A stretch of DNA of 64,000 nt from assembly GCF_002788215.1 (NCBI RefSeq), contig NZ_CP024845.1, positions 372,001 through 436,000 of the forward strand. The letters run 5' to 3'. A model generated the notes under the pieces. It made no database searches and had not been told where the DNA came from. It worked only from the letters and a program-made list of their open reading frames with translations. This stretch comes from Halohasta litchfieldiae. Lineage in GTDB: Archaea; Halobacteriota; Halobacteria; Halobacteriales; Haloferacaceae. Position numbers and translations under genes: made by a program. Below, piece after piece: positions 1 through 64,000 of the stretch (within the stretch, counting starts at the first letter, position 1; every line of letters begins with the position of its first letter).

Positions 1-841
1 GGAGGACGGGGACGCCAAGCCGGTCGAGAAAGACGTCTTCGGCGCTGTCGCCTTCATCGCTGGCCGACCGACCGCGTTCGTCCATCGAGAGTGAGAACAT
101 AAACGAGGAGAGAACCGCGTCGACAATCGGCTCGTCATCCTGCAGGAGCCAGTTGTCGGTTATCCACTCTGCGTTCTCCTGGCCCTCCTCATCGGCAGCC
201 GGATTGCAGAAGATCGGCAGTGCGTTTGCACCCTGTGATTCGAGGGCGCGAACTTGGGCGTCGACGTAGCGGGTGTTCTCGTGGGTCCAGTGGGATTCAT
301 AAAACCAGACCGCCACGGTCGGCGCGTCGGGATCGAAGCTGTCGAGTAGTTCCTCGTAGCCGATTCCGGGATGGTCGGGGTGATAGACACCCTCTGTTGG
401 GAGTTCGGTCGGCGTATCATAGACCATCGAATCCAGGTCGTCGGTCCCGTACTCGATGGCCAGAAACCGACAACAGTTCTCGATGTTTATCGTGCCGCCG
501 CGTTCGAGGTATTCATAAACGAGATCTCGGTCCGAATCGGCGACGGAGGTGTCTTCGAAGGCGAACGCATCGCCGGTCGCCTTGACGATCAGGGGGACGC
601 CCATCTCCCGCAAGCGTTCGACGGCGTACTCGTAGCCGGGCATGCTGTCCTCGCCGCCGTGGAGCCAGAAACAGACCGCCGCGGCGTCCTCGCAGTCGTC
701 GACGAAGTCTTCAACGTCGGTCTGCTCGTCGAGATCGCTTTCGGAGCGGACGACGAGTTCGATACCATCGAGTCGGCCCGCCGCCCGCTGGACGGAGCCG
801 AGTTCGTTTTCAGTTGCCGTGTAGAGGCCGATCCGTGTCAT
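1..841 (-). CDS. cobN: Cobaltochelatase subunit CobN (N-terminal part, runs off window)
   Basis: The first 280 codons of a gene whose remainder lies left of position 1. The start ATG is at 841-839, immediately next to an AT-rich box. The visible part has the CobN/ChlH-type N-terminal fold: a segment reading FWLHGGEDSMPGYEYAVERL (about residues 63-82), and later a VAVWFYESHWTHENTRYVD-like stretch typical of the family around substrate binding. CobN is the large subunit that inserts cobalt into the corrin ring for cobalamin synthesis. It is divergent from a fused ChlI/ChlD-type chelatase 31 bp away, which is the expected ATPase partner. Family assignment is from recognition of these stretches; the catalytic C-terminus cannot be seen. 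Confidence 0.85.
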   Translation of the reverse strand, partial: MTRIGLYTATENELGSVQRAAGRLDGIELVVRSESDLDEQTDVEDFVDDCEDAAAVCFWLHGGEDSMPGYEYAVERLREMGVPLIVKATGDAFAFEDTSVADSDRDLVYEYLERGGTINIENCCRFLAIEYGTDDLDSMVYDTPTELPTEGVYHPDHPGIGYEELLDSFDPDAPTVAVWFYESHWTHENTRYVDAQVRALESQGANALPIFCNPAADEEGQENAEWITDNWLLQDDEPIVDAVLSSFMFSLSMDERGRSASDEGDSAEDVFLDRLGVPVL

Positions 842-872
842 ATTTATAAACCACTATTGTATTAGCGCAAGT
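842..872. promoter_or_regulatory. Divergent promoter between cobN and the ChlID-type chelatase
   Basis: Only 31 bp separate the two start codons. It contains TATTTATAAA at the cobN side, placed 25-30 nt before the rightward ATG as a haloarchaeal TATA box for a leaderless transcript. The cobN promoter must overlap this same stretch. Shared control of both chelatase subunits is an inference. Confidence 0.5.
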
Positions 873-3041
873 ATGGTTGCAGATCCCGCGAGCAAAAAGC
901 CGTCGACAGTGTCCTTCCCCGCGATTGTCGGCCAGCCGGATCTCAAACAGGTCCTGCTGCTTGCTGCGGCCCACGATGACCTCAGTGGCGCCGTGATTTC
1001 GGGCGAGAAGGGGACCGCCAAGTCGACCGCGGTTCGGGGGCTGGTCGACCTCCTTGGCGACCAGCGGGTGGTCGCCGACTGCCCCTACGGCTGCGATCCT
1101 GACGACCGTGGTGGGCAGTGTGCCGAGTGCCAAGCGCGGCCAACAGCGGAGTTGCCGGTCGAGACGCGGTCCGTCCCGCTGGTGACGCTGCCGCTGGGTG
1201 CAACGCGGGATCGCGTGGTTGGGACGCTCTCAATCGAGGATGCGATGGCTGGCGAAGCGGAGTTCGATCCGGGTCTGCTCGCCCGCGCGAATCGTGGGAT
1301 TCTGTACGTCGACGAAATTAATCTCTTAGACGACCACTTGGTCGACGTCCTGCTCGATGCGGCCGCAAGCGGTGTCAACACGGTCGAACGCGATGGAATC
1401 AGCGTCTCCCATCCCGCGGAGTTCACCATTATTGGGACGATGAACCCCGAGGAGGGCGAGCTGCGGCCCCAGCTCAGAGACCGGTTCGATCTGCAGGCAA
1501 CCGTGACTGGGAGCCAAGAGATTGACGACCGTGTCGAGATCATCGACCGTGCGCTCGGTGCTGACGACGAGGCGGCCACCGAGAAGTTCAGCGAGGAGAT
1601 CGACGTCCTCCGCGAGTCGATCCAAGACGCCCGCGAGTCAGTCGACAGCGTCTCATTGCCCGCGGAATTTAAACGGACAATTGCGGAGCTCTGTACCGAC
1701 GCCGAGGTCGACGGCCACCGTGCCGATATTGCGACTGCCCGGGCGGCTTTGGCATTGGCCGCGCTGGATGGTCGACCGAAAGTCATCGAATCGGATATTC
1801 AGGAGGCCGCCAGCTACACCCTGCCACACCGCCTCCAGAGCCAGCCCTTCGAGGAGCCACCCGATCCCGAGGAGCTACTGGACGACCATTTTGATAACGA
1901 GGACGGCGACGATGAAGACGACTCGGAGTCGACAGATGACTCGGAACCAGCCGATGACAACAGCGAGTCGACTGGTGAAGGGTCCGATGACGAGTCGACT
2001 GACGGAAACGGCGATGAGTCGACCGAGGCCGATGAGGAATCGGATAAGGAATCGAATGAGGGCGGTGACGAGGGAAACGAGAACGATGGGGCCAGCGACA
2101 GCCCAGCGGTAGGTGACCGAAACGGCGGAGGGAGTGACCCCGAGTCGACCGACATGTCGCAGGGCGACCCTGCCGATGAGGGCGACGAGGAGCAGGCTCC
2201 CGACGAGGGAGACGAGGAAACCGAGGGAACACCCCTCATCCCCGGCCAGCAGCGCGCAGCTATCGGTGAGGGTGCGGCTCCCGACATCGACGACCCGGAG
2301 AGACAAACCGACGAGTCAGCCGCGTCGGGTCGACGCGGCCGGAGCCAGCAGGCTGGCGGCCGTGGCACCCGCATCCACACCGAGCAGGCCACCGGCGAGG
2401 ACGGGGTCGACGCCGCGGCCTCGGTCCGGGCCGCCGCGACCAGCGGCCACGACCGGGTCGAACGCGACGACCTCCGCCAGTCGGTCCGGGAGCGCGAGAC
2501 CGCCGCAACCATTGTGTTCGCGGTCGACGCCAGTGCCTCGATGCGTCCGGCGATGGAGGCCGCCAAAGGGGTGGTTCTCGACCTGCTTCGGGATGCCTAC
2601 CAGCAGCGCGACGAGGTGGCCTTTGTTGCGTTCGGTGGCGAGGAGAGCGAGGTGCTACTGCCGCCGACCCGGAGCGTCTCGCTGGCGGCTCGACATTTAA
2701 AAACCCTGCCGACCGGCGACCGGACGCCGCTACCGGACGGACTTATAAACGCTCGACAGGTTCTCGATAGCACTGATAGCTCGTTTGGCGTGGTCGTGCT
2801 GGTAACTGACGGTCGAGCGAACGTCGCCGAGGGAAGTCCGACCGAGGCCACTCGGCAGGCTGCTCAGCGGTTGGCCGCCAGCGGCGCGCAGGTGGTGATC
2901 GTCGACGCGGGCAGCAACGGGCGCAGCGGGCTGCTTCCGCTCATTGCCGAGGAAACCGACGGCCAGACCGTTCCACTGTCGAAACTCAGCCCGGATACGG
3001 TTTCGGCTGCGGTGGGGCGGGCGACATCGGACCACTCCTGA
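873..3041 (+). CDS. Cobalt/magnesium chelatase ATPase subunit, ChlI-ChlD fusion type
   Basis: A 722-aa protein with an AAA+ module (Walker A GEKGTAKST at residues 44-52, Walker B/ILYVDEIN near 141-148), a Cys cluster CPYGC...CAEC near 70-87 that could bind zinc, a very acidic Asp/Glu/Ser-rich linker around 333-455, and a C-terminal von Willebrand A domain with MIDAS motif DASAS near 551. This is the architecture in which the I and D subunits of Mg/Co chelatase are one chain. Next to cobN it most likely provides ATP-driven conformational work for cobalt insertion. Haloarchaea do not make chlorophyll, so cobalt is the likely metal. The long acidic linker fits a halophilic protein. Confidence 0.88.
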   Translation: MVADPASKKPSTVSFPAIVGQPDLKQVLLLAAAHDDLSGAVISGEKGTAKSTAVRGLVDLLGDQRVVADCPYGCDPDDRGGQCAECQARPTAELPVETRSVPLVTLPLGATRDRVVGTLSIEDAMAGEAEFDPGLLARANRGILYVDEINLLDDHLVDVLLDAAASGVNTVERDGISVSHPAEFTIIGTMNPEEGELRPQLRDRFDLQATVTGSQEIDDRVEIIDRALGADDEAATEKFSEEIDVLRESIQDARESVDSVSLPAEFKRTIAELCTDAEVDGHRADIATARAALALAALDGRPKVIESDIQEAASYTLPHRLQSQPFEEPPDPEELLDDHFDNEDGDDEDDSESTDDSEPADDNSESTGEGSDDESTDGNGDESTEADEESDKESNEGGDEGNENDGASDSPAVGDRNGGGSDPESTDMSQGDPADEGDEEQAPDEGDEETEGTPLIPGQQRAAIGEGAAPDIDDPERQTDESAASGRRGRSQQAGGRGTRIHTEQATGEDGVDAAASVRAAATSGHDRVERDDLRQSVRERETAATIVFAVDASASMRPAMEAAKGVVLDLLRDAYQQRDEVAFVAFGGEESEVLLPPTRSVSLAARHLKTLPTGDRTPLPDGLINARQVLDSTDSSFGVVVLVTDGRANVAEGSPTEATRQAAQRLAASGAQVVIVDAGSNGRSGLLPLIAEETDGQTVPLSKLSPDTVSAAVGRATSDHS

Positions 3042-3102
3042 GACAGTCGACTGTTCCGGTGGGTCGATCATTTCTTGTATCGGTGGCCGGGAGTCCTCAC
3101 CA

Positions 3103-4383
3103 ATGGCACCCCAACGCTACGACCGCCTCCATCGGCTCTACGAGGAGTTCGATACCGAGACGCTGCAGGCCCACCAGCGCTTTGTCGACCTGTTTCCGCC
3201 GGTCGACTCGCCGGTCGCACTCTCCCACTGGGAGGAAGCCTCCGAGGAACTCGGTCGACTGAAAGCCGAGATCGCCGCCAGTTTCACTGCCGGTGACGAT
3301 GTCACCGCGGGCGAGACGTTCGCCGAGATCGCCGCCCGCGCGGATCACGATCAGGCGTTTACCGCACTTGATCTCGACAGCAGCTACGACCGTGCGGTCA
3401 ACGCGCTCGTCTTGGACGTCGACGAAACGCTCCGGTCGGCCGGCGGGACCGACAACGAAATCCCACGGGAGACGCTCCACGCCCTCGTCGAGTTCCACGA
3501 GGCCGGGGTGCCGATCATCATCTGTACGGGCCAGACGCTCGAAAACGTCAAGGGGTTCATGATTCAGGGACTGGGCAGCGAAATCGTCCACTCCGGCGAA
3601 CTGAGCATCGTCTACGAAGCCGGAACGGGCGTGTTTACACCCGGCCACGGCTCGGAGACCAAACAGCTGCTGTACGAAGGGCTTGACGACGACATCCAGG
3701 CAATCTTCGATTCGGTTCGGAGTCGCGTGCTGCCCGAGGCACCCCCAGAGCTCCGCCGCGGCTGTCACCTGCAGGGCAACGAGTTCAACATCACGCTCAA
3801 GCCGAACTTCGAGACCGGCAGCCAGCGCGCAGCGAGTGTGATCGACGCCGGGCTCGTCTATCTGATCGATCTGCTGGCGAAGGCCGTCGGCATCACCGTC
3901 GACACTGAGGCTGTCGACGGTAGCCACTCGCTACCGGCGGTAGCCCGCGCCTACTACGCCGACGCGGACCCCGAAATCCACGACGTGTTGGCGAGCGAAG
4001 ACGCGCTGCCCGACTGTTCGGTGAACGATATCCCCGAGACCCTCCGGTCGACGTTCGACCGAATCGATGTCGCCTACTACCACGCCGATGCCGCCGAGAT
4101 CGGCTCGCTGGAACTCAACAAGGCCGCCGGTGTCGAGGCCGCACTGGACGTGGTCGACGTCGACGATCCGTTCGTGCTCGTGATGGGCGACAGCAAATCC
4201 GATCTGCGGGTGATGGAATGGGTCGCAGCCGACAACTGCGGGCTGAGTGCGGCTCCCGACCATTCCTCAGCGGGTGTGCTCGACCACGTTCGGTCGACAG
4301 ATGGACTCGTCTTCGACCGCGGCGCATCCGCAGCGATGTTACAGACGATCTATGTCTACAACCTGCTTACTGAACTCGACTGA
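3103..4383 (+). CDS. HAD-superfamily hydrolase
   Basis: A 426-aa protein; I chose ATG 3103 because the in-frame upstream extension is shadow-like and overlaps the preceding gene. HAD motifs are clear: LDVDET near residue 104-109 (nucleophile Asp and acid Asp), IIICTGQT (motif II Thr region), NKAAGVEAAL (motif III Lys) and VMGDSKSD near 360 (motif IV acidic pair). An N-terminal ~90-residue helical region precedes the HAD core. The long cap between motifs II and III is of the Cof/sucrose-phosphatase type (IIB). The substrate is not identifiable. It starts 61 bp after the chelatase gene on the same strand, so co-transcription is possible. Confidence 0.7.
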   Translation: MAPQRYDRLHRLYEEFDTETLQAHQRFVDLFPPVDSPVALSHWEEASEELGRLKAEIAASFTAGDDVTAGETFAEIAARADHDQAFTALDLDSSYDRAVNALVLDVDETLRSAGGTDNEIPRETLHALVEFHEAGVPIIICTGQTLENVKGFMIQGLGSEIVHSGELSIVYEAGTGVFTPGHGSETKQLLYEGLDDDIQAIFDSVRSRVLPEAPPELRRGCHLQGNEFNITLKPNFETGSQRAASVIDAGLVYLIDLLAKAVGITVDTEAVDGSHSLPAVARAYYADADPEIHDVLASEDALPDCSVNDIPETLRSTFDRIDVAYYHADAAEIGSLELNKAAGVEAALDVVDVDDPFVLVMGDSKSDLRVMEWVAADNCGLSAAPDHSSAGVLDHVRSTDGLVFDRGASAAMLQTIYVYNLLTELD

Positions 4384-4459
4384 GGCTTCGAGTGGGCTTG
4401 AATGGATCGCACAGTCGATGCGACAGGTAGCGGGCAGTCGACGGGCTCTCGGTGAGTGG

Positions 4460-6985
4460 TCACTGCGGGATTGATGGGCGTGTTTCGGGATTGTCGAGGA
4501 GAATCCGAAACAGCTTCTGTTCGGCGAGGCGGAGATGCTGATGGAAGGTTGCCGGTGAGACATCCATCGCGTTGGCGAGATCTTTACCAGAACTGTTCCG
4601 TGGCCACTCGAAAAAGCCCGCAAAGTAGGCGGCTTCGAGGCTGGCACGCTGTTTGTCGGTCAGTGCTTCGGTCCACGTGCTGATGATCTGCTCCGGGTTG
4701 GTCTCGGATCGTTTGACCTGTCGACGGGCGACAGGACGAGTGGTCGGATACCGTTCACGAATCCGGTTGAGTACCCCTCTGACATCCGTCGACTGTGGCA
4801 GATGGATCGTCATTCGGAAATCAGTGTCCTCAATGATTGCCTGTTTGATCGAGCCCCCCGCATCAGCGACGAGTGAGGTGACTGGCGGCTCCGTGATACG
4901 GAGTTCGAACCGCACCTCCGTCTCGGACGCCGAGAGCACGGTACACGACTCCCACGAGGGATGCCGTGCTTCGAGCGTTTCGAGCACGGCCATCAGCTCC
5001 GGCGTTGTTCGGCCGTACTGGAGATAGCTGTCACCGTCGACCGGCACCACATGGTCGAACGTAATCGTGCCAGAGAGCTCGGGAACATCGAACGCCGCAA
5101 ACACGTCTCGGATCTCGAATTCGAGTTCAGTGACCGCATCGCTCATCAGTGCTTGTTTACGTTCGACCGCGGCGATTGCGTGGCCGATGATCTCGCCCAA
5201 CTGCTCGATGATGGCCTGTTTTTCGTCCACAAAGGCGTCGGCGATATCCGAGTACAGCCCGAGAACCCCGTACAACGTTCCGTTATAGGTGATCGGGATC
5301 ACGGCTACCGACTGGTAGCCTCGCTCGTTGGCAATGGGTCGCCATGGCTCGAAGGCCGGGTCGGTGAACACGTTCTGTGAGACCTGTATCTCTTGGGTCA
5401 GTACCGCCTTTCCTGCGGGCCCCTGACTCATCGGATTCGAGGGGACGACCGAGATCGTCATATTGTCGAGATAGCCTTCGATGCCCGCCTCTGCGCGGAG
5501 CTCTAGCTCCTGTGTGCGAGCGTTGACCTCGCCGATCCACGCGAACAGGTAGGAGCCACACGAGGCAAGCGACTCACAGACCAACTGTTCGATCTCGTGG
5601 CGCGTCGACTGGTCGAGAATCCCATTGGTAACCTCTCGGACGACCGTGTTCACTTCGTTGAGCGCAGCCAGTTTCGTCCGTTTGGTTTTGAGTCGTTTCT
5701 CCCATGCTTTCCGTTCGCTCACGTCCCGCACAATGCCAACTCGCTCCCACTGGTCGCCGGTCGGGAGCAGTGCTAACGTCGCTTCGACAACCCGAGTCTC
5801 ACCGTCAGCCGTCCTGATTTCGGCCTCTATCGATGGGAAGTCGACGCTGCCCGTTGCCATTTCTGCCTCCAACTCCACGACGTCCGAGCGTACCCCCTCG
5901 TCGACCACTAAGGAGGTCTGCGCACCGATGAGTTGCTCGCGATCATACCCCGTCAGCTCACAGTAGGCCTCGTTGACCATCGTAAACCGGCCCTCGGGGC
6001 CGATCGTATACACACCATCGTTGACTGTCTCGATGATCCGCTCGTACTGCTGGAGCTCTTGGGTGCGGTCGTGGCGGTCGATAGCCGAGGCCAGAACGTT
6101 GGCCATGCTCTGGACGAAGTTGGCATCGTCCTCGGCAAACGCTCGACTGCGCGTGTCGTGGACGCCGAGGATGCCCCACGGGTTCTCGATACAGCCGATA
6201 CTGACGCTAATGCCGCTTGTCACGTCGTGGGAAGTCAGCAGCTCCGGTCCGCTGAACCGCGTTTCGGTGTCGAGATCGTCGACGATCACCGGCTCCTCGG
6301 TCGACAGTGTATAGCCAGCCTGCGAGTTCGTGTTCGATTCGACAGTCGCAGTCCCGGCGATACCGTCCTGCCAGCCGACACCCTGTCGGAGCAGTAGCTC
6401 CTCGCGGTCAAGATCGAGATCCAGAACCTTGCAGTACGCACAGTCGAGCGTCGACCCGACGAGCCGGGCGGCATCCAGCATGAGGTCGTCGAGGTCGTCG
6501 GATTCGAGCGCTAGCTGGCCGAGCCTTGCGACGGCAGCCTGCTGGTTCGCGCGGCGTTCGAGTTCGGCACCGGCGGTGTCGACTGGCCGGACTGTGCCGA
6601 CGAGTTCGCCGTTATCGCCGGCTGTGGCTCGGGAAACGACCGCAAGCGAGAGCTGACAGGCAATCGGCTCGTCGCCCCCGGTTTGCACACTCACCGCAAG
6701 CGTTGTCTGCTCGCCCTGGGGACGCGTTCGGAGCGCACGAACGACTGCCGCCACGTTGTCGGCCTTACTTTCGACAACGAACGCCGACAGCTGACGTCCG
6801 ACCAGCTCTTGGCGCTTCCTGCCGGTCAGAATCTCGAAGCGGCTGTTTGCGGCGCTAATCCTGCCATCGCTGTCGAGTTTGAAGACGGCCTCGTCGACCA
6901 GTTCCGCCAACACTGCCGAGCCGTCGACTGCCTGCTGGGCGTCGTCGGCTCTCGTCATCCGGAATCTTTCTCCATACTCGTCCAT
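4460..6985 (-). CDS. PAS/GAF multi-sensor regulator with bacterio-opsin-activator HTH_10 domain
   Basis: An 841-aa soluble protein, likely a cytoplasmic sensor-transcription factor. Order of domains: PAS near 30-135, GAF near 165-310, a second PAS near 320-440 (DGVYTIGPEGRFTMVNEAYC...LTGYDREQLIG), a coiled linker, a second GAF near 450-610, a Bat-type region, and a C-terminal HTH_10 helix-turn-helix near 780-835 (LTDKQRASLEAAYFAGFFEWPR ... DVSPATFHQHLRLAEQK). Bat-family proteins respond to redox or light and activate target operons; the signal here is unknown. No transmembrane segments seen. It stands alone, convergent with the HAD gene and separated by 77 bp. Confidence 0.82.
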   Translation of the reverse strand: MDEYGERFRMTRADDAQQAVDGSAVLAELVDEAVFKLDSDGRISAANSRFEILTGRKRQELVGRQLSAFVVESKADNVAAVVRALRTRPQGEQTTLAVSVQTGGDEPIACQLSLAVVSRATAGDNGELVGTVRPVDTAGAELERRANQQAAVARLGQLALESDDLDDLMLDAARLVGSTLDCAYCKVLDLDLDREELLLRQGVGWQDGIAGTATVESNTNSQAGYTLSTEEPVIVDDLDTETRFSGPELLTSHDVTSGISVSIGCIENPWGILGVHDTRSRAFAEDDANFVQSMANVLASAIDRHDRTQELQQYERIIETVNDGVYTIGPEGRFTMVNEAYCELTGYDREQLIGAQTSLVVDEGVRSDVVELEAEMATGSVDFPSIEAEIRTADGETRVVEATLALLPTGDQWERVGIVRDVSERKAWEKRLKTKRTKLAALNEVNTVVREVTNGILDQSTRHEIEQLVCESLASCGSYLFAWIGEVNARTQELELRAEAGIEGYLDNMTISVVPSNPMSQGPAGKAVLTQEIQVSQNVFTDPAFEPWRPIANERGYQSVAVIPITYNGTLYGVLGLYSDIADAFVDEKQAIIEQLGEIIGHAIAAVERKQALMSDAVTELEFEIRDVFAAFDVPELSGTITFDHVVPVDGDSYLQYGRTTPELMAVLETLEARHPSWESCTVLSASETEVRFELRITEPPVTSLVADAGGSIKQAIIEDTDFRMTIHLPQSTDVRGVLNRIRERYPTTRPVARRQVKRSETNPEQIISTWTEALTDKQRASLEAAYFAGFFEWPRNSSGKDLANAMDVSPATFHQHLRLAEQKLFRILLDNPETRPSIPQ

Positions 6986-7158
6986 CAGACGCTAATTGTC
7001 GCCCAACGGTAATAGGCGCACGTATAGTATGGTTACCAGTCGTATTGGTGGTGTATTCGGACAAATCAGACTTGATTGAAATCTGTTTGGTCTGTCCCAA
7101 TGTAGGTGAATTGACCGCGTTTCTGGTCGGCTGTTCTCGGCCACGGAGTGTCGACCGC

Positions 7159-8229
7159 TCAGTGGTCGACCGACGCTGGCGGCCACCCAAAGCCTCTGCG
7201 AGCCTCCGGCGGCGAAAGCGGACTACGTGGTAGTTCGGCGTCGAGTGCGGGGACGTTGTACGCCGCCGGGGCGATATCGTTCGGGGCCTCGGGATAGAAC
7301 AGCGAGGCGATGAGATGGAGCTGTTGGCGACCGACACCGAGTTCGAACTGACCGCCGCCATACATGCGAATCCCGTGGCTGGTGCAGTACTCAATGGTCG
7401 CCAACAGCGAGGCCAGCGAGCCGAACCGCGAGGGTTTGATGTTGAGCCAGTCGGGGGCGAACGGGAGCGACTGGACGTCGTCGACGCCGTGAATCGGCGC
7501 GTCCCACGAGACCTGCTCGCGGTGACCATCGAACAGCGGTTCGGTCTCGGCGGTCAGTGCAGGGTCTTCGATAATCGCGTTCGGGAACGATTCGAGCAGT
7601 CGACTGTATAGCTCCGGGTCAGGCTCTTGGTCGACCTCCGTCCCCTCGTAGTGGCCCTTGAGATCCAGGATTCGAACCCGACCGGTGTCGGCTACCTCCC
7701 CGATTAGCTCGGCGGTCCACTCGTTGGTGGGATCGAGTTTGAATTCGAGGGCGGCGTTGCGACCGAGCAGCGTTTCGATTCTGTCGGTCGACGGCGGACT
7801 CCCCAACCGGGTGCTGACGATGAACTCCACGGAGTCATACTGCCGGTCGAGTACGCTGGCGAGATCCGTGTCGGCCTGCCGGAGGGCGAGATCGAGAGCT
7901 GCGCTTTCGAACCCCCACCGCCGGTAGTTGCGAAAGGCGTCCTGATCGGGGGTTCGGCCGTGAAACAGATCCCGCTCGGCGAGCGTCTCCGAAAACGAGT
8001 CGACGGTGTATGTTCCAGCCAGATCGAACGAGGGCGCGGCCGCCTGTAGCGCATCGTGGTCGGCGGTCTCGTAGGTCACGTCCTCGCCGCGACCGGTCTC
8101 ACCGTCGCCGTGAAGACTGATGACCGTTGTCGTCCGGGTAAAATCGCTGGTCGTCTCCCGCTCGTGGCGGCTGTAGTCGACCGCGTCGACGTCGAGCGAC
8201 AGATCCGCAACTCGGTCGTAGAGTGACAT
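7159..8229 (-). CDS. Enolase-superfamily (mandelate racemase/muconate lactonizing-like) protein
   Basis: A 356-aa protein whose C-terminal barrel carries the acidic ligand ladder of the superfamily: a Lys-containing FKLDPT strand, ILDLKGHY, an IIEDPAL strand and WLNIKPSRFG, ending in a GGGQFELGVGR loop. These positions match metal-binding Asp/Glu and catalytic Lys of enolase-type enzymes. The closest relatives I can think of are haloarchaeal conserved proteins of unassigned substrate, so I do not name a reaction. The start ATG 8229 gives an N-terminus (SLYDRVADLSLDVD) consistent with a full cap domain. Neighbours give no pathway clue. Confidence 0.65.
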   Translation of the reverse strand: MSLYDRVADLSLDVDAVDYSRHERETTSDFTRTTTVISLHGDGETGRGEDVTYETADHDALQAAAPSFDLAGTYTVDSFSETLAERDLFHGRTPDQDAFRNYRRWGFESAALDLALRQADTDLASVLDRQYDSVEFIVSTRLGSPPSTDRIETLLGRNAALEFKLDPTNEWTAELIGEVADTGRVRILDLKGHYEGTEVDQEPDPELYSRLLESFPNAIIEDPALTAETEPLFDGHREQVSWDAPIHGVDDVQSLPFAPDWLNIKPSRFGSLASLLATIEYCTSHGIRMYGGGQFELGVGRQQLHLIASLFYPEAPNDIAPAAYNVPALDAELPRSPLSPPEARRGFGWPPASVDH

Positions 8230-8380
8230 ACACCCCTCAACACGCGGCTAACGCAAATAGCTCGGGGGCCCAAACTGATAGCCCATAGCTCAGGGCCACA
8301 AACCGATGGCCCTGTCGACTATCATACACTAGCTGACAAGACAGAAAAAGTGTTATTATGGATGGCATGAAAGGAATGCC

Positions 8381-8572
8381 ATGGAGATTTTGGAGGGCAA
8401 CCAAATCGAGTGTAGCAAATGTGAGGACGTGATCGATCTCGAAGACGCAGTCGGTCTCGACAAGGATTCGAGCACGATGTTCAAACCGCTCTGTACGGAC
8501 TGTCTGGAAGACATTGGCGTTCCACAGGGGTTCACACTCGAACGCGACATCACCTACTTCGCCCGGCAGTAG
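8381..8572 (+). CDS. Small zinc-finger protein
   Basis: A 63-aa protein with two CxxC knuckles: CSKCEDV near residues 11-17 and CTDCLED near 38-44, spaced as a treble-clef or ribbon-type zinc finger. Such CPxCG-like micro-proteins are common in haloarchaea, usually without known function. The ATG is preceded by an AT-rich stretch (GTTATTATGG) about 25-30 bp upstream, and codon use matches the neighbours. No operon partner. Confidence 0.7.
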   Translation: MEILEGNQIECSKCEDVIDLEDAVGLDKDSSTMFKPLCTDCLEDIGVPQGFTLERDITYFARQ

Positions 8573-8738
8573 TTCGGCTGTTTGGCTGAGTCGAGACTCC
8601 ATTATCTCGGACTGTCGTCCCGTCGACGCCAGCACCGACCCCGGCCCATATCGAAGGGACAGTCGACAGATTTGATACATACTTGCCAAGAGGGAGGCGT
8701 TACGTTGATACGCCCGGACACGAAAGTAGTGGTACCGA

Positions 8739-9209
8739 ATGCGGCGAGAACAGTTTGACCTTGACGTTCGAAACCATGAGTGGGTCGACACCGACAACGA
8801 TCCTCGCCAGCCGCTGGCTCGGATCTCGGTCACCGGCACTACTGAACAGCTCCAGTCCCGACTGAAAGGCGCAGACGGCGACCGCCTCTCTGCGGATATG
8901 ATCGACGTCGCCTTCCGGCTCACCGAGTCCATGGATGACGATCCGACCGCCGATGGCGTCGTCAGCGTCGCCAACCGACTGACCGGCGATTTCATCTTCG
9001 AAACCAACGAGGACGCCGACGACGTCTTCCAGTTTATCCATGCCGCCCGCGAGTACGGCCGGGAAACCAACACCAGCGACCGCTACCGGATCGAAATCGT
9101 CGTCGACGGCGAGACGGTTACCTACGACAAAGGGACCTTCCTCGTCTACGACGAAGAGGGTGATCTCCTGCGCGCACAGAGTCTGATTCCCTCGGGCGTC
9201 GAACTCTGA
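8739..9209 (+). CDS. Conserved haloarchaeal protein, possibly DUF5793
   Basis: A 156-aa acidic soluble protein beginning MRREQFDLDVRNHEWVDTD. I recognise this start as a conserved haloarchaeal family (I believe DUF5793, not checked). No cysteine, membrane segment or catalytic motif is apparent; the C-terminus has a beta-rich stretch (RIEIVVDGETVTYDKGTFLVYDE). Function unknown. Transcribed with the zinc-finger gene upstream only if the 166-bp gap is read through. Confidence 0.6.
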   Translation: MRREQFDLDVRNHEWVDTDNDPRQPLARISVTGTTEQLQSRLKGADGDRLSADMIDVAFRLTESMDDDPTADGVVSVANRLTGDFIFETNEDADDVFQFIHAAREYGRETNTSDRYRIEIVVDGETVTYDKGTFLVYDEEGDLLRAQSLIPSGVEL

Positions 9210-9279
9210 ATCGGTCGTAGCCGCACCGTCATCGAACCGAACCGGTCGACATTTATTCCGTCCTCAGATACCAGCTACC

Positions 9280-9915
9280 GTGAAAAACGTTACCGACCGC
9301 ACGAGCAATCCGTTCGGGATGGAGCCATCGTGTGGCCAGTTTGTCCCCGGCTACGGTGACGCAAACGCCGCCTTCCACGTCATCGGCGACCATCCGGGCG
9401 TCCACGGCGGTGCCGAAAGCGGCGTGCCGTTTACCGATCTCGATTCAGCCATGCGGCTTCAGGAGGTCCTCCGGACGACTGGGCTGCTTCGAACCACCGG
9501 CTCGGAGCCAATCGTCGACGAGACGTTCTTTTCGTATCTCCATATGTGCGTCCCCAATCCCGGTGGGGACCCCACCGAGGCCGAGTACACCGATATGGAG
9601 CGGTTTTTCGACGCCGAACTGCGGGCCATCGCCGCCCACGTCCTGTTTCCGGTCGGCGAGCGAGCCACACGGCACGTCCTCGAAGAGTACACCGCTCAGG
9701 CATGGAAGACGACCGTCGACATGGACCGGCTCCACGCCACCGAACTCCGCGGCAGCGGCTGGCTCGTGATCCCGATCAAAGAGCCCACCGACTGGTCGGA
9801 TGAGGACGAAACCCGACTCGGCGAGGCGATCCGAGAGCTTCGGTCGACTGACTTCCGACGGGAAACCGACCTCGGGCGTTTTATTGCCGGCAGCGACCCC
9901 TACTACGTCCGGTGA
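9280..9915 (+). CDS. Uracil-DNA glycosylase superfamily protein
   Basis: A 211-aa protein starting at GTG 9280; an ATTTATT box lies about 28 nt upstream. The sequence FHVIGDHPGVHGGAESGVPFT near residues 28-48 corresponds to the motif 1 region (G-[DE]-x-P-G) of family 4/5-like uracil-DNA glycosylases, and CVPNPGGDPTEAE near 88-100 to the conserved N-P segment. I do not see the four Cys ligands of the 4Fe-4S family-4 enzymes, so a family-5-like or inactive branch is possible. Role in excising uracil is inferred from fold only. Confidence 0.6.
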   Translation: MKNVTDRTSNPFGMEPSCGQFVPGYGDANAAFHVIGDHPGVHGGAESGVPFTDLDSAMRLQEVLRTTGLLRTTGSEPIVDETFFSYLHMCVPNPGGDPTEAEYTDMERFFDAELRAIAAHVLFPVGERATRHVLEEYTAQAWKTTVDMDRLHATELRGSGWLVIPIKEPTDWSDEDETRLGEAIRELRSTDFRRETDLGRFIAGSDPYYVR

Positions 9916-10153
9916 CCGTGGCCAAACGGACAAATGTCCGATAACCAACGCTCGAATCGGTGATGCGTTGAAATATGCCACATATATCCACGACCCAGAC
10001 AGAATCAGTGCGTACAATGGTCGAATTTAGTGTAACACAAGCCTTTTTGACGACATACGTTCGATACTCTGGTGGCGTGCTGACGCGGCTACGTCAGGTG
10101 CGCCGATACGCTGTGGACTAGTGCTCCCACAGTGGCTTGGTCAGTCACACGGC

Positions 10154-10231
10154 CCGCAGTTGTGGGTGCCGTCTCGTGGTCCCGACGGGTTTTCGACCCG
10201 TCAGCCCCCACCCTGGGCACCCCAACTGCGG
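10154..10231 (+). ncRNA. Candidate structured RNA: long composite hairpin of unknown identity
   Basis: The outer stem pairs 10154-10162 (CCGCAGTTG) with 10223-10231, then after one bulged T pairs 10164-10170 (GGGTGCC) with 10216-10222. A GTGG/CCAC pair follows, then a perfect 7-bp apical stem GACGGGT (10184-10190) with ACCCGTC (10196-10202) closing a TTTCG loop. It does not show the conserved elements of RNase P RNA or SRP RNA. Strand is undetermined; plus is chosen arbitrarily. It might also be a cis element or recombination remnant. Confidence 0.35.
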
Positions 10232-10444
10232 CTGTTGGCTGCGACGCAGACCTGCTTGTTTCGATCCAAACTCGGTGAGTGGTAGCGACAGAATTTCTGA
10301 CTCCAGTCGACCACCCACTGGCTCCACCGACCGGTCGCCACTGTCGACCCTGAAATATCGACTCACCAAGTCGTTATAACCCATACAGTCAGTCCAACTA
10401 CCATACAACGCCGTTTCAGGTCGACCGTCCGTGTCTGTCCTGAC

Positions 10445-10517
10445 TGTCTAATTGAGCATATAAAAATTTACTCACAAACGAATAACTCTTTTACCGTCGA
10501 CCGAGTACGATGATTCA
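10445..10517 (+). promoter_or_regulatory. Promoter region of gdh
   Basis: AT-rich stretch CATATAAAAATTTACTC near 10458-10474 and a CTCTTTTACC box near 10485-10494, the latter 24-32 nt before the gdh ATG, as expected for a leaderless haloarchaeal TATA element. The same CTTTTACC-like string occurs before ppc at 13523-13530. The GfcR operator should lie upstream of this box but I cannot define it. Confidence 0.4.
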
Positions 10518-11588
10518 ATGAAAGCAATTGGCGTCAGAGAGGGTGCAGAGCGGGCTGAGCTCTTGGAGATTCCCAAACCGGAACCCGACTCGGGCGAGGC
10601 ACTGATTCGGACGCTTCGGGTGGGCGTCGACGGCACCGACCACGAAGTGATCTCAGGGGCCCACGGCGGCGCGCCCGACGGCGAGGACTACCTGATTCTC
10701 GGCCACGAGGCAGTCGGCGTCGTCGAGGACCCCAACGATACAGACCTCGCTGTCGGTGACGTGGTTGTCCCGACAGTGCGTCGACCACCCAACGGCTCGA
10801 ACAGATATTTCGACAACGAGGAACCGGATATGGCCCCCGAAGGCCAGTACTACGAACGTGGTATCGTGGGCGCACACGGCTTCATGGCCGAATACTTCAC
10901 CAGCCCCGAATCAAAACTCGTCAGCCTGCCGCCCGAACTCGCCGAACTCGGCTTTCTGGTCGAACCGATTTCGATCACCGAAAAAGCGGTCGAACACGCG
11001 ATGGCCAGTCGGTCGGCCTTCGAGTGGAGCCCCGAATCCGCTCTCGTGTTGGGCAACGGGAGTCTGGGGCTGCTGACGCTGGCGATGTTCGAACAGCGCT
11101 TCGACCGGACCTACTGTCTGGGTCGACGCGAACGGCCCGATCCGACCATCGACATCATCGAATCGCTCGACAGCACCTACATCAACAGCAACGACACTCC
11201 CGTGCCGGAGATCCCAGAGCAGTACGAGGCCCCGGATCTGATCTACGAAGCCACCGGCTACGCCAAACATCCCTTCGAGTCGATTGAGGCACTCGCACCC
11301 AACGGCGTGCTTGCGGCGCTGGGCGTCCCCGGTGACTGGACCTTCGAAATCAACGGCGGCAAACTCCACCGCGAGCTCGTGTTGCACAACAAGGCTATCG
11401 TCGGCAGCGTCAACTCCAACGTCAGCCAGTTCGAGGCCGCCGTCGACTCGCTTTCGTCGCTTTCTGACTCGTTCATTTCGGATCTCGTCACTGGCATTTA
11501 CGAACTCGACGAGTTCGAAGGGGCGTTTGTGGACGACGACACGACTATAAAAAACGCGGTCCAATTCAGTACATATGAAAAACGTTGA
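10518..11588 (+). CDS. gdh: Glucose 1-dehydrogenase (haloarchaeal Zn medium-chain type)
   Basis: A 356-aa protein very similar in recalled sequence to Haloferax mediterranei glucose dehydrogenase. It oxidises glucose to gluconolactone/gluconate with NADP+, the first step of the semi-phosphorylative Entner-Doudoroff route. Visible residues: catalytic-zinc ligand Asp38 (GVDGTDHE), His63-Glu64 (LGHEAVG), the conserved EPISITEKA segment with the third ligand Glu, the Rossmann loop GNGSLGLL and the GRRERPDPT nucleotide-phosphate-binding stretch. The downstream gene gfcR overlaps its last 14 nt, implying translational coupling. Confidence 0.92.
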   Translation: MKAIGVREGAERAELLEIPKPEPDSGEALIRTLRVGVDGTDHEVISGAHGGAPDGEDYLILGHEAVGVVEDPNDTDLAVGDVVVPTVRRPPNGSNRYFDNEEPDMAPEGQYYERGIVGAHGFMAEYFTSPESKLVSLPPELAELGFLVEPISITEKAVEHAMASRSAFEWSPESALVLGNGSLGLLTLAMFEQRFDRTYCLGRRERPDPTIDIIESLDSTYINSNDTPVPEIPEQYEAPDLIYEATGYAKHPFESIEALAPNGVLAALGVPGDWTFEINGGKLHRELVLHNKAIVGSVNSNVSQFEAAVDSLSSLSDSFISDLVTGIYELDEFEGAFVDDDTTIKNAVQFSTYEKR

Positions 11589-12213
11589 CACGCTCATCGA
11601 AAGCGCAGCCGAGTTGGCCGAGCGAGGACTCTCGAAGGGAGAAATTGCGGACGAACTGAACGTCTCGCGCGAGACTGCAAGCTGGCTGGTCGAACGCAGC
11701 GGCACCACGAGCGAGCCCGAACCGCGAATCACTGAGGCGACGAGTCCACAGGATATCCACGTCGACTGGAAAGATATCGGTCGGGACAGCAACCGGCTGA
11801 CACACGTGAGCCAAGCGATGGCCGACATCATCTCGAAAGAGGGCAAGAATGTCAGGCTCACGGTCGGTATTGAGAAGGCAGGCGTCCCGCTGGCGACAAT
11901 CGTCGCCCGTGAACTCGACACCGATCTGAGCGCCTACGCCCCGGCCAAACACCAGTGGGATGAGGGCGACATCGACGACCTCGGCGGTGGCTTTTCGCGG
12001 AACTTCTCGCCGATCAACGATCAGGAATGCTACATCGTCGACGATACGATCACCTCGGGGACGACCCTTCGAGAGACGATCAAGGCGATCCGCGCCCGGG
12101 GTGGCGAACCCGTCGGCTGTGTGGTGCTAGTCGACAAACAGGGACTGGAAGAGATCGACGGCGTCCCGGTGTACTCGCTGATCAACGTCGTCAGCGTCGG
12201 CCGCGAGGAGTAG
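11575..12213 (+). CDS. gfcR: GfcR, transcriptional activator of glucose and fructose catabolism (PyrE-like)
   Basis: A 212-aa protein with an N-terminal helix-turn-helix (residues about 5-40, GLSKGEIADELNVSRETASW) fused to a phosphoribosyltransferase-type domain with PRPP loop YIVDDTITSGTTLRE near 151-165. In Haloferax volcanii GfcR, encoded beside gdh, activates semi-phosphorylative Entner-Doudoroff genes; older annotations call it orotate phosphoribosyltransferase-like. The ATG lies inside the end of gdh (14-nt overlap in another frame). The same gdh-gfcR arrangement here supports the assignment. Confidence 0.9.
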   Translation: MKNVDTLIESAAELAERGLSKGEIADELNVSRETASWLVERSGTTSEPEPRITEATSPQDIHVDWKDIGRDSNRLTHVSQAMADIISKEGKNVRLTVGIEKAGVPLATIVARELDTDLSAYAPAKHQWDEGDIDDLGGGFSRNFSPINDQECYIVDDTITSGTTLRETIKAIRARGGEPVGCVVLVDKQGLEEIDGVPVYSLINVVSVGREE

Positions 12214-12284
12214 CGGCGACGCCTATCGCGACGGGAGCCACCGAGGGACGCAATACCTTTCAGGACACGGCTCCTACTACAGGT

Positions 12285-12626
12285 ATGACATTCCAGCCCG
12301 ACAGCGATCTCGACGCCGAGTCGGTCGAAAAGCAGGTCGACGAGACACTCGACTCCAACGACGTCGTCCTCTTCATGAAGGGGAACCGACTGATGCCGCA
12401 GTGTGGCTACTCCTCGAAAGCCGTCGAACTCATCGGCAGCCACGTCGAGGAGTTCGAAACGGTCGACGTCCTCCCCGCACTCGACGAGTATCGAGCCGCA
12501 CTCGAAGCCCACAGCGGCTGGGAGACGATCCCACAGACCTACGTCGACGGCGAGTTTATCGGCGGCAGCGACATTCTCGAAGAGCTTGAGGAACGCGGCG
12601 AACTCGAAACCGAACTCACAGCTTGA
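12285..12626 (+). CDS. Monothiol glutaredoxin (Grx4/GrxD family)
   Basis: A 113-aa protein with active-site CGYS at residues 40-43, the preceding FMKG and the WETIPQTYVDGEFIGGSDILEEL segment typical of monothiol glutaredoxins of the CGFS class (here Tyr replaces Phe). These proteins carry or transfer Fe-S clusters rather than reduce disulfides. ATG 12285 is chosen because it starts just before the thioredoxin fold; longer in-frame readings overlap gfcR. It lies 71 bp after gfcR. Confidence 0.8.
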   Translation: MTFQPDSDLDAESVEKQVDETLDSNDVVLFMKGNRLMPQCGYSSKAVELIGSHVEEFETVDVLPALDEYRAALEAHSGWETIPQTYVDGEFIGGSDILEELEERGELETELTA

Positions 12627-12769
12627 GCGCGGTCGACCCTCACAGTTCAGTGAGAGTCTGTACCAAGAGAACTAGTACAGTATTCTCACCAGATATAAAT
12701 AATCACCGTCCCCTACTGACAGTAGGTATCGGCGCAGCCGCGGGGAAGTACTCGTCAACCTAATCCACT

Positions 12770-13339
12770 ATGACAGGTCGCGTATTCCGTCTCCACTCGA
12801 CGCTTGAACTGCCACTCGAAGACGTCCACTCGTATTTCGACGAGGACCCGGATCTCCCCGAGGAGATCGAGGACGTCGACATCACTCGACGCAACAACAC
12901 GCTGATCATCAAGGCCGTCGCCACTGATGAGAGTCTCAGCAAGTACACGCCAACCGCCCAGCTGAAGGCCAGCGTGACCGAGACACGGGTCTACGAGGAA
13001 GAGCCACCGCGAGCCGGTGGCCCGCGCTGGGGCGACGAGGAAGAAGAGGAGATCCCCTCCGAACTCGTCGAGTTCGCCTGTTTCAAGGGCGACCGCGAGA
13101 CCGTCCTCCAAAACACCGCCGTCCAGTACGCGATGTTCCTCGTGCTCAGAGAGATCGCACTGCTCTCCGAGAAGGGAACCCTGACCGCGATCACCGAACA
13201 CGACGGTGATCTGGAAGCCACACGCATCGTCGAGGGTGAAAAGCGGTCGGCGACCGTCGAGGTCGTCGAGAACCCACGGAAAAACAACTCCGGTAAGACG
13301 GGCGTCGACTGGCGGGACAACGAGTTCATCTCGGACTAG
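12770..13339 (+). CDS. Conserved haloarchaeal protein of unknown function
   Basis: A 189-aa soluble acidic protein (starts MTGRVFRLHSTLELPLEDVHSYF). It has a central poly-Glu patch (GDEEEEEIPSE near residues 85-95) followed by a hydrophobic helix (AVQYAMFLVLREIALL). I recognise it as a haloarchaeal-only family but know no function. It is oriented with ppc 215 bp downstream and may be co-regulated; no motif supports a specific role. Confidence 0.6.
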   Translation: MTGRVFRLHSTLELPLEDVHSYFDEDPDLPEEIEDVDITRRNNTLIIKAVATDESLSKYTPTAQLKASVTETRVYEEEPPRAGGPRWGDEEEEEIPSELVEFACFKGDRETVLQNTAVQYAMFLVLREIALLSEKGTLTAITEHDGDLEATRIVEGEKRSATVEVVENPRKNNSGKTGVDWRDNEFISD

Positions 13340-13554
13340 GTGCGTACTGAGCGCGGACTGACCGCGGACTGACGCTTCCTGTGGAGTAGGTATCGGCACT
13401 CCGACCGCTGCTGTCGGCCACATTTTTAGATCGTCGACCACGTGCTTCTCCCGGAGCAGCGTCACTGTCGGCGGCGAACTACTATCATTTATCATTAGTA
13501 ACTGCTCTCCAAACTTGGTGAGACTTTTACCAGTGGGTGCATCTACCATATGGT

Positions 13555-16248
13555 ATGAAATTACACAATCGGGGCGTGCGCCAAGACGTCCGTGAACTGG
13601 GTGCGTTGCTCGGGGACGTACTCAAAGAACAGACGTCGACCGAATCCTTCGAAACCGTCGAGGAGCTCCGGAAGAACGCGATTGCCTACCGAGAGGGCGA
13701 TATCGACTCCCGCGAGGAGCTTCGCAACACCTTCGAACAGCTGTCGGCCAGCGAGGAAGGCGACGTGGCGCGGGCGTTTACCACGTACTTCGAACTCATC
13801 AATCTCGCTGAGGAGCGCGAGCGGGTCCGCGCAGTCCGCAAAGGTTCCCAAGCGGGCACGCTCGATGACAGCCTTGAAGACACCATCGAAGAGCTCTCGG
13901 AGGCCGGAGCCGACAGCGAACTCGTCAAAAGCGTCCTCGACGACGTGCTCATCGAGCCGACGTTCACCGCCCACCCGACCGAGGCCCGCCGCGGCACGGT
14001 CAAAGCAAAACTCCGCTCGATTGCGGACCACCTCGAAACGCTTGACTCCCAATCGCTGACCGACCGCGAATCCAACTCGGTCTGGAAGGATATCAACGCC
14101 GAAGTAACGAGTCTCTGGCAGACGCGACAGGTTCGACAGCGGCCGCCCGAACCACAGGACGAGGCCCGAAACATTCAGTGGTACCTCGAAAACACGCTGT
14201 TCGATGTTACCGGCGAGGTCTACTCCGAGTTCGAGGACGTCGTCACCGACGAGTACCCCGACATCGACCTACCGAAGCTCTTCGAGTTCCGCTCGTGGGC
14301 CGGCAGCGACCGAGACGGCAACCCATACGTGACCGTCGACGTCACCCAAGACACCCTCGAACGCCAGCGAGAGATCGTCCTCGAACGCTACCGCACGCTT
14401 CTCAAAGAGCTGTCTGCGGTCCTGAGTCAGGACGGCGACCGTTATCCGACGACTGGGGCTTTCCAAGCCTCTCTCGATGCTGACTTCGAAGACTTCCCGA
14501 TGATCACCGGGGAGGCCGAGGAACGCTATCCGGACGAGCCATACCGCCAGAAGCTGCGGCTCATGCGGGAACGACTCAACCGCATTAGTGACGTTCGCCC
14601 CGGCGGCTACGACGAGGACGATCAACTCCTCGAAGATCTCGAAACCATCGATTCCAGCCTTCGGGCCTACGGCGGCAGCGACATCGCCGAAGCCTTCGTC
14701 GAACCCCTGCTCCGCCAAGTCAGCACCTTCGGCTTCTCACTGGCGAGCCTCGATCTACGGGACCACCGGATTCAGCACACCAAGGCCATCGACGAGGCAC
14801 TCGCCGAGGAAGGCATCGAATACCGTGACCTCGACGAAGACGAGCGCGTCGACCTCCTAACTAATGCGATCCTGCAGGACGAGCCGCTGATCGACCCCGA
14901 GAACCCCGGCGATGTCTCCGAAGTGGCCGAGAAAGTGCTCACGCGGTTTGCCGCACTCGGCGACTGGCAAAACGAGTTCGGCGTCGAAGCCATCGACACC
15001 TACTGTATCTCGATGACCGAGGAGCCGAGCCACGTGCTCGAAGTGCTGTTCCTCGCCGACCAGGTCGGCGCAGTCTCGCTGCCGGACCACGCCGGTCTCG
15101 ATGTGGTGCCGCTGCTGGAAACCGAGTCGGCGCTCAACGGTGCCGACCGGATCATGGGGACGCTGTTCGAAAACGAGGCCTACAAACAGGTTCTCGAAGC
15201 CCGTGGCAACACCCAGGAGATCATGCTGGGCTACTCCGACTCCAACAAGGAAAACGGCTTCCTCGCGGCCAACTGGGACCTCTATAAGAACCAGAAACGC
15301 CTCGCCGAAATCACCAACGATTACGACGTGACGATGCGGCTGTTCCACGGTCGCGGTGGCTCTATCTCCCGCGGTGGCGGCCCGATGAACAAGGCACTGC
15401 TGGCGCTGCCGAATGAGACCGTCACCGGTCAGGTCAAGTTCACAGAGCAGGGCGAAGCGATTGCCGAGAAGTACGGCAACGAACGGATCGCCGAGCGGAA
15501 TCTCGAACAGATGCTCGACGCCCAGATCCGTGCCCGCCACAACGCACTCAACGAGCCGGTCGAAGAGGTGCCCGACGAGTGGGCCGAAGCGATGAACACG
15601 ATGGCCGCCGCGGCGCGGTCGGCCTACCGTGACCTGCTCGAAACTGATGGCTTCGTCAGCTACTTCGAGCAGGCCACGCCCATTACGGTCATCGAGGATC
15701 TCAACCTCGGCTCGCGTCCGGCCTCGCGGTCGGATGATCGCTCGGTCGAGGACCTGCGGGCGATCCCGTGGGTGTTCTCGTGGACCCAGTCGCGGTGTAT
15801 TCTCCCCGGCTGGTTCTCGCTTGCGGCCGGCGTCGAGGCCTACCTCGACGATGGCGGCGACATGGAGACGCTCCAAGAGATGTACGACGAGTGGGCGTTC
15901 TTCCAGACCACCTTCGACCGGGCGGCGCTGTCTTTGACCCGGACAGATCTCGAAATCGCCGACGAGTACGCTGCGTTGGCCGACACGGAACTCCGCGAGG
16001 AGTTCCAACCGCGAATCGAAGGTGAGTACGAGACGGCCGTCGACCTCACTGCCGAGATCACTGGTCGCGAGGACCTGCTTCGCCGCGACTGGCTCGACGA
16101 GAGTCTCGAACGCCGGAACCCCTACGTCGACCCACTCAACCTGCTGCAGACCCACCTGCTGAGTCAGACCCACCTGACCGAAGCCGAGGAACGCACCCTC
16201 CGGCTCACCGTCAATGGGATCGCAGCCGGCATGAAAAACACCGGATAG
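13555..16248 (+). CDS. ppc: Phosphoenolpyruvate carboxylase
   Basis: An 897-aa enzyme of normal length that adds bicarbonate to PEP to form oxaloacetate (anaplerosis). Hallmarks: TAHPTEARRGT with the catalytic His, FRSWAGSDRDGNPYVT, the MLGYSDSNKENGF loop, FHGRGGSISRGGGP catalytic loop, KFTEQGEAIAEKYG, PWVFSWTQSR and the conserved C-terminal MKNTG. ATG 13555 is preferred over an upstream in-frame start because an ACTTTTACC box is 25-32 nt upstream, fitting a leaderless message. Together with malic enzyme it can balance C3/C4 pools. Confidence 0.95.
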   Translation: MKLHNRGVRQDVRELGALLGDVLKEQTSTESFETVEELRKNAIAYREGDIDSREELRNTFEQLSASEEGDVARAFTTYFELINLAEERERVRAVRKGSQAGTLDDSLEDTIEELSEAGADSELVKSVLDDVLIEPTFTAHPTEARRGTVKAKLRSIADHLETLDSQSLTDRESNSVWKDINAEVTSLWQTRQVRQRPPEPQDEARNIQWYLENTLFDVTGEVYSEFEDVVTDEYPDIDLPKLFEFRSWAGSDRDGNPYVTVDVTQDTLERQREIVLERYRTLLKELSAVLSQDGDRYPTTGAFQASLDADFEDFPMITGEAEERYPDEPYRQKLRLMRERLNRISDVRPGGYDEDDQLLEDLETIDSSLRAYGGSDIAEAFVEPLLRQVSTFGFSLASLDLRDHRIQHTKAIDEALAEEGIEYRDLDEDERVDLLTNAILQDEPLIDPENPGDVSEVAEKVLTRFAALGDWQNEFGVEAIDTYCISMTEEPSHVLEVLFLADQVGAVSLPDHAGLDVVPLLETESALNGADRIMGTLFENEAYKQVLEARGNTQEIMLGYSDSNKENGFLAANWDLYKNQKRLAEITNDYDVTMRLFHGRGGSISRGGGPMNKALLALPNETVTGQVKFTEQGEAIAEKYGNERIAERNLEQMLDAQIRARHNALNEPVEEVPDEWAEAMNTMAAAARSAYRDLLETDGFVSYFEQATPITVIEDLNLGSRPASRSDDRSVEDLRAIPWVFSWTQSRCILPGWFSLAAGVEAYLDDGGDMETLQEMYDEWAFFQTTFDRAALSLTRTDLEIADEYAALADTELREEFQPRIEGEYETAVDLTAEITGREDLLRRDWLDESLERRNPYVDPLNLLQTHLLSQTHLTEAEERTLRLTVNGIAAGMKNTG

Positions 16249-16279
16249 CTGGCCGTCCGAGGGATTTCGTTCGCTCCTC

Positions 16280-17206
16280 TCAGTCCGACCCCCGCGACAG
16301 ATAGGTAATACCGTCGGGATGGGTCCGGACATCGATGCGGTCGACTTCTTGGCGGGCGTTCATATCGATCACCGAGACGTCGTTGGTTTTGTTGTTCGTA
16401 ATGTAGGCCATCGAGCCGTCGGTGTTGAACACGACCTCGCTCGGCCAGATGCCGACCGGAATACGTTCGACCTCCCACGGTCGACCGGTGCCGTTGCGGT
16501 GGAACCGTGTCTCGATGACCGAGACATCGTTCGACATCCGGTTGGGAACCAACGCGACGCTGGCATCCGGCGAAAAGACGATCCCCATCGGCGCGTCGCC
16601 GAGTCCCGTTTTGTAGATGATTTCGTGGTGCTCCGGGTCGTGGACGGTCAGTCGACTCTCGTTTTGGATCGTCACATAGACGTTTTCGGTATTGGGGTTG
16701 ACCGCCACACCTTCGGGCCCGTCGCCGACCGGGACGTCGACTGAGATCCGACGCTCCTCACAGTCGATGATCGTGAGTGTGTTGCCACTGCTGTTTGTGA
16801 CGTAGGCCAGCGACTCGTCGCCGCTCAACGAGAGGGAATTCGACTGGGACTGGTGGGTCGGAATCACATCCAGCAGTTCGTCTGTTTCAATATCGAACAC
16901 GAACACCCGGCTGTTGTTCCGCGAGACGACCCAGATTTCGGTCGACTGCTCGCGGACCGCAATCCCACGTGGGCCGTCGAACAGATCGTGTTCGACCTGA
17001 GCAGTCACCGAATAGCTCTCGTTGTCGATAATATTCAGCGCATCACCCTGCGAGCAGGTAACGTAGCTTTTGGCACCGTCAGGCGAAGTTTCTATCGTCC
17101 ACGGGCCGAAATCCGTCTCGATTTCGGTGACCGTCTCGCCGGATTCGGGGTCGACAACTGAGACGCAGTCGTCGTCCCGGTTGAGTACGAGCAGTCGGTC
17201 ATCCAT
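16280..17206 (-). CDS. YncE-like beta-propeller protein
   Basis: About 308 aa built from repeated blades of about 42-45 residues with recurring NxxSxxVSVID / PDGxxAYVTN units (e.g. VSVVDPESGETVTEIE, AYVTNSSGNTLTIID, AYITNNKTNDVSVID). This is the YVTN/YncE seven-bladed propeller pattern. ATG 17206 is chosen over a longer reading, whose extra 21 residues are not signal-like. No signal peptide or lipobox, so probably cytoplasmic. Ligand unknown. Confidence 0.65.
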   Translation of the reverse strand: MDDRLLVLNRDDDCVSVVDPESGETVTEIETDFGPWTIETSPDGAKSYVTCSQGDALNIIDNESYSVTAQVEHDLFDGPRGIAVREQSTEIWVVSRNNSRVFVFDIETDELLDVIPTHQSQSNSLSLSGDESLAYVTNSSGNTLTIIDCEERRISVDVPVGDGPEGVAVNPNTENVYVTIQNESRLTVHDPEHHEIIYKTGLGDAPMGIVFSPDASVALVPNRMSNDVSVIETRFHRNGTGRPWEVERIPVGIWPSEVVFNTDGSMAYITNNKTNDVSVIDMNARQEVDRIDVRTHPDGITYLSRGSD

Positions 17207-17279
17207 ATCACAGTCAGGGGTCGCCACGCTAAAGCCTGTTAGCACCGTCCGGCTCCCGAGACAGTCCACTCAAAACGCG

Positions 17280-18407
17280 TTAGGCTGACCGCGCCGCAGC
17301 AGCCGCCTCGCCCATGATTTCGATGGCCTCACGCAGCGTCTCCTCGTCGGTCGCATACGAGATCCGCGCCATCCCCTCGCCGCCCTCGCCGAAGGCTTCG
17401 CCCGGCACCACGATCACACCCCGGTCGATACATTCGTCGACGAATCCCTCGGGCACCTTCGGCATCGCATAGAACGCGCCGTGGGGGGTCGGACAGTCGA
17501 TGCCATGATCAGCTAATCCATCGAGCAGGATATCCCGTCGACGTTTGAACGAGTCGGTCATCTCCTCGACGATCTCCTGTGGCCCAGTGAGCGCGGCCTC
17601 AGCGGCGTACTGGGCGGGAGCGCTGGCGCAGGCTTGGGCGTACTGGTGGACCCGGAGCATGCGCTCTGTGCGCTCGGTGGAGCCGGTAACCCAGCCGAGT
17701 CGCCAGCCGGTCATCGAGTACAGTTTCGAACAGGAGTTGACGACAACCACGTTGTCGCTGTCGGCGTACTCGATTGGCGAGTGGTGGTCGCCCTCGAAGA
17801 CGGTGTACTCGTAGACCTCGTCGGAGACACACAGAACGTCGTGTTCGTCGGCAATGCGGGCGAACTCTTTGATGTCCTGCTCGCTTGCGACCGCGCCGGT
17901 CGGATTGGCAGGCGAGTTGACGATGAACGCCGCGGTGTCGTCGGTGATCGCCTTCTCGACTGCAGCGGGGTCGACCGTTAGATCCTCGCGGAGGTCGACT
18001 GGGACTGGCTCACCGTCAGCGAGTTTCGTGAGGGCGTCATACGAGACGAACCCCGGATCTGGAATAATGACCTCTTGGCCCGCATCAACATGGGCTTCGA
18101 GAGCGATGTGCAGGGCTTCGCTGGCTCCTGAGGTGGCGATCACGTCGGCTGGGTCGACGTCGATGCCTTGATCTCGCTGGTGTTTGTCGGCGATTGCCTC
18201 GCGGAGCGGTTCGATCCCCTTGTTGCCCGTGTAGCCGTCGGCCTTGCCTGATTCGATGGCGTCGACGGCGGCCTGTCGGGCATGCTCTGGCGTTGGGAAA
18301 TCCGGCTGGCCCAAGCCGAGGTTGATGGCGTCTTCGCTGGCGGCTTCGAACACTTCGCGGATGCCACTGATCGAGATGCGCTCGACACGTGAGGAGAACT
18401 CTGTCAT
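17280..18407 (-). CDS. Class I/II pyridoxal-phosphate aminotransferase (aspartate aminotransferase family)
   Basis: A 375-aa enzyme with fold-type I motifs: GLGQPDFPTPEH, NKGIEPLREAIA, VNSPANPTGAV (Asn-Pro contacts with the cofactor), DEVYEY (Asp binding the pyridine N), and SCSKLYSMTGWRLGWV containing the Schiff-base Lys. C-terminal MARISYA carries the substrate-carboxylate Arg. Likely transaminates aspartate or other dicarboxylic/aromatic amino acids; exact specificity is not visible. Confidence 0.85.
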   Translation of the reverse strand: MTEFSSRVERISISGIREVFEAASEDAINLGLGQPDFPTPEHARQAAVDAIESGKADGYTGNKGIEPLREAIADKHQRDQGIDVDPADVIATSGASEALHIALEAHVDAGQEVIIPDPGFVSYDALTKLADGEPVPVDLREDLTVDPAAVEKAITDDTAAFIVNSPANPTGAVASEQDIKEFARIADEHDVLCVSDEVYEYTVFEGDHHSPIEYADSDNVVVVNSCSKLYSMTGWRLGWVTGSTERTERMLRVHQYAQACASAPAQYAAEAALTGPQEIVEEMTDSFKRRRDILLDGLADHGIDCPTPHGAFYAMPKVPEGFVDECIDRGVIVVPGEAFGEGGEGMARISYATDEETLREAIEIMGEAAAAARSA

Positions 18408-18455
18408 ACTCCCTATGCTCTCGGCCGACAGGATAGCTTTTGTTACATTCGATGG

Positions 18456-18475
18456 GCGACCCAGTACCGGGTCGC
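18456..18475. repeat. Perfect 7-bp inverted repeat upstream of the aminotransferase
   Basis: GCGACCC (18456-18462) and GGGTCGC (18469-18475) around a 6-nt AGTACC spacer, 49 bp upstream of the aminotransferase start. Could be an operator or a small hairpin; no evidence decides. Confidence 0.35.
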
Positions 18476-18668
18476 TCGTTCGAACTGTCTGGGAACGGCG
18501 GGGCCACGTTTGGACTCCTCGTCGAACCTCCGTTGAGCGCCTGTTTGTCTCTGAGGCACGTACCGAAGGCAGCGTAACAGTAGTATATGTTCAGAAGTTA
18601 GTAGGTAGGGCTGTGCAAGATACAGAGGGTATCTAAAGCAAGGTGTCGATTCTCTCTTACAATGGTCG

Positions 18669-19664
18669 CTACTGTTCTGTAAGTGCGTATACTGTGCCAT
18701 TGGAAGTCCCAATGTAGAGAGTCTCGTCGACCACCACCGTCGACCACACCCAGCGATCTCCCGTCTCGAAGCGCCAGTGTTCGGTGCCGTTACGTGGATC
18801 TAGGGCGTAGACGGTGCCCTCCATATCGCCGACGTAGACCGCATTGGTTGTCACTGCGAGCGGCGATCCGACATCGGTCTCGAAGAACCACCGTTCAGTG
18901 CCGTCGCTCGCGGCCAGCGCGTAGACGCCGTGGCCAGTCCCTGCATAGACGGTATCGTCCAGTACGGCTAGTTCACTTATACCGGACCTGAGAACCCCCC
19001 TATCCAGATCGAACGTCCACCGGTCGGTACCGTCGGCGGCATCCACTGCCCAAACCTCCCCACTCAGTTTGAAGTAGACAGTCTCATCGGCCACCGCTGG
19101 CGTTGGGCCGCCCAAATAGCGTAGCTCGCGGGACCACTGTTCGGTGCCGTCGGTGGCGTCCAGTGCATACAACAGCCCGTCGCCGCCCCCGACGTAGACG
19201 ATGCCGTCGCCCACTGCTGGTGACGGCGTCACGTATGCGCCGGTATCGAAGCGCCACTGTTCGGTGCCGTCGTTCGCAGTCAACGCACACAGATTTCCGC
19301 CGCCGCGTCCGACGTAGACGGTGCCGTCGACGACCGCCGGCGACGAGGCGATCCTTCCATCGACTGCAACCGACCACTGTTCGGACCCATCACTTGCAGC
19401 GAGGGCGTAGATCGCGTTGTCGTGACTCACGACGTAAACGGTGTCGTCGTCGACAACGAGCCACTCCGCGGGATTCTCGTCTATTTCGACGGCCCACTGT
19501 TCGGTGACCGAGTCAGTTGGGCCGGTCGCGTCGGGCGGTCCACCGGTCCGGGCGGGGGTGTATCGGAACATCGGCGCGCCGGTGGGGCCGGCGGTTCTTT
19601 CGGTCCCTGTCCCGTCGTCAGTGGCGCGCATACACCCGGCAAGACTCAGTACCTCACAAAGCAT
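18669..19664 (-). CDS. PQQ-type beta-propeller lipoprotein, 5' end replaced by IS sequence
   Basis: 331 aa with eight-fold-like repeats of 40 residues, each having a GTEQW motif followed by DDTVYV (PQQ/YVTN-like WD propeller). The DNA shows it as a 120-nt periodicity. Residues 8-11 read LAGC, a lipobox, but only ten residues precede the Cys and they are not a signal peptide. Those first codons (ATG 19664 to about 19645) are the terminal inverted repeat of the adjacent ISH3-type element, and an in-frame stop sits three codons upstream. So the signal sequence was lost and the product, if made, cannot be exported or lipidated. Confidence 0.7.
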   Translation of the reverse strand: MLCEVLSLAGCMRATDDGTGTERTAGPTGAPMFRYTPARTGGPPDATGPTDSVTEQWAVEIDENPAEWLVVDDDTVYVVSHDNAIYALAASDGSEQWSVAVDGRIASSPAVVDGTVYVGRGGGNLCALTANDGTEQWRFDTGAYVTPSPAVGDGIVYVGGGDGLLYALDATDGTEQWSRELRYLGGPTPAVADETVYFKLSGEVWAVDAADGTDRWTFDLDRGVLRSGISELAVLDDTVYAGTGHGVYALAASDGTERWFFETDVGSPLAVTTNAVYVGDMEGTVYALDPRNGTEHWRFETGDRWVWSTVVVDETLYIGTSNGTVYALTEQ

Positions 19665-21047
19665 CCTCGGCTAGCTGTTTCTGCGGCCTGAGTTCTGTGT
19701 CGAAGCGGTTGTACTGACGGTCTCGACGAGAGAATTACGGACGGATCGACGGAGAGCTGTCGCTGTCGGCGGCGGTCAGCCGCCGACGCGACAGCGTCGC
19801 CACTCACTCCGCTGGCTTGCTCGGTCGGTGGTTAGCGGTGGAATCGGTCGTCAGGTGGCCGATTCGCGGGGACGGCCCGACGCACCGCGAGGGCCGTCCA
19901 CGCAGCTCGTCGAATCATATTGACGAACTCCTTGTACGGCCACCACCAGAGGCGACGCCCGCCTCGGCGGGGCGTCGCCACATACTCGTAGTGAAGGTAC
20001 CGCCAGACGTTCTGTAAGAGGAGACTCACCACCACGTACAGCAGCCGTACCGTTGGATCTCGTGTTGTCGTTGTCGCTATCGCTTGCTCAAACAAGCGAT
20101 AGCTTGACTCGATACCGAAGCGTTTCGAGTAGTGGTATCGAGCGTCCCGTGGTGAGTCGATGAACGGCGCGTCAGCGGCGTAGCCGTGACGCGCCACACC
20201 GTTCTCGTCATACTTCCCATTTAGGTACGTACAGTCGATGTAGACGGGAAAATCGACGGTCCAGCTGTGACCGTCGAGTTTCCCCGTCAGATCATGCTGA
20301 ATGACGCGACTCCATCCTTCCGAGAGCTCTTGCTGAATCGCCTCACCCCACCGGATGATCGGGATCACGTACGCGTAATTGTGCGCCTGAAGCAGCGTGA
20401 GACACTTACTGTCGTAGAATCCGCGATCAAGGTAGACGGCCTTGACCCCGGCGTCAAGGCCGTCGAGGACACCGAAGAACTCAGCGAGGACACTACTTGC
20501 GGTATCGCCGTCTTTGAGACGGCGTACCGCCAGCGTGTAGCGTTTGTTCTTCACACGCGCGTAGAGTGTGGCATAGGCGTGGAACGCAGTGGTTCCACGC
20601 TTCGCTACCGAGTGATAGAGGCCGTCTGTGTCGTCTTCGTCACCGTAGTAGGGCCGCAGGTGGAGGTCTGCGCAGACCTCCACCTGTTCGGGGAGCAATT
20701 CATCGAGATCCTTTCGCAGGAGCGTGTTAGCGACTCGTTCGAGCCGTTCCGGCTCGAACTTCGTCCGAAGATGGTAGAGGACCGTGTTCCCAGCGGGTGA
20801 GTTCTGGCTCGACGCACAGAGCGTAGAGACAGAGGTCCCGTCGGCGCAAGCGCCGACGAGGACCTCATAGATGTCTTCAGCAGTGATTTCAGCGTTATTG
20901 GCTAACGAGAGCGAAACTTCCTCGTCAAGGCGGTTGACGAGAAAGTTAAGAAGCTGGTCCTCGTGGATCTCACCGTCTGCTTGTTTGGTTTTAGACACAC
21001 CTTCAGCAAGCAGACGTTCTAACTAAGCGGCTTTGTGAAGTACTGAG
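19645..21047 (-). mobile_element. ISH3-family insertion sequence
   Basis: About 1403 bp bounded by inverted repeats: CTCAGTACCTCACAAAGC at 19645-19662 and the complement of CTCAGTACTTCACAAAGC at 21030-21047 (17 of 18 match). It encodes one complete transposase. Flanking 5-mers (CAAGA left, ACTTG right) are not direct repeats, so no target duplication is present. Both flanking genes are truncated at its ends (see findings). Confidence 0.85.
19832..20998 (-). CDS. ISH3-family transposase
   Basis: A 388-aa DDE transposase of the expected full length for ISH3 elements. Beginning MSKTKQADGEIHEDQLLNF, with the acidic catalytic residues expected in KAVYLDRGFYDSK (second Asp region), an earlier EVCADLHLRPYYGD (first Asp) and YHYSKRFGIESSYRLFEQ (Glu with the Y-x-x-x-x-R/K signature). 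Basic C-terminus RRAVPANRPPDDRFHR. Appears intact, so the element may still move. Confidence 0.88.
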   Translation of the reverse strand: MSKTKQADGEIHEDQLLNFLVNRLDEEVSLSLANNAEITAEDIYEVLVGACADGTSVSTLCASSQNSPAGNTVLYHLRTKFEPERLERVANTLLRKDLDELLPEQVEVCADLHLRPYYGDEDDTDGLYHSVAKRGTTAFHAYATLYARVKNKRYTLAVRRLKDGDTASSVLAEFFGVLDGLDAGVKAVYLDRGFYDSKCLTLLQAHNYAYVIPIIRWGEAIQQELSEGWSRVIQHDLTGKLDGHSWTVDFPVYIDCTYLNGKYDENGVARHGYAADAPFIDSPRDARYHYSKRFGIESSYRLFEQAIATTTTRDPTVRLLYVVVSLLLQNVWRYLHYEYVATPRRGGRRLWWWPYKEFVNMIRRAAWTALAVRRAVPANRPPDDRFHR

Positions 21048-21677
21048 ACTTGGTGCTCGATGGACGCCCGCATCCACTACCGACTCATAGAGTTCGGCGA
21101 TCTCGGTGAGTACGGTGTCATTCTCTGCACTCACGATCTTGACGATATCACGAAATCCGTTGTCCTCATCACCGGGAACCAATCGCTCCGGTGAGTAACC
21201 GAGATAAAACCCTTCGCCAGCTTCCAGTTCGGATGTACGTTCGATCGCCGGTCCGAGAATCTCTCGTGTTGCCCCCGGATACACGGTCGATTCAAGGACC
21301 ACTTTCGTTCCGGGTCGTATGGTATGACCAACAAGTTCGCCGGCCCGTTCGACGTACTTCAGATTCGGTTTCTTGAGTTCGTCGACGGGAGTTGGAACTG
21401 TAATGATAACGTATTCCGCATGTGTAAATGATGCCGTATCGGTCGTAAAGTCGATATCGGACCGTTCGACCCTCTCGGCACCGACATCATTGGTTGGATC
21501 CTGTCCCGTTTTTAGCTGATTGATCTTGTCTTCATCGATATCGAATCCGACTACATCATAGCCTGCCTGATCAAACTCCGTCGCTAACGGTAAGCCAACG
21601 TAGCCGAGTCCAACAATGCAAATTTTGTACAGTGATTGGTCCGATACATCGCGATGTCTTGCTTTTGGGATATCCAT
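21003..21677 (-). pseudogene. UDP-glucose/GDP-mannose dehydrogenase family, 3' half deleted
   Basis: N-terminal NAD-binding half of a UDP-sugar 6-dehydrogenase: VGLGYVGLPLATEFDQAGY (Rossmann glycine motif near residue 23), VITVPTPVD, STVYPGATREIL and LGYSPERLVPGD. The family reading stops at ESVVDAGVHRAPS; after that the codons are ISH3 terminal sequence and end at a stop at 21003. A full enzyme is about 430 residues, so the catalytic Cys domain and C-terminal UDP-binding domain are missing. It would supply uronic or mannosaminuronic acids for surface glycans; this copy should be inactive. Confidence 0.85.
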
Positions 21678-21951
21678 GTAATCTCACTCCTTTCGGGTCA
21701 GACAGGGACTGTATTGCTGTCGTCTAGATTACATAATCTACATAGGCCATCATATATATTTCGATAGTACAAGTAGCTATAATATCTCTATATTACTTTT
21801 ATTTATGTTCTACCATTTTTACTATTTATGTAGGATGTTCCATTACTACCTTAATATCCAATTACAAACTATTTTTATGGATATAAATAGTATTATTGGG
21901 GAGTTTTCGTTCCTCCGTCAATTACCGTGTATACGGACTGTTGATCACAAC
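21678..21951. other. AT-rich intergenic region
   Basis: 274 bp, clearly richer in A+T than flanking genes (many ATATAT/TTATTT runs), holding the promoter of the truncated dehydrogenase. Low GC fits a horizontally acquired surface-polysaccharide region. Confidence 0.5.
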
Positions 21952-23022
21952 TCACGTAGCCACCGAACCTTCTGAATTGCGTACATCAACCCACAGATGT
22001 AATGATTGATCCGCGTTGTCGGGCGTCGGCTGGGCCGGAGGAGTACCAATATAAAGCAGGTAGGTGACACGGAGGTCTTCTCCAGTAATCGCCGCGGTGA
22101 GGTTGTGTTCGGTACGCCACTCCTCTCCAGGTTCGACAACCGGTTTGAAAGTTGTCACCCGCTGTCGGTCGACGATCTCCGCTTTGTTGGTTTCTGGAAC
22201 CGTTGTGTTGTGTATCTCGACAATAATCGTGTACTCCGTCCCGACGTTCTCATTATTTTCTAGGCCGACGACGATCGGTTCGGGCTCACCGGCTACGAGA
22301 TCGCTCGGATACTCCTCGGCTACGAGTTCGCCCTCAGCAGTCTCTGTCAGGATATAAAAATCCGTAAACTGTTCTCCGTCGGGGGGCACAGCCACAGCGT
22401 AACCAATAGTACCGAAGGCGAAAACGACGCTAATCGCAAGGACAATCACGAGAACAGAATCAAGCCGCGTGTCCGGCTTCAAATTCTGTGTCCACATAGT
22501 GTCCATCCACTGTCGAAACGAGACGGTAAACTGTCTGTCTTCAGGGAGTTTCTGTCGACGATACGCGGCGAGCACCACTCCCACCAACGTAACTCCGGCG
22601 AGTGTGAAAATAACTGGAATCAGACGGATACCCCACGGTGTGAAACTGAGGCCAATCCCGGTGAGCGGGACGATGGCGATACTTGTCCCAAATGCTAAGG
22701 CGGCTCTTTCGATTCTGTCTATGCCGCCGGTGCCAGGCAAGCGAGCAGCCAACATATTACTTGCCTCTTCAGTAGTTGTCTCTTCAGCTTCGGGGTCGGC
22801 AGAAAGATATGATTCTGGAAACAGAACCGCAATAAACGCATACCCGGGAATGAAGGCCACGAAGGCCAGACCCAGAACGAATCTGAGGACAGACTCTCTG
22901 ACTGTCGGTAGCGAAACTGCGATAATCATCAGTATTGTGAATATTGCAGTTGCTACAAGATCTGCTGGTAGAGACTTCTTACAACCTACTAATAACTTTT
23001 TGAGGCCTTCACCAATAGCCAT
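21952..23022 (-). CDS. DUF1616 membrane protein
   Basis: A 356-aa protein with about five hydrophobic segments: two near residues 20-65, two near 108-155, one near 196-215, then a long extracellular-type C-terminal domain with several N-glycosylation sequons (NTT, NLT). The layout matches the archaeal DUF1616 family, often found beside S-layer glycosylation or polysaccharide genes. Function not established. Neighbouring broken ugd and ATP-grasp genes support an envelope-sugar locus. Confidence 0.75.
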   Translation of the reverse strand: MAIGEGLKKLLVGCKKSLPADLVATAIFTILMIIAVSLPTVRESVLRFVLGLAFVAFIPGYAFIAVLFPESYLSADPEAEETTTEEASNMLAARLPGTGGIDRIERAALAFGTSIAIVPLTGIGLSFTPWGIRLIPVIFTLAGVTLVGVVLAAYRRQKLPEDRQFTVSFRQWMDTMWTQNLKPDTRLDSVLVIVLAISVVFAFGTIGYAVAVPPDGEQFTDFYILTETAEGELVAEEYPSDLVAGEPEPIVVGLENNENVGTEYTIIVEIHNTTVPETNKAEIVDRQRVTTFKPVVEPGEEWRTEHNLTAAITGEDLRVTYLLYIGTPPAQPTPDNADQSLHLWVDVRNSEGSVAT

Positions 23023-23847
23023 TGTCAGCTAATCGACACCATCTGACAAAAGTGGTATCATCGAGCACATATATCTGGTATTAAATCTTTAACCTAACGG
23101 CATAGAAGTCGTTCATCTAATAGTTACTAAGTGAGTTTTTTCTCAATAACATATTTCAACCCACGGAGGAACGGACGTGGATCATCGGCCCGAAGGGTAT
23201 CGAACCGGGGCATGTCGTAACACGATCGAAGGACTGCATGTAGTTCCGTGGCTAGAGACGGTCGGTCGACCAGTGGAGACTCCTCTCGCAAAATACTGAG
23301 TAGATAGCCGAGTTCACCGTACAGCAGGTGGCTTCCGACGCCCACATCGTACTCGTGGTTGATCTTGGAACTCAATCCTTGCGTCGAGAGCCAATAGTAG
23401 TATGGAAAATCAGCCCCGGCTTGAACTGCACAAGGCAGCGACTGCCACATGCGCGGGTTGATTTCGGTCAACACGAACTCTCCGGTCTCTTTGTCCTCCA
23501 TGTACTCGATACACGCGAGGCCGTGGTACTCCAGACTGTCTAGTAGGGTTCGACCTGCCTCTTCGAGGGCCGGCATCGAGACCGCCTCACGGTAGACGCC
23601 GCCACCACCGATGTAGGAATCCCCCCGAATCTGACGGTGTTGGAACGTCGCCAGCGGCTGGCCGTGATCGTAGAGCGCGCCGAAGACGTACTCGTCGGCG
23701 CTCCGAATGTAATCCTGAACGATAGGGACGTGGTTCATCTCCTCGATAATCACCTCGACGTCGGGTGTCTCACCCGGATACAGATGCTTGATAGTATTCA
23801 CCTCGGCTACATCATGAGGACCAAACGATTCAATCGACTCTTCGGTC

Positions 23848-23855
23848 AATAAATT
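23848..23855. repeat. Left target-site duplication of the ISH6 element
   Basis: AATAAATT, identical to 25300-25307, directly adjoining the IS end. Confidence 0.85.
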
Positions 23856-25299
23856 GGTCGTGTCGCAAAGTCCTCTAGAGTTCAGTAGTAACTGACTCCC
23901 GTGAAGGCGGGGTTGCCTCTGGTGTCCAAACCGAGGTACCCCATGCACGCCACAATCGACGTGCGGTTCGAACTGAGTATCGACGACGACAAAACGCTAC
24001 CGCTCGCCACGCTTGCCGAGGCCGTCACTGACCAGAACCTCGAAGCAGTCCTTCTCGAATCGCTGGTCGAGAGCCTCGACGCCGCCAGCGTCGAGGCGCT
24101 CTGTGGTGAGAAACACGCACATGGCAACGGTGACCAGCGCTTCCAACGCGCCGGCACCGACACCCGCACAGCTGTCACAACTGCCGGAGAACACGAGTTC
24201 TCTCTCCACTACGTCGAAGATACAGCCGCTTCCCCAGACGAATCCAGCTACTTCCGGCCCGTCGAAGACGTTCTCGACTTCGACGGGCAGAACCGCTATC
24301 AGCAGGACATCGCCGCCAAAAGCGTCGATCTCGCTACCTCGCTCAGCTATCGAGACGCTGCCAATCACGGCGACAGCTTCGTCTCGATGCCGTCGCCGAC
24401 CACCATCAACCGCCGTGCCAAGAAATACGGCCACAAGCTCAAACAGTTCCTTCCAGACTGTGTCGCTGGCACAGACGCTGACGCCGTCATTCCTGACGGG
24501 ACAAAGTGCCACAGCCAAGACGACGACCGCTCGTCCCACTCCGTCCAAGCAACGCTCGGCGAAGACACCGCCGAAGAGTCACGCTCCCTGCTGGATCTGT
24601 CGGTCAACGCTGACTGGGACGAAACTGCCGCCGAACTCGATGATATCGGCGCAGTCACTGACGACGCGACGGTCGTCAGTGACGCTGATAGCGGCATCGT
24701 CACAGCCTTTACCGACGAAAACCGTGACCACCAGCTCGATCTCGTCCACGTCGGCCGAACGCTGGGTTACACCCTCTGGGACGATGGCGTCTTCTCCTTG
24801 GACCGTCGGAAGGAGATCGTTTCGGAGGTGATCGACGAGGTGTTCCATCTGAAGAACTCTGTGGCGAAGCATCGTCCAGCGGAGGAGTTCGCGGCGATCC
24901 GCTCGCGGATCGCGCGAACGAGAGAGCGATTAGAGAAGACAGCGTGGCAACTGGAGCAGTTCGGGTCAGCAAAGGCTGCAGGGTATCTTCGGCGGTGGCT
25001 GCCGTCGATTGTGACGTTCGCCGAGCACGCTGTCGAGGGGTTCGAGGTTCCGTGGACCTCGAACCCCGTCGAACGACTGATGGGCGAGGTCAGCAAGCGG
25101 TGCAAGAACCAGTGGATGCGCTGGACAGCAGAGGGATTGGAAGCGATACTCCAACTTCGGTTGGTGAAGTACGCCGACCCCGAGTACTACCAAGCGTTCC
25201 TCGACGAACTGCTCCAACGTTCGACCAAAACAGCAATCAACTGTGACCTCTCAATTGAGAGTACCAGCGGCAAAGTCTAGACCGCTTTGCAACACGACC
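23856..25299 (+). mobile_element. ISH6-family insertion sequence
   Basis: 1444 bp with terminal inverted repeats GGTCGTGTCGCAAAG (23856-23870) and the complement of GGTCGTGTTGCAAAG (25285-25299), flanked by a perfect 8-bp duplication AATAAATT. Length, terminal sequence and duplication size match ISH6. The clean duplication and intact transposase point to a recent insertion. Confidence 0.9.
23943..25280 (+). CDS. ISH6-family transposase
   Basis: A 445-aa protein (ATG 23943, MHATIDVRFELSIDDD). It has the Mutator-like layout of ISH6 proteins: DGTKCHSQDDDRS (first Asp), VVSDADSGI (second Asp), VPWTSNPVERLMGEVSKRCK (Glu region near residue 375-390). A longer in-frame start at 23901 adds 14 residues not typical of the family. 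Stop at 25278-25280, inside the right inverted-repeat zone. Confidence 0.88.
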   Translation: MHATIDVRFELSIDDDKTLPLATLAEAVTDQNLEAVLLESLVESLDAASVEALCGEKHAHGNGDQRFQRAGTDTRTAVTTAGEHEFSLHYVEDTAASPDESSYFRPVEDVLDFDGQNRYQQDIAAKSVDLATSLSYRDAANHGDSFVSMPSPTTINRRAKKYGHKLKQFLPDCVAGTDADAVIPDGTKCHSQDDDRSSHSVQATLGEDTAEESRSLLDLSVNADWDETAAELDDIGAVTDDATVVSDADSGIVTAFTDENRDHQLDLVHVGRTLGYTLWDDGVFSLDRRKEIVSEVIDEVFHLKNSVAKHRPAEEFAAIRSRIARTRERLEKTAWQLEQFGSAKAAGYLRRWLPSIVTFAEHAVEGFEVPWTSNPVERLMGEVSKRCKNQWMRWTAEGLEAILQLRLVKYADPEYYQAFLDELLQRSTKTAINCDLSIESTSGKV

Positions 25300-25307
25300 A
25301 ATAAATT
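25300..25307. repeat. Right target-site duplication of the ISH6 element
   Basis: AATAAATT, the second copy of the 8-bp duplication made on insertion into the ATP-grasp gene. Confidence 0.85.
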
Positions 25308-26034
25308 GAACCGGGATTTGACTATGAGTTCTGGGCTCCAATCGTCGACATCTGTTACTAGCCTGGTGTGAGGGACGGCAACGTCTGCTGATTCGGCTGC
25401 CGCTGCGAGCTGCAACCGGTCGGTAACAGTCTCAAGTAGGTCGGACGAGGGTGTGGTCAGCGAGACGTGAGGATCAAACAAGTCGTTGTACCGTGCAAAC
25501 AGATACGCATCGTGGGGTCGTACAGGGAGTATCGTCTCTACATCCCGGCGAGAAGCAATGTCGAGCAGGGCATCCCTATAGGCGAGTATATTTTGCTTTG
25601 GAGATGGGATTTGAATCTGTTCGTCACAGAATCGTGATGCACCTGCCGCAACTTCAGCCTCTATCGAAGCCAAAATTGTGTGGATCCCTTGTTTCGACAG
25701 TGATCGCACACAGGAGTAACTCCTCGAATCGAGACCAGCCGGTATGCAAACAGATTGCTTGTTTTTAATTCTAGAGACCATAATACAGTTTCTCAGTTCC
25801 AATCTCATTAGTATCAAGTCCTTACCTAATTTACACGATTAGCGGCTAATAGAGATCAGAGTATGGGGCAGCCTAGCATGCCGCGTGGCACATTTTCAAC
25901 AGAGGAGAATTCCCATCGTATACTGGGTGTGAGTTCCAGTTCACGACAGTGAGAACGGGCTCTAGTATCTCATCGCCAGTAGCTATCTGGGTGACGAAAC
26001 ACAAACTCAAATACATGATTTTTATCACATTTAT

Positions 26035-26077
26035 TGAGTAAGTATTTTTCATTTCAAACTGTTACAATGAGTAAGTA
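26035..26077. promoter_or_regulatory. Two TGAGTAAGTA direct repeats, 33 bp apart
   Basis: TGAGTAAGTA at 26035-26044 and 26068-26077, spaced 33 bp, about three helical turns. The second forms GAGTA-AG-TACTC, a small inverted repeat. They lie about 150-190 bp before the HTH gene, so they could be operator sites, but this is position-based inference. Confidence 0.3.
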
Positions 26078-26101
26078 CTCAAATAGAACTGTTCTCTCAA
26101 A

Positions 26102-26158
26102 TCAGCTGGGGAACGGCTGAAAGGACGAATCGTTCCGCAGTGGAACGAGAGCCTGCAG
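26102..26158 (+). repeat. Left copy of a 57-nt double-hairpin repeat (possible attL or structured RNA)
   Basis: Hairpin 1: TCAGCTG (26102-26108), loop GGGAA, CGGCTGA (26114-26120). A 9-nt linker AAGGACGAA, then hairpin 2: TCGTTCC (26130-26136), loop GCAGT, GGAACGA (26142-26148), then tail GAGCCTGCAG. The second copy is at 28959-29015 in the same orientation, 51 of 57 positions identical. In stem 1 the T-G wobble here corresponds to C-G there, keeping pairing while the loop differs. Confidence 0.7.
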
Positions 26159-26223
26159 TGTCCAAGATTATGCCGCTTGATTGATGCCAACGTTTATTGT
26201 TTCGAGTTTCGTAACTCTATACA

Positions 26224-26841
26224 ATGAGTTACGATACAGAACATGTGCGTAATGCGGGCAACGGTCCCGCGATGATTACTGGGCTTCCTACCTTCACAGA
26301 CCTACTCACAAATGCGAACCTCGCTGAGCTGTACACCGCTATTCGCCAGTCGCCAGGTGTGACTGCTCCCGAACTCATCGATCAAGTAGCGGTCTCAAAA
26401 AAGACCGTCTACGAGTATCTACATAGGTTAGAACGTGCAGGGCTAATCAGTGAAACAGAAAATAGCGGTGGTACAAGTGCGTACGACGCAGAGGAGTTCG
26501 AACTGACGCTCACAATTCGTGGGATAGAGATAACGATCACCCCCAAGCTCGTTGCAGTCATCGCACAGTCTGATGAATATCCAATTATCAAGCGTGTCTG
26601 TGACGAACACGGATTTGTGACATTCGCACTTGCTCACGATCTGATCAACGCACATAGCGACGGCGATGTCACGATCCGACAAATCGGTACGCTGACCGAC
26701 CTTTCACACGGAACAACTTATGATCTCGTCGAGGCACTCTACGAGATTCACGATCTCGGTGGCGACGATCCGAGCCCAACGACATATACTCCCGATGACG
26801 TGGTCGACGACGATCTACAGTCAGAGTTGGCCGACGAATAG
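26224..26841 (+). CDS. Winged-helix regulator, probable antitoxin partner of the PIN protein
   Basis: A 205-aa protein with an N-terminal winged helix (residues about 30-85: SPGVTAPELIDQVAVSKKTVYEYLHRLERAGLISE), a beta hairpin and an acidic C-terminal tail. The C-terminal half (about 115-175) looks like a second HTH-like helical unit. The stop TAG is followed directly by the ATG of the PIN-like gene with no spacer, a tight toxin-antitoxin-like pairing. The regulator probably binds the PIN protein or autoregulates; this is inferred from arrangement. Confidence 0.6.
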   Translation: MSYDTEHVRNAGNGPAMITGLPTFTDLLTNANLAELYTAIRQSPGVTAPELIDQVAVSKKTVYEYLHRLERAGLISETENSGGTSAYDAEEFELTLTIRGIEITITPKLVAVIAQSDEYPIIKRVCDEHGFVTFALAHDLINAHSDGDVTIRQIGTLTDLSHGTTYDLVEALYEIHDLGGDDPSPTTYTPDDVVDDDLQSELADE

Positions 26842-27417
26842 ATGCCTCGGTCAGAGCAACTGTACACGGCGAATATTGTGGATACAGTTATCTTCCGGAG
26901 TCTGGGTAAATCACCAAGTCCTCAGTTACGGTCGTTGAAACAAGCCGTCGCTGAGGCGGATACAGAACTCTGGGTTTCACCATCGATCTACCGTGAGCTG
27001 ACGAACTATGGGGAAGATCCTCCGAGAAATCCATATCTTGATACAGGCATCAAGGAAGGATGGATTCGCGTCGCAACTCCGCTACCGAATAATCGGAATT
27101 CGGCATTTGACTCGGTTACTGACCCTGTTGAACAAGCACAGCATCTCGCAGACGAATATTTGAACCAACAGAGCAAGTATCCAAATACCAATAACTGGCG
27201 AGACGCATCTGTGGTTGCGTTGGCTGTACGATTGTTTGAACAAAACACTCGAATCCGCGTTATCACTCACACAGCAGATAAGACTCTGGCTCAGGCTTGC
27301 GCCCGTATTCCGCCTGAATTTGGATACTACGATATTGAATCACGGTACTACAACCCACCACAGAAAGCAAAAAAACAGTTCCCGACCGTCGAATCACTTT
27401 CTTGGAGTAGCCAATAG
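26842..27417 (+). CDS. PIN-domain-like putative ribonuclease toxin
   Basis: A 191-aa protein with spaced acidic residues of a PIN fold: IVDTVIFRS near residue 14 (first Asp), IYRELTN near 52 (Glu), WRDASVVALAVRL near 118 (Asp), and VITHTADKTLAQACARI near 138-152 (final Asp after the T-H-T strand). PIN toxins are Mg-dependent RNases, many cleaving tRNA or rRNA. Starts directly at the stop of the HTH gene. GC is lower than in core genes nearby. No catalytic test can be made from sequence alone. Confidence 0.6.
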   Translation: MPRSEQLYTANIVDTVIFRSLGKSPSPQLRSLKQAVAEADTELWVSPSIYRELTNYGEDPPRNPYLDTGIKEGWIRVATPLPNNRNSAFDSVTDPVEQAQHLADEYLNQQSKYPNTNNWRDASVVALAVRLFEQNTRIRVITHTADKTLAQACARIPPEFGYYDIESRYYNPPQKAKKQFPTVESLSWSSQ

Positions 27418-27550
27418 CGAATGTGGTCCTGAAGGATCCTGTTGGAATACTAATTAACTCACATTTTTGTTCTCCGTGCTATACACAGAGGCTACATTTC
27501 TCGGGCTACCGGCATCAGACTTTTTTCAATTGGACTGCTCGGCTAATAGT

Positions 27551-27829
27551 ATGGTAGATGATCCAACGATTCCTCTCGGAGATATTCGACAGAGAGATCC
27601 CGGAAGCGACCGGCAAGGAGCGTTCAAACGAGGCTGGACAGCAGCTGTGAAAGATCTCAATGACGATGGAGAATCATCAAAATATTCTGAGGGTCCACCA
27701 CCAGAAACCCTTACGTGGGATAATCTCGGGTACCGCCTTGGAAGCATATTTGGCGAAACAGACGATGACCAGCGACAGAGACTATTTGATTGGTGTAAAG
27801 AGAAACAAAAACGAGAACGAGAGTCCTAA
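27551..27829 (+). CDS. Small hypothetical protein in the HTH/PIN element
   Basis: A 92-aa very hydrophilic protein starting MVDDPTIPLGDIRQRDPGSD, with ETLTWDNLGYRLGSIFGETD in the middle and a charged helical end (LFDWCKEKQKRERES). ATG 27551 is chosen because the longer reading begins in non-coding-like sequence. I recognise no family. It lies between the PIN gene and the integrase, convergent with the latter (59 bp). Confidence 0.5.
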   Translation: MVDDPTIPLGDIRQRDPGSDRQGAFKRGWTAAVKDLNDDGESSKYSEGPPPETLTWDNLGYRLGSIFGETDDDQRQRLFDWCKEKQKRERES

Positions 27830-27888
27830 TTGACGAAGTTCTGTGCTGTATTCGCGTTCGCAGTCTTACAGCCGCGATGAAGAGCGAA

Positions 27889-28899
27889 TTATATATTATT
27901 TAAATATTTTCGGCGCTGCTCCATTTTGTCTTGTTCACTTCGCTTATCGTAGTGTGTGTCAAGCACATCTTTCGATACATTAGCCCGATCACTTACAATA
28001 TCTTTCGGGACATCACAATTGAGATGGTGAGAGATTCCTCCTCGCCGCAATGCATGTGGACTCACGCTCGATGGGCACTCGGATTCAGACCCATATTCGG
28101 CGGCATCACAGTCAGAAATAGAGCGATCATGCGGACACTCACCAGTGTACTCGCACGGGCGGGTACTCCGGTAGCAATCTCCTCTGAGGGTGGTGATGTG
28201 TGCACGTCCCTGACTTGTGGATTCCAGTGGTTGACGCCCTTTCTCATCCGTTATACTGGGTCGACGGTCAGAAATCCAGCTATCGAGTAACTCACTGATC
28301 GACTCTGAGAGGGCAACGTGTCGTTCTCCACCCTCTGCATTCTTGATCGGCGTTTTTGTCTCTGGCCGATGAACTACTTCGAGATATTGACCATCACTAT
28401 TGTAGTCCTCAAGATCCAGCGAATGAATCGCACCAACACGCATCATTGTGTGCCACATTAGCGAGACGACGATATGCGGTCGTGATGCATACTCATACTT
28501 GCCGAAGTAACTGAGTATCTGCTCTGCTCGCTCCGTCTCCAGCATTTCTGTCCGGACATTGTCACCGGAGCTCAGAGTTGGCGAGAGAACCTTGGTATGG
28601 AGGTCAGGTTCGACGGCATCGATTGATTCGAGCCACCTGATGAACACACGGAGTGTATCCATCTGTGTCTTTTCCGTCACAACGCCGATGTCGCCCTCAT
28701 CACGTCGCCATAGACGATACTGGTGTAGCATGCGGCCAGTGAGCTGATTGAGGTTCCCAACCTCATTCTCATCGCACCATCGGACAAAGTGGCTGAGTCG
28801 TGAACGGTGAGAGTACAGGGTTGCTTGTGCGACCTCATTCTCGCGGTCAGTTAGATACATTTCGAGTGCTGTCTCGGGTGCGATTGGTTCGAGCTTCAT
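27889..28899 (-). CDS. Tyrosine-type site-specific recombinase (integrase)
   Basis: A 336-aa protein with a SAM-like N-terminal DNA-binding domain (residues 1-95, LYSHRSRLSHFVRWCDENEV) and a catalytic domain. Visible catalytic residues: Arg in MMRVGAIHSLDL near 153, HALRRGG (His-x-x-Arg) near 284-290, and Tyr in DTHYDKRSEQDK near 317. Between them is a Cys-rich insertion (CEYTGECPHD...CDAAEY...ECPSS) that may bind zinc. It starts 59 bp inside the right double-hairpin repeat, as integrases commonly sit beside an att site. Confidence 0.82.
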   Translation of the reverse strand: MKLEPIAPETALEMYLTDRENEVAQATLYSHRSRLSHFVRWCDENEVGNLNQLTGRMLHQYRLWRRDEGDIGVVTEKTQMDTLRVFIRWLESIDAVEPDLHTKVLSPTLSSGDNVRTEMLETERAEQILSYFGKYEYASRPHIVVSLMWHTMMRVGAIHSLDLEDYNSDGQYLEVVHRPETKTPIKNAEGGERHVALSESISELLDSWISDRRPSITDEKGRQPLESTSQGRAHITTLRGDCYRSTRPCEYTGECPHDRSISDCDAAEYGSESECPSSVSPHALRRGGISHHLNCDVPKDIVSDRANVSKDVLDTHYDKRSEQDKMEQRRKYLNNI

Positions 28900-28958
28900 T
28901 ATTGATCTCCTCTGAATCGGAGAAAGGCCCGATTTACCCCAATCTCAAACCATTCAAA

Positions 28959-29015
28959 TCAGCCGACAGACGGCTGAAAGGACAAATCGTTCCGCAGTGG
29001 AACGAGAGCCTGCAG
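28959..29015 (+). repeat. Right copy of the 57-nt double-hairpin repeat (possible attR)
   Basis: Hairpin 1: TCAGCCG (28959-28965), loop ACAGA, CGGCTGA (28971-28977). Linker AAGGACAAA, hairpin 2: TCGTTCC (28987-28993), GCAGT, GGAACGA (28999-29005), tail GAGCCTGCAG. Direct repeat of 26102-26158; the last 30 nt are identical between copies. Confidence 0.7.
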
Positions 29016-29076
29016 CGCCCATTCAGTTTTTCGGCAGTCTAATCGCAAGACAGCGTCGAGTCTATATCCCGGGAAA

Positions 29077-29451
29077 TCACAGTGCCGTTACTTTCGTTTG
29101 ATAATCGAACAGAGAGTAAACTCTCTGAGATCCATAGCCAGCGGTTTCAGCGCAGTTGGCGAGTCTGTCGAAGAAATCAAAACTCTCTGCAAGAACTCGG
29201 AGCCGAAGGGTGGCTGATTCGGTTTGGTGGCACTGCTCTTCGATCTGGTCGGTTAGTGTGGCGACTTTCTCGCGGCTCGCTTCAGGGAGTGCCAACGGAA
29301 CCCGGCTAGGCTCGTCGACGACGGTTTGGGGTTTGATTGCCGGTCGCTCATCGGTTCTCCCTGCTTGCTGTGTCTCTTTATATATATCGAGGATCGCATC
29401 GATACGGCGCAGTTCGTCGAGGAGGTGGGCTTGAGTATTGGTGTAGGCCAT
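29077..29451 (-). pseudogene. Remnant of a haloarchaeal AAA ATPase N-terminus (eCIS-associated type?)
   Basis: A 125-codon fragment starting MAYTNTQAHLLDELRRIDAILDIY, then a gap and ASREKVATLTDQIEEQCHQTE...LRLRVLAESFDFFDRL. This recalls the N-terminal helical part of large AAA+ ATPases found in haloarchaeal contractile-injection-system loci (pattern LDELxRIDLLL... RLRRLxxRFDLxxxH). No Walker motifs remain, and the end (GYGSQRVYSLFDYQTK) looks decayed. Assignment is from memory of that family, so modest. Confidence 0.35.
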
Positions 29452-29545
29452 GATTCTATCGTGAATGAGAGCGTCGACTGGACGAACATGTGCTCGCACG
29501 AATATTTATAATTCATTGAGAGGCAAGCATCGGTAAATCGGACTC

Positions 29546-29865
29546 ATGGTATACAGATCATCGCACCGAAACGAGAACGCCTCGGATACAGAGACGGGGG
29601 TGACGACGAGTCGGGTCGCAAATCGCACCGCAGCGGATTCGACATCCGCGACAGGCAGCTCTGGTCACGGCAGGCGACTATCGAAGAGACTGAAGCCTAT
29701 TTCGGGATGGAAGTCCCGGACACAGACACCGTCTTTCGCCTCCAGCGGCTCGAATCGATGAACACGACTGAGCGTGTTCGTGGCTGGGTCAATGAAGGAA
29801 TGATCGTCGAAGATATCGGTAATCCCCTCTCGATAGTTAGCACAACAACGACAGACTCCGGCTGA
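29546..29865 (+). pseudogene. Remnant of an eCIS core-domain (DUF4157-like) protein N-terminus
   Basis: Begins ATG 29546 (MVYRSSHRNENASDTETGVT) in one frame, then protein-like coding continues in a second frame: RQATIEETEAYFGMEVPDTD, VFRLQRLESMNTTERVRGWV, NEGMIVEDIGNP, ending at TGA 29863-29865. The second part matches my memory of haloarchaeal eCIS core (DUF4157) proteins, whose zinc-protease-like core would come later and is absent. Divergent from the AAA ATPase remnant 94 bp away, which fits a decayed eCIS locus. Confidence 0.4.
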
Positions 29866-30013
29866 TACCAGCTCTGCTGGTAAATTTGGTGTTCCCGATC
29901 CAGTTCGGGATATGATCTCGTCGACTGGAAGCAGAACGCGGTAGATAGCGTATTTAGTCGCCGTTGAGCGGTAAACTATTCACCAGTCAAGTCAACAATA
30001 GGTGGTCTGCTCG
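29866..30013. other. Short intergenic region with a hairpin
   Basis: TACCAG (29866-29871) and CTGGTA (29877-29882) form a 6-bp stem over a CTCTG loop immediately at the end of the preceding remnant. The rest shows no gene; it separates the remnant from the end of the malic enzyme gene. Confidence 0.4.
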
Positions 30014-32266
<2,253 letters not shown>

Positions 32267-32413
32267 GGGAGCATATCTACACCGTTGATGATAAATAACA
32301 GTATTATTATCAAAGAATAATGAAAAGACAACAGAAATATATCAGAGATAGTATGTCTCCGGGGGTGTACATCGCCCGTGTGATCGGCTCGGTTCGACCA
32401 GCTACTGATTCCC

Positions 32414-32429
32414 GATCCGAATTCGGATC
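32414..32429. repeat. Perfect 16-bp palindrome
   Basis: GATCCGAATTCGGATC, fully self-complementary, about 150 bp upstream of the maeB start. Could bind a dimeric regulator; nothing more can be said. Confidence 0.4.
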
Positions 32430-32558
32430 TTGAGCGTTGAGGCCGAGGTCCGAACGAACGCCGGCGTCGACGATCTCGCCGTAGTCTGAAAGCCCGCCAG
32501 CGGGATCTCTCCTCCACACAACGCTTCGGTGGCTCGGCTCCGACCACAAAATCGGCCG

Positions 32559-32594
32559 CCTCTGTCCCGACAAATGCGGGTTGGGAAACAGAGG
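32559..32594 (-). terminator. Hairpin downstream of katG, possible terminator
   Basis: CCTCTGT (32559-32565) pairs with ACAGAGG (32588-32594), with an inner CCCG/CGGG stem. On the minus strand it follows the katG stop by 36 nt and is followed by GATTTTG. Archaeal termination usually relies on T-runs, so this is tentative. Confidence 0.35.
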
Positions 32595-32629
32595 AGAGTC
32601 GTGAGATGGATTCACGTACCGACAGCCGA

Positions 32630-35142
<2,513 letters not shown>

Positions 35143-35409
35143 ATGGAACTGACTGTCTACGGGCCACTCCGCGGGGTGACGGGGTCGAAAACGGCCTCAC
35201 TTCCTGACGTCGACCACCAAGCGTCAGTTCAAACCGTGCTCGAACGGTTTGTCGAACAGTATCCCGGAGCCGACGCCCAACTGTTCGACGACGCTGGAAC
35301 ACTCCGGGCAAGTGTCCGCGTTTTGGTCGACGGCGAACGGGCAGCGCCGGACACACCGTGTCCGTCGACTGCCGAGGTGTCTCTTATTCCGGCCGCCCAG
35401 GGCGGATAA
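35143..35409 (+). CDS. MoaD/ThiS-type beta-grasp protein, SAMP-like
   Basis: An 88-aa ubiquitin-fold protein ending in the diglycine GG required for adenylation by an E1-like enzyme (UbaA). The pattern (MELTVYGPLRGVTGSK ... VRVLVDGE ... SLIPAAQGG) matches haloarchaeal small archaeal modifier proteins, which either attach to lysines or carry sulfur for molybdopterin/tRNA thiolation. Which role applies cannot be told: no moa gene is adjacent. The ATG is followed by a typical fold with no extra domains. Confidence 0.75.
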   Translation: MELTVYGPLRGVTGSKTASLPDVDHQASVQTVLERFVEQYPGADAQLFDDAGTLRASVRVLVDGERAAPDTPCPSTAEVSLIPAAQGG

Positions 35410-35444
35410 TCGTAGTCGTCGCGTGATGCGTGACAGATCGCTGT

Positions 35445-36752
35445 TTAGAGACCGTACTGATCTCGGACTACCGAATCCAACCCGATTGCTTCGAGCAGAT
35501 CGGTCGGCACGAGCATCGAGAGCTGAACCACGCCCGGCAGGCGAGCGATTTCGACGCCGCCGGTAAACGTACAGCGCGCTCGAACCTCGCCTTCGGTCAT
35601 GCCGAGCAGCGAGCCAGCCCGGTCGAAGGCGTTGTCAGTCGCGTCGTTGATCGTCGCCCCTGACCCGATGAACTGGAGTGGCATGGCGTCGGCAACCGTG
35701 TCGACATCGTACTGGGCTGCAAGCCCACTGCCTGCCTCGCGTTCCTCGTCGGTGTAGGGTTTGGCAATATCCGGAAGATCAGATTCGTTCGGCAGGAGGA
35801 GTGGCCCGTCCATGTCGACGTTTTTGATGACCTCGACCTCGAGTTCGGTTGTCCCACTCACGTCGGTCGTGTGCAACGAGAGTTCGCCATCGCCCTGATT
35901 AGCGTGGAGATCTCCGACGTAGAGGCCCGCGCCGTCGACTTCGACCGGACAGATGAGCGTCGCACCCGGTCGAACGTCGTTCGAGTCGAGATGGCCATCA
36001 GTCCGCGCGTCGAGTTCGCTTTCGTCGACGATCCCCCAGTCGTGCTCGGCACCGATGAGGAATTGACCGAAGTCACCAGCGTTGTGTGAGTCCGGCAGTT
36101 CGACTGTCGGGGTGGTTCCGATGTTCCCGATGAAGGGAGCGAGGTGGCCGAGTGCGCCGGGAATCTCGTCGGGTTTGTAGAGCAAGATGGGGTGCTGTCG
36201 AGAGTTTTCCGGGAGAGCCATGTTCTCCTCGGCATTCTCGGCAAGTTGGTCGGCTCCTTCTGGGCCGACGGTCAACCCGACTGTTCGATCCTCGTCGAAG
36301 ACGACGGTATAGCCGTAGTCGAAGCCGAATGAGGAGGCGTTGGCTCCACACTCTGCACAGCGAATCGACCCTTCGCCAGTTCCCTCGACGACGGTGTCGG
36401 GCCACTCGGTTCCGCAGTCGGGACATCGATGGTCGATGAATGGATCGTCACCGAAGGCCTCGCTCCGCTCGGCCATACTCCCGGTGCTGGTGGCGACACT
36501 CGTCACTTGGACGTCTTTGATTCGGACGACGAGTGCGTCACCGGGCTCGGCATTTTCGACACGGATCGGTCGGGTCACCTCGTGGCCGCCGCGGAACGAG
36601 GGTGTGATCATCGGTCCCCAGCAGCCGGCTGGGGTGTGAGTTCGAACGGTGCCACCATCGGCAACCGTGCCCGCCCACTCTTGATCAGGGCCGACCAGAC
36701 CGAGGGTAAACTGGTCGACATCGAGTTCTTGTTGGATCTGTTGGGACATCAC
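35445..36752 (-). CDS. Acetamidase/formamidase family protein
   Basis: A 435-aa FmdA/AmdA-family amidase that would hydrolyse short amides to ammonia. Family stretches: AGCWGPMITPSFRGGHEVTRP near residues 43-60, IGNIGTTPTVELPDSHNAGDFG near 222-245 and PVEVDGAGLYVGDLHANQGDGE near 287-307, with the HANQGDGE acidic/His active-site loop. An inserted CxxC...CxxC zinc ribbon (CPDCG...CAECG near 111-138) is characteristic of some archaeal members. ATG 36752 or 36749 both possible. Convergent with the SAMP-like gene (35 bp). Confidence 0.85.
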   Translation of the reverse strand: MMSQQIQQELDVDQFTLGLVGPDQEWAGTVADGGTVRTHTPAGCWGPMITPSFRGGHEVTRPIRVENAEPGDALVVRIKDVQVTSVATSTGSMAERSEAFGDDPFIDHRCPDCGTEWPDTVVEGTGEGSIRCAECGANASSFGFDYGYTVVFDEDRTVGLTVGPEGADQLAENAEENMALPENSRQHPILLYKPDEIPGALGHLAPFIGNIGTTPTVELPDSHNAGDFGQFLIGAEHDWGIVDESELDARTDGHLDSNDVRPGATLICPVEVDGAGLYVGDLHANQGDGELSLHTTDVSGTTELEVEVIKNVDMDGPLLLPNESDLPDIAKPYTDEEREAGSGLAAQYDVDTVADAMPLQFIGSGATINDATDNAFDRAGSLLGMTEGEVRARCTFTGGVEIARLPGVVQLSMLVPTDLLEAIGLDSVVRDQYGL

Positions 36753-36803
36753 CTGCGAGTATGTGACCCATTCGCATAAGCAATGTGTAGGCTGAATTGA
36801 CGT

Positions 36804-36965
36804 TTGCTCCGCGTCGACTGCATGGACGAACGAATCTCAGTCGAGGAGGTAGTTGATTGGGAACTCGGCACTGCCCAGATAGTCCGGAACGCTGGCGGGA
36901 CAGTGAGGATTGACAGTCAGCTACTCACTCGGTTGCACCGATCCGACAAGAGGATGCTCTCAGCG
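36804..36965 (+). pseudogene. Beta-class carbonic anhydrase remnant
   Basis: A short stretch encodes RVDCMDERISVEEVVDWELG and AQIVRNAGGTVRID, the zinc-Cys/Asp-Arg and RNAGG signatures of beta carbonic anhydrases (usual CMDARL...IRNAGG). The N-terminal strand and all downstream domains, including the His-Cys zinc ligands, are absent. No ATG precedes it in place (TTG 36804). It is a decayed fragment. Confidence 0.5.
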
Positions 36966-37014
36966 CCCGGACGAACGGATAGTGGACTCAAAGAGGTTGC
37001 AACAACCAGTAGCA

Positions 37015-37383
37015 ATGCTCAGTGCGGCGATAGTCGCCTACTACGAGGCGATCAGGGACCGCCAAACGGGGAGATGTGAGGAGTGTGGTCGACTGAACTA
37101 CGCGACGAACCGCTGTTTGTGTGGGGGGAGAGTCACCGAAAACGACCTTCTGGAGGAGACACGCGATGATGTAGCGCTGAACGACAAGCGTGTGGCAGTG
37201 ACCAGTGCCGACAGTCATCGCCTGTTGGCCCTCCTGTTGATAGCGCTCCTGACTGGCTGCGGCGTCTGGATCGGTGTGGATCTACCGACTGCCGTGTGGA
37301 TCGGGTTGATCGGAGCGGGCACATGGGTCGCATGGCTGCTCATGACGACCTATTCCGCGACAAGCGGTGAGCCGGACTACTGA
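37015..37383 (+). CDS. Small zinc-ribbon membrane protein
   Basis: A 122-aa protein starting MLSAAIVAYYEAIRDRQTGR. A CEECGRLNYATNRCLCGGR knuckle near residues 21-39 (two CxxC-like pairs) is followed by two hydrophobic helices (about 71-93 and 96-112). It resembles many haloarchaeal zinc-ribbon plus transmembrane microproteins of unknown function. ATG 37015 is chosen to match the start of this conserved-looking region; the in-frame extension covers the carbonic-anhydrase debris. Confidence 0.5.
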   Translation: MLSAAIVAYYEAIRDRQTGRCEECGRLNYATNRCLCGGRVTENDLLEETRDDVALNDKRVAVTSADSHRLLALLLIALLTGCGVWIGVDLPTAVWIGLIGAGTWVAWLLMTTYSATSGEPDY

Positions 37384-37469
37384 CCGAATCACAACCTGCC
37401 GCCGGTCGACCGTGACCACACAAAGAGTGAAGACGAACCGCCGTGGAACACTCACTGTCGTCAGTTTCA

Positions 37470-38414
37470 ATGCTCACAGATACACCCGGCATCCACCACA
37501 TTACCGGCATCGTTCGTGATGCCCAGCAGAACGTCGACTTTTATACGGACACCCTCGGACTCCGGCTCGTCAAACAGACGGTGAACCTCAACGACCAGTT
37601 CACGCGGCACCTGTTTTACGGCGACGAAACCGGCTCGCCCGGCACGAGTCTCACGTTCTTTGCCTACCCCTACGAAGAGAGCGGTCGGATCGGCAAACCA
37701 CAGGTCAGCACCGCCGCGCTCGTCATCCCGCCGGAGTCGGTCGACTACTGGCGGGACCGACTCGCTGCCCACGATGTCGCCGTCGACGAGATTTCCCAAC
37801 GGTTCGACGAGACGGCGATCCGGTTTCGTGATCCGGATGGCACACAGCTCGAACTCGTCACCGGCGAGTCGTCGGTCGACCCGTGGACTGGAGGCCCGGT
37901 GCCGACCCAGCACGCAATCCGCGGGATTCACGGCGTGACGCTGCTGTCAGCGAGCACCGTTGCGACTGCGAGCGTTCTGGAGACGCTTGGCTTCGACCTC
38001 CACGACCAAGACGGCCAGCAGGTTCGGTACCGGGCGGCGGGTGATCGAGCGACTATCGTCGACCTACTCGACACAGCAAGCCAGTTCGGCCGTGAGGGCG
38101 CAGGCTCGATCCATCACGTCGCCCTGCGTGTCCCGGACGTCGACCAACTCTACGAGTGGCACGACCTCTTTCGGGAGCGCGACTACGACGTCTCGCGGGT
38201 GACTGACAGACACTTCTTCCACTCATTGTACGTCCGCGAGCCGGGTGGAATTCTGTTCGAACTCGCAACGGAGAAACCGGGATTGACGGCCACCGAGGAT
38301 ATCGAGACGCTCGGCCAGTCGCTGTATCTACCGGATTGGCTCGAAGCAGACCGACAGCTAATCGAAGACCAACTCCCACCAATCGAACTGTCGACTGAGT
38401 CGGAGCGAACCTAA
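37470..38414 (+). CDS. Ring-cleaving-dioxygenase-like VOC protein (MhqO/MhqA type)
   Basis: A 314-aa protein of two vicinal-oxygen-chelate modules: LTDTPGIHHITGIVRDAQQN (His metal ligand, residue 9-10) with TQLELVTGE (Glu), and GIHGVTLLSAS with HHVALRVPD and ILFELATEKPG. Members of this type open hydroquinone/catechol-like rings. ATG 37470 fits the conserved MLTDxPGIHHIT start. The next gene begins on the last base of its stop (TAATG), the same dioxygenase-esterase pairing known for MhqO-MhqD in Firmicutes. Confidence 0.8.
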   Translation: MLTDTPGIHHITGIVRDAQQNVDFYTDTLGLRLVKQTVNLNDQFTRHLFYGDETGSPGTSLTFFAYPYEESGRIGKPQVSTAALVIPPESVDYWRDRLAAHDVAVDEISQRFDETAIRFRDPDGTQLELVTGESSVDPWTGGPVPTQHAIRGIHGVTLLSASTVATASVLETLGFDLHDQDGQQVRYRAAGDRATIVDLLDTASQFGREGAGSIHHVALRVPDVDQLYEWHDLFRERDYDVSRVTDRHFFHSLYVREPGGILFELATEKPGLTATEDIETLGQSLYLPDWLEADRQLIEDQLPPIELSTESERT

Positions 38415-39082
38415 TGGCCCATCTTCCACAATCGGGAGATTCGGATGACCCACACCGCGGCCAGCCAATCGAAACGGCTGGCGCACCCTCGCAGGCGGCC
38501 GAGGCGGCGGTGATCATGCTCCACGGTCGTGGGTCGACGGCCCAGCAGATTCTCCGGCTCGTCGACGAGTTCTACCACCACGGGGTGATCTATCTCGCGC
38601 CGCAGGCCGCCCGTAATCGGTGGTATCCCCGTTCCGGCTATGGGCCGATTGCGGACAACGAACCGTGGTTTTCCTCCGCGCTTGAGCATGTGTCGACTGC
38701 AGTCGAGATGGCTACTGATCTCGATATCGACCCTGAACAGATCCTCTTGTTCGGATTCTCACAGGGTGCCTGTCTGGCCAGCGAGTTCGTCGCACGCAAC
38801 CCGCGGCAGTACGGCGGTCTCATCGCGTTATCGGGGAGTCTCCTCGGCCCGGAAACAGGGACCGAGTACACAGGTTCACTGGAGGGAAGTCCGGTCTTCT
38901 TCGGCTGTAGTACCGACGATCCGTACGTCGCTGCCGAGCGAATTTATGAGTCTCAGACTGTGTTCGAACAGCTCGGTGGGGAGGTTATGGCCCGGCTCTA
39001 CGATGAGCTGGGGCATGCGATCAACGACGACGAGATCAAGATGACGAATACGTTCATTGAGCGACTCGTTTCGGCCGAGTAG
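38414..39082 (+). CDS. Phospholipase/carboxylesterase-family alpha/beta hydrolase (MhqD-like)
   Basis: A 222-aa serine hydrolase: HGRGST near residue 37 (oxyanion loop), LFGFSQGACLASEF near 112-125 (nucleophile Ser in GxSxG), Asp in GCSTDDPYV and His in DELGHAIND. Translationally coupled to the preceding VOC dioxygenase by a one-base overlap. Likely processes the ring-cleavage product or esters in quinone/aromatic detoxification; this comes from gene pairing, not from a substrate motif. Confidence 0.8.
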   Translation: MAHLPQSGDSDDPHRGQPIETAGAPSQAAEAAVIMLHGRGSTAQQILRLVDEFYHHGVIYLAPQAARNRWYPRSGYGPIADNEPWFSSALEHVSTAVEMATDLDIDPEQILLFGFSQGACLASEFVARNPRQYGGLIALSGSLLGPETGTEYTGSLEGSPVFFGCSTDDPYVAAERIYESQTVFEQLGGEVMARLYDELGHAINDDEIKMTNTFIERLVSAE

Positions 39083-39096
39083 TCGACACGGCGTTA

Positions 39097-39768
39097 CTAT
39101 TCGCGTAATACCGCTTCGAGGTCATGCAGCGAATCGAGGACGTACTCCGGTTGGTACCGACCAGCCTCGGCTCCCTCCTCGCGGAGCCACGCAACTGGCA
39201 GGCCAGCGTTCTGTGCGCCAGCGACATCGAATTTCAGCGAGTCGCCGACGTACAGCGTCCGGTCGACCGCTGTGCCAAGTTCAGCGAGTATCGTCTCAAA
39301 CGGGTCGACATGCGGCTTCCGTCGCCGGAGATCACCGGCGTAGACGACCGTGTCGACCCGCGATTCGAGATCGAGCGCCCGAAGCTTTCCCTGCTGGCGG
39401 TCGGCGGGACCGTTCGTGAGAATCCCGATCGGTCCGGTTTCGCGGGCGGCGGTCAGCGCCGCCTCCGCCCCCGGCAGGAACGAAACCGCGGTGGTATCGA
39501 TCTCTGCGATCAGGGCGGCCGCCAGCGCGAGGGGGTCGACTGCCGAGTGCCCATGCTGAGCCGACAGCCGAGCGAACCCCGCACCCAGATAGCCGCGTTC
39601 GTCGTCAGGATCGAGCGGACCGTCGAGTTCGGCCCACAGCGCCTCGGGAGTGCCGAACGGCTCGCTGTCGACCGCCTCGAAGGCACGCCGGTAGGCCGCC
39701 GCCAGATCGCCGTCGTGTCGACAGAGCGTGTTGTCCAGATCGAACACCACTGCGTCAAAGGCCGTCAC
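39097..39768 (-). CDS. HAD-superfamily hydrolase (phosphoglycolate-phosphatase-like)
   Basis: About 223 aa. Motif I VVFDLDNTLCRHD, motif II GILTNGP, Lys in RRRKPHVDPF, motif IV YVGDSLKFDVAGAQNAG; cap of helical type I. GTG 39768 is preferred, starting five residues before motif I, since the longer reading depends on TTG. The substrate is unknown: HAD-IA enzymes of this sort hydrolyse phosphoglycolate or sugar/nucleotide phosphates. Confidence 0.75.
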   Translation of the reverse strand: MTAFDAVVFDLDNTLCRHDGDLAAAYRRAFEAVDSEPFGTPEALWAELDGPLDPDDERGYLGAGFARLSAQHGHSAVDPLALAAALIAEIDTTAVSFLPGAEAALTAARETGPIGILTNGPADRQQGKLRALDLESRVDTVVYAGDLRRRKPHVDPFETILAELGTAVDRTLYVGDSLKFDVAGAQNAGLPVAWLREEGAEAGRYQPEYVLDSLHDLEAVLRE

Positions 39769-39864
39769 AACCGCCTCTTTTCGAGCAGGATACAAAACAT
39801 CACGCTGTGTCGGGACTGTCTGGCACCACAGTCAGTGTTCAGTCGACCGTCGACGCCGAACTCG

Positions 39865-40563
39865 CTACCAATCTTTCGGTGATTTGTCTCGCCAGAACTG
39901 CCCGCTGGGAGCCTCGGGGCGGAACCGGGCGAGCCAAATCGGGGTTTCGGCTCCTTTCTCGGGTGTTCGCGGTGCGTTGCCGTCGGCCATATCGGTCTGG
40001 ACGTAGCCCGGACAGACGGAGTTGGCAAGGAGGCCATCGTTGCTGTACTCGCCGTCGAGATAGCAGGTCAGCCCATTCAGTCCGGTCTTCGAGATGCGGT
40101 AGGCTGGCATCCCACCGGACTGTGGCTGGGTAATCGCACCGAGTCCCGACGACATGTTGATCACCCGACCGCCGGGCTGGTCCAACAGCAGGCTGAGTGC
40201 CTGCTTGGTGAGGTGGATCGGACCACGAAGGTTCGTATCGAGCGTTCTGTCGACACCCTCGGTCGACATTTCGTCGAGCGACTCGCGGCTGTCCATCACG
40301 CCAGCGTTGTTGACAAGGACGTCCAGTCGACCGGTCTCCGACTCGATGTGCTCGATTGCGGCCTGTCGCTGGTCGGCCACGGTCACATCGAGTTCGATAG
40401 CCCGCCGGTCGGTGGCGGTGATATCGCCTGTATCTCGTGCCCCTGCGTAAACTGTCGCCCCGTGGTCGACAAGCCCATCAGCGATTCGTTTGCCGATGCC
40501 ACGCGTCGCACCGGTGACGAGTGCGACCTGTCCCTCCAGCGTGTCGTACAGCGGTACGTCCAT
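39865..40563 (-). CDS. Short-chain dehydrogenase/reductase
   Basis: A 232-aa SDR with TGATRGIGKRIAD (cofactor loop), NNAG at LVNNAGVMDS, catalytic Ser in VINMSSGLGAI, and YRISKTGLN (Tyr-x-x-x-Lys), then CPGYVQTDM. NADP preference is suggested by Arg-rich GARDTGD after the second strand. Substrate unknown. It stands alone; a second SDR lies at 42507-43247. Confidence 0.82.
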   Translation of the reverse strand: MDVPLYDTLEGQVALVTGATRGIGKRIADGLVDHGATVYAGARDTGDITATDRRAIELDVTVADQRQAAIEHIESETGRLDVLVNNAGVMDSRESLDEMSTEGVDRTLDTNLRGPIHLTKQALSLLLDQPGGRVINMSSGLGAITQPQSGGMPAYRISKTGLNGLTCYLDGEYSNDGLLANSVCPGYVQTDMADGNAPRTPEKGAETPIWLARFRPEAPSGQFWRDKSPKDW

Positions 40564-40700
40564 ACCGCCCGTAGCAGTGGCAGGATCAAAAGACGTCTGC
40601 CGGTCGACGGCTCCGGAATCCCGAACCTAAAATATCATAAATAAATACATTCTGTACTGTACGCACCAACTATTTTCCCTGTTGTTCATGATTGATTACC

Positions 40701-41840
40701 ATGGCATCAGTTACTAACACGCACGGAGAGGACGGAATCGAGGCACTGTTCGACCGGCAGTTGGAGGTTGGACTCCAGCATGGAGCTCAGCTTGTCGTTT
40801 ATGACGGCACCGAGCGCGTCGTCGACCTCGCTGGCGGCACGACCGGTCCCGATGGCGAGGCGACGACGCCCGACACGAGGCATCTCATCTGGTCGTGTAC
40901 GAAACCCTTGGTCGGCACCTGTGTCCACCAACTCGTCGAGGACGGCCAGATCGCTTACGACGATCCGGTCGTCGACCACTGGCCATCGTTCGACCGCGGC
41001 GACGAGCAAAAGCAGGAGGTGACTGTTCGGCACGTGCTGAGCCACCAGACCGGGATGCCGACGAGCCCGCTCGATGGCGACCCTGCAGCGTGGGGCGACT
41101 GGGAGGGGATCGTCGACACGATGGAACAACAGGAGCTTCAGGACGAACCGGGGACCACCGCGGCCTACCACACGATGAGCTACGGCTGGCTCGTGGGTGA
41201 ACTCGTTCGGCAGGTCACCGGGACGCGGATCGAAGAGTATGCAGCCGAGAACGTGTTCGAGCCACTCGGATTAGATCAGACGAGCGTCGGCGTCCGCGAC
41301 GGCCGGCCGGAGACGGTCGCTGATGTTGCGGGATTCGATATCTTCGACCGCTGTCGAGATCCTACGGAGGGACTAGTCGACCTCACGCCCGAGGACGCCG
41401 CCGGACTCGGCAACAGTCCGGGCGTCCTGCAGTCGGTGGTCCCGGCCGCAAACGGGATCAGCACGGCCCGTGATCTGGGCAAATTCTTCGCCTGTATGGC
41501 CAACGGCGGCGCACTGGACGGGACTCGCCTGTTGGAGCCCGAGACCGTCGACAAAGCAACCGAACTTCAAATCGAGACGGCCGACGACGGCACGCTCTCG
41601 CGGCCGATGCGGTACGCGATGGGCTACTGGCGCGGCGGCGCTGTCTCGGATCTCTTTGGGACGCTCTCGTCGCCCGAAACATTCGGCCACGTTGGACTGG
41701 GCAGTGTCGTTGCGTGGGCTGATCCAACAACCAATCTCACGTTCGCCTACGTCTGCAACGGCATCCGTGAGGAGTCCTACGAACACGCTGCCCGCGTGAA
41801 TCAGCTTGCTGATGCCGTCTATCAGGTGTACGGTAACTGA
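40701..41840 (+). CDS. Beta-lactamase-family serine hydrolase
   Basis: A 379-aa class-C-beta-lactamase/esterase fold enzyme. SxxK motif in WSCTKPLVGT near residues 72-75 and Tyr in AYHTMSYGWLVGE near 156-160 (Tyr-x-x position) are clear. A C-terminal HVGLGSVVAWADP replaces the KTG motif with HxG, as in EstB-type esterases. No signal peptide, so it is cytoplasmic and more likely an esterase or peptidase than an antibiotic resistance enzyme. Confidence 0.8.
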   Translation: MASVTNTHGEDGIEALFDRQLEVGLQHGAQLVVYDGTERVVDLAGGTTGPDGEATTPDTRHLIWSCTKPLVGTCVHQLVEDGQIAYDDPVVDHWPSFDRGDEQKQEVTVRHVLSHQTGMPTSPLDGDPAAWGDWEGIVDTMEQQELQDEPGTTAAYHTMSYGWLVGELVRQVTGTRIEEYAAENVFEPLGLDQTSVGVRDGRPETVADVAGFDIFDRCRDPTEGLVDLTPEDAAGLGNSPGVLQSVVPAANGISTARDLGKFFACMANGGALDGTRLLEPETVDKATELQIETADDGTLSRPMRYAMGYWRGGAVSDLFGTLSSPETFGHVGLGSVVAWADPTTNLTFAYVCNGIREESYEHAARVNQLADAVYQVYGN

Positions 41841-41861
41841 CTGCCCGATGATCCACTTCGG

Positions 41862-42491
41862 TCAGTCGTGGCGTGAAAGGTAGCTCGGTGGTACGTGGTC
41901 TGTCGTATACACGTCCCGGCCACGCTTCGTAATCGAGTTGTCGTCGTCGACCATCGCTGCGGCGTCGACCCGAAGCACCACTGGGTCGGCGGCGTGTCGA
42001 CTACCGACCTCGCGTGCCGCCTTGACCGAGCCACTCAGATGGACGTGTTGCCGCGACATCGGGCGGAGTCCCCCATCCAGAATCGACGGGACGTTGTCGG
42101 GGGCCGTGCCGTGATACAAGATAGCTGGCACGGGCCTGTCGCCCGATTCGAGGTCGACCGGCACCGAGTGGCCGTAGGCGGCTCGAATCCGGTCGTCGTC
42201 GACCTCAAACCGACCTTTGGGATCGGTTCGGACGACCGCGTCGACTGCCGTCTCGTCGACCCAGTCGTATTTTTCCGTGGCTCGGCTCACGACAGTCGAC
42301 CGATTGGCCCAGCCTGCGGCGTCGAGATCGAGGCCAACGTCCTCGGGAAAATGGCGTAACGCGCCGCTCAGAAACTTCGAAACGCGGGTTCGCCGTCGAC
42401 TCGACAGACGTTGTGTTCCCGCGGCATCACAGACGGGACACTGCCCACCGCTGAAGGGACCGTGATCATCACAGAGTCGGATTTCGCTCAT
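41862..42491 (-). CDS. kptA: RNA 2'-phosphotransferase (Tpt1/KptA family) with N-terminal zinc ribbon
   Basis: A 209-aa protein. Residues 1-30 hold a CxxH/CPVC knuckle (LCDDHGPFSGGQCPVCDAAG) preceding the KptA core. Core signatures: RTRVSKFLSGALRH (first Arg-Lys-x-Leu helix), LYHGTAP near 127-133 (His) and GGLRPMSRQHVHLSG (Arg, His) as in the NAD-dependent enzymes that move a 2'-phosphate from spliced RNA to NAD. Archaeal KptA has uncertain biological substrate. It overlaps nothing; the SDR gene follows 16 bp upstream of it on the same strand. Confidence 0.85.
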   Translation of the reverse strand: MSEIRLCDDHGPFSGGQCPVCDAAGTQRLSSRRRTRVSKFLSGALRHFPEDVGLDLDAAGWANRSTVVSRATEKYDWVDETAVDAVVRTDPKGRFEVDDDRIRAAYGHSVPVDLESGDRPVPAILYHGTAPDNVPSILDGGLRPMSRQHVHLSGSVKAAREVGSRHAADPVVLRVDAAAMVDDDNSITKRGRDVYTTDHVPPSYLSRHD

Positions 42492-42506
42492 TGCTGGCGC
42501 TCCGAA

Positions 42507-43247
42507 TTAGAACCCGTCGGCGAACTTGTCCCGGCGGTTGATGTCGATCTCGCTGAGGCTCGATCCCTCGCGGGTCGCCGCGAAGACGATGGCTTCAGCG
42601 ACTTCCTCGGGTTCGGTGGCTTCGTCTTCGTCGAACACCTCAGCGAACGTCCGCCCGTCGGTTGCCTCGAACTCCGACCGAACTTCCGAGGGATTGACCA
42701 CGGTGACACCCACCCCCTCGTCGCCGACTTGGGCGGCGACGCTTTTGGCAAAGCCACGAACCCACCACTTCGAGGCAGCGTAGACGGGATTAAATGACCG
42801 AGGGTACTGTCCGGCGAAGCTCCCGAGGAAGATCAGGTGTCCTTCGCGCTCGCGGACGTGGGGAATAGCTGCGCGAGTCATATAGAAGACGCCGTCGACG
42901 TTGGTCTCCTGCATCGTGTCGTACTGCTCGTTGGTCAGCTCTTCGACGTCACTGCCGCGGGCGAGTCCGGCGTTGTTCACCACGATATCGATGCCGCCGA
43001 AGGTGTCGACAGTCTCGGTCAGCAGGGCGTCGACCGCGTACTCCTTGCGGACGTCGGTCGGGACCACCAGCGTGTCGACGCCGTGGGTGGTTTCGAGGTC
43101 GTCTGCAAGCTCTGCGAGTTTGTCTTTGCTCCGGGCCGCGAGCACGACGTTCGCGCCTTCGGCCGCAAGCTGTCGACAGGTCGCCGCGCCGATTCCTGCG
43201 CTCGCCCCGGTGACAATCGCGGTCTGTCCATCGAGTGAGTCAGTCAT
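42507..43247 (-). CDS. Short-chain dehydrogenase/reductase (NADP-type)
   Basis: A 246-aa SDR: TGASAGIGAATCRQLA (cofactor loop), AARSKDK after strand 2 (NADP-type Arg), NNAGLARG, catalytic Ser in LIFLGSFAGQYPRS, and Tyr-Lys in VYAASKWWVRG. The LEDGSL-type C-terminus SSLSEIDINRRDKFADGF is common in haloarchaeal SDRs. Co-oriented and 15 bp from kptA, so perhaps co-transcribed. Confidence 0.82.
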   Translation of the reverse strand: MTDSLDGQTAIVTGASAGIGAATCRQLAAEGANVVLAARSKDKLAELADDLETTHGVDTLVVPTDVRKEYAVDALLTETVDTFGGIDIVVNNAGLARGSDVEELTNEQYDTMQETNVDGVFYMTRAAIPHVREREGHLIFLGSFAGQYPRSFNPVYAASKWWVRGFAKSVAAQVGDEGVGVTVVNPSEVRSEFEATDGRTFAEVFDEDEATEPEEVAEAIVFAATREGSSLSEIDINRRDKFADGF

Positions 43248-43335
43248 TGTCGACAGCCGACGGCGGCCGCGGTCTAATCTGTTGTGGACGAATCAGTCGA
43301 GCCAGCGGATGGTCACCGGAAACCGATCTAGGCAG

Positions 43336-44589
43336 TCACCGAAACCGATCCAAGGGCTGTCGAAGCGCCCAGTCGTCGGCATGAGGATCAAGCCGATTCG
43401 GTTCGGCTCCGCGCTCGGTGAGGACGCCTGCATGGTACAGCATCGCCTTCAGTTGGAACACTGTCGGCGAGTGAAATACGGCCCCATCTGCGAGTTCACT
43501 GGGGCGAAGCTCACCGTCTTCGGTCAGCACCCGACGCCGCACGTCGTCGCTCCCTTTTAAAAAGAGTTCGACCGTAAAGGTGGGATGGTGGACGTGGAGC
43601 CACTCGACGAGGTCGACAAGCGATGGTTTGCTGATACCGTCATCGTGCATCGTCTGGAGTTCCTCAACGAGTAGCTGGGTCGCCGGATACGCCCAGACCA
43701 CGCGCCGAGTCACTAATCCCCACTCAGGGGCCAGTTCGCAGAATCGCTTGCGTGACCGTTTCCAGCCCGCAAATTCGTTCAGGGCTGCGTCGACCGATCC
43801 GTACCGGTTCAGGGCGAATCGCACGACTTCCTGGCCGAGCGGCGTAAGTCGCTCGCCGTCCGGCTCGTTATTTATGAGTCCGAGAAAGGTGGCTCCCTGT
43901 CGGGCGCTGTCGACGGCCCCAACCACGCGCTCGGCGAGCACGGTCTCTGTTTCAGCGGTGTGATAGATCGCCAGCGGATAGCCGAGGTAGTTTTTGGGAT
44001 GGTTGAGACCGAAGGATTTGTCGGCGACGCCCTGTGCAGTCGCCTGAAATCGGATTGCAGTCGCCTCCTCGGCGGTGTGGTTGCCGACGATGCGCGGAAC
44101 CTCACACGGTGTGACCTCGCCATCGACGTCGACTGCGAGGACGCCGACGTTGAGTTCGCGGGCGAGCGTGCGGGCCGACTGGGAGATGGCCGCCCCCGGT
44201 GCGGCGACGTAGGCGGCGTTGACCTCGTTGAGTCGGTCGTAGGCCTGCACGACGCCGGTTTCGACGTCGACCGCGCCATCGCCGGTGTAGCCTTTCGCCT
44301 CGATTGCGACAAGCGGTGGCTCATCGCCGACTCGGTCGACCGCAAGCAACTCCGAATCGAGCAGTCGGACACCGACCAGATCCGGATACCCCGAGCCGAT
44401 CCGGACGTGATTGAACGGGGCGAGTTGCTTGCGGAGTGCTTCGGGAATCGGCCTGTTCGGCAGCCACTCGTCCTGTGCGAACTGGGTGTCGACGACTGCG
44501 TAGGCGTTTTCGGCCTCGTCGTCGGGGAACAGTCGACGCTTCGTGTGGGCCAACACTTGCGGTTCCGACAGCGTCGACGCCGTAGCCAT
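43336..44589 (-). CDS. PD-(D/E)XK-like conserved haloarchaeal protein
   Basis: A 417-aa protein. The N-terminal half has GSGYPDLVGVRLL near residues 67-79 followed by LVAIEAKGYTGDG near 92-104, a spaced Asp...Glu-x-Lys pattern typical of the restriction-endonuclease-like fold. The C-terminal half is helical with winged-helix character (LTPLGQEVVRFALNRYGSVDAAL). Could be a nuclease or an inactive DNA-binding relative. No methylase or other restriction gene adjacent. Confidence 0.55.
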   Translation of the reverse strand: MATASTLSEPQVLAHTKRRLFPDDEAENAYAVVDTQFAQDEWLPNRPIPEALRKQLAPFNHVRIGSGYPDLVGVRLLDSELLAVDRVGDEPPLVAIEAKGYTGDGAVDVETGVVQAYDRLNEVNAAYVAAPGAAISQSARTLARELNVGVLAVDVDGEVTPCEVPRIVGNHTAEEATAIRFQATAQGVADKSFGLNHPKNYLGYPLAIYHTAETETVLAERVVGAVDSARQGATFLGLINNEPDGERLTPLGQEVVRFALNRYGSVDAALNEFAGWKRSRKRFCELAPEWGLVTRRVVWAYPATQLLVEELQTMHDDGISKPSLVDLVEWLHVHHPTFTVELFLKGSDDVRRRVLTEDGELRPSELADGAVFHSPTVFQLKAMLYHAGVLTERGAEPNRLDPHADDWALRQPLDRFR

Positions 44590-44659
44590 GGATCACCATC
44601 CCAGAGCTGTCTTATGAAGCTTCGGTCACTCGGTCGGTCTCGTTGCTCCGGAGCCGGAG

Positions 44660-45946
44660 TCAGCCGCTTCGCTGGCTGTCGATCAGTTCGACAGTGACCG
44701 TGAGTTCGGTGCCGGTGACCGATTCCAACCGAGCGCGGACGTCGTCGGCGAAGTCGACAGGCTCCTGTTGGCCGGGCGGACGTTCAACGATTACAGTTAC
44801 CGACGGGTGGGTGCCAGCGTATACGTCGAACGGCTGGTAGTCGACCACCCCCTCGCGGAACCGGAGGTCGCCGAAGATCGGATCTGCACTCATCGTCTGA
44901 AGTTCGGTCTGAATATCGTGCTCGACCGCAGCCGACTGGTAGGTGGCGTAGGTGACGCCGCCGAGCACCGCTGATAAGAGTAGGATTGCAACGACGAGCA
45001 CGGCGACACGTGAGCGCAGTCGACCATAGACATGGTCGATCCGCGCTGACTGGTGGGGGCGATACCCCGAGAGCCACAACAGGATGAGCGCGGTGAGATT
45101 GATCGACAGCATGTTCACCAACACGAGTGCGCCGGCGGTGGCGACGACCTCGGGGTGTCCCCAAGCGATACCGAGGCCGACAGTGGCCGCCGGCGGTACG
45201 AGCGCGACGGCGATGGCGACGCCGACAAGCACCGAGCCGACGTTACGGGTGAGACTGACGACACCAGCCACGCCCGAACCGAGGGCGAGAAACACCGCCA
45301 GCAGGTTCGGGGTGATCCGTTCGCGGATCTGCGGCACGGTCGTGATATCGAACCCCGGCGGGAGCAACACGGTCCCTCTGAGCAGCCAGCCGATCAGCGC
45401 TGCGGTCGCTATCGCGGCCACGAGTCCACCGATCTGCAAACCCACGCCACGGGTCGTGAGTTCATCGTTATCGACCACGACACCGACGCTGGCGGCGAGT
45501 GCCGGCCCCATCAGGGGGGCAACCACCATCGCTCCGATGATCGTGGCCGCCGAATTGATCAACAGTCCGGCCGTGGCAATCGCCGAACTCACAACGAGGA
45601 GTATAAAATAGGTGGAGGTGGCGGGTGCGAGCTCCTCGGCCCGCGACTGCAACTCCTCCCGAGAGATCCGGGATGCCGAAAACTGCTCGAACAGCTCCTT
45701 GGATCGATCCGAAATAACCGTTTCGGCGGCCGTGACGACGATATACGACTCCTCAGCCAGACCGGCCGACCGAAGCGCCGAGACGAGCGGCTCGACCGCA
45801 GCCGGTGGGACAGGCATCGAGACAACTGCCTCGAACTCCCCGCGACTCACCTCCTCGGTGACGGCGTAGTCGACGCCCATCGTCTCGGCCGTATCAACGA
45901 CGAGTTCGCGGTCGCCTTGGAGCACAAATACTTCGACGAGACGCAT
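44660..45946 (-). CDS. DUF389/TIGR00341-family membrane protein
   Basis: A 428-aa protein starting MRLVEVFVLQGDRELVVD, with a cytoplasmic ferredoxin-like N-terminal domain (1-95) and about seven hydrophobic helices from residue 112 onward (STYFILLVVSSAIATAGLL; TIIGAMVVAPLMGP; LTALILLWLSGYRP; VLVVAILLLSAVLGG). The AMVVAPLMGP loop is the DUF389 signature. Function unknown in any organism; suspected transporter. ATG 45946 preferred over an upstream alternative. Confidence 0.82.
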   Translation of the reverse strand: MRLVEVFVLQGDRELVVDTAETMGVDYAVTEEVSRGEFEAVVSMPVPPAAVEPLVSALRSAGLAEESYIVVTAAETVISDRSKELFEQFSASRISREELQSRAEELAPATSTYFILLVVSSAIATAGLLINSAATIIGAMVVAPLMGPALAASVGVVVDNDELTTRGVGLQIGGLVAAIATAALIGWLLRGTVLLPPGFDITTVPQIRERITPNLLAVFLALGSGVAGVVSLTRNVGSVLVGVAIAVALVPPAATVGLGIAWGHPEVVATAGALVLVNMLSINLTALILLWLSGYRPHQSARIDHVYGRLRSRVAVLVVAILLLSAVLGGVTYATYQSAAVEHDIQTELQTMSADPIFGDLRFREGVVDYQPFDVYAGTHPSVTVIVERPPGQQEPVDFADDVRARLESVTGTELTVTVELIDSQRSG

Positions 45947-46092
45947 ACACCCTGTACACCGAACACCGTAGATAGCCTGTTGCCACAGCAAACTGACTCT
46001 CTCGTTTCGGTGATTGTCTCAGACGGAATCTACATTGATACACGGTCTGACCCAAACTGTAAACAACCTGAAGGGTGAATAGTGTACACAGA

Positions 46093-47508
46093 ATGGTTGC
46101 AAGCGATACTGCCTCGACTGTCGATCTCGCCGTCATCGGCGCGGGGCCTGGCGGCTACACCGCCGCGATCCGCGGCGCACAGAAGGGGCTCGACGTTGCC
46201 CTCATCGAGAAAGAAACTGTCGGCGGCGTCTGTCTGAACCACGGCTGTATTCCGGCCAAGGCGTTGATCCACGCCGCGGGGTTCCAGCGAAACATCGCCC
46301 ACTGGAACGAGATCGGGATTGAGACCGGTCCCGTCGAGGCCGACTTTAGCGCGATCCAAGACTGGAAAGACGATGTAGTCACCCGACTCGACAACCGGAT
46401 CCTCGACCAGTTAGACCACCACGGCGTCGACTATATCACGGGCACCGCCCGATTCGAGGATTCGAACACGATCAGGGTCGAACAGAACACAACCGAGCAG
46501 TCTATCGGCTTCGAAACGGCGATCATCGCCACCGGCTCCCAGCCCATCGAGATCCCCGGTCTGGAGTTCGACCAGAAGGGTGTGATCTCCTCCCGAGAGA
46601 TCCTGCAGGTCGACGAGGTTCCCGCCGAGATCGTGGTCGTTGGCGGTGGCTACATCGGGATGGAGGCGGTGACCAAGTTCTCGAAGTTCGGCTCCCACGT
46701 CAAAATCGTCGAGGCGCTCGACCGTGTGCTGACCGGGTTCGAGGAGGAGATCGTCGACTCGATCCAAGAGACCAGCGAGATGTACAGCGACGACATTTAT
46801 ACCGCCGCGCTGGCCCAAGATATCGAGTACGACGATGAGGGGAAACCAGTGTTGGTTGCCGAACAGCATGGCGACGAACTCCGGCTGTCGGGCGACTATA
46901 TCATCGTCGCTGCGGGGCGAGAGCCGCGGAGTTCCTATCGGGCGCTGGAGTTGGACAACACCGATATCGAACTGAACGACGACGGGATCATTCGGACTGA
47001 CGACCAGCAGCAGACAACCGACGACAATATTCTCTGTATCGGTGATGCCGCCGGGCCGTCGTATCTGGCCCACATCGCCTACCACGAGGGGAAACGCGCA
47101 GCCAGCGTGGCCGCGAATGAGGAGCCACCGGCCGACGCCCAGTACACGCCGGCAGTGATGTACACCGATCCCGAGGTGGCTGTCGTCGGGCTCTCGGAGG
47201 CCGAGGCCACCGAGCAACACGAGGAGATCATGGTCGGCACATTCCCGCTGGCTGCCTCGGGACGCGCTCTCACGACCGACGAGCCGTCGGGCTATATCAA
47301 AGTGATCGCCGATGGCGACGAGCAGTTGGTCGGTGTGCGGATCGTCGGCGCCCGAGCCTCCGACACGATTGGCGAGGCAACGCTTGCCTTGGAGATGGGT
47401 GGCTCACTCGACGACCTCGCCAACACGATGCACGCCCATCCGACGTTCCCCGAAGCGTTGTCGGATGCCGCGGCTGCTGCGAAGGGCGAGTCGATCCACT
47501 CGTCGTAG
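46093..47508 (+). CDS. lpdA: Dihydrolipoyl dehydrogenase
   Basis: A 471-aa FAD enzyme that reoxidises dihydrolipoamide of 2-oxoacid dehydrogenase or glycine-cleavage complexes. FAD motif GAGPGGYTAA near residues 15-24, redox disulfide GGVCLNHGCIPAK near 45-57, NAD-binding GGGYIGME, second FAD motif CIGDAAG, C-terminal HAHPTFPE with the catalytic His-Glu pair. In haloarchaea that use ferredoxin-type oxidoreductases for pyruvate, Lpd partners are variable; no E1/E2 gene is beside it. Confidence 0.93.
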   Translation: MVASDTASTVDLAVIGAGPGGYTAAIRGAQKGLDVALIEKETVGGVCLNHGCIPAKALIHAAGFQRNIAHWNEIGIETGPVEADFSAIQDWKDDVVTRLDNRILDQLDHHGVDYITGTARFEDSNTIRVEQNTTEQSIGFETAIIATGSQPIEIPGLEFDQKGVISSREILQVDEVPAEIVVVGGGYIGMEAVTKFSKFGSHVKIVEALDRVLTGFEEEIVDSIQETSEMYSDDIYTAALAQDIEYDDEGKPVLVAEQHGDELRLSGDYIIVAAGREPRSSYRALELDNTDIELNDDGIIRTDDQQQTTDDNILCIGDAAGPSYLAHIAYHEGKRAASVAANEEPPADAQYTPAVMYTDPEVAVVGLSEAEATEQHEEIMVGTFPLAASGRALTTDEPSGYIKVIADGDEQLVGVRIVGARASDTIGEATLALEMGGSLDDLANTMHAHPTFPEALSDAAAAAKGESIHSS

Positions 47509-47886
47509 ACGACGAGAAGCACACAGTTTCGAACTCCGGCTCAAATATTTGGATATAGTATGCGAACTGCGTTTATAGTTCGTGAATAAAGTCTTTTACT
47601 CGTCGATGGGTTAACTACGAATAGGTAATACGTTTGACTGTAGAAAAATGGAAATTCTGTATTCGGAATTCGACACCCGGTGTTGCTTCCCGGACCATGG
47701 TCGACGCCCTGCAGCGAGCCAGTGCGATGGCGTCCGCTCTGCACGGGTCGACCACAGTCAGACAATCCCTATGACTCACACCACACACACGCGACCCACA
47801 GCGAATCCGTTGCCTCGACCCACCGGAGACGGTTCTCGGTGGCGACTCGTTCCCGAACCGCGGTCGACATCCAGAGGTGAGACGAT
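47509..47886. other. 378-bp interval with a possible tiny leader gene
   Basis: AT-rich near 47545-47660, holding promoter-like boxes. A 39-codon reading from 47771 (MTHTTHTRPTANPLP...) overlaps the start of the next gene by 4 nt (ATGA) and may be real but has no family likeness. Confidence 0.4.
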
Positions 47887-47890
47887 ATGA
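47771..47890 (+). CDS. Possible 39-aa leader peptide
   Basis: Reads MTHTTHTRPTANPLPRPTGD... and ends TGA overlapping the ATG of the PAS gene. Translation coupling by ATGA is the only argument; composition (Thr/Pro/Arg) is unlike typical haloarchaeal proteins. Uncertain. Confidence 0.2.
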   Translation: MTHTTHTRPTANPLPRPTGDGSRWRLVPEPRSTSRGETI

Positions 47891-48423
47891 ACGCTCACAA
47901 ACCGACGCAGTTCGAGCAGTTGCTCCACGAGATCGACGATGCGGTTGTCGAGTTCGAGATTGTCGACAGAGAGGAACGGAGTTCCTCAGGCAGCCGGACG
48001 CAGTCCGGCGATGGCGAGCCGGTGATTGTGGACGCCAACCACGCGTTTCGCGACATCTTCAGTCCGGATATGAAACGCGTAATCGGGCTCCCGCTGAACG
48101 ATCTCATTGTCCCGGCAACCAAACAAGAAGAAGCCAAGCAGTTCGACCAGCGTACGTCGGATGGACGCTCCAACGTCGCGTTCGTCGAGCGAACGACGAC
48201 CGAAGGGAACCGGACGTTCCTCTACCGAGGGATTCCGTACGATGACGATCACGGATTTGCCATTTATACGGACGTGACCGGCGAGCTCCAGCAGCAAGAC
48301 GAGCTCACCGAAATCATCGCGCTGGCCGAGGAACTGCGCTCGAACCCAGCCGAAACCGATACTGTAGACGTGGCGAACAAAATTAAAGCGAAAGCCGAAA
48401 CGCTCACACAGCTCATCGACTGA
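47887..48423 (+). CDS. Single PAS-domain protein
   Basis: A 178-aa protein with one PAS fold (residues about 10-138): VIVDANHAFRDIFSPDMKRVIGL and GIPYDDDHGFAIYTDVTG, followed by a helical tail (QQDELTEIIALAEELRSNP) like the start of a histidine-kinase dimerisation helix, but with no kinase domain. Probably a stand-alone sensor acting through partners. The ATG overlaps a short upstream reading by 4 nt. Confidence 0.6.
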   Translation: MNAHKPTQFEQLLHEIDDAVVEFEIVDREERSSSGSRTQSGDGEPVIVDANHAFRDIFSPDMKRVIGLPLNDLIVPATKQEEAKQFDQRTSDGRSNVAFVERTTTEGNRTFLYRGIPYDDDHGFAIYTDVTGELQQQDELTEIIALAEELRSNPAETDTVDVANKIKAKAETLTQLID

Positions 48424-48527
48424 CTCTCCGAGACGGTGGCCCGACTCCGACTCGTCTTTTATATCGATATACTACCGCGTCGACCGACTGGGTTCCGTGA
48501 TTCCCATTAGAACGTCACAGATCCCGT

Positions 48528-49298
48528 TTAGACGTGATCTTTCGGCATCAGAGCCTCAAACGGCTGGGCAGCGAGCCACTCACAGAGGTCGACCAGCTGA
48601 TCGCTGGCGGCCTCGAACAGCTGCTCGCCTTTGGCGGCGCTGGCATCGGTCTGATCGCCGAGCACACCGTTTGCGGTGTTGTCGATGGCATCGTAGAACG
48701 TCCGCGAGCCGTGTTTTTGGACCGACTGGGGATCAAAGCTCGTCATTCCACCGTCGCGGGCAGCTTCGAGCTGGTCGTCGTGGACCAACTCCGGTTGGAG
48801 GTGCTGAATCATCGACGTCTCCTTCGGTCCTCCATGCGGACCGGGCTGGGCGAACAACTCCTCGACCAACTCGGGAATACTGTCGTTCCACATCCACTCG
48901 ATGGCGTAGATGACGTTGTCATCGCGGAGTCGACGGCCGACTTCACGGAGGTGCTGGACGTTGCCGCCGTGGGCGTTGACGAAGATGACGCGGTCGATAC
49001 CGTGGTACGCGAGGTTTCGCGTGAACGACTCGACGTAGTCGCGGAACACTGGCGGCTCGACCCACATCGTGCCGTGGAACTGGCGGTGATGGGGGCTGAC
49101 ACCGATGTTGATCGTTGGCGTCCGGAGATAGCCTGTGCGCTCGGCGGCAGCGGTGGCGAACCCCTCGGCGATGATGTGGTCGGTTCCTTCGGGGAGGTGT
49201 GGACCGTGTTGTTCGGTCGACCCCAGCGGTACGATGGCGAGTGATTCGTCCTCGAAGTACGCTCCCAGATCCGGCCACGTTTCGTCGGCGAGATACAT
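48528..49298 (-). CDS. Creatininase-family amidohydrolase (ArfB-like)
   Basis: A 256-aa metalloenzyme of the family containing creatininase and the archaeal ArfB that deformylates a riboflavin/F420 precursor. Metal ligands: GSTEQHGPHLPEGTDHI near residues 25-41 (Glu, His, Asp), VNAHGGN near 101-107 and the Glu in EWMWNDS. ATG 49298 (MYLADETW) is chosen since the longer reading is not family-like. Role in riboflavin/F420 synthesis is likely but not proven by context. Confidence 0.75.
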   Translation of the reverse strand: MYLADETWPDLGAYFEDESLAIVPLGSTEQHGPHLPEGTDHIIAEGFATAAAERTGYLRTPTINIGVSPHHRQFHGTMWVEPPVFRDYVESFTRNLAYHGIDRVIFVNAHGGNVQHLREVGRRLRDDNVIYAIEWMWNDSIPELVEELFAQPGPHGGPKETSMIQHLQPELVHDDQLEAARDGGMTSFDPQSVQKHGSRTFYDAIDNTANGVLGDQTDASAAKGEQLFEAASDQLVDLCEWLAAQPFEALMPKDHV

Positions 49299-49347
49299 AC
49301 GTATGCGTGACTCTCCGGGTACATGGATCTTGAGGCGGAACTGCGGC

Positions 49348-51032
49348 CTACCACTCCTTGCTGATATTGCCAATCTCGAAGCGTGCGCCGCCGGTGTGGC
49401 TGTCAGTTACCGAGACGGTCCAGCCGTGTGCGTCGGCGATCTGTTCGACGATTGCGAGACCCAGCCCCGTCCCGTCGGCGTCGGTCGTGTAGCCGTCTTC
49501 GAGCACTCGGTCCTGTTTGTCGGAATCCCAACCCCGTCGTCGGCAACGTAGAGCGTCGACTTCGTCGACGTCTCGTCGGCGGTTCCGACGGTGATCGCAA
49601 GCGATTCGGGTGTCGAATCGTCGCCTTTGGTTTCGGTGCCGTGTTCCACGCTATTCCGAAACAGGTTCTCAAACAATCGCGTGAGTCGATCCGGATCGGC
49701 GACGATTTTTGTGTCGCCGTCGACCGAGAGCGATGCTCCGTTGGCCTCGGTGTGGTCCCACGCCTCTCGGGCGATGGTGTCGACCGAGACGGCTTCCGGC
49801 TCGGTCACTGCCTGTCCCTCGCGGGCCAACTCCAGGACGTCGTCGATGATCTCCTCCATGCGCTCGGTCGCCCGCTCGATCTCATTGAGATTGTCCAGAT
49901 CGCCGGTGATTCGTGTCTGTTCGATGTAGCCGTTGGCGACGTTGATCGGACTGCGGAGGTCGTGGCTGACGAGACTGGCGAACTCATCGAGTTTCTCGAT
50001 CTGCTGTTCGAGTTCCCGCTCGCGGCGCTTCTGCTCGGTGACATCCTGTAGCAAGAATAGCCAGCCGACGTGGCGGTCCCGCCCATCGAAGATCGGCGTC
50101 GACTCGATAGCGTAGTAGACGTCCCCGAGTTCGACCGTGAGTTCGCTGGTGTCGGTGGTCGCTGTCAACTCCTCGTAGGCCGCCACTGACTCGGACAGAT
50201 TGAGGACCTCGCTTACACTGGCCCCAAGAACCGACGTCTCGATGTTCATCATCCGTTCGGCCGCCGGATTGATGTCGATGATTCGGTCATCGGTGTCGAC
50301 GACGACCATTCCGTCTCGGACGCTGTCGATGACTTTCTCGCGGGCAATCGGCGAGAGGTCGACGAATCGGTATTTGATGATTGCGACCGCAAAAAGCGAA
50401 CACATAATCACGAACCCTAACGGCGTGGTATCGAAGCTAATCACCCCCGAAATGAAGACCGCGTTCATCGGCAACGGAGCGAACAACCCGGCTGCCAACA
50501 GAATCGCCTGCCCTTTGTACAGCGCCCGGTTGGTCCTGACGAGTCGTTCGACAATGAGCAGCGAGGTGACCAATACCAGCAGATAGGCGTAGGTCGAGTG
50601 GAGCCAGAATGCCGGGCCCCACTGTTGGTCGACGCCGATTGGGGCGGCCGGATCGAGCCCGATAAAAAAGAGATCGCCGGGGTTGAAAATCACGAATCCC
50701 AGAAGGAAGATGGGATGAATCGACAGCAGTCCCAGAAGGGTCGGTGTGACGTATCGCTCGCGACCGGTGTATTCGAGTGCGAACACGAACACCGCCGCCA
50801 GCCCAACGGCGACGCCGATATACACCACCGTAATTCCGGAGAGTGCGACCGATCCCCACGGGAGCGTCGTTATGAACAGTCCGAACGACCAGACGGCTGA
50901 TGAAAACCCGGCGATGCTCAACGGGAGGGCAGCCGTCTTTTCGCGGTGTCGCCAGAGGACGCCCCCGGTGTACAGCGCAATCACAGTGGCAGCGATGTAG
51001 ATGCCACCTACTGTGAGGTCACTCATACCCAT
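49348..51032 (-). pseudogene. 7TM-PAS histidine kinase with a frameshift in the ATPase domain
   Basis: N-terminal seven-helix membrane sensor (residues about 8-220), PAS domain (VRDGMVVVDTDDRIIDINPAAERMM), HisKA with phospho-His in LVSHDLRSPINV, and HATPase_c with N box NLFRNSVEHG and G1 VADDGVGIP. Just after G1 the reading frame shifts: the in-frame text becomes nonsense (TNRTECSKTATR), whereas the +1 frame reads RVLEDGYTTDADGTGLGLAI, then VEQIADAHGW, to TAG at 49348. One missing base near 49520 explains it. Likely a recent inactivation or a sequencing error. Confidence 0.75.
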
Positions 51033-51268
51033 ACGAAACAAGTCATAATTCGTGGGCAACTCGTTATATGTTGTGCTACCTGACTAGTCGTTGTCTGTTT
51101 ATTACCCACGAGTAGAACGGTCTACTACAGATAGGACCATAACTATCTGTGGTGGTCGACCACTCGCGCACTCGATTTGGGGCGACTCGGTCGGTTACTG
51201 CGGCTCTCGGGACCGCAGCGGCTGGCTGAACCGCACGCTTCAAACGGGTGGCCGACCCAGACCGAGCC

Positions 51269-52321
51269 ATGACAGACAGCCACGATTCCGACGCGGAGGC
51301 CGACGCAGCCGACGAGTACGAGGAGCCAGAACGAACCACCTTCGACCACGATCCAGTCGACCACAGCCACGTCTGGGCCGGCATGAGCGTCGGCGATCTG
51401 GCCGACCAGTACGGACACGCCGGCATCGGCGCGGCGGGCGTCCACGAAGCAGTCGACATCTACACCGAAATGCTCGCGGACGACGACTGTACCGTCTTCA
51501 TGTCGCTGGCGGGGGCGATGGTGCCGACCGGCATGCGGCGGATCGTCTCGGATCTGATTCGGGATGGCCACGTCGACGCCCTGATCACCACGGGCGCGAA
51601 CCTGACCCACGACGCCATCGAGGCCATCGGCGGCAAACACCACCATGGCGAGCATGAGCATCCCGATCTCGACGACCGGGAGTTCGACGAACAGCTCCGC
51701 GACGAGCAGGTCGACCGAATTTATAACGTGTATCTCCCGCAGGAACACTTCTCGCTGTTCGAAGCCCATCTCCGTGACAACGTGTTCCCGCCGCTGGCCG
51801 ACCAGGAGTCGGTCAGTATTGCGGAACTCTGCGCCGAACTCGGCAAGGCGAACTCGGAGCGGAATGATGAGGAAGGAATCGACGAAGACGCTGGCATCGC
51901 CGCGGCGGCCTACGAGAACGACGTGCCGATCTACTGCCCGGCAGTGCAGGATTCGGTCTTTGGCTTGCAGGCGTGGATGTACTCCCAAATTTCGGATCTC
52001 ACCCTCGACGCGCTGGCGGATATGACGCCGCTGACGGATCTGGCCTACGAGGCTGACACTGCGGGCTGTCTGCTCGTCGGCGGCGGCGTGCCGAAGAATT
52101 TCACGCTCCAGACGATGCTGGTGACGCCCGGGGCCTACGATTACGGGGTCCAGATCACGATGGACTCGCCGTCGACTGGCGGGCTCTCTGGGGCGACGCT
52201 CGACGAGGCGCGGTCATGGGGGAAACTGACGAAGGAGGCGCGCAACGTGACCGTGCTTGGGGATGCGACGGTGCATCTCCCGCTGATCGTGGCTGCGGCT
52301 CGTGAACAGTTGGGCGAGTAG
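51269..52321 (+). CDS. dys: Deoxyhypusine synthase
   Basis: A 350-aa enzyme using spermidine (or agmatine-derived equivalent) and NAD to modify aIF5A. Family stretches: HVWAGMSVGDLADQYGHAG, VFMSLAGAMVPTGMRR, ALITTGANLTHD, PIYCPAVQDS and CLLVGGGVPKNFTLQT with the active-site Lys, and QITMDSPSTGGLSGA. ATG 51269 is chosen over a GTG seven codons upstream. Acidic N-terminal extension (residues 1-30). Confidence 0.9.
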   Translation: MTDSHDSDAEADAADEYEEPERTTFDHDPVDHSHVWAGMSVGDLADQYGHAGIGAAGVHEAVDIYTEMLADDDCTVFMSLAGAMVPTGMRRIVSDLIRDGHVDALITTGANLTHDAIEAIGGKHHHGEHEHPDLDDREFDEQLRDEQVDRIYNVYLPQEHFSLFEAHLRDNVFPPLADQESVSIAELCAELGKANSERNDEEGIDEDAGIAAAAYENDVPIYCPAVQDSVFGLQAWMYSQISDLTLDALADMTPLTDLAYEADTAGCLLVGGGVPKNFTLQTMLVTPGAYDYGVQITMDSPSTGGLSGATLDEARSWGKLTKEARNVTVLGDATVHLPLIVAAAREQLGE

Positions 52322-52376
52322 GATTTGGATAAAAGCAGTCCTCTCTTCATACCAACGAATACAGAGCTTCAAACGG

Positions 52377-53012
52377 CTACTCTAAGATGACAGAGAATCC
52401 CCACTCTGCGGACGATTGCGGCTCGGCATTGTCCGAGACAATCGAAATCGTCGACTCGAAGCGATGCTCCCCAACAGGCAGACAGCCATCAGCGTCGGGC
52501 GTGGCATACAGATCGACGAGTCGACTGCTGGAGTCACCGGCGTCGATCTCGAAGGTCTGATACTCATCGGTAGTGGCGATCAGTTCGGTCAGCCGCCAGC
52601 AGTCGGCCTCTGCGGGATACTCGCCGTCGCCCGGCAGGAGTGTGAGCAATCCAGAGTCGGCGGTGACATGCTCGAAATGAACAGCGCGGCCTTCCCCGAC
52701 TCGCAGTGGCTCGTCGCTGGTGTTTTCGAGCGTCGTCCGGAGCCGTGGCGGGTGGTCTTCGGTGGCGGTATCACGAACAATCTCGACCGAGGGTTGAACG
52801 GGAATATCCGGGTCCTCGTCAGTCGAGACAAGCGTGACGCCGGGGCCGCCCGTTCCCTCAGGGCGCGTGCCACCAGCACTGTTATCGGAGCCGTTCGTTT
52901 CCGATGGCGGAAGGCCATCTGGGCTACGGCCGGTACAGCCAGCAAGCCCACCCAGCAGTACAGCCCCGGTTCCACCGAAATAGCGGAGATACCGTCGACG
53001 TGCGTGGTCCAT
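52377..53012 (-). CDS. Predicted Tat-exported lipoprotein of unknown function
   Basis: A 211-aa protein with RRRYLRYFGGTGAVLLGGLAGC at the N-terminus: twin-Arg region, hydrophobic stretch and lipobox LAGC ending near residue 26. The mature part has a low-complexity Gly/Ser/Asp linker followed by an Ig-like domain (LRTTLENTSDEPLRVGEGRA). Such lipoproteins are widespread in haloarchaea. No enzyme motif. Confidence 0.65.
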   Translation of the reverse strand: MDHARRRYLRYFGGTGAVLLGGLAGCTGRSPDGLPPSETNGSDNSAGGTRPEGTGGPGVTLVSTDEDPDIPVQPSVEIVRDTATEDHPPRLRTTLENTSDEPLRVGEGRAVHFEHVTADSGLLTLLPGDGEYPAEADCWRLTELIATTDEYQTFEIDAGDSSSRLVDLYATPDADGCLPVGEHRFESTISIVSDNAEPQSSAEWGFSVILE

Positions 53013-53222
53013 AGCTTATCGTAGCCACCCTCTCTATGTAGTTTTATCTGAAAGGTAAACAGTTACTTCACCGTTCCAGTATGCGACCGCAGTGTCGACG
53101 ATTCAGTCGTGGATGCTCACTTTTGTACCGTATTCTCCCTCTGTGTGAATCCTCGTCGAAACGCAGAAACCAGCGTTTGTGCCTACGAAACATTTTATAT
53201 TACTGTGGTAAACCACGGACAT

Positions 53223-53474
53223 ATGGCCGACATTTCTGAACTCCTGCTCTACGTGGTTGTCGGTGGCCCGATTCTTCTCATCGTGGTTTTGTTGCTCCTT
53301 ACAGGCCCCATTGGCTGGTTTACTGTCGTATTCATCGCAATCGGTGCTATGGTACTCCGTTCGTTACTCGAAGAGTCGCCCACAGGTGGTTCTGATAAGG
53401 AAAACTGTCCTGCCTGTGGGAGCCTGAACCCACCCACTTCGGAGACATGTGACCACTGTGGCGACTCGATCTAA
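53223..53474 (+). CDS. Small membrane protein with zinc ribbon
   Basis: An 83-aa protein (ATG 53223). Hydrophobic residues about 6-45 likely form two helices, then a CPACGSLNPPTSETCDHCG ribbon near 62-80. A common haloarchaeal design without known function. The TATA-like TTTTATATTA box 25-32 nt upstream supports the start over longer in-frame readings. Confidence 0.6.
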   Translation: MADISELLLYVVVGGPILLIVVLLLLTGPIGWFTVVFIAIGAMVLRSLLEESPTGGSDKENCPACGSLNPPTSETCDHCGDSI

Positions 53475-53639
53475 CTCCTCCGTCCAGATGGTCGACCAAT
53501 CGGTGCAGTCGACGCCGTGTGCCTCGCTGCTCGGTCTGCAGCACCCAATTCTCGCCACCACTGTCGTGATTACCTCGGCTATGCGGTGGGAGCGTCGACG
53601 GACGAAAGCCATCAAGTAGGATGGGCTTGATTGTCCAGT

Positions 53640-54092
53640 ATGCTTGAATCCGGTGACCCAGCACCCGAGATTACCGCCACCAACCAGTACGGCGAGGAAA
53701 TTACGCCCACATTCGAGGAGCCAACAGTCGTCTACTTCTACCCGAAGGACTTCACCGGCGGCTGTACCATCGAAGCCAACGATTTCCAAGACGTGCTCCC
53801 CCAATATCGGGAAGCAGGGATCACCGTCTATGGCATCTCGATGGATGACGTCGACAGCCACGCCGAGTTCGCCGACGAGGAGGGAATTCTGTTCGATCTG
53901 CTCGCCGATCCGGACGGTGCTGTGGCCGAAGCTTTCGGTCTCGACACCGCGGAGGGTCACACGGATCGCCGGACGTTCGTCCTCGCCAATGGTGAGATTT
54001 TCGCCACGTACAATCCCGAACTCGCCGACCCAGCAGGGCATGCCCGTGAGGTGCTGAACGATACGCGAAACGAGTTCATTACTGGCGGGTGA
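53640..54092 (+). CDS. Peroxiredoxin (Bcp/PrxQ type, single Cys)
   Basis: A 150-aa thioredoxin-fold protein: YFYPKDFTGGCTIEANDF has the peroxidatic Cys42 (usual T-x-G-C-T), and RRTFVL supplies the active-site Arg. No second Cys exists anywhere, so it works as a one-Cys enzyme needing an external thiol. Reduces peroxides; complements KatG. Confidence 0.82.
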   Translation: MLESGDPAPEITATNQYGEEITPTFEEPTVVYFYPKDFTGGCTIEANDFQDVLPQYREAGITVYGISMDDVDSHAEFADEEGILFDLLADPDGAVAEAFGLDTAEGHTDRRTFVLANGEIFATYNPELADPAGHAREVLNDTRNEFITGG

Positions 54093-54128
54093 ACTACGGG
54101 TTTGTTAGGCCCGTTGTCCCGCAACCGA

Positions 54129-55478
54129 TTACTCTTCGAGATAGTCCTCGTCACGCCCGGCATGCTCGCTGTCGGCACGCCTGCGGACGTCCACCTGATA
54201 ATGCTGGAGAATATCCCGCCCAAGGAGGAGCGGATAGTCCATATGCCCACGATCCTCGACACTCGCGGTGACAGTGTGTTGATTCCCACCGACCCCGATC
54301 ACGAGGTCGACCACGGGTCGGGCTTTCCCGGTTTTGCTGCTCCCCGAGCGAACGCGGGTCATGCTTTTGATCGGTCCCGCCCCGATGTCGGCGGCGAGAC
54401 TGGTGTCGATACTGCTCCGGGTCGCGCCCGTATCCGATTTGGCGTGGGTCTGCCGCGAGCCACTGGTGCCGATGACGACTACCTCCTCGATGTAGCCGAT
54501 CAACGGCGTCTCCTCACTCGATTGGGGCTCCGGTCTCGGCATCGATTTCGGCCGCGAATCGTCTAGGCTGGTCGACAACCCCTCGACGCGTTCGTCGTCG
54601 ACAGTCCCCCCGGCGCGCTCGATGGCGAGTTTGGCAATGTAGGGCGCGGGGCTCTTGTTCGTCGCCTCGTACAATCCTTTAAATCCTGCCGTGGGGTTGA
54701 CTTCGAGGACGAACCAGCCGTCGTGGCCCTCGACGAGGTCGACGCCGGCGTAGTCGAGTCCTAACACGTCGGCCGCGTAGAGCGCGGTTTCGGCGGCCTC
54801 CTCGGGGAGTTCGGGCATGGCGTCTTGGACCGAGCCACCGAGGGCGACGTTGGTTCGCCAGTCGCCCTCCGGCGCATAGCGGTACATCGCGCCGATGACC
54901 TCGTCGCCGACGGTATATATCCGGAGATCACGATGTTTCTGATCATCGCGGTCGATCAGCTCTTGGAGGAACGCTTGTCGGTTGCCGACCTTCGGATTCA
55001 CCGGCTCGGTGAGGTCGACTTTCCACGTGCCGCCGCCGTGAGTGCCGATGGCGGTTTTATAAACGCCGACGTCGCCGAACCGCTCGCGGCCGGCGTTGAG
55101 CCGTTCGTTGGAGAGCGCCAGCAGGGCATCGGGCACCCGGATGTTCCAGTCGGCCAGCGTCGCGCCGGTGGCGAACTTGTGGATCGAACCAAGCACGGCA
55201 TCGGGGGTGTTGAGCATCGGGCGAATGTGCTCAAACGTTGCGGCGAGGCCCAGTCCCTCGGCTGGCTCCTCGGTGTTCGACAGCAGGAGCCGATTTGCGA
55301 TGATGTCGACGTCCGGCTCCAGAGTCACTTCGCTGTCCTCGATGCTGATCGCGGTGTTTTCACGTCGGAGCCAGACCGACTCGTGGCCCAGATCGTCGAC
55401 TGCGTTGAGAATCGCCTTCGTTTCCTTGCTCGTGTGGAGCGACAGCACGCCAACCCGAACAGGGGTGTCGTCAGTCAT
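54129..55478 (-). CDS. RimK-like ATP-grasp ligase fused to a retropepsin-like (ATP-dependent zinc protease) domain
   Basis: About 449 aa from ATG 55478. N-terminal ATP-grasp: IHKFATGATLADWNIRVPDALL, KTAIGTHGGGTWKV (P-loop-like Gly-rich), LDYAGVDLVEGHDGWFVLEVNPTAGF (metal Glu/Asn). After a linker (about residue 300-330) a second domain begins: VVVIGTSGSRQTHAKSDTGA TRSS with Asp-Thr-Gly-Ala, as in the DUF785/RimK-associated aspartic-protease family. RimK adds glutamates to a protein or tetrahydromethanopterin-like cofactor; the tail may trim or bind the product. Confidence 0.78.
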   Translation of the reverse strand: MTDDTPVRVGVLSLHTSKETKAILNAVDDLGHESVWLRRENTAISIEDSEVTLEPDVDIIANRLLLSNTEEPAEGLGLAATFEHIRPMLNTPDAVLGSIHKFATGATLADWNIRVPDALLALSNERLNAGRERFGDVGVYKTAIGTHGGGTWKVDLTEPVNPKVGNRQAFLQELIDRDDQKHRDLRIYTVGDEVIGAMYRYAPEGDWRTNVALGGSVQDAMPELPEEAAETALYAADVLGLDYAGVDLVEGHDGWFVLEVNPTAGFKGLYEATNKSPAPYIAKLAIERAGGTVDDERVEGLSTSLDDSRPKSMPRPEPQSSEETPLIGYIEEVVVIGTSGSRQTHAKSDTGATRSSIDTSLAADIGAGPIKSMTRVRSGSSKTGKARPVVDLVIGVGGNQHTVTASVEDRGHMDYPLLLGRDILQHYQVDVRRRADSEHAGRDEDYLEE

Positions 55479-55611
55479 AGAGATACATACCGGATACATG
55501 GGGAAAGAGACACCGGTAGGCGGCTTGAGCCGACCTCCATTGCTATTGATTGGTCGGATCGCCTACGTGACGGTCGACAGCTAATTGTAGCCTCGCACGG
55601 TTGGTGTTCAC

Positions 55612-56229
55612 ATGGCACAGGACGTCTGGGTAGTTCGACACGGACAGCGACAGGATACGGTCGACCCCGACTGGGAACTCACCGCAGACCGGATTCACGA
55701 TCCCGGACTGACCGAACTTGGTCGGTGGCAGGCGTGGCGATGCGGTCGGTTCTTCGCCGACCGAGGCATCAAATTCGAGGCCGTCTACTGCTCGCCGTTT
55801 TTGCGGACGGTCCAGACCACAGCCGAAATCTACGGGGAGACCGGCCACGAAGCGCGGCTGGAGCCCGGACTCGGCGAGCACCGGAACGCCGAGTGGTTCG
55901 ACAGCGAGCCGGAGACGCTCTCACACCGGACGCTGGCTAACTACTTCGAGCCGATCCGGAGCGATCACGAGCCGTTTGTCATCCCCGACTTCCCCGAGGA
56001 GCATCACGAGGCCGAACGGCGGGCTGGCGAGACCGCCCGGCGGATCGTCGACGCCCACGATGGCCCGGTTCTGATGGTCGGCCACGGGCTGACCATCGGT
56101 GGGGTTGTGCGAGGATTGGTTGGGTCGACTGAGGGCGTCGACGCGCCGCTGTGTGGCATCACACGGATAGACCAGCGAGACGGCGAGTGGGAGTTGGACT
56201 TCTCAGGGCACATCGACCACCTCGAATAG
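55612..56229 (+). CDS. Histidine phosphatase family protein
   Basis: A 205-aa enzyme of the phosphoglycerate-mutase-like fold: VVRHGQRQD at residues 7-15 (catalytic RHG), Arg in SPFLRTVQT, Glu in EHRNAEWFD and second His in VLMVGHGLTIGG. Intact active site. Substrate unknown; small members act on phosphoproteins, sugars or cobalamin intermediates. Confidence 0.82.
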   Translation: MAQDVWVVRHGQRQDTVDPDWELTADRIHDPGLTELGRWQAWRCGRFFADRGIKFEAVYCSPFLRTVQTTAEIYGETGHEARLEPGLGEHRNAEWFDSEPETLSHRTLANYFEPIRSDHEPFVIPDFPEEHHEAERRAGETARRIVDAHDGPVLMVGHGLTIGGVVRGLVGSTEGVDAPLCGITRIDQRDGEWELDFSGHIDHLE

Positions 56230-56303
56230 CTGTCGACCGTTCTGGAATCGATCAGACGGACCTGCTAAGCAACTGTTATTTATCTGTGCGTGGTAGGTAC
56301 TGT

Positions 56304-56729
56304 ATGGCTCAATGGCTTCGACTGTCGACATACGTCCCGGATCGCCCGCCGACGTGGACAGAAGTCGGGCTCGCAGTGTTAGTCGTCGTCACCCATGGAT
56401 TGTCCCTTCAGTTCAGATCGCCGTGGCTCCCCGCAGTACTCGCTGGGTTCGTCCTGTTTTCTCTGGCAATCGGTCCCGTAGCGAACTCGACTGTCGGCCG
56501 CCGAGTCGGCGACTGGTTTCGAACTATCGGCTACCGCGGCCGGGGGACACTCATCGTCCTCTTTGCTATCGGGGTTGCAGTCGGCGCACAGTCCCCGGTG
56601 GTTCCGACGCTACTGCTTGCCGATATCGGATACGGTGGCCTCGGTGCCTGTGTCCTGTTTACCGCACTGCACCTGATTGTGGCCCGCGACGTGTCGGGCT
56701 GGTCGACCGATGAGTCAGGCGTCGATTAG
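56304..56729 (+). CDS. Small integral membrane protein
   Basis: A 141-aa protein starting MAQWLRLSTYVPDRPPTW, with four hydrophobic helices (about 20-35, 42-60, 78-95, 105-125). ATG 56304 lies 26-32 nt after a TTATTTATC box, so leaderless. No family recognised. Confidence 0.55.
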   Translation: MAQWLRLSTYVPDRPPTWTEVGLAVLVVVTHGLSLQFRSPWLPAVLAGFVLFSLAIGPVANSTVGRRVGDWFRTIGYRGRGTLIVLFAIGVAVGAQSPVVPTLLLADIGYGGLGACVLFTALHLIVARDVSGWSTDESGVD

Positions 56730-56886
56730 TCGTAGCTGGGGACGAAATTTTAGTTAAAAAGCCGCAGGGCAGCCGAGTCTGTTGAGATTCCGGTTCGATA
56801 CAAAGTCGACGTATCGTGGCTCTAGAGCGGCCACTGCGAGTCCGACCGCGCGTGGATTTATATACAGCCCCTCTAACCAGACAGCC

Positions 56887-57909
56887 ATGAGCAATGACGG
56901 GGCCTTCACCTACAACGGGGGGAAGGTCGACCCCGGCGAGACCCAAAACATCCGGTATGGGATCAGCGAGACGTATCTCGGCGATCCGGTTCGGATTCCG
57001 GTCACCATCATCAACGGTAGTCGACCCGGCCCCACCGCCTTTCTCTCGGCGGCGGCCCACGGCGACGAACTCAACGGCATCGAAGTCGTTCGGGAGGTCG
57101 CCCACGACTGGGACCTCTCGAACCTCGCTGGCACGCTCGTCTGCATGCCAGTGCTTAATGTTCCCGGCTTTCTGGCCCAACAGCGCTATCTCCCGATCTA
57201 CGACCGGGATCTCAACCGCTCGTTTCCGGGTCGACAGGGCTCGACGAGCGCCAAACGGATGGCCTACCAGATTTATACCAACTTCATCGAACCCTGTGAC
57301 TTCGGGATCGATCTCCATACCTCCACGCGTGGGCGGTCGAACATGCTCCACGTCCGGGCCGACATGGCCGATGCTGGCACCCATCGACTCGCGCTCGCGT
57401 TCGGCACCAACGTCATTATCGACAGCGAGGGCCCCGACGGAACGCTCCGCGGGGAGGCGACCGCAGACGAGGTTCCAACGATCACCATCGAGATGGGCGA
57501 GGCACACCGCTTCCAGCGCGAACTGATCGACGAGGCGCTCAGAGGCGTCGAAAGCGTGTTTGCCGAGTACGAGATGCTCGATGAGACCACCGTCCGGTGG
57601 CCCGGTTGGCGGACGATCATCACCGGCGATCACGAAAAGACGTGGATCCGCGCTGACGTGGGTGGGATCGTCGACATGCATCACGACCGCGGCGCGCTGG
57701 TCCACGAGGGCGACGTGATCTGTACGATCACGAATCCCTTCAAGGACGACGATATCAGCGTCAGCGCGCCGTTTACAGGGCTGATGGTCGGGATTCTCGA
57801 AAACCCGGTCGTTTATCCCGGGAACCCGCTGTGCCATCTGGTCGAACTCGGCGGCCAGACCAAGCGCGTGGTCGAACTCAAACGCGGGTCGACCAGTCAG
57901 GAGGGTTGA
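56887..57909 (+). CDS. Succinylglutamate desuccinylase/aspartoacylase-family deacylase
   Basis: A 340-aa zinc enzyme. Zinc motif HGDELNG near residue 58-64 (His-x-x-Glu), DRDLNRSFPGRQGS substrate loop, LHTSTRGR second His, and Glu in TIEMGEAHRF. C-terminal beta-barrel with biotinyl-like fold (GGIVDMHHDRGALVHEGDVI). ATG 56887 follows GATTTATATAC 25-32 nt upstream. Removes acyl groups from an amino-acid-like substrate; exact substrate unknown. Confidence 0.82.
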   Translation: MSNDGAFTYNGGKVDPGETQNIRYGISETYLGDPVRIPVTIINGSRPGPTAFLSAAAHGDELNGIEVVREVAHDWDLSNLAGTLVCMPVLNVPGFLAQQRYLPIYDRDLNRSFPGRQGSTSAKRMAYQIYTNFIEPCDFGIDLHTSTRGRSNMLHVRADMADAGTHRLALAFGTNVIIDSEGPDGTLRGEATADEVPTITIEMGEAHRFQRELIDEALRGVESVFAEYEMLDETTVRWPGWRTIITGDHEKTWIRADVGGIVDMHHDRGALVHEGDVICTITNPFKDDDISVSAPFTGLMVGILENPVVYPGNPLCHLVELGGQTKRVVELKRGSTSQEG

Positions 57910-58025
57910 GGTCGACAAAACCGGACACCTGTCTATTTTTGCATCCATCTCTCCGGTGACCGTTGGGCTGCTGACAGCCCTACGACGTAACTTCTATACT
58001 ACCCCGGTACAGATCCACATACGAC

Positions 58026-58451
58026 ATGAGTCAGTCGTACAATCGGGGCCTTATCGAGGACTTCGGCCGCTGGCGGGAGTTCTCCGCGGGAATGTGGGCG
58101 TGGATCTTCCACAAGTTCACCGGCTGGGTGCTTGTGGGCTATCTGTTCACCCACATTGCGGTTCTCAGCACGGCGATCCCGGCATCAAGCCAGGACGCTG
58201 CGACGCTGGCCGCAAACGAGGACATCTACACGACAACGATCGTCGCGCTCGAAAGCCTACTTGTGGTTCGAATCCTCGAAGTGGGCCTGCTCGCGGTCGC
58301 TGTCTTCCACATCCTCAACGGGCTTCGCCTACTGTTCGTCGACCTTGGTATCGGGCTGGAATCACAGGACAAGAGTTTTTATGCCTCCTTGATCCTCACG
58401 GGAGCGATCACGGTGGCCTCCGTCCCAACGTTCGTCGCGGGGGCGTTCTGA
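58026..58451 (+). CDS. sdhC: Succinate dehydrogenase cytochrome b subunit
   Basis: A 141-aa membrane subunit: helices about 35-50, 78-100, 118-138, with His in IFHKFTGW and FHILNGLR as heme/quinone ligands. First gene of sdhCDBA, next gene starts 1 bp after its stop. Anchors SDH to the membrane and passes electrons to menaquinone. Confidence 0.88.
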
Positions 58452-58452
58452 G

Positions 58453-58824
58453 ATGGCAGAGCACTATTCCTCGTTCACGAAGGGCGGGAGACTCTGGCTC
58501 TGGCAGCGAATTACGGCGGCGTTCCTCGTCGTCGTGCTCGCGTTCCACTTCTTCCTGCTCCACTTCGTCTACCACGCCGACGAGGTGACCTTCGCGCTGA
58601 GTCAGGCTCGGATGGAGACGCTGAGCTACTACTCGCTGATGATCCTGTTCCTGTTTGCGGCGACGTTCCACGGCGTCAACGGCGTCTACAACGCCCTGAT
58701 CAACCAAGGGTTGACAGGCACCAAGCGCCAAGTCGTTAAATGGACCCTCGTCGCCGCCAGCGTCGTGCTCCTCACCCAAGGAGTCCGGACGGCAAACGCC
58801 TGGGCCGGAATCGGGTTCTTCTAA
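58453..58824 (+). CDS. sdhD: Succinate dehydrogenase membrane anchor subunit
   Basis: A 123-aa protein, three helices (about 20-42, 60-85, 98-118), with His in HFFLLHFVYH and FHGVNGVYN. It is the smaller anchor in the haloarchaeal CDBA order. Spaced by one base from sdhC and 2 bp from sdhB. Confidence 0.88.
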   Translation: MAEHYSSFTKGGRLWLWQRITAAFLVVVLAFHFFLLHFVYHADEVTFALSQARMETLSYYSLMILFLFAATFHGVNGVYNALINQGLTGTKRQVVKWTLVAASVVLLTQGVRTANAWAGIGFF

Positions 58825-58826
58825 CC

Positions 58827-59729
58827 ATGAGCACACACCCACCACAGCAAGAAACCGAGGAATCGCCCGCCGAACAGGAGCCAGTCGAGGAGGCCGAGTC
58901 GACGCCGCCCGCCCAACAGCGACGCGAAGACGCCAAAGCCGACCGGCGGAGTCGGGACGCCCAGCGACAGGCCGAAGACGACGCCGCGGCCAAAAGCGAC
59001 GAGCCAACACGCGAAATCCGGGTGTTCCGCTACGATCCCGAGATCAAGGACAAACAGGAGCCGCGGTTCGATACGTTCCATGTTCCCTTCGAGAAGGGAA
59101 TGACCGTCCTCGATGCGCTGATCTACGCCCGGGACAACTACGATCCCTCGCTCACCTTCCGGCACTCCTGTCGACAGGCCGTCTGTGGCTCGGACGCCTT
59201 CTTCGTCAACGGTGACCAGCGACTCGGCTGCAAGACCCAGCTCTCGGAGCTGGAGGAGCCAGTCCGGATCGAGCCGCTGCCGCATCAGGAGGTCGTCAAG
59301 GATCTGGTCGTCGACATGGACCATTTCTACGACGAGATGGAAGCCGTCGACCCCTTCTTCGATCCCGACGAGACGCCGGAGGGCGAACTCGAAGAGCAGC
59401 GCCAGTCACGAGAAAACAGAGAGAAGGTCAAGATGTCGACGCGGTGTATCTGGTGTGGAGCCTGTTTCTCCTCGTGTAACATCGCCGCCGGGGACAACCA
59501 GTATCTCGGCCCTGCGGCCCTGAACAAGGCCTACCGGTTTGCGATGGACGACCGCGAGGGCGACGGCAAAAAACAACAGCGGCTCGAAACCATCGAGCAG
59601 GAACACGGCGTCTGGCGGTGTCAGACCCAGTTCTCCTGTACCAACGTCTGTCCGAAGGATATCCCGCTCACCGAGCATATCCAGGAACTGAAACGCGAAG
59701 CAGTCAAAAACAACCTCAAGTTCTGGTAG
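58827..59729 (+). CDS. sdhB: Succinate dehydrogenase iron-sulfur subunit
   Basis: A 300-aa protein with an acidic N-terminal extension of about 55 residues. Cys sets: SCRQAVCGSDAFFVNGDQRL followed by GC (2Fe-2S), CIWCGACFSSC and CTNVCPKD (4Fe-4S and 3Fe-4S or equivalent). ATG 58827 fits the operon spacing. Transfers electrons from flavin to the membrane anchor. Confidence 0.93.
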   Translation: MSTHPPQQETEESPAEQEPVEEAESTPPAQQRREDAKADRRSRDAQRQAEDDAAAKSDEPTREIRVFRYDPEIKDKQEPRFDTFHVPFEKGMTVLDALIYARDNYDPSLTFRHSCRQAVCGSDAFFVNGDQRLGCKTQLSELEEPVRIEPLPHQEVVKDLVVDMDHFYDEMEAVDPFFDPDETPEGELEEQRQSRENREKVKMSTRCIWCGACFSSCNIAAGDNQYLGPAALNKAYRFAMDDREGDGKKQQRLETIEQEHGVWRCQTQFSCTNVCPKDIPLTEHIQELKREAVKNNLKFW

Positions 59730-59774
59730 GTACGCTGAATAGCCTCCAGACCCAACACAAACCAACAACCAATT

Positions 59775-61619
59775 ATGTACGAACACGACGTAATCGTGGT
59801 CGGTGCGGGCGGTGCCGGGCTTCGAGCAGCGATTGCTGCCGACGAGGCAGGCGCGGACGTGGCCATCGTTTCGAAGCTCCACCCGGTTCGGAGCCACACG
59901 GGCGCGGCCGAGGGCGGAATCAACGCCGCACTCCGGGAGGGCGACTCCTGGGAGGACCACGCCTACGATACGATGAAAGGATCGGACTATCTGGGCGATG
60001 CCCCGGCTATCGAAACACTGTGCCAAGACAGCCCCTACGAAGTAATCCAACTCGAACACTGGGGGATGGCTTTCTCCCGCGAGGAAGATGGCCGCGTCTC
60101 ACAGCGACCGTTCGGCGGACTTTCGTTCCCCCGAACCACCTACGCGGGAGCCGAAACCGGCCACCAGCTCCTACACACACTGTACGAACAGCTCGTCAAA
60201 CGCGGCATTCAGGTGTACGACGAATGGTACGTCTCGAACCTCGCGGTCTCCGACGAGGAGAAACCCGAGGACCGTGACTGCCACGGCGTCGTCGCCTACG
60301 ACGTCCAAACCGGCGAAGTCGCGGGCTTCAAGGCTCGTGACGGCGTTATTCTCGCAACCGGTGGTCCGGGACAGGCCTTCGACCACACGACCAACGCGGT
60401 CTCCTGTACCGGCGACGGCCAGGCGATGGCCTACCGCGCTGGTGTCCCACTCGAAGACATGGAGTTCATTCAGTTCCACCCGACGACGCTTCCGTCGACC
60501 GGGGTCCTCATCTCCGAGGGTGTCCGCGGCGAGGGTGGCATTCTGTACAACGCAGAGGGCGAACGGTTCATGTTCGAACGCGGCTACGCCAACAACGACG
60601 GCGAACTCGCCTCGCGTGATGTGGTCTCCCGTGCCGAGTTGACAGAGGTCAACGAGGGCCGCGGGATCGAAGACGAGTACGTCCACCTCGACATGCGGCA
60701 TCTCGGCGAGGAGCGGATCATCGACCGGCTCGAAAACATCCTCCACCTTGCAGAGGACTTCGAGGGCGCGGATGGTATCGAGGAGCCGATGCCGGTCAAA
60801 CCCGGCCAGCATTACGCGATGGGCGGCATCGAAACCGACGAGAACGGCGAGACCTGCGTCGGCAATCTGTACGCCGCCGGCGAGTGTGCTTGTGCATCGG
60901 TTCACGGCGCGAACCGCCTCGGTGGCAACGCACTGCCGGAACTGATCGTCCTCGGAAAGCGCGCAGGCTATCACGCTGCTGGCAAGGAGATGGAGCCCGC
61001 AGAGGTCCAGACCGGCAAACGCGGCGAGTACGAAACCGCGACTATCGACAGCCCCGTAGAGCTCGGCGAGGGCGGCTCGCCCGGTGACGCCGTGGCTGAT
61101 GGTGGCGCAGTCGCCGCCGGTGGCTCGGCCGATCCCGACACGCTCCTCGAACAGACAGTCGACGCTGAACGCCAGCGAATCGAAACACTCCAAGAGGGCG
61201 AAGACGGAATCCACCACTCGGAGGTCCGCGACAAGGTCCAGAAGACGATGACCCAGAACGTCAACGTCTTCCGCGAGGAAGAAGGCCTCAAGCAGGCGCT
61301 CCGCGATATTCGAGAGGCTCGCGACGAGTACCAGAACGTGACGGTGATGGACCCATCACAGACGTTCAACACTGATCTGTTGCAGACCATCGAGACCCAG
61401 AACCTGCTGGATCTCGCCGAGTCGATCACGATTGGTGCGCTCGCCCGCAAGGAGTTCCGCGGTGCTCACTGGCGCGCCGAGGCTCAAGAGCGAAAAGACG
61501 ACGAGTGGCTGAAACACACGCTGCTGTCGTGGAACGACGGCACGCCGGAACTCTGGTACCGACCTGTCATCCTCGAAGGCGAGGACAAAAAATACGAGCC
61601 GAAGATCCGTAGCTACTGA
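59775..61619 (+). CDS. sdhA: Succinate dehydrogenase flavoprotein subunit
   Basis: A 614-aa catalytic subunit: FAD motif GAGGAGLRAAIA near residues 10-21, SHTGAAEGGINAA with the His that links FAD, GGPGQAF, HPTTLPSTGVL substrate loop, and C-terminal VHGANRLGGNALPE. A low-complexity Gly/Ala insertion (GGSPGDAVADGGAVAAGGSAD) near 430-450 is typical of haloarchaeal SdhA. Completes the TCA step succinate to fumarate. Confidence 0.95.
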   Translation: MYEHDVIVVGAGGAGLRAAIAADEAGADVAIVSKLHPVRSHTGAAEGGINAALREGDSWEDHAYDTMKGSDYLGDAPAIETLCQDSPYEVIQLEHWGMAFSREEDGRVSQRPFGGLSFPRTTYAGAETGHQLLHTLYEQLVKRGIQVYDEWYVSNLAVSDEEKPEDRDCHGVVAYDVQTGEVAGFKARDGVILATGGPGQAFDHTTNAVSCTGDGQAMAYRAGVPLEDMEFIQFHPTTLPSTGVLISEGVRGEGGILYNAEGERFMFERGYANNDGELASRDVVSRAELTEVNEGRGIEDEYVHLDMRHLGEERIIDRLENILHLAEDFEGADGIEEPMPVKPGQHYAMGGIETDENGETCVGNLYAAGECACASVHGANRLGGNALPELIVLGKRAGYHAAGKEMEPAEVQTGKRGEYETATIDSPVELGEGGSPGDAVADGGAVAAGGSADPDTLLEQTVDAERQRIETLQEGEDGIHHSEVRDKVQKTMTQNVNVFREEEGLKQALRDIREARDEYQNVTVMDPSQTFNTDLLQTIETQNLLDLAESITIGALARKEFRGAHWRAEAQERKDDEWLKHTLLSWNDGTPELWYRPVILEGEDKKYEPKIRSY

Positions 61620-61633
61620 TCTGGATTCCCATT

Positions 61634-61649
61634 TTGCCGCGTCTTTTTA
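61634..61649 (+). terminator. T-rich terminator after sdhA
   Basis: CCGCGTCTTTTTACTG shortly after the stop of sdhA, a run of five T's of the kind used for archaeal transcription termination. Confidence 0.4.
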
Positions 61650-61690
61650 CTGCTCTCGGTTGGCAGTCGACCGACACCGACGTGTCTCTC

Positions 61691-61860
61691 TCAACGGTCG
61701 CCGTGGCCCTGATTCGGATGAGTCGACCTGACCAACTGCTGCTACTGGTGTCGTCTACGCGATGGGTATCAGTGCAGCGCTGGCGTGGGTGAGAGCGATG
61801 GTTGTGTTGGCGGTCGGACAGACCGCCGCATGGTGGGGTGTGGTCTACGGCATCCTGTAG
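61691..61860 (+). pseudogene. UbiA-type prenyltransferase N-terminal remnant
   Basis: Two frames give RMSRPDQLLLLV (end of one) then VYAMGISAALAW, VRAMVVLAVGQTAAWWGVVY (frame-shifted), ending at TAG 61858-61860. The MSRPDQ...VYAxGxxxA pattern is like the start of haloarchaeal UbiA prenyltransferases. Internal frameshift and missing Asp-rich motifs mark it as a fragment. Confidence 0.35.
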
Positions 61861-62066
61861 CTCGATCCCGTGTCTGAGTGCCTCTCACATGGATTCGTCA
61901 TGAGTCGAAATCGACCGGCGATTTTCGGCTGTTTCGGGGAGCGTCGACACTGGCCCAACTCCGCCTCTCAACCACAACTGCCAGAAATCGGCCGCGTCAG
62001 GCAATATCTGGCCTTTCGACGACTGTCGTAGGGTACCTTTATTATTGTCGAACCTAATTCAGTTGT
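61861..62066. other. Intergenic region
   Basis: 206 bp with no clear gene, ending in an AT-rich TTTATTATTG box about 27 nt before the HTH gene, serving as its promoter. Confidence 0.45.
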
Positions 62067-62285
62067 ATGATCACACAGCAGAAGCCCGCAGTCGACATTC
62101 CAACCGATCTTCGGTCGCCGCAGGCAAAGCTGATCTATCTCTTTCTCTCAATGAACGGGACGACATCGATCAGCGAACTGCAGGACGGACTGAATATGAA
62201 GAAAATCTCTCTCTACAGCATTCTCAAAACCCTCGAAAAAGACGACATGGTTTCGAAAGACGGCGAGCGGTACGCGTTGGCCTGA
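62067..62285 (+). CDS. Winged-helix transcriptional regulator
   Basis: A 72-aa protein that is just one winged helix: PTDLRSPQAKLIYLFLSMNG, then TSISELQDGLNMKKISLYSILKTLEKDDMV (recognition helix and turn), short wing. Similar to TrmB/MarR single-domain regulators. No ligand domain. Confidence 0.65.
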   Translation: MITQQKPAVDIPTDLRSPQAKLIYLFLSMNGTTSISELQDGLNMKKISLYSILKTLEKDDMVSKDGERYALA

Positions 62286-62407
62286 TCGGTGTCGTTCGGC
62301 GGACGGACTGCAAGCAGTCGCTATGAGGTTATCCGTAGAACAGCATCGACCGGGTATTCGTGTCGACCGTTTTTGTGTCAAGTAGTATAACAGGAGTGTG
62401 GTCACAG

Positions 62408-62716
62408 ATGAGTGAGACGAAGGTCCCGTTTGAGACGGTTCTTGATTCGGTCCACGCACTCGGATACGATGATATCACGTCGACCGACGGCTATCCGGAC
62501 GAGGCAAGCGGACAGGTCCGACTCCCCGAACAGCATCGTCGGGACCCACCAACGGGCCTGCGACGATTCCTCTCACGAGTCTACTGCAACGCGGGCGACC
62601 CGGATCTCGTTCCCAACGACCTTCGGACGGCTGTCGAGCGTCACGGCTGGACTGTCCAAGCGATGGGCCGAGACGACCAGCAGATGACTGTCATTATCTC
62701 ACCCAACGGTGTCTAG
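62408..62716 (+). CDS. Hypothetical protein
   Basis: A 102-aa hydrophilic protein starting MSETKVPFETVLDSVHALGYDD, C-terminal WTVQAMGRDDQQMTVIISPNG. No recognised family or motif. ATG 62408 preferred; longer reading is unlikely. Confidence 0.45.
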   Translation: MSETKVPFETVLDSVHALGYDDITSTDGYPDEASGQVRLPEQHRRDPPTGLRRFLSRVYCNAGDPDLVPNDLRTAVERHGWTVQAMGRDDQQMTVIISPNGV

Positions 62717-62740
62717 ACCGCGTGTCGACTAGTTGAATAA

Positions 62741-62759
62741 GGGTCGACCGGATTCGAAC
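62741..62759 (-). repeat. Partial copy of the tRNA-Pro 3' end
   Basis: GGGTCGACCGGATTCGAAC matches the tRNA-Pro 3' portion GGGTTCGCCCGGATTCGAAC (62883-62902) except for one deletion and one substitution. Could be a remnant attachment site for an integrase that used this tRNA, about 120 bp away. Confidence 0.4.
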
Positions 62760-62881
62760 ATCACTCGCAGCAAAGTTGCTCACGGCTTCGCCGTTCGCCA
62801 GCGTGGCGCTACGCCGCGCGCTGCTCGCTGGTTCAAATCCTGTGACTCAGTTCACACTCTTTACGTAGTTCGTCGCAAAAA

Positions 62882-62955
62882 TGGGTTCGCCCGGATTCGA
62901 ACCGGGGTCACGGGCACCCAAGGCCCGAAGTATGGCCAAGCTAACCCACGAACCC
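62882..62955 (-). tRNA. tRNA-Pro (anticodon UGG)
   Basis: Acceptor GGGTTCG (62955-62949) pairs fully with CGAACCC (62889-62883). Anticodon stem CGGGC/GCCCG encloses loop CTTGGGT, anticodon TGG. T-arm CCCCGGTTCGAATCCGGGG-like with TTCGAAT loop. Discriminator A. No intron, no encoded CCA. Confidence 0.92.
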
Positions 62956-63040
62956 TCTACCTCTCTCTACCGGACAGGTATAATAAAGGGTTTCGTTCCA
63001 CGACTGCACCGCCATGCGTTCGCACAGCAGTCGACCCGAA

Positions 63041-64000
63041 CTACTCGGTTTCAATCGTGAAGTGGAACGTCGTCCCTGACTCACCGTCCGACTCCACCCA
63101 AATATCGCCGTTGTGTCGGGTGATGATCCGTTCACAGACTGCCAGCCCGATTCCAGTTCCCTCACTGTCGCCACCTTTGTCGAACAGTCCAAAGATGTCG
63201 TCCTGCTCGTCGACCGGAATCCCCGGCCCGTTGTCACTGACTGCGAACTGATAGCCCGATGGCGTCTTCGCGGCTGAGATCTCGATCCGTGTTCCCGATC
63301 CGCCATGCTCGATAGCATTTTTAAGGAGGTTCTGGAACAGCTGGCCCAGCTGATCGTAATCGGCCTGCACTGTCGGGAGCTCGTCGACCACGACCTCGGC
63401 GTTGGCGTCGTCGATCTTGAGCTGGAGGTCATCCTGAATCCCGTCGACGACATCTTCAACGTCTGTTTCAGAGAACTCCTCGCCCTCACTTTCGACCCGC
63501 GAGTACTGCAGGAGGCCGTCGATCATCCCGCGCATCCGATCTGCGCCGTCGACGGCGAAGTTCATGTACTCCTGTGTCTCCTCGTCGAGATACTCATCGA
63601 GTTCGACCTCCAGGAGATCGATATAGCTTGAAACCATCCGGAGGGGTTCTTGGAGGTCATGCGAGAGTATGTAGGCGAACTCTTGGAGTCGCTCGTTGGA
63701 GCGCTCCAGTTGGGCCTCGTACTCCTTTCGGTCGGTGATATCCTTCGAGATGACGGCGAGTCCGTCTTTGTCAGGATAGATCTGGAGGGCCGTCCAGTAG
63801 TCGGCTGGCTCGTAGTAGTACTCACAGCTTGTCGGCTCCTGTGTTTCCATCGCCTCCCGGAGCCGCTCTTCGACGACAGTCCCCTCGATTTCGGGGAAGT
63901 ACTCCCAGAGATTTGTCCCGAGAACCTCCTCGGCCGGGGCGTCGATCCGGGTCGCGATCACGTCGTTCCAGTAGGTGACCGTGAAATCGGTGTCGACGGC
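63041..64000 (-). CDS. PAS sensor histidine kinase (C-terminal part, runs off window)
   Basis: The reading continues past 64000. Visible: PAS fold end (VDTDFTVTYWNDVIATRIDA...LWEYFPEIEG), HisKA with phospho-His in AYILSHDLQEPLRMVSSY, HATPase_c with N box NLLKNAIEHGG, G1 VSDNGPGIP, F box FGLF, G2 GTGIGLAV, stop at 63041. Soluble in the visible part; sensor probably includes further PAS/GAF modules upstream. Intact kinase, unlike the one at 49348-51032. Confidence 0.85.
   Translation of the reverse strand, partial: AVDTDFTVTYWNDVIATRIDAPAEEVLGTNLWEYFPEIEGTVVEERLREAMETQEPTSCEYYYEPADYWTALQIYPDKDGLAVISKDITDRKEYEAQLERSNERLQEFAYILSHDLQEPLRMVSSYIDLLEVELDEYLDEETQEYMNFAVDGADRMRGMIDGLLQYSRVESEGEEFSETDVEDVVDGIQDDLQLKIDDANAEVVVDELPTVQADYDQLGQLFQNLLKNAIEHGGSGTRIEISAAKTPSGYQFAVSDNGPGIPVDEQDDIFGLFDKGGDSEGTGIGLAVCERIITRHNGDIWVESDGESGTTFHFTIETE

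What the first reader, a model, noticed from the sequence alone, without database searches (positions are those of the whole stretch)
29077..29865. Debris resembling a contractile injection system (eCIS) locus
A fragment like the N-terminus of eCIS-type AAA ATPases lies divergent from a frameshifted fragment like the N-terminus of haloarchaeal DUF4157/eCIS core proteins. Finding both next to each other and beside the integrase segment suggests a lost eCIS island.
Basis: partly seen in the sequence, partly recalled or inferred. Interest (0 to 1): 0.5.

Follow-up and report, generated by a model that had tools for sequence, protein, structure and literature searches.

The report
Decayed archaeal injection-system cargo module
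This stretch is the broken remains of a gene pair, a probable loading ATPase and a toxin-carrier protein, belonging to a known syringe-like weapon of salt-loving archaea; an intact version of the pair and the syringe genes sit elsewhere in the same genome, so the fragment is an ordinary genetic fossil.

Summary
Window 29169-29836 aligns at 82% DNA identity with the divergent promoter and N-termini of an intact gene pair 112 kb away: an AAA ATPase with a PF22977 N-terminus, and an eCIS_core (DUF4157) protein. The window copy is dead: the ATPase is cut after about 96 codons, and the DUF4157 gene is frameshifted, internally deleted and lacks its domain.

The "lost eCIS island" reading is partly right. 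The genome keeps a structural injection cluster at 2.125-2.145 Mb. The integrase belongs to a separate repeat-bounded 2.9-kb element, and the remnant lies outside it. What decayed is most simply a satellite cargo module. In 24 of 40 ATPase-bearing haloarchaeal genomes a module lies within 15 kb of the sheath gene; here all three lie 0.2-1.7 Mb away. A congener has another ATPase fragment beside an intact DUF4157 gene. A published study shows that a haloarchaeal system acts as a T6SS with DUF4157 toxins and downstream immunity genes (PMC11566945). Ordinary remnant of a known kind.

The parts
29164..29451 (-). Remnant of the AAA ATPase gene: codons 1 to about 96 from MAYTNT (N-terminal PF22977 region); the AAA domain is gone
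   Evidence: PF22977 hit; 72-76% identity to the intact ATPase; DNA match
29137..29174 (-). Possible second ATPase piece (about residues 250-265 of the intact protein) left after an internal deletion; suggestive only
   Evidence: blastn 76% over 38 bp, E 4.8e-4, same strand and order; 4 of 500 shuffles reach the score
29452..29545 (.). Divergent intergenic (promoter) region; 29499-29531 is identical over 33 bp to the intact 513-kb locus and holds a TTTATAA box
   Evidence: alignments
29546..29661 (+). Remnant of the DUF4157 protein gene, N-terminal stretch in the first frame
29662..29836 (+). Continuation of the DUF4157 gene in another frame (frameshift), 81% identical over 58 residues to the intact protein
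29876..29929 (+). Last recognisable piece of the DUF4157 gene (GVPDPVRDMISSTG motif just before the domain), after an internal deletion of roughly 70-85 bp
   Evidence: 0 of 500 shuffles
26097..29015 (.). Neighbour, not part of the remnant: 2.9-kb element bounded by a 62-bp direct repeat (26097-26158 and 28954-29015) carrying HTH 26224-26841, ORF 26842-27417, ORF 27467-27829 and tyrosine integrase 27889-28899

Best explanation
The stretch is a decayed, non-functional copy of a cargo module of the haloarchaeal contractile injection system (eCIS-like; shown in relatives to work as an archaeal T6SS). An intact module has a divergent promoter region with an AAA ATPase gene on one side and, on the other, a DUF4157 protein gene followed by a partner gene of about 319 aa, sometimes in tandem repeats. 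Inferred mechanism: the ATPase recognises the N-terminal part of the DUF4157 cargo and helps load it onto the injection machine; the cargo's C-terminus is the toxin, and the partner protein is immunity. In this genome one module is intact (513 kb), one has an ATPase split between frames (2.35 Mb), and the window copy has lost everything beyond both N-termini by frameshift and deletions. Shown here: homology, decay, module architecture, co-occurrence with the sheath. Inferred: the loading, toxin and immunity roles in this species.
For: 82% DNA identity across promoter and both N-termini to the intact pair at 513 kb; domains of the intact genes; a divergent ATPase/DUF4157 pair at 9 of 11 intact or split ATPase loci examined in seven genomes, at a further locus with a truncated ATPase, and on an annotated Haloferax larsenii plasmid next to tube and sheath genes. 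ATPase in 40, sheath in 41, both in 38 of 292 genomes. Frameshift and internal deletion in the window. dN/dS of remnant against the 513-kb copy 0.30, bootstrap 0.18-0.48, 154 codons, which suggests that much of the divergence arose while both were constrained. Partner divergence follows the toxin C-terminus (Mantel r 0.61, P 1e-4, 11 pairs; r 0.55, P 0.008, 9 non-redundant) and not the DUF4157 part (r 0.23, P 0.14; r 0.09, P 0.34). PMC11566945 (passages; section 11) reports toxins, several with DUF4157, whose toxicity is prevented by the downstream gene, and two toxin-immunity pairs away from the cluster.
Against: No trace of the toxin C-terminus or partner gene above noise survives in window 23000-31000, so that part of the original module is inferred. 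The second ATPase piece is only suggestive. At 2 of 11 ATPase loci (G002 C39, G037 C8) no DUF4157 or partner gene was found in the 20-40 kb examined. The link of the module to a machine is not absolute: 2 of 40 ATPase genomes have no sheath hit and 3 of 41 sheath genomes no ATPase hit; G101, G110, G214 and G266 have eCIS_core and partner matches without ATPase or sheath hits, and 11 genomes have weak partner-family matches only, which the immunity role does not explain. Orthology of the partner family to the tested H. borinquense immunity genes could not be checked.
Confidence: 0.88

Rival explanations
1. One reading: a whole eCIS island, structural genes included, once stood here and was lost, with the neighbouring integrase as its mobility gene.
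For: The ATPase lies within 15 kb of the sheath gene in 24 of 40 genomes with a detected ATPase, so an island could have carried it.
Against: No structural gene trace in the window; the genome keeps a structural cluster elsewhere; the integrase element is bounded by its own repeats ending at 29015; in this genome and in G003 the detected ATPases are 0.2 Mb or more from the sheath, and in G001 and G002 on other contigs.
Confidence: 0.07
2. Only the short promoter and N-terminal segment was copied here from the 513-kb module by recombination, never a whole module.
For: The strong match is one block of about 670 bp.
Against: A separate collinear piece of the DUF4157 gene survives beyond the block (0 of 500 shuffles) and possibly one of the ATPase (4 of 500), showing a longer original; dN/dS of 0.30, upper bound 0.48, seems low for a fragment that was dead from the start, though no mixture model was fitted.
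Confidence: 0.1
3. The remnant still works, as a short protein or as an orphan divergent promoter.
For: A 33-bp promoter core is identical to the intact locus; the ATPase N-terminal frame is still open; a congener (G002 C77) also keeps about 72 ATPase codons, there beside an intact DUF4157 gene.
Against: In the window the DUF4157 gene is itself broken, so the promoter has nothing intact to drive on that side; the ATPase frame ends in a tail that matches the intact gene at most over a short suggestive piece. In the G002 case retention may be explained by the intact DUF4157 gene next to it.
Confidence: 0.03
4. Chance resemblance.
For: None found.
Against: blastn E 2.9e-163; Pfam hit over cut-off.
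Confidence: 0.001

Closest known systems
Archaeal T6SS / contractile injection system of Halogeometricum borinquense (Zachs et al. 2024, PMC11566945; passages and section 11 seen)
   Same: Haloarchaeal structural cluster; interspacing region with DUF4157 proteins and downstream partners; two toxin-immunity pairs elsewhere in the genome; an ATPase named in the legend of the cluster figure
   Different: Here the ATPase/DUF4157 modules lie 0.2-1.7 Mb from the structural cluster and the window copy is a pseudogene pair; sequences were not compared directly
Injection cluster of Haloferax larsenii plasmid pHl5678-1 (NZ_CP078064.1)
   Same: Divergent AAA ATPase / DUF4157 pair with partner genes (the two nearest 41-44% identical to the 513-kb partner), next to tube and sheath
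   Different: Module sits inside the structural cluster and its ATPase is intact
Pvc15 ATPase of the Photorhabdus virulence cassette (PMC11495950, abstract seen)
   Same: AAA ATPase that loads cargo carrying an N-terminal signal; the likely functional analogue
   Different: Homology and loading were not tested here; bacterial eCIS

Membership tests
Haloarchaeal CIS cargo module (ATPase / DUF4157 pair) | N-terminal PF22977 domain of the ATPase | tested here: met
   E 8.6e-9, 35.8 bits over cut-off 27, profile positions 9-106 of 221
Haloarchaeal CIS cargo module (ATPase / DUF4157 pair) | AAA ATPase domain PF00004 | tested here: not met
   Absent from the window remnant, present in the intact paralogue: a pseudogene, not a working member
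Haloarchaeal CIS cargo module (ATPase / DUF4157 pair) | eCIS_core / DUF4157 domain PF13699 | tested here: not met
   Not in the window ORFs; whole-genome search finds it only at 514176 and 2347661; the upstream part of the same protein is present
Haloarchaeal CIS cargo module (ATPase / DUF4157 pair) | Divergent ATPase-promoter-DUF4157 order | tested here: met
   seen at 9 of 11 other ATPase loci
Haloarchaeal CIS cargo module (ATPase / DUF4157 pair) | Partner gene of about 319 aa downstream of the DUF4157 gene | tested here: not met
   No match above noise in window 23000-31000
Complete eCIS / archaeal T6SS locus | Sheath, tube, baseplate and spike genes at the locus | tested here: not met
   None in the window; present at 2.125-2.145 Mb
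Complete eCIS / archaeal T6SS locus | Membrane-anchored, contact-dependent T6SS action or free eCIS particle | not testable with these tools
   Needs imaging; shown for relatives in PMC11566945
Integrase-borne island carrying the remnant | Remnant inside the repeat-bounded element | tested here: not met
   Repeats at 26097-26158 and 28954-29015; remnant starts at 29137 or 29164

The most novel reading that the evidence does not exclude
In haloarchaea the ATPase plus DUF4157-toxin plus immunity module is an evolutionary unit separable from the injection machine: it multiplies, moves away from the structural cluster, swaps toxins and dies. ATPase copies decay first while the cargo stays (2.35 Mb here; G002 C77), because one intact ATPase can load for all cargo loci in trans from anywhere in the genome; the window holds a module in which the cargo gene has died too. 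The partners would be a fast-evolving immunity family, matched to toxin C-termini, whose predicted model found no solved fold in the search made.
Probability: 0.48. Interest if true: 0.45.

Novelty: new member of a known kind. Interest (0 to 1): 0.2.

Why it matters
The fragment itself matters little. Its relatives show that in 7 genomes with both genes on one contig, this one included, every detected ATPase lies 0.2-2.5 Mb from the sheath gene. Searches confined to the structural cluster would miss the loading ATPase and cargo there. The co-variation of partner and toxin C-terminus gives a testable immunity prediction for two proteins without a Pfam or NCBIfam match.

Tried and rejected
Considered that the integrase element was inserted inside the ATPase gene: no C-terminal ATPase trace above noise on its far side. 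Considered more ATPase sequence at 28900-29136 and more DUF4157 sequence at 29930-30013: shuffles reach the scores in 277 and 469 of 500. Considered a syntenic module next to the malic enzyme: five malic-enzyme loci of three congeners and the second copy of this genome show no eCIS gene at E 0.01 except one partner-protein hit (E 0.005, 44 residues), taken as chance. Considered that the transposase at 23901 moves the modules: it has at least 15 full copies (40 of 122 candidates scored), so lying near another module means little. The plasmid search with the window ORF found nothing. A Foldseek search of the partner model against the PDB gave 220 matches at E up to 10, none at E 0.001; the optional second aligner was not run. 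PADLOC hits of the ATPase (IetA, TRIP13, DolB) and of the DUF4157 protein (LeoBC, LeoB) were not followed. Counts: one of 63 ATPase rows (second piece of the split G182 gene) was dropped, leaving 62, the window remnant included. In some searches, 13 of 17 toxin-partner pairs seen were chosen by hand (fragmentary ones left out), 2 of the 13 lacked a detectable HExxH and were dropped, and 9 of the 11 were used in the non-redundant run. At most 8, 7 and 18 candidates per genome were scored, and the match lists were cut, so per-genome numbers are lower bounds.

Full report
What is there. The window is bases 372001-436000 of a 3.33-Mb genome in one contig. The first hits PF22977 over its cut-off.

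Identity. DNA of 29169-29836 aligns at 82% (E 2.9e-163) with 513 kb of the same genome (one search gives 29172-29836 against 513341-514002). There an intact minus-strand ORF of 903 aa (PF22977 plus PF00004 AAA) diverges from a 450-aa protein with PF13699 eCIS_core, followed by a 319-aa protein without a Pfam or NCBIfam match. The window remnant keeps codons 1 to about 96 of the ATPase, the promoter region (33 identical bases at 29499-29531) and the N-terminal part of the DUF4157 gene, split by a frameshift. After a deletion of roughly 70-85 bp a last piece remains at 29876-29929, ending before the domain. A possible second ATPase piece at 29137-29174 is suggestive. Remnant and 513-kb copy differ with dN/dS 0.30 (bootstrap 0.18-0.48, 154 codons), which suggests that the two were separate working modules for part of their history; no formal mixture model was fitted.

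Other copies and the machine. A third pair lies at 2.344-2.349 Mb: DUF4157 protein and partner intact, ATPase split between frames (a sequencing error there is not excluded). A structural cluster lies at 2125418-2144991. Of its 13 ORFs, 10 were scanned against Pfam and 8 matched: Pvc16_N, CIS_tube/LysM, GPD, base_V, gp25, Baseplate_J, sheath and T4 gp19 tube. tblastn with the 513-kb ATPase found no homologue in 2105001-2165000 at E 0.001, and the ATPase profile finds three places in the genome, all named above (8 of 33 candidates scored). eCIS_core is found at two places.

Relatives. At 9 of 11 ATPase loci examined in seven genomes the ATPase diverges from a DUF4157 gene, usually followed by partner genes, in one to at least four tandem pairs; the exceptions are G002 C39 and G037 C8. 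In the congener G002 (contig C77) a further locus keeps about 72 ATPase codons and then loses the gene, while its divergent 447-aa DUF4157 gene is open. Together with the 2.35-Mb pair this shows ATPase decay beside a retained cargo gene at two other loci of the genus. In Natrinema altunense (contig-length match) and on a Haloferax larsenii plasmid the module sits within the structural cluster. In 292 Halobacteria-class genomes, 40 have the ATPase N-terminus, 41 a sheath and 38 both (Fisher P about 1e-41); relatedness makes that P too small. ATPase without sheath: G182, G196. Sheath without ATPase: G108, G149, G251. Of the 40, 24 have an ATPase within 15 kb of the sheath. Of the other 16, two lack a sheath hit, 7 have all detected ATPases 0.2-2.5 Mb away on the sheath's contig (G000, G003, G057, G085, G131, G187, G223), and 7 have ATPase and sheath on different contigs, where the distance is unknown. 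eCIS_core matches 52 of 292 genomes (48 over cut-off) and the partner family 47 of 292, so both are somewhat wider spread than ATPase and sheath.

The integrase. A 62-bp direct repeat (90% identical, core CGTTCCGCAGTGGAACG) at 26097-26158 and 28954-29015 encloses four genes including the tyrosine integrase 27889-28899. A 28-bp part of it occurs twice in this genome and in none of three congeners with up to 3 mismatches. This looks like attL/attR of a small integrative element (inference). The remnant lies outside it.

How the intact system probably works. PMC11566945 (passages; section 11; outline) shows in Halogeometricum borinquense a membrane-bound injection system with contact-dependent killing, five DUF4157 proteins secreted in a sheath-dependent way, and four toxins whose toxicity was prevented by the downstream gene; two of six putative pairs lie away from the cluster. 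PMC11495950 (abstract) describes the Pvc15 ATPase loading cargo through an N-terminal signal. PMC11297309 and PMC8213781 (passages) describe DUF4157 as an eCIS toxin marker. By analogy the ATPase loads DUF4157 cargo and the 319-aa partner is immunity. New support here: partner divergence follows the toxin C-terminus and not the DUF4157 part (11 pairs from 6 genomes, not independent). The predicted partner structure (mean pLDDT 85) has no PDB match at E 0.001. Against a strict immunity role stand 11 genomes with only weak partner-family matches and no ATPase, eCIS_core or sheath hit.

Verdict. The feature is most likely a dead satellite module of a known system. Five searches of an open-access library showed me no paper on detached ATPase/DUF4157 modules; this is not proof of absence, and PMC11566945 already notes detached toxin pairs.

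Noticed in passing
window 26097-29015: Small integrative element bounded by a 62-bp direct repeat whose 28-bp core occurs only twice in the genome, carrying an HTH gene, two ORFs without a Pfam match over cut-off and a tyrosine integrase.
   Followed up: partly
L016 6509-9093 (genome 2344508-2347092): Another ATPase of the genome is split between two frames while its divergent DUF4157 gene and partner gene are open: a younger stage of the same decay, or a sequencing error.
   Followed up: partly
L012 566-2237 (G002 C77): In a congener an ATPase fragment of about 72 codons faces an open 447-aa DUF4157 gene.
   Followed up: partly
L015 1046-2546 (genome 516045-517545): Downstream of the intact module lies a second, truncated DUF4157-partner pair; its partner gene is interrupted by an in-frame stop.
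   Followed up: partly
G196: A genome with 4 ATPase loci and 16 eCIS_core matches but no sheath match: cargo modules without a detected machine, or a sheath missing from the assembly.
   Followed up: no
G034, G038, G109, G115, G132, G145, G165, G169, G191, G287, G293: Weak partner-family matches (best E about 1e-15 to 4e-23) in genomes without a listed ATPase, eCIS_core or sheath match; a shared domain or another use of the family.
   Followed up: no
window 23901-25280: Transposase-like gene with at least 15 full, nearly identical copies in the genome; the stretch from about 19.8 to 29 kb looks like a zone of insertions.
   Followed up: partly
window 26224-27417: HTH gene directly followed by a 191-aa ORF that looks PIN-like by eye (recalled resemblance; no Pfam hit), perhaps a toxin-antitoxin pair.
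   Followed up: no
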